Assembly: GCA_947457715.1 (NCBI GenBank)
Contig: CANGXK010000025.1
Span: forward strand, 1-14,773
Reading direction: 5' to 3'
Source of the DNA: Gemmatimonadota bacterium
GTDB taxonomy: Bacteria > Gemmatimonadota > Gemmatimonadetes > Gemmatimonadales > Gemmatimonadaceae
DNA: 14,773 bases
A program made the translations under genes and the position numbers. Positions 1 through 14,773 of the stretch are shown piece by piece; position 1 is the first letter of the stretch, and the number at the start of each line of letters is the position of its first letter. The notes under the pieces were generated by a model, which was not told the DNA's origin, ran no database searches, and saw only the letters and a program-made list of their open reading frames with translations.

Positions 1-177
1 CACGCCCGCCGAGACGATGCCTTGGCCGGACTTGGTGTCGATGATGCGGCCGGTGATCCGGCCGACGGGCGCGTCAGCTCCCTGTGCCGCAACAACGGAA
101 GCGGGGACGACGGCAACCGTCATCGCCAGCATCAAATGACGCGCGAAACGGGGAAGCACGTGTGCGTAGGTCCGCAT
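1..177 (-). CDS. N-terminal fragment of a secreted protein, probably a TonB-dependent receptor with a carboxypeptidase-regulatory-like domain
   Basis: Reading the minus strand from the ATG at 177 gives 59 codons open to the window edge; only the N-terminus is present. Residues 1-32 form a Sec signal peptide: a basic start (MRTYAHVLPRFARH), a hydrophobic core (LMLAMTVAVVPASVV) and a likely AAQ-type cleavage site near residue 32. The mature start contains VGRITGRIIDTKSGQG, which matches the first strand pair of the carboxypeptidase-D regulatory-like (transthyretin-like) fold. That fold often opens outer-membrane TonB-dependent receptors in Gemmatimonadota and Bacteroidota. No plug or barrel is inside the window, so the receptor identity is inferred from the N-terminus alone. 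A different surface protein with the same opening domain is possible. The gene is divergent from the sirtuin gene across a 212-bp gap. Confidence 0.6.
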   Translation of the reverse strand, partial: MRTYAHVLPRFARHLMLAMTVAVVPASVVAAQGADAPVGRITGRIIDTKSGQGIVSAGV

Positions 178-192
178 GGATGATCGGGTCGG

Positions 193-198
193 TCTATA
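193..198 (-). promoter_or_regulatory. Possible -10 hexamer for the receptor-like gene
   Basis: On the minus strand the hexamer TATAGA lies 15 nt upstream of the ATG at 177. Transcription from it would start around 186 and leave a leader of about 9 nt. No convincing -35 hexamer is visible 16-18 nt further upstream, so this is a weak call. The rest of the 178-389 gap shows no other clear site. Confidence 0.25.
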
Positions 199-374
199 TG
201 AAGATTCCCCGGTGCGCCCGCTCGGGCGCTCGAGGTTCCACGTGGCCGGCACCCGAGAGCGCCGGACAAGAGGAAAGCTTCGTGACCCAGGTTTCGATCT
301 CCGCACGGTTGGGCAACGGTTGTGTCACGGAGGCCTGGACGCGGCGGGGGCTGGTGCGCGGTGGCCCGTCGTGA

Positions 375-380
375 TATTCT
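375..380 (+). promoter_or_regulatory. Possible -10 hexamer giving a near-leaderless sirtuin transcript
   Basis: TATTCT ends 9 nt before the sirtuin ATG at 390, which would place the transcription start about 2-4 nt before the start codon. An in-frame TGA at 372-374 makes 390 the first usable start, and no Shine-Dalgarno sequence precedes it. The -35 region is not recognisable. Confidence 0.35.
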
Positions 381-389
381 CGCCGCACC

Positions 390-1364
390 ATGGCTGCCTC
401 CGATCCCCTGCACGAGCGTCGACGCGTCGCGTCGCCCCCTCCCACTGACCCGCAGACCCGTGCCGAGGCCCTCTCGGTGGCGGCTCGGGCGCTGCGTGCG
501 GCGGAACATGTCTGTGTGCTGTCTGGTGCCGGCGTCTCGGCGGAAAGCGGCATTCCGACGTTCCGCGATGCGCAAACCGGGCTCTGGGCCAAGTTCTCGC
601 CGCAGGAGCTGGCCACGCCCGACGCCTTCGCGGCACACCCGAACCGGGTCTGGCAGTGGTACGCCGCCCGTCGCGCCATGGTGCGGGCCGCGCTGCCCAA
701 TCCGGCGCATCAGGCGCTGGTCACGCTGGCCTCGCGGGTGGCGCACTGCACGCTGGTGACCCAGAACGTGGACGACCTGCATGAGCGGGCCGGTTCACGT
801 GACGTGATCGGATTGCATGGGTCGCTGATGCGCGCGCGATGCAGCGCTGGTTGCCCAGGCACGATGGTGCCCACGGACGCACAGGCCGCCGAGCCGCCGC
901 GGTGCCCCGGCTGCGGCGCGCTCATGCGCCCCGACGTGGTGTGGTTCGGTGAGCGGATGCCGATGGCGGAGTTCGAGGCGGCCCGCCATGCCGCCGTGGC
1001 GTGCGACGTCTTCCTGTCGGTGGGCACCTCGAACGTGGTGGAGCCGGCGGCCTCGCTGCCCTGGATCTCGGCGACGCATGGGGCCACGGTGATCGTGGTC
1101 AACGCCAGCATGGAGGGCCAGCGCCGCGGTCCGAGCATTCTGCCCATTGAAGGGCCAGCTGGCGTTATGCTGCCGCGGCTGATGGCGGAAGCCTTCGCCG
1201 GTCGTCGCGTGCGTCGCCACGAGTCGGTGGCCCCGCCGTTTCGCGAGAGTGCCGCACCGCAGGCGACGGTGGCCGAGCTCCCGACCGATGCGCCGTCGAG
1301 GGAGCTGTCGTCAATTGACGTGCTGTCGCCGAATCCGTCAGCGGGACATCAGGCGTCCGAGTAG
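390..1364 (+). CDS. cobB: Sirtuin (Sir2 family) NAD-dependent protein deacylase, CobB/SIRT5-like
   Basis: A 324-residue cytoplasmic enzyme that removes acyl groups from lysine using NAD+, yielding nicotinamide and O-acyl-ADP-ribose. The sirtuin core spans about residues 28-265. It shows GAGVSAESGIPTFRD (46-60) for NAD binding, QNVDDLHERAG (125-135) and the catalytic His143 in LHG. Four zinc Cys are present (151, 155, 172, 175), followed by the MRPDVVWFGE strand. Tyr91 and Arg94 (YxxR) match the class III pair that binds succinyl or malonyl lysine in CobB and SIRT5, so desuccinylase activity is likely besides deacetylation. About 28 residues precede the core, and the last 55 or so are Ser/Pro/Ala-rich and probably disordered. 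ATG 390 is the first start after an in-frame stop at 372 and has no Shine-Dalgarno. The 3' end overlaps the convergent histidine kinase gene by 16 bp. Confidence 0.93.
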   Translation: MAASDPLHERRRVASPPPTDPQTRAEALSVAARALRAAEHVCVLSGAGVSAESGIPTFRDAQTGLWAKFSPQELATPDAFAAHPNRVWQWYAARRAMVRAALPNPAHQALVTLASRVAHCTLVTQNVDDLHERAGSRDVIGLHGSLMRARCSAGCPGTMVPTDAQAAEPPRCPGCGALMRPDVVWFGERMPMAEFEAARHAAVACDVFLSVGTSNVVEPAASLPWISATHGATVIVVNASMEGQRRGPSILPIEGPAGVMLPRLMAEAFAGRRVRRHESVAPPFRESAAPQATVAELPTDAPSRELSSIDVLSPNPSAGHQASE

Positions 1365-2767
1365 TCCTCGGCCGCGCGGACGAGAGGAATCCAAGCCGAG
1401 ATCGTGGTCCCGACACCGGGCAGCGACTCGGCCTGCACCTTGCCGCCGTGTGACTCGGCCAAGTGCCGGACGATGGCTAACCCCAGCCCCGTGCCGCCGG
1501 CCTCGCGTGACCGGCCCGGGTCGGCGCGATAGAAACGCTCGAAGATCCGGGGCAGGTGCTCCGCGCCGATGCCGGAGCCGGTGTCGCGCACGCCGATACG
1601 TACGCCATCATCCTGGTGCTGCGAGAAGAGCACGACTTCGCCGGCGGTCGTGTGACGCAACGCATTCTCGGCCAGGTTACTCAGAATCTGCCGTGCCGCG
1701 GTGGGGTCGACGTACAGGTGCTCCGCTCCGGCGCTGATCTCGGTGCGAAGCGCCACCCCCTTGGCTGCGGCCGCGGGTTGCAGCGGCGCGAAGACTTCGG
1801 CTGCGATGGAGGCGACATCGAGGTCGACGGGGTTGGGTACCCACCCACCGGATTCGATGCGCGACAAGTCGAGCAAGTCGTCGACGATGCGTTGCATGCG
1901 GCGCACATTGCCCTCGGCCATCGCGAGGAACTGCCGGCGGAGCTCGGGCGGAAGGTCTTCGTCCTGCAGTGTTTCCACGAAGCCGCTGATGACCGTGAGC
2001 GGCGTGCGCAGTTCATGTGACACGTTCGCCACGAAATCCCGTCGGACGGCCTCGAGGCGGCGAACGGGCGTGAGGTCGTAGAGCGCGAGCACCGCGCCGC
2101 CACCCGGCAGCGGACGCGCGGTGAGCGATAGCGTCCGATCGTCGACGCGCACTTCGTCGGGGATGGCATCGGCACCGGAAAGTACGGCTGCCAGCGCCTC
2201 GCGCAGGGTGCGATCGCGCGGCAGGAAGTCGGCCGGGAAGGGCACGGGTTCGCGCAGCCGGAGCAACTGGCGCGCGGTCCCGTTAATCCGGACTACGCGC
2301 TGACGCGCATCGACGGCGATCACGCCTTCGTTGAGCGACTCGGTGAGCGCGACCAACAGCGCCTCTTCACCCTGCAGTGCCTGCAGGCGCGCCTCGAGTT
2401 GCTCGGCCAGCCGCCGCAACGCTTCGGCGAGGTCGCCGACTTCACCACCGGCGATCGCGCGCGACGGTCGTTGGGTGAGGTCGCCCGCGGCGAGGCCACG
2501 GGCCACGTCGCGGAGCGCTTCGATAGGGCGCGCCACGGGTGCGGCGAGTACTTGCGCGAGGGCCACGCCGACCAGGAGCGCGGCGAGTCCGGCGATCACG
2601 ATGTCGCGGCGCACCTTGGCGAGAAAGTCATCGGCCGAGGCGGCGGCCGTCGGTTCTTCGGCGCGGACGCGTTCCGTGACACGGCGCTCCACGGCGAACA
2701 GCACAATGCCGACCAGCAGCGTCGCGACGACGAAGCTGTTGACGACGATACGCTGGGCGAGCCTCAT
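1349..2767 (-). CDS. phoR: Sensor histidine kinase, PhoR-like
   Basis: A 472-residue inner-membrane kinase that autophosphorylates on His and passes phosphate to the response regulator encoded directly upstream. Two membrane segments (about 7-26 and 56-76) bracket a loop of only about 30 residues, so there is no real periplasmic sensor domain. A HAMP-type segment (76-130) and a PAS-like domain (about 138-235, with LNEGVIAVD) follow. The HisKA helix has FVANVSHELRTPL with phospho-acceptor His251. The ATPase domain has the N box SNLAENALRH (363-372), the G1 box DTGSGIG (395-401) and the G2 box GGTGLGL (424-430). HAMP-PAS-HisKA with almost no periplasmic part is the PhoR layout, where phosphate status is read through the Pst transporter and PhoU. 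The partner regulator supports this, but a kinase for another envelope signal cannot be excluded. It is the last gene of the udk-phoB-phoR run. Confidence 0.88.
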   Translation of the reverse strand: MRLAQRIVVNSFVVATLLVGIVLFAVERRVTERVRAEEPTAAASADDFLAKVRRDIVIAGLAALLVGVALAQVLAAPVARPIEALRDVARGLAAGDLTQRPSRAIAGGEVGDLAEALRRLAEQLEARLQALQGEEALLVALTESLNEGVIAVDARQRVVRINGTARQLLRLREPVPFPADFLPRDRTLREALAAVLSGADAIPDEVRVDDRTLSLTARPLPGGGAVLALYDLTPVRRLEAVRRDFVANVSHELRTPLTVISGFVETLQDEDLPPELRRQFLAMAEGNVRRMQRIVDDLLDLSRIESGGWVPNPVDLDVASIAAEVFAPLQPAAAAKGVALRTEISAGAEHLYVDPTAARQILSNLAENALRHTTAGEVVLFSQHQDDGVRIGVRDTGSGIGAEHLPRIFERFYRADPGRSREAGGTGLGLAIVRHLAESHGGKVQAESLPGVGTTISAWIPLVRAAEDYSDA

Positions 2768-2785
2768 GCCCTGCTCACGATGCGC

Positions 2786-2805
2786 TCACGCGGAGCCGCG
2801 CGTGA
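2786..2805 (-). repeat. Perfect 7-bp inverted repeat in the phoB-phoR gap
   Basis: The arms TCACGCG (2786-2792) and CGCGTGA (2799-2805) are perfectly complementary around a 6-nt loop. The hairpin sits immediately after the phoB stop codon (2806-2808) and 18 nt before the phoR ATG at 2767. No U-run follows, so it is not an intrinsic terminator. In mRNA it could act as a processing or attenuation element setting the regulator to kinase ratio. High GC raises the odds of such a repeat arising by chance. Confidence 0.4.
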
Positions 2806-3522
2806 TCATCCGCTGCGCGGCATGGCCGCGCGGAAGCGATAGCCGAAGCCGCGCACGGTTTCGATCATATCACCGGCCGCGCCGAGTTTGGTGCGCAGCC
2901 GCTGCACGTGCATGTCGACGGTGCGCGTCTGAATGTCGGGGGCGGCATCCCACACCGTTTCCAGCAGCAGGCCGCGCCCCTGCACGCGTCCGCGCCGTTC
3001 CACAAGGGTCAGGAGCAGCTTGAACTCCGTGGGGGTGAGTTCGACTTCCTGTCCATCGACTTTGACCGCCATCGCGGCGCGGTCGATGTGCAGCGGACCG
3101 ATCACCAGGGTGTCGGCATTGACCGGGGCGGTGTTGCCGGTACGCCGCAGGATCGCGCCGACGCGCAGCACGAGTTCGGCCGGGCTGAATGGCTTGGTGA
3201 GGTAGTCGTCCGCACCGAGCGAAAGCCCGCGTATGCGGTCGGGTTCTTCGCGGCGGGCGGTGAGCATCAGGACCGCGATGTCCCGCGTGGTCTCGTCGGA
3301 GCGGAGTTGCTCGAGCACGTCGAAGCCTGAGATGCCGGGCAGCATCAAGTCGAGCACGATCAGCGAGGGTCGCTCGCGGCGGGCGTGATCGAGCGCCTCC
3401 TGGCCGGTGGCGGCGGTCGCCACACGGTACCCGACCTTTGCGAGATGATAGGTGACGAGCGCCACGATTTCCGGCTCGTCATCGACCACGAGAATACGTT
3501 CAGTGGACGGCGCAGCTTGCAT
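2806..3522 (-). CDS. phoB: Response regulator, OmpR/PhoB family
   Basis: A 238-residue cytoplasmic transcription factor. The receiver domain (about 8-125) has the acidic pair Asp14/Asp15, phospho-acceptor Asp58 in IVLDLMLPG, Thr88 and Lys110 (the TKPF motif). The C-terminal winged-helix domain (about 137-233) has VELTPTEFKLL, the recognition-helix region RTVDMHVQRLR and the terminal wing VRGFGYRF. These are typical of PhoB-like OmpR-class regulators that bind direct repeats upstream of target genes. The gene starts 12 bp after the uridine kinase stop and is followed after 38 bp by the PhoR-like kinase, so the three genes are probably co-transcribed. PhoB is the best label because of the PhoR-like partner; a PhoP-type name is possible. 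No clear Shine-Dalgarno is seen before the ATG. Confidence 0.87.
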   Translation of the reverse strand: MQAAPSTERILVVDDEPEIVALVTYHLAKVGYRVATAATGQEALDHARRERPSLIVLDLMLPGISGFDVLEQLRSDETTRDIAVLMLTARREEPDRIRGLSLGADDYLTKPFSPAELVLRVGAILRRTGNTAPVNADTLVIGPLHIDRAAMAVKVDGQEVELTPTEFKLLLTLVERRGRVQGRGLLLETVWDAAPDIQTRTVDMHVQRLRTKLGAAGDMIETVRGFGYRFRAAMPRSG

Positions 3523-3534
3523 GCAGGGATTGAC

Positions 3535-4203
3535 TCAGGCCGGGTCGGCCGTTGCGGGCACGGACAAAGGGGGGCGCGCCGCTGCGCGCGAGATGAGCCG
3601 ACGCTGGATTTTGGCGACGATCATTTCGATGGCGACCAGATTACTGCCTCCTCTCGGGACGATCACGTCAGCGTAGCGTTTGCTGGGCTCGACGAACTGC
3701 AGGTGCATCGGTTGTACGGTGTTCAGGTATTGATCGAGCACCGATTCGAGCGTCCGGCCGCGCACCGCCGTATCGCGGCGGATGCGGCGGATGAGCCGGA
3801 TGTCCGGATCGGCGTCGACAAACACTTTCACATCGCACAGCGCGCGGACGTTGGCATCAGCCAGCAGCAGAATGCCGTCGATGACGACGACGTCAGCTGG
3901 CGCGATACGTCGCGTCCGTTCACTCCGGGAATGGGTCGCGAATTCGTAGACGGGCATGTCCACCGGCTCGCCACGCGAGAGCGCGTCAAGGTGCGCGGTG
4001 AGCAATTCCACGTCGAAGGCATCGGGATGATCCCAGTTCACGTGATGTAGCTGCGACAGCGTGAGGTGCCGGAAGTCGCGATAGTACGCATCCATCTCGA
4101 GAAAGGCGACCGAAGCGTCGGGCAGTGCTTCGGCGACCTTGCGCGCGACCGTGGACTTCCCTGAGCCGGTGCCGCCTGCGATCCCGATGATCAGCGGTTT
4201 CAT
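3535..4203 (-). CDS. udk: Uridine kinase (uridine/cytidine salvage)
   Basis: A 222-residue cytoplasmic kinase that phosphorylates uridine and cytidine to UMP and CMP using ATP or GTP. The start was set at the ATG at 4203 (MKPLIIGIAGG) because the P-loop domain begins at once and this length fits the family (about 205-230). An upstream in-frame ATG at 4377 would only add about 58 low-complexity residues. Visible motifs are the Walker A loop GGTGSGKST (10-18) with Lys16, the catalytic MDAYY (Asp38), NWDHPDAFD (57-65), the VVVIDGILLL strand (106-115) and the basic lid region RRIRRDTAVRGR (139-150). The last 20 residues are a nonconserved Pro/Ala tail. It is the first gene of the run into the PhoB/PhoR-like pair and is divergent from the nucleotidase operon. 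Phosphoribulokinase-like P-loop proteins resemble it, but the motif set favours Udk. Confidence 0.9.
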   Translation of the reverse strand: MKPLIIGIAGGTGSGKSTVARKVAEALPDASVAFLEMDAYYRDFRHLTLSQLHHVNWDHPDAFDVELLTAHLDALSRGEPVDMPVYEFATHSRSERTRRIAPADVVVIDGILLLADANVRALCDVKVFVDADPDIRLIRRIRRDTAVRGRTLESVLDQYLNTVQPMHLQFVEPSKRYADVIVPRGGSNLVAIEMIVAKIQRRLISRAAARPPLSVPATADPA

Positions 4204-4407
4204 AAGCGGATGTTCCGGTTCCGACACTGCACGAGTACCAACCTGTCCCCTGGTCATGTCCGGACCGCCACGACGGTGTAACGAATGCGTATCGGCGGCC
4301 GGAACCGATATGGGCAAGTTCGTCGGGGCCGAGAGGAGGGGCAAGCGGCGTCGCGCCGGTACGGGCGCCCCCTCCAAGCCGGTGCTCGCTGCCGCTAGCT
4401 TTGCACC
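4204..4407. other. Divergent intergenic control region between udk and the nucleotidase operon
   Basis: This 204-bp gap must hold the promoters for both the udk-phoB-phoR run and the nucleotide salvage operon. On the plus strand, a -10-like TAGCTT lies at 4396-4401. A strong purine run, GAGAGGAGGGG (4331-4341), looks like a Shine-Dalgarno but has no start codon at a suitable distance. TGTCC occurs twice (4244 and 4257), 13 bp apart, which does not fit the 11-bp spacing of a Pho box. I see no convincing -35 on either strand and no riboswitch-like fold. Confidence 0.5.
4396..4401 (+). promoter_or_regulatory. Possible -10 hexamer giving a leaderless nucleotidase transcript
   Basis: TAGCTT ends 6 nt before the ATG at 4408, the usual distance from a -10 element to the transcription start, so the mRNA could begin at or next to the A of the ATG. 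The hexamer includes an in-frame TAG at 4396-4398, so translation cannot start further upstream. No Shine-Dalgarno is present. The -35 position is not recognisable. Confidence 0.35.
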
Positions 4408-7400
4408 ATGGGACGATCGTTATTGCTTTTGCCTGTGGCCATGCTCACGCTGGCCACCGCTGCTTTGCCCGCGCAGTCCGGCCGGTTCGATCTGGTCATT
4501 GCGGCGACCACCGACGTTCACGGGCGCCTGCGTGGCTGGGACTACTACGCCAACACCCCCGACCTGGCGCGTTCGTTGGCGGGGGCCGCCACCATCGTGG
4601 ATTCGGTGCGCACGGCGAACCCGGGCCGTGTGCTGCTGGTCGAGGGTGGCGACATCCTGTCGGGCAATCCGTTGCTGTATGTGGCCGCCAAGGTGGCGCC
4701 GCCGCCGGTCCATCCGGTGGTCGCTGCGATGAATGTGATGCGTTACGACGCGGCGGTGCTGGGCAATCACGAATTCAATTTTGGCGTGCCGCTGCTGCGT
4801 GCGGCCATAGCCCAGGCGGCATTCCCCTTCCTGGCGGCCAACGTGCGCGACACGCAGGGACGCCCGTTCGTGGCGCCGTACACGCTGATCGATCGTCGGG
4901 GCGTGCGCATCGCGATCATCGGCGGAACGACGCCGGGCTCGATGCTGTGGGACCGCGACCATCTGCGCGAGGCAGGTCTCACGGTGACCGATATCGTGTC
5001 GTCGGTGCGCGGTGCGGTGGCCGAGGTGCGCAAGCGCAAAGCCGATGTGGTGGTCGTGCTGCTGCACTCGGGGCTGGACGGTGCGGCCACGTACGATACC
5101 GTCGCGACGGGGCTTCCCTCCGAGAACGTGGCGGCGCGGGTGCCGCGCGAAATCGACGGCATCAATCTTGTCGTGTACGGCCATTCGCACGCCGAATTGG
5201 TGGACTCGACGATCAACGGCGCGCTCCTGGTGCAGCCGCGCAACTGGGCGGCGTCGGTGGCCGTGGCGACGCTGACGCTCGAGAAATCGAAGGGGAAGTG
5301 GTCGGTGGTGCAGCACCGTGGTCAATCGGTGCGCGTGGCCGGTCACGCCGAGTCCCCCGCGGTGCTGGCGGCGTCGGCGGCGACGCACAAGGCGACGGTG
5401 GCCTGGGTGACCACGCCGGTGGGACGTACCGCGGTCACGTGGCGGGCCGACAGTTCCCGCGTGGTGGACGCACCGATCACCGACCTGATCAACGAAGTGA
5501 TGCGGCGCGAATCGGGGGCCGATCTGGCCGCCACGGCGGCGTTTTCGCTCGACGCCACGCTCGACGCGGGCGCGGTGACGCAGGCCGCGCTGTCCAGACT
5601 GTATCCGTATGAGAATACGCTGCGCGCCGTCCGCATTTCCGGTGCGCAGCTGCGCGCATTCCTCGAGCAGTCGTCGCTGTACTATCGCACGCTCTCGTCC
5701 GATGGCTCGGCGCCGTCGGGCGGTTTGATCGACCCCACGATTCCCGGTTACAACTTCGACGTCGTGTCGGGCGTCGATTACGTCATCGATGTGTCCAAGC
5801 CTGCGGGTGCGCGCATCACGTCGCTCACGCGGAATGGACGCGCCGTGCAGTCCACCGATATGTTCACCATGGCGCTCAACAACTATCGGCAGAGCGGTGG
5901 CGGCGGCTACGCCATGCTGACCAGCGCGCCGGTGGTGTTCCAGAAGGACGTCGATATCCGTTCACTGATCATCGACGACGTGGCCAGGGCGGGGAGCCTC
6001 GATCCGGCCAAGTACGCGACGGTGAACTGGCGCCTGGAGCCGGCGGCGGCACGTGCGATCGCGTATCGCGAGCAGAATCGCGGCCGGGCCGGTGAAGCGG
6101 CCGGCGGCGCGCCGGCGCCCGCTGCGCCGGTGCCCGTTGCGCCGGTGCCCGTTGCGCCGGTGCCCGTTGCGCCGGTGCCCGCTGCTGCGGCTTCTCCTGC
6201 GCCGCAGGGGCGTACGCTGCGGGTGATCACCATGAGTGATTTTCACGGTGCGCTGTCGAACCGGCCCGACGAGCGCGGGCGCACACAGGGCGGCGCCGTG
6301 GCACTCTCGGCGGCGATCGAGAAAGCGCAGCGCGAATGCACCGGGCAGTGCCAGAGCGTGGTGGTCGATGCCGGCGACCTGTTCTCCGGCGCACCGGCGT
6401 CCGACTGGGACGCGGGCAAACCCACGGTGGCGGTGTTCAACCGGCTCCACGTGGCGGCCGGAGCGATCGGCAATCATGAGTTCGATTTCGGACAGGACAC
6501 GCTCCGTATGCGCTTGAAAGAGCTCAAGTACGCGGTCCTGGGCGCCAACGTGCGCGGCGCCGATGGCCGCCCGTTGCCGTGGATGCGGGCCGACACCGTG
6601 GTCGTGCGCGGTGGCGTGCGGATCGGGATCATCGGCACGGCCGGCGAGCACACGGCCACGTCCACCAAAGTGCGCAACGTGCGCCAGCTCAAATTTCTCG
6701 ATCCCGCCCCGATCATCAGCGATCGCGTGCGCGCGCTTCGTGCCGGCGGAGCGCAGGTCGTGATCGCGCTGGCCCACGACGGAGCCCGCTGTGACCGAGA
6801 CAAGCCCGAGGTCTGTTCGGGCGGCGGTCTCGACATCGTCGAGAAGCTGACCGACAAGCCTGATGTGTTCGTGATGGGGCACGCGCACACGAACATCGTG
6901 CTGCGTCGTCGCGGTATGCCGGTGGTGCAGACGTCCTCGAACGGCCGCGCCCTCGCGGTGGTCGACGTGCCGCTGAATGGCGGTGTCGCGCGCGCCGAGA
7001 TCCGCCACGTGTACGGCGAGGATCGGGCCGGTGCCGATCCGGTCGTCGATTCCATCGTGACGGCGGCTACGCGCAAGGTGCAGGTCCGCATGGATCGGCC
7101 GGTCGCTACCCTCGGCGAGGCCTTCCTGCGCCGCGGCAATCAGCATGCGCTGGGCAATCTGGTGGCCGACGCCGCGCGGGTGCAGGGCAATGCGGACTTC
7201 GGCGCGTGGAACAGTGGTGGCATTCGTACCGATCTCGCCGCCGGACCGATCACCTACGGCGATGTGCACGGTGTCTCGCCGTTCGGGAATGTGTTGGTAC
7301 GCATCCGGCTGCGTGGCCGGGACGTGCCCCTCGCGGCGGAGCGCTGGGTGTGGAACGGGCGCGCGAATTCGCACGTCAGTGGGCTCACCATCGAGTACGA

Positions 7401-7668
7401 TCCCGCCAAGCCACAAGGCCAGCGCGTGGTGCGTGTGCTCGGTGTCAACGGCGCGCCGCTCGATCCCGACCGGGTTTACTCGATGGCCATCAACGACTTC
7501 ATGGTCGACGATCCTGAAGGGGCGTCGCTGGCGCGCACGATTTCCGTCGAAATCCTCACGGTGCGCGACATCGACATGCTGGCGAGTTACCTCCAGGGAC
7601 TGCCGCAGCCGGTGCGCGGCGACGCGACCGAACGTATTCGCGCCGTTGGCGCAGGAGCATCAAAATGA
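4408..7668 (+). CDS. Secreted bimodular nucleotidase: CpdB-like cyclic phosphodiesterase/3'-nucleotidase fused to a 5'-nucleotidase
   Basis: A 1086-residue extracytoplasmic enzyme. A Sec signal peptide (about 1-22, cleavage near LPA-QS) precedes two complete metallophosphatase plus C-terminal nucleotidase modules. Module 1 has TTDVHG (Asp36, His38), GGD (Asp82), GNHE (Asn120, His121), His220 and GHSH (259-261). Its substrate domain carries YPYENT (399-404), PGYNFD and NNYR, which are CpdB hallmarks, and the DYYANTP stretch after the first metal motif also matches CpdB. Module 2 has SDFHG (Asp611, His613), AGD (Asp657), GNHE (688-691), His790, GHAH (824-827), NSGGIRTD (935-942) and SPFGN, as in UshA/NT5E. 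A Pro/Val/Ala linker (about 555-600) joins them. All four Cys (644, 648, 795, 803) are in module 2 and could form periplasmic disulfides. The architecture is that of Bacillus YfkN, but no cell-wall sorting signal is seen. First gene of a coupled operon. Confidence 0.9.
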   Translation: MGRSLLLLPVAMLTLATAALPAQSGRFDLVIAATTDVHGRLRGWDYYANTPDLARSLAGAATIVDSVRTANPGRVLLVEGGDILSGNPLLYVAAKVAPPPVHPVVAAMNVMRYDAAVLGNHEFNFGVPLLRAAIAQAAFPFLAANVRDTQGRPFVAPYTLIDRRGVRIAIIGGTTPGSMLWDRDHLREAGLTVTDIVSSVRGAVAEVRKRKADVVVVLLHSGLDGAATYDTVATGLPSENVAARVPREIDGINLVVYGHSHAELVDSTINGALLVQPRNWAASVAVATLTLEKSKGKWSVVQHRGQSVRVAGHAESPAVLAASAATHKATVAWVTTPVGRTAVTWRADSSRVVDAPITDLINEVMRRESGADLAATAAFSLDATLDAGAVTQAALSRLYPYENTLRAVRISGAQLRAFLEQSSLYYRTLSSDGSAPSGGLIDPTIPGYNFDVVSGVDYVIDVSKPAGARITSLTRNGRAVQSTDMFTMALNNYRQSGGGGYAMLTSAPVVFQKDVDIRSLIIDDVARAGSLDPAKYATVNWRLEPAAARAIAYREQNRGRAGEAAGGAPAPAAPVPVAPVPVAPVPVAPVPAAAASPAPQGRTLRVITMSDFHGALSNRPDERGRTQGGAVALSAAIEKAQRECTGQCQSVVVDAGDLFSGAPASDWDAGKPTVAVFNRLHVAAGAIGNHEFDFGQDTLRMRLKELKYAVLGANVRGADGRPLPWMRADTVVVRGGVRIGIIGTAGEHTATSTKVRNVRQLKFLDPAPIISDRVRALRAGGAQVVIALAHDGARCDRDKPEVCSGGGLDIVEKLTDKPDVFVMGHAHTNIVLRRRGMPVVQTSSNGRALAVVDVPLNGGVARAEIRHVYGEDRAGADPVVDSIVTAATRKVQVRMDRPVATLGEAFLRRGNQHALGNLVADAARVQGNADFGAWNSGGIRTDLAAGPITYGDVHGVSPFGNVLVRIRLRGRDVPLAAERWVWNGRANSHVSGLTIEYDPAKPQGQRVVRVLGVNGAPLDPDRVYSMAINDFMVDDPEGASLARTISVEILTVRDIDMLASYLQGLPQPVRGDATERIRAVGAGASK
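6121..6180 (+). repeat. Four tandem 15-bp repeats encoding the (V/A)APVP linker
   Basis: Four head-to-tail 15-bp units occur. The last three are identical (GTTGCGCCGGTGCCC) and the first differs at one base (GCTG for GTTG). They encode a repeating V/A-A-P-V-P pentapeptide between the two nucleotidase modules, flanked by degenerate Ala/Pro sequence on both sides. The unit is a multiple of 3, so slippage would change linker length without breaking the frame. Confidence 0.93.
7653..7657 (+). promoter_or_regulatory. Ribosome binding site for the 95-residue protein
   Basis: AGGAG sits 7 nt before the ATG at 7665, inside the end of the nucleotidase gene. It is one of the few clear Shine-Dalgarno sequences in the window and strongly supports that the small downstream reading frame is real and translated. 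Confidence 0.75.
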
Positions 7669-7952
7669 GTGATGTCGTTTCCACGACGACTGGTCCAGAC
7701 GCCCTTCGGGTGTACGTGAACGAACGCGGCGTCTCGGTGCCACATGGCTCGGTCGCGGTCGATGCCGTGCGGGCGCTGTTTCCTGAGTTGGCCGCCGAGG
7801 TCGAAGCGGGTCGGCAGCGTCTGACGGACAGCCGCGGACTCCCTGTCGACGCGCAGCAGGCGCTGGTGGGTGGCTCGATTTATCGGGTGGTGGCGGTGCG
7901 CGATCGCATCGATGCCGCCGTCGAGCCGAGTGACGCCGAGGGCGCCTCATGA
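7665..7952 (+). CDS. Uncharacterised 95-residue protein, possible beta-grasp (ThiS/MoaD/TGS-like) fold
   Basis: I do not recognise a named family. The start is supported by AGGAG seven nt upstream and by an ATGA overlap with the nucleotidase stop; its own stop overlaps the next ATG in the same way. After a Ser/Thr-rich lead (1-12) comes LRVYVNERGVSVPHGS, a strand-turn-strand pattern. A helix-like stretch AVDAVRALFPELAAEVEAG (31-49), then RLTDSRGLPVD (52-62) and a last strand SIYRVVAVR (71-79) follow. Strand-hairpin, helix, then late strand with conserved-looking Gly turns is the order of ubiquitin-like beta-grasp proteins such as ThiS, MoaD and TGS domains. The end (EPSDAEGAS) lacks the C-terminal Gly-Gly of sulfur carriers. 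No signal peptide or Cys is present, so it is presumably cytoplasmic. Its place between a nucleotidase and adenosine deaminase suggests a role in purine handling, but no function can be assigned. Confidence 0.75.
   Translation: MSDVVSTTTGPDALRVYVNERGVSVPHGSVAVDAVRALFPELAAEVEAGRQRLTDSRGLPVDAQQALVGGSIYRVVAVRDRIDAAVEPSDAEGAS
7938..7942 (+). promoter_or_regulatory. Ribosome binding site for adenosine deaminase
   Basis: GAGGG lies 6 nt before the ATG at 7949, within the end of the preceding small gene. It fixes the adenosine deaminase start at the ATGA overlap. Confidence 0.6.
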
Positions 7953-9019
7953 GCACGGTGAATCCCGTATTCGTCGACGTCGTGCAGCGCATGCCGAAGG
8001 CCGATCTGCATTGCCATCTCGATGGATCGCTGCGGCCGTCCACGCTGCTCGAATTGTCGGTCGAGCGGGGCCTCACGCTGCCGGTCGCCACCGCGCCGGC
8101 CCTCGGCGACTGGATGCGCGTCGATGACGCTCGCAATCTCGAAGACTACCTGGCGCGCTTCGCGGTGACCCTCGCCGCGATGCAGGACACCGTGGCGCTC
8201 GAGCGCATTGCGCATGAATTCGTGCTCGATGCCGCACGCGATGGCGTGCGGTATATCGAGGCCCGCTTCTGTCCGGCGCTCCACGTGCGTGGTGGCCTGT
8301 CACTCGACGACGTCATGCAGGCCGTCATGCGCGGTCTGGTGCGCGGTGAAAAGGAAACCGGCACGCTGGCGCGCGTTATCGTGTGCGCGCTGCGTAGTGT
8401 CCCGTGGCCGCACGCGCTTGCAATGGCGGAGCTGGCAGTGGCGCACAAGGGCAAGGGCGTCGTGGCGTTCGATCTGGCCGGTGGCGAGTTGGGTCATCCC
8501 GCGTCGGATCATGCGCTGGCGTTCGACTACGCGCGGCAGCACGATCTCGCGGTCACGGTGCACGCGGGTGAAGGTGATGGCCCATCCAGCATTCGCGACG
8601 CGATACACCGCTGCGGCGCCAATCGTATCGGACATGGCACCCGCCTGCGCGAAGACCCGTCGCTCGAAGCGTACGTGATCGATCACCGGATCACGCTCGA
8701 AGTGTGTCCCACCAGCAACGTGCAGACGCGGGTAGTGCCGAGCTTCGCCGAGCATCCGCTGGCGCGCTACGCGGTGATGGGGGCGGTGGTCACCATCAAC
8801 ACCGACAACCGTCTCATGAGCGGTGTCTCTCTCTCCGACGAGTATGTACGCTGCGCCCAGCATCTGCACTTCGATATCGACACGCTGGCGATGCTGGCGA
8901 TCACGTCGTTTGATTCGTCGTTCCTGCCGCACGTGGAGCGCGAGGCCCTGCGCGAAACGATCGCGATCGAGATCGGCAACCTGCTGGCCGAGGCCGAAGA
9001 CATTGCGGTGATGCTATGA
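7949..9019 (+). CDS. add: Adenosine deaminase
   Basis: A 356-residue cytoplasmic zinc hydrolase converting adenosine (and deoxyadenosine) to inosine plus ammonia. It is a TIM-barrel amidohydrolase of normal family length. Visible motifs are the metal-binding PKADLHCHLDGSLRP (16-30; His21, His23), YIEARFCP, VAFDLAGGE and VTVHAGEGDG with metal ligand His205 and catalytic Glu208. IGHGTRL with catalytic His229, LEVCPTSN and VTINTDNRLMSG with metal ligand Asp286 follow. The second Asp of the animal TDDP motif is Asn287 here, a variation I recall from other bacterial members, so it is not taken as inactivating. Aminofutalosine or adenine deaminases share the fold; the motif set and the purine phosphorylase next door favour adenosine. 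Both ends overlap neighbours by ATGA, so translation is coupled. Confidence 0.92.
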   Translation: MSTVNPVFVDVVQRMPKADLHCHLDGSLRPSTLLELSVERGLTLPVATAPALGDWMRVDDARNLEDYLARFAVTLAAMQDTVALERIAHEFVLDAARDGVRYIEARFCPALHVRGGLSLDDVMQAVMRGLVRGEKETGTLARVIVCALRSVPWPHALAMAELAVAHKGKGVVAFDLAGGELGHPASDHALAFDYARQHDLAVTVHAGEGDGPSSIRDAIHRCGANRIGHGTRLREDPSLEAYVIDHRITLEVCPTSNVQTRVVPSFAEHPLARYAVMGAVVTINTDNRLMSGVSLSDEYVRCAQHLHFDIDTLAMLAITSFDSSFLPHVEREALRETIAIEIGNLLAEAEDIAVML

Positions 9020-9891
9020 GCGAGCGTGCGTTCGAGCGCCCGTCGTTCGAGTCGCGGCCGATGGCTCCCGGCGCCGCGGCGGCGCAAGTGGCGGCGGATG
9101 ACATCCGGCAGCGTCTCGGTCCCGACGCGCCGACGCCGGTGTGTGGCATCGTGCTCGGCTCCGGTCTTGGCGGGCTGGCCGATCGCATCGAACGCGCGGT
9201 GCGCATTCCCTTTTCGCACGTACCGGGATTCCCGACAGCTACCGTTGCCGGCCACTCCGGGCAGCTGGTCATCGGCCTGCTCGGCGGTCGACCGGTGGTC
9301 GCGCTGGCCGGCCGGTTCCATATGTACGAGGGGCACGAGGCGGCGCTGGCCGCCTTCCCGGTGCGGGTCATGCACGCGCTCGGTGTACCGGTGTATTTCG
9401 CGTCGAATGCGGCGGGCGGGGTGCGACGCACATTCAATCCCGGTGATCTGATGGTGATTGCCGATCACATGAATCTGATGTTCCGCAATCCGCTGTTCGG
9501 GGCGGTCGAGCCGGGTGATGAACGCTTCCCCGACATGTCCGATCCGTACGATCCGACGTTGCGCGCGCTGCTGCATGAAGCGGGACGAACCACGGGCGTC
9601 GCGCTGCAGGACGGCGTGTACTGCGGGCTGCTCGGCCCCACCTATGAAACGCCGGCCGAAGTGCGCATGCTCGAGCGGCTCGGCGTCGACGCGGTCGGCA
9701 TGTCAACCGTGCCCGAAGTCATTGTGGCCCGGGCGCTCGGCATGCGCGTCGCGGCCGTATCGTGCATTACCAACAAGGCGGCTGGCCTCTCCCCCCACAA
9801 GCTCAATCACGCCGAGGTGATGGACGCGGGGCGCGCCGTCGCCAGCCAGTTCGAAGCGCTCGTTACGGAGTTCGTAGGCCGGCTGCCTTAA
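9016..9891 (+). CDS. punA: Purine nucleoside phosphorylase, trimeric (inosine/guanosine) class
   Basis: A 291-residue cytoplasmic enzyme that splits inosine or guanosine with phosphate into the base plus ribose-1-phosphate. Motifs of the trimeric, mammalian-like class are clear: the phosphate loop VLGSGLGG (47-53; Ser49), GHSG (His80), GRFHMYEGH (99-107) and SNAAGG (130-135). YETPAE with Glu211 holds the purine, VGMSTVPEV has Met229, and ITN with Asn253 plus LNHAEV with His265 follow. The Glu/Asn pair selects 6-oxopurines, so adenosine would first need the deaminase encoded just upstream. About 18 residues precede the conserved core; ATG 9016 is kept because it overlaps the add stop as ATGA. 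An alternative in-frame ATG lies at 9061. It is the last gene of the operon and is convergent with the M48 protease gene across 28 bp with no visible terminator. Confidence 0.93.
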   Translation: MSERAFERPSFESRPMAPGAAAAQVAADDIRQRLGPDAPTPVCGIVLGSGLGGLADRIERAVRIPFSHVPGFPTATVAGHSGQLVIGLLGGRPVVALAGRFHMYEGHEAALAAFPVRVMHALGVPVYFASNAAGGVRRTFNPGDLMVIADHMNLMFRNPLFGAVEPGDERFPDMSDPYDPTLRALLHEAGRTTGVALQDGVYCGLLGPTYETPAEVRMLERLGVDAVGMSTVPEVIVARALGMRVAAVSCITNKAAGLSPHKLNHAEVMDAGRAVASQFEALVTEFVGRLP

Positions 9892-9919
9892 GCGCCGCTG
9901 GTACGGTTCCCTCTTTGTG

Positions 9920-10741
9920 CTATCGCGTGGCTGGCGTTCGCGGCAAGCCGGCCAACCGCGTTTTGAAGGTCTGAAAGGCGCGGGTATCGCGGGTAAGTGA
10001 CTTGAGCACCACAGGATCGATCTTCCGGATCTCGGCTTCGGTGTTCGCCACGCGGCTTTCTTCGATCGGGTGTGACGCGAAAAAGGCGTCCACGCCACTC
10101 GGGTTGCGCTCACGTTCGGCGATGAGAATGCGGAACATGCTCGGCATGCCGCGCGGGTCGATCCCGGCACGCGTCACGTACGTCACGCCGAACGTGTCGG
10201 CCGACGCTTCGTCATCGCGGCTGAACTTGGCAAAGCCTGCTTGCGCCCCGATCTGCATGACGGTGCCGGCCACCCCCTGACAGGCTGACGGCACGAAGAT
10301 GCAGAGGCCCGTGAGACCGAGATTGGCGCGCTGCGCCTTGGCCATTTGCTGCATGCTGTGGCGCTGCGTCACGTGGGCGATCTCATGCCCGAGCACACCG
10401 GCGAGCTCCGACATGGAGGTGGTCTTCTCGATCAGGCCGCGATACACGTAGATGTGACCACCGGGCACGGCGAAGGCGTTGATTTCGGGCTGATCGACCA
10501 CGTTGAAGCGCCACGAGAGTTCCCGGTCATCCGAAATGCGGGCAACCGAGTCGCCGAGCACGTTGATGTAGCGCACGATATCCGGGTCGCGGATCATGGG
10601 CAGCTCGCGCTCGACCTGCTGCGCGTAGTCATTGCCCATCGCCACCTCCTCCTGCGTAGCGGGCACGCAGGCCGCTACCGCAAGGGCGGCCGCGAGGCCG
10701 ATCGTCGCCAGCTTGCCGTTCCGTCGTGTATTCTCACGCAT
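9920..10741 (-). CDS. M48 family metalloprotease lipoprotein
   Basis: A 273-residue zinc endopeptidase, lipid-anchored in the envelope and periplasm-facing. The start is placed at the ATG at 10741 (MRENTRRNGK), because a lipoprotein signal follows directly: basic residues, a hydrophobic core and the lipobox VAAC with Cys25. Starts further upstream (10777 or 10819) would bury the signal. The M48 domain shows AVPGGHIYVYRGL, the zinc motif HEIAH (His119, Glu120, His123), the third ligand Glu178 in DDEASADTFG, and SHPIEESR (His224) near the C-terminus. Related proteins (BepA/YfgC, LoiP) act in outer-membrane protein quality control, and Asn/Gly-rich TPR repeats are absent here. That makes it a bare-domain, LoiP-like form. 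The precise substrate is unknown. It is divergent from the RNA methyltransferase gene. Confidence 0.9.
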   Translation of the reverse strand: MRENTRRNGKLATIGLAAALAVAACVPATQEEVAMGNDYAQQVERELPMIRDPDIVRYINVLGDSVARISDDRELSWRFNVVDQPEINAFAVPGGHIYVYRGLIEKTTSMSELAGVLGHEIAHVTQRHSMQQMAKAQRANLGLTGLCIFVPSACQGVAGTVMQIGAQAGFAKFSRDDEASADTFGVTYVTRAGIDPRGMPSMFRILIAERERNPSGVDAFFASHPIEESRVANTEAEIRKIDPVVLKSLTRDTRAFQTFKTRLAGLPRTPATR

Positions 10742-10824
10742 GGCTGTTGCCTGTCCCGATTGCTGGTCTGTACGCATGGTCTCGCTGGTTGGCGGAGCCG
10801 CAGAGCTCACGCCACCCATTGAGG

Positions 10825-10830
10825 TATACC
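10825..10830 (+). promoter_or_regulatory. Possible -10 hexamer for the RNA methyltransferase gene
   Basis: TATACC lies 21 nt before the ATG at 10852, which would give a leader of roughly 14 nt. No fitting -35 hexamer is seen. The 110-bp divergent gap (10742-10851) shows nothing else recognisable. Confidence 0.25.
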
Positions 10831-10851
10831 CCCTTCGCCCCCGTTTGCCCC

Positions 10852-11619
10852 ATGAAGATACTGACTCTGGCTCGTGACCTGCGGCGCCGCAAGGCGCGTG
10901 AGCGGCAGCACCGATTTGTGGCCGAAGGGGTGCGGACCGTTGAAGCGTTGCTGGCGTCGGGACTGCCGATCGATGGCCTACTGGTCACGGCGGCTTTGCG
11001 TGAGCAGGCCCGCGGCCGGGAACTGGTGAGAGTGGCCGAGGGGCGGGGGCTCGCGGTGACCGAGGTGAGCGAGTCGGAACTGGAGAGTGCGGCCGATACC
11101 GACACGCCGCAGGGCGTGATGGCGGTGGCGCCTATCCCGGAGCGGTCGCTACGCGCTCCCGAGGGCGCGTCCAGTCGATTCTTAGTGCTGGACGCACTTC
11201 AGGACCCGGGCAACGTGGGCACCGTGATCCGAACGGCGGCCGCGCTGGGGGTGACCGCCACGGTGGCTTTGCCGGGAACCGTTGACCTGTGGAACGCTAA
11301 AGTCGTCCGTAGCACGATGGGCGCACTCTTCGTGCACCCGGCGTTGCCGATGTCGTGGGAGGCGTTCGCGGAGTTTGCCGCAACACACGCCGTGCCGGTG
11401 TGGGCGGCGGACACCGATGGGGTCCCACTCGAACAGGTCACGACGGCCGTGCTGCCGCCGCATCTCGCCTTGGTGGTGAGCAACGAAGGGGCCGGCTTGT
11501 CGGCATCGCTGTCGGCGGCGGTCACGTCGCGGGTGGCGATCCGGATGGCGCCGGGTATCGAGTCGTTGAACGTGGCGGTGGCAACCGGAATCCTGTTGCA
11601 CGCGCTGCGCATCGGCTAG
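10852..11619 (+). CDS. SpoU/TrmH family RNA 2'-O-methyltransferase
   Basis: A 255-residue cytoplasmic enzyme expected to transfer a methyl group from S-adenosylmethionine to a ribose 2'-OH in rRNA or tRNA. The start was set at the ATG at 10852 (MKILTLARDLRRRK); an upstream in-frame ATG at 10726 would run through the divergent gene's promoter and start. The N-terminal part (about 18-95, RFVAEGVRTVEALL to TPQGVMAV) is the L30e-like RNA-binding domain. The SPOUT knot domain follows, with motif 1 LQDPGNVGTVIRTA (116-129; Asn121, Arg127), motif 2 VVSNEGAGLS (208-217) and motif 3 SLNVAVATGILL (238-249). This is the RlmB/TsnR-like arrangement; the target nucleotide cannot be told from sequence. A prepilin peptidase gene follows after 47 bp. 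Confidence 0.9.
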   Translation: MKILTLARDLRRRKARERQHRFVAEGVRTVEALLASGLPIDGLLVTAALREQARGRELVRVAEGRGLAVTEVSESELESAADTDTPQGVMAVAPIPERSLRAPEGASSRFLVLDALQDPGNVGTVIRTAAALGVTATVALPGTVDLWNAKVVRSTMGALFVHPALPMSWEAFAEFAATHAVPVWAADTDGVPLEQVTTAVLPPHLALVVSNEGAGLSASLSAAVTSRVAIRMAPGIESLNVAVATGILLHALRIG

Positions 11620-11666
11620 CCACTGCCACGTTCTTCGTTTCCCCGTTCACTGTCTCGCCTCCGTCC

Positions 11667-12509
11667 GTGCGGCCATTCACTGCTGACTGCCTCATCCTCG
11701 TCCTGCCGGTGTTCGTCCTCGGCGCCGCGATCGGGTCGTTCCTGAACGTGTGTATCACGCGCTGGCCGGCGGAGCTCAGCGTCGTGCGGCCCCGGTCGCG
11801 GTGCCCGAAGTGTGAGCGACCGATCGCGTGGCATGACAACATCCCGATCCTCAGCTGGATGCTGCTCCGCGGGAAATGTCGTGGCTGCAGCCTGGCGATC
11901 CCGATTCAATATCCCGGGGTCGAGTTGTGTGTGGCGCTCGGTTGGGTGGCCAGCTTTGTGGCGTTTGGCCTCACCGTCGAGGCTTGGCGCGTGGCGGTGT
12001 TCGGTACCGTGCTCTTCGGCATCGCGGTGACTGATGCGATGACGTACCTGATTCCCGACGGGTTCACGATCAGCGGCTTGGTCATGGTGTTCGGCGCGGC
12101 GGTTGCCAACGTCTTCATCGGCGAGACGTCGCACTTTGCGCCTCCGTGGACGGCATTCATCGGCGCCTGCGCCGGCGCCGGTGCGATCACGATCATTGGC
12201 TGGCTGGCTGAGGTGATCATGAGGCGCGAGGCTATGGGCTTTGGCGATACGACGCTGATGGCGGTGGTGGGTGCCGCGTTGGGGGCCGAGCGTTCGCTGC
12301 TCGCGATCATCGTGGGCGCGTTCATGGGGGCGGTGGTCTTTCTGCTGCTCGTCGGTCCGATCGTGAAGTGGCGCTCGCGCGGCACCGATGCGGCGTTCGC
12401 GTTTCCCGACGTCCCCTTCGGTGTCTTCCTTGCGCCTGCCGCCATGCTGGTCTTGCTTTGGGGAGAGCCCCTCATCGCGTGGTATCTGCAGCGCGCGTTC
12501 CCGACCTGA
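11667..12509 (+). CDS. pilD: Prepilin peptidase (A24 family, PilD-like), GTG start
   Basis: A 280-residue inner-membrane aspartyl protease that trims, and probably N-methylates, type IV prepilins or type II secretion pseudopilins. No in-frame ATG fits, so the GTG at 11667 is chosen. It puts the first membrane helix (CLILVLPVFVLGAAIGSFLNV) right at the N-terminus as in the family. There is no Shine-Dalgarno. A cytoplasmic zinc module follows, with CPKC (46-49), PIAWHDNIPILSW and CRGC (71-74), which is typical of bifunctional enzymes. The catalytic Asp residues are Asp123 in VTDAMTYLIPD and Asp194 in GFGDTTL; the usual Lys after GD (GxGDxK) is Thr here, as in a known GFGD-V/T-T variant. About seven or eight membrane helices are visible. 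No pilin or secretion genes are nearby in the window. Confidence 0.88.
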   Translation: MRPFTADCLILVLPVFVLGAAIGSFLNVCITRWPAELSVVRPRSRCPKCERPIAWHDNIPILSWMLLRGKCRGCSLAIPIQYPGVELCVALGWVASFVAFGLTVEAWRVAVFGTVLFGIAVTDAMTYLIPDGFTISGLVMVFGAAVANVFIGETSHFAPPWTAFIGACAGAGAITIIGWLAEVIMRREAMGFGDTTLMAVVGAALGAERSLLAIIVGAFMGAVVFLLLVGPIVKWRSRGTDAAFAFPDVPFGVFLAPAAMLVLLWGEPLIAWYLQRAFPT

Positions 12510-12520
12510 TATCGACTCTG

Positions 12521-13837
12521 ATGCGAGTTCCTCTCTCCGCTTCGACCCTTCGCGGTGCGCTGCTGCTGGGCGCCTGTGCTTCGTCCATCACGATTGCCGC
12601 CTGTGGAGAGAAGACGCAGGCTGGGGAAGGTCCGTACGCGGAGCTGGTCGATGAGTTCGTGCCGAAGATCGAGAAGGCAACGGGGCTGACCTTCAAGACG
12701 CCGCCGAAGGTCGAGTCCCGCACGCGTGACGAGGTGGGCACGTTCGTGCGCCGGCAGCTCGAGAGCGAGCGTGCGCGCACGCAGCTGGCGGGGCAGGAAT
12801 CGGCCTACAAGCTTCTCGGCCTCGTGCCCGACACCATGAATCTCATGGCGTTGCTGCAGAAGCTGCTGGAAGAGCAGATCGTGGGCTACTACGATCCGGC
12901 CACCAAGGTGCTTTACGTGGTCGAGGGGGCGCCGTCGGTGCTGCTGCGGCAGACGGTGTCGCATGAATTGGTGCACGCACTGCAGGATCAGTATGTGAAC
13001 ATCGATTCCGTGCAGGCGCAGGTGGACAACGCCGACCGTCAGTCGGCGGCGCAGGCCGTTCTGGAAGGACAAGCGGTGCTGCTGCAGCTGCGCTTGGATC
13101 CGAACGCGGGCCCGATGCTCAAGATGCCCGGAGGCTGGGACCGCATTCGCGACGCGATGAAAGACGCGCAGACGGGTATGCCGGTGTTCTCCTCGGCGCC
13201 CCGCACCGTGCGCGAAGGGTTGCTCTTCCCGTATCTGGGTGGCGCTGACTTCGTGCGCCGCTTCATCGAAAAGCGCCCGGAAAAAGAGCTGCTGGCCGAT
13301 CTGCCCATCTCCACGAAGCAGATTCTGAATGATGCGGCCTACTTCACCGAGACCACGGCGGCGCGCGACCTGCCTGTAGCCGTCACCCTGCCGGCGCCGC
13401 GCACCGGTACCGTGGTGTTCACGAACAGCTTCGGTGAGTTCGAGACGCGCCTCACGTTGGTGCAGCACCTGAAGGACGAAGCCCTGGCCCGTCGCGGCGC
13501 CAGTGGTGTGGACGGCGACAAGTTCGCGGTCGTCCGCACGCCAGATGGCGATGCTCTCGTGTGGGTCTCGGCGTGGGACTCCGCCGTCGACGCTGCCGAC
13601 TTCCTCGATCTCATGGGCGATGCGGCGCGTCGTCGGTACGAACTGGCCCGCCAGGAGTTCCCGGGCGGTGCGACCTCACGGCAGTACGACATCCCGGCCA
13701 AGGGGACGCGTGGCGCACGGACGGTCACGCTCCGCGTGGAACAGGTGAGCGGCCAGCCCGTAGTGATCTACATGGATACGCCTGCCAAGATCGGCGCCAC
13801 GCTGATCGACCTGACCGGCATCACCGTCGCCCGTTAA
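12521..13837 (+). CDS. Predicted metalloprotease-like lipoprotein with HExxH motif, function unknown
   Basis: A 438-residue protein not recognised as a named family. The start is the ATG at 12521, 11 bp after the prepilin peptidase stop. It opens a lipoprotein signal (MRVPLSASTLRGALLLG) with the lipobox IAAC and Cys28, so the protein is probably anchored in the envelope. Earlier in-frame starts would run into the preceding gene. A central segment reads IVGYYDPATKVLYVV, then TVSHELVHALQDQ with His148, Glu149 and His152. Thirty residues later comes LEGQA with Glu182, giving the HExxH plus downstream Glu spacing of gluzincin metallopeptidases. The remaining 250 residues (about 190-438) show no known motif and include several beta-rich stretches. 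Peptidase activity is inferred from the motif only; no substrate can be proposed. The next gene starts 4 bp after its stop. Confidence 0.8.
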   Translation: MRVPLSASTLRGALLLGACASSITIAACGEKTQAGEGPYAELVDEFVPKIEKATGLTFKTPPKVESRTRDEVGTFVRRQLESERARTQLAGQESAYKLLGLVPDTMNLMALLQKLLEEQIVGYYDPATKVLYVVEGAPSVLLRQTVSHELVHALQDQYVNIDSVQAQVDNADRQSAAQAVLEGQAVLLQLRLDPNAGPMLKMPGGWDRIRDAMKDAQTGMPVFSSAPRTVREGLLFPYLGGADFVRRFIEKRPEKELLADLPISTKQILNDAAYFTETTAARDLPVAVTLPAPRTGTVVFTNSFGEFETRLTLVQHLKDEALARRGASGVDGDKFAVVRTPDGDALVWVSAWDSAVDAADFLDLMGDAARRRYELARQEFPGGATSRQYDIPAKGTRGARTVTLRVEQVSGQPVVIYMDTPAKIGATLIDLTGITVAR

Positions 13838-13841
13838 CGGC

Positions 13842-14773
13842 ATGGCGATCGAGCCGGTCCCGGAAGCGGCCGTGATGCCCGATGCGTTGTCGGTGCCGGC
13901 CGCGCTGCAGATCACGCCCGACGACGAACTCAAGCGCGTCCGGCTGGTGAAGATGAAGCGCGTGGCCACGCTCATGTTGGTGGGTGTGGCGCTGCTGTTC
14001 GTGGTCACGCGCTGGCTCGAGTCGCGGTATCCGTGGATGGGCTTCGTGCGTGCGTTTGCCGAGGCGGCGATGGTGGGCGGCATCGCCGACTGGTTCGCCG
14101 TGACCGCGCTGTTCCGGCATCCGCTGGGGATCCCGATTCCGCACACCGCGATCGTCGCCTCGCGCAAGGATCGCATCGGTACGGCGCTCGGCAATTTCGT
14201 GCAGCGCAATTTTCTCACGCGCGACGTGGTGGCGGGAAAGATCGCCGCCATGAAGCTGGGTGACCGCGCGGCCCACTGGCTGGCGCGGCCGGAGAACAGC
14301 CGCCGGCTGGCGCGGCATGCGGCGCACGGACTCTCGGGCGCGGCCGGCGTGATGCGCGACGAAGACGTACAGGAGATGGTCGATCGCGGCATCGTGTCGC
14401 GGTTGCGCCACATGCAGGCGGCGCCACTGATGGCGCGGCTGTTCGAGTTGATGACCACCGGCGGACGCCACCAGGCGTTGCTTGACGACGCTCTGCGCCT
14501 GGCGGCGAGGTTCCTGTACGAGAACGAGGCCATGATCCGCGAGAAGGTGAAGGCGGAGAGCCCGTGGTGGGTGCCCGGCGCAGTCGACAGCCGGGTGGGC
14601 GACAAGATCGTGAGCGGGGTGGAGAAGACGCTTGTGGCCGTGGCGGCCGATCCCGACCATCCGCTGCGTCAGCGCTATGACGAGGCGGTGGACCGCTTCG
14701 TGGTGTCGCTGCGCGAGAACCCGGAAACGATCGCGCGCTTCGAGCAGATCAAGCTCGACGTGCTGGCCCACCC
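13842..14773 (+). CDS. DUF445 family membrane protein, C-terminus cut by window edge
   Basis: An open frame from the ATG at 13842 to the window end gives 310 codons plus 2 nt. After a 35-residue hydrophilic lead comes a membrane helix (about 37-57, RVATLMLVGVALLFVVTRWL). The DUF445 signature follows: MGFVRAFAEAAMVGGIADW, FAVTALFRHPLGIPIPHT and SRKDRIGTALGNFVQRNFLT. The long remainder is mostly helical and charged, as in this family (E. coli YjiN), whose function is not established. The start lies 4 bp after the stop of the HExxH lipoprotein gene, so they are probably co-transcribed; no Shine-Dalgarno is visible. Full-length relatives run to roughly 400-430 residues, so about 100 residues are missing beyond the edge. 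Confidence 0.88.
   Translation, partial: MAIEPVPEAAVMPDALSVPAALQITPDDELKRVRLVKMKRVATLMLVGVALLFVVTRWLESRYPWMGFVRAFAEAAMVGGIADWFAVTALFRHPLGIPIPHTAIVASRKDRIGTALGNFVQRNFLTRDVVAGKIAAMKLGDRAAHWLARPENSRRLARHAAHGLSGAAGVMRDEDVQEMVDRGIVSRLRHMQAAPLMARLFELMTTGGRHQALLDDALRLAARFLYENEAMIREKVKAESPWWVPGAVDSRVGDKIVSGVEKTLVAVAADPDHPLRQRYDEAVDRFVVSLRENPETIARFEQIKLDVLAH

Follow-up and report, generated by a model that had tools for sequence, protein, structure and literature searches.

The stretch of Gemmatimonadota DNA analysed here, 14,773 nucleotides long and referred to below as the window, carries an ordinary nucleotide-scavenging operon in which, on the best reading of the evidence, one of four genes encodes a new and uncharacterised partner domain of adenosine deaminase (ADA). 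The product of this gene is a protein of 95 amino acids, predicted by structure modelling to be a beta-grasp domain, which is an ADA-linked member of the operon and whose family keeps company with ADA throughout the phylum sample. The point that deserves attention is this large and undescribed family of small proteins, rather than the operon itself.

Gene content and junctions of the operon

The features of the window that concern the operon, with their coordinates, strand and basis, are:

1349..3522, - strand: kinase resembling PhoR/PnpS and regulator resembling PhoB, both conserved nearby (best matches, below curated cut-offs)
3535..4260, - strand: uridine kinase (udk), divergently encoded next to the operon, with its start codon at 4203 or 4260 (TIGR00235 above cut-off)
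4290..4310, no strand assigned: conserved inverted repeat ATCGG..CCGAT between udk and the nucleotidase gene, a candidate operator (pattern search)
4396..4401, + strand: TAGCTT, a -10 element of the leaderless type lying 6 bases upstream of the nucleotidase ATG, candidate promoter for all four genes (sequence)
4408..7668, + strand: putatively secreted two-module nucleotidase, 1086 aa, YfkN architecture (Pfam, NCBIfam and PDB sequence matches; leader peptide by eye)
7665..7952, + strand: 95-aa predicted beta-grasp protein, ADA-linked (structure model, fold searches, family, association, fusions)
7949..9019, + strand: adenosine deaminase (TIGR01430 above cut-off, PF00962, metal-site motifs; closest solved relative 6n91)
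9016..9891, + strand: purine nucleoside phosphorylase (PNP), inosine/guanosine type (TIGR01700 above cut-off)

The genes for the nucleotidase, the 95-aa protein, ADA and PNP follow one another on the + strand, and each shares an ATGA with the next (7665-7668, 7949-7952 and 9016-9019), exactly where an earlier reading of the sequence without database searches (the sequence-only reading) had placed the junctions of a four-gene operon. Since 4-base overlaps between genes are frequent across bacteria, the weight of those in this operon rests on their conservation in relatives, most of which do keep them. The comparison covers 178 representative loci, chosen by small-gene or ADA matches, to which all fetched regions, 26 loci from a contig scan and the window were reduced. 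Where both genes of a pair were available, the sequence allows a 4-base overlap at 91 of 107 junctions between nucleotidase and small gene, at 74 of 121 between small gene and ADA, and at 81 of 97 between ADA and PNP. The other 47 small-gene/ADA junctions consist of five 1-base overlaps, 21 overlaps of 8, 14 or 17 bases, 19 gaps of 0-9 bases, one gap of 51 bases and one junction at which no start codon was found.

The same reading held that the order of the enzymes mirrors their pathway. The order does follow the breakdown of purine nucleotides; however, a gene for a CNT nucleoside transporter lies inside the unit in 43 of the 178 related stretches (counted, like PNP, within the reach of the fetched stretches, which often stop some 2.5 kb beyond the small gene), and the gene order is thus not always a bare series of enzymes. 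Many of these CNT-containing operons share the order of nucleotidase, small gene and ADA with the window, whose own unit, unlike theirs, holds no importer. Rfam gave no gathering-level match to an RNA element in the sequence under study, nor was a tRNA present, and, judged by their titles, papers on bacterial operons with ADA, PNP and a nucleotidase include none about the present operon. Further downstream, four related loci (L015, L019, L020 and L025) have about 1-2.8 kb more DNA than the window between PNP and an M48 peptidase gene, and positions 12521-13837 of the window encode a protein that matches the Hvo_1808 surface protein family below its cut-off (99 vs 200 bits).

The nucleotidase combines two Metallophos and two 5_nucleotid_C stretches (Pfam) in one chain of 1086 residues, and its modules are joined by a Pro/Ala/Val linker encoded by five copies of a 15-base tandem repeat at 6109-6185. 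In sequence searches of the PDB, the N-terminal half matched 3qfk/4q7f of the 5'-nucleotidase family, followed by Bacillus subtilis YfkN (3gve) and the CpdB-type entries 3jyf and 5eqv, while the best matches of the C-terminal half were the nucleotidase 3ivd and the 5'-nucleotidase 2z1a. The N-terminal half thus resembles CpdB/YfkN 2',3'-cyclic-nucleotide 2'-phosphodiesterases/3'-nucleotidases, and the first enzyme of the unit may well be more than a 5'-nucleotidase. In an alignment of 110 relatives, the metal-site motifs of the C-terminal half are mostly retained, and the window protein is altered in the loop that provides CD73-type enzymes with their second base-stacking residue. Like B. subtilis YfkN, a member of the multifunctional PRK09419 group, the window protein unites two nucleotidase modules in a single, putatively secreted chain; although this is the best NCBIfam group for the window nucleotidase, the match lies far below the cut-off (448 vs 1646 bits). 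A hydrophobic leader, recognised by eye, opens the chain, which would accordingly be exported. No LPXTG-type anchor was seen by eye at its C-terminus; a sorting motif is ascribed to YfkN in the abstract of PMC3222306. At some related loci the nucleotidase is missing (L016, L020, L023) or missing or reduced to one module (L008, L026, L019), and there the small gene and ADA are still paired.

The two remaining enzymes both score above curated NCBIfam cut-offs. ADA matches A_deaminase (PF00962, E 1e-97) and exceeds the TIGR01430 cut-off for bacterial adenosine deaminases (305 vs 217 bits), with whose members it shares the metal-site motifs; among 177 aligned ADA sequences, HxH, HAGE, GH and TD occur in the window protein and in the commonest variants, of which at most six were listed. 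These variants do not differ between ADA sequences that have the small gene and those that lack it, which gives no support to the idea that the small protein compensates for a change in the ADA active site. Exactly one ADA match per genome was found in all 11 genomes searched. PNP matches PNP_UDP_1 (E 7e-54) and surpasses the cut-off of the inosine/guanosine-specific TIGR01700 (311 vs 293 bits). We also agree, by eye, that neither ADA nor PNP has a signal peptide.

The small protein and its association with adenosine deaminase

The 95-aa protein has no Pfam or NCBIfam match above cut-off. Its predicted fold is common to beta-grasp domains (ThiS/MoaD, ubiquitin-like and possibly TGS), and fold searches pointed to a resemblance to NEDD8, SUMO, SAMP1 and a molybdopterin synthase subunit. 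The TGS Pfam family is absent from the 12 families listed for 36 family members at E <= 10, a level at which the HMMER filters drop most weak matches. A 2Fe-2S ferredoxin-like domain was considered and set aside: weak Fer2_4 matches occur in 10 of 36 members, and just 10 of 124 unfused members contain any cysteine.

The family is large, with 2,130 database matches at E <= 0.01, and the organisms named among the best 120 of these, as among the best 120 of 239 matches in another search, are Gemmatimonas or Gemmatimonadales. The closest named protein among the matches listed comes from Gemmatimonas groenlandica (87% identity, 88% query coverage). The 26 contig-scan loci, which come from one scan of genome contigs with two short small-protein patterns, are titled Gemmatimonadetes, Gemmatimonadota, Gemmatimonadaceae, Gemmatimonas or Roseisolibacter, with the exception of L013 (titled Kuenenia); Gemmatimonadota is the phylum that was covered genome by genome. 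No plasmid relatives of the small protein were found, and against PHROGs the window's protein gave one weak match and that of L125 none. One database protein, P0084, joins a chaperonin-like N-terminus to the C-terminal part of the small protein and is probably an assembly chimera.

A profile search of a Gemmatimonadota sample detected the small protein in 123 of 249 genomes, the search having returned 124 at E <= 1e-3, from which G254, a match of 27 residues on a contig other than that of its ADA, was dropped. ADA is present in 187 of the same 249 genomes. In 104 of the 123 genomes ADA lies directly downstream of the small gene and in 16 both are in one open frame, which together accounts for 120; the other three, with no ADA in the fetched stretch, are G157 (at a contig edge), G206 and G233. 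ADA likewise follows the small gene in all 26 contig-scan loci. Across the 178 representative loci, the small gene lies directly upstream of ADA in 121, is fused to it in 19, and occurs without ADA in three, while 35 loci have ADA and no detected small gene; the second and last of these counts had been 18 and 36 before a re-trained profile added G129. The last group, for which regions were fetched from 39 of the 66 genomes that have ADA but gave no usable match to the small gene, indicates that ADA does not depend on the small protein everywhere.

The two proteins are also found fused. In L024 the small domain and ADA occupy one frame of 428 residues, and a database search with residues 1-80 of this protein retrieved five small-domain/ADA fusions, L024's included. 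On an ADA tree (FastTree, 177 sequences, some long branches), on which fusion and fission look alike, the fused label needs three changes, one each for a 16-member clade, a 5-member clade and G134, and the same number results from the starred branches alone. G129, a neighbour of G134 labelled as unfused on that tree, later proved to be fused when the re-trained profile was used. Proteins that become fused more than once are usually linked in function, and by this established reasoning the joining of the small domain to ADA in three places of the tree would argue for such a linkage. The modelled fusion has a weakly predicted linker (pLDDT 63 for residues 71-80) and a pTM of 0.82, which does not support fixed docking of the domain. 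To our knowledge, bacterial adenosine deaminase is usually taken as working alone, and the type found in the window, which pairs with or fuses to a beta-grasp domain, is in this respect unlike those of the papers searched. No such pairing is described in the titles and abstract openings of the literature on adenosine deaminase with beta-grasp, ubiquitin-like or Gemmatimonas, or of that on beta-grasp proteins and deaminases in prokaryotic operons.

Transcription, regulatory neighbours and nucleoside import

Six bases before the nucleotidase ATG, the window carries a TAGCTT element of the leaderless type. The pattern TANNNT occurs 5-7 bases before the start codon of the nucleotidase in 67 of 117 loci where it is the first gene, and before the small gene in five of the eight where that gene comes first. 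At inner genes it is found once each among 102 small genes that follow a nucleotidase, 121 ADA genes and 101 PNP genes. The nucleotidase has more candidate start codons per gene than the inner genes (mean 2.4 vs 1.4-1.8), which somewhat favours a match there, and 50 of the 117 nucleotidase starts have no such element. The distribution fits one leaderless polycistronic transcript. A literature search on leaderless transcription in Gemmatimonas found no paper.

The sequence-only reading called the operon self-contained, which is too strong, as many relatives also keep the uridine kinase gene and the PhoR/PhoB-like pair next to the operon, and the importer lies outside the unit. In 76 of 178 stretches udk precedes the unit in divergent orientation, and the inverted repeat ATCGG..CCGAT is present in 20 of these 76 udk-nucleotidase intergenic stretches, compared with a background of 0.02 per 200 bases. 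Judged from sequence patterns, the repeat at 4290-4310 is a better candidate for a control site than Pho-type repeats, and could be an operator shared by the divergent genes.

With respect to import, the same reading had noted that the window holds no importer, with which we agree, and that the lack of any nucleoside importer, together with no growth on nucleotides, would refute its proposal. A search for NupG, CNT and BMP types in 16 related genomes, which bears indirectly on the organism of the window, did find importers: NupG-type PF03825 in all 16, the BMP nucleoside-binding family PF02608 in 12 and CNT PF07662 in five, with Xan_ur_permease PF00860 in eight, six of them above cut-off. The importer missing from the window is therefore best explained as being encoded elsewhere.

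Proposed function and alternative explanations

Taken as a whole, we consider it probable that the four genes form a nucleotide-scavenging operon that is read as one transcript and includes a partner domain of ADA. In this chromosomal Gemmatimonadota operon, a promoter at the nucleotidase start would give rise to what is probably a single leaderless polycistronic mRNA, with translation coupled at every junction. The secreted YfkN-like enzyme, as its sequence relatives suggest, would convert 2',3'-cyclic, 3'- and 5'-nucleotides to nucleosides and phosphate outside the cytoplasm, and NupG-type or BMP/ABC importers, with genes elsewhere in the genome, would take up the nucleosides. ADA would then convert adenosine to inosine, and PNP would convert inosine to hypoxanthine and ribose-1-phosphate. 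The 95-aa beta-grasp protein would act as a partner domain for ADA. The overlapping start would keep the synthesis of the two in step, and the small protein, tethered to the N-terminal side of ADA or binding there, would most likely adjust the stability, assembly or location of the deaminase.

A different emphasis, in which the operon serves mainly to scavenge phosphate under PhoR/PhoB-type control and purine salvage is a by-product, appears rather unlikely to us. Enzymes of the nucleotidase family do release phosphate, and the best matches of the neighbour genes are PnpS/PhoR and PhoB, but these fall below the curated cut-offs (PhoB 240 vs 296, PnpS 293 vs 400 and PhoR 263 vs 334 bits), and eight simple patterns of Pho-box-like direct repeats occur in at most one of the 76 intergenic stretches, that of the window not being among them.

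For the small protein itself, adjacency to ADA might reflect no more than membership of the operon, the protein serving nucleoside uptake or the whole pathway, for instance by binding an importer or a nucleoside. The CNT genes found within related units agree with such a role, as do G206 (L171) and G233 (L163), two genomes without an ADA match in which the genes after the small gene encode a CNT transporter and PNP. However, CNT is absent from G083, G001 and G002, the closest relatives of the window, and the fusions are to ADA, none to other proteins having been seen in length-limited database searches; we hold a role in uptake to be unlikely. A sulfur carrier or ubiquitin-like modifier acting through its C-terminus is very improbable. 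The fold resemblances listed above would suit it, and so would weak ThiS matches among family members, a Gly-Gly among the final 20 residues in 46 of the 124 unfused members, and a Gly-Gly near the domain end in four of five fused database proteins (P0121, P0122, P0124 and P0125). Unlike sulfur-carrier beta-grasp domains, though, the family lacks a terminal Gly-Gly, which ends just one of the 124 unfused members, as well as a family match above cut-off. In the fusions the domain sits at the ADA N-terminus and has no free C-terminus, and no activating enzyme appears among the neighbour-gene families looked for, a set in which it was not specifically sought.

The partner-domain reading may extend beyond this operon. 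Tentatively, the family could be an undescribed Gemmatimonadota accessory domain that regulates or positions ADA, either in trans through coupled translation or in cis through fusion, which would have arisen in as many as three places, that serves a nucleoside transporter in genomes without ADA, and that might act as a general organiser of nucleoside salvage. A family of 'hypothetical proteins' with 2,130 database matches thereby gains a testable partner, ADA, and with the promoter pattern, leaderless operon starts can be predicted in a simple way for a phylum that has been little studied. The pairing of ADA with a dedicated small domain, either fused to it or made in translational step, suggests that purine salvage has a level of control or assembly not recognised so far.
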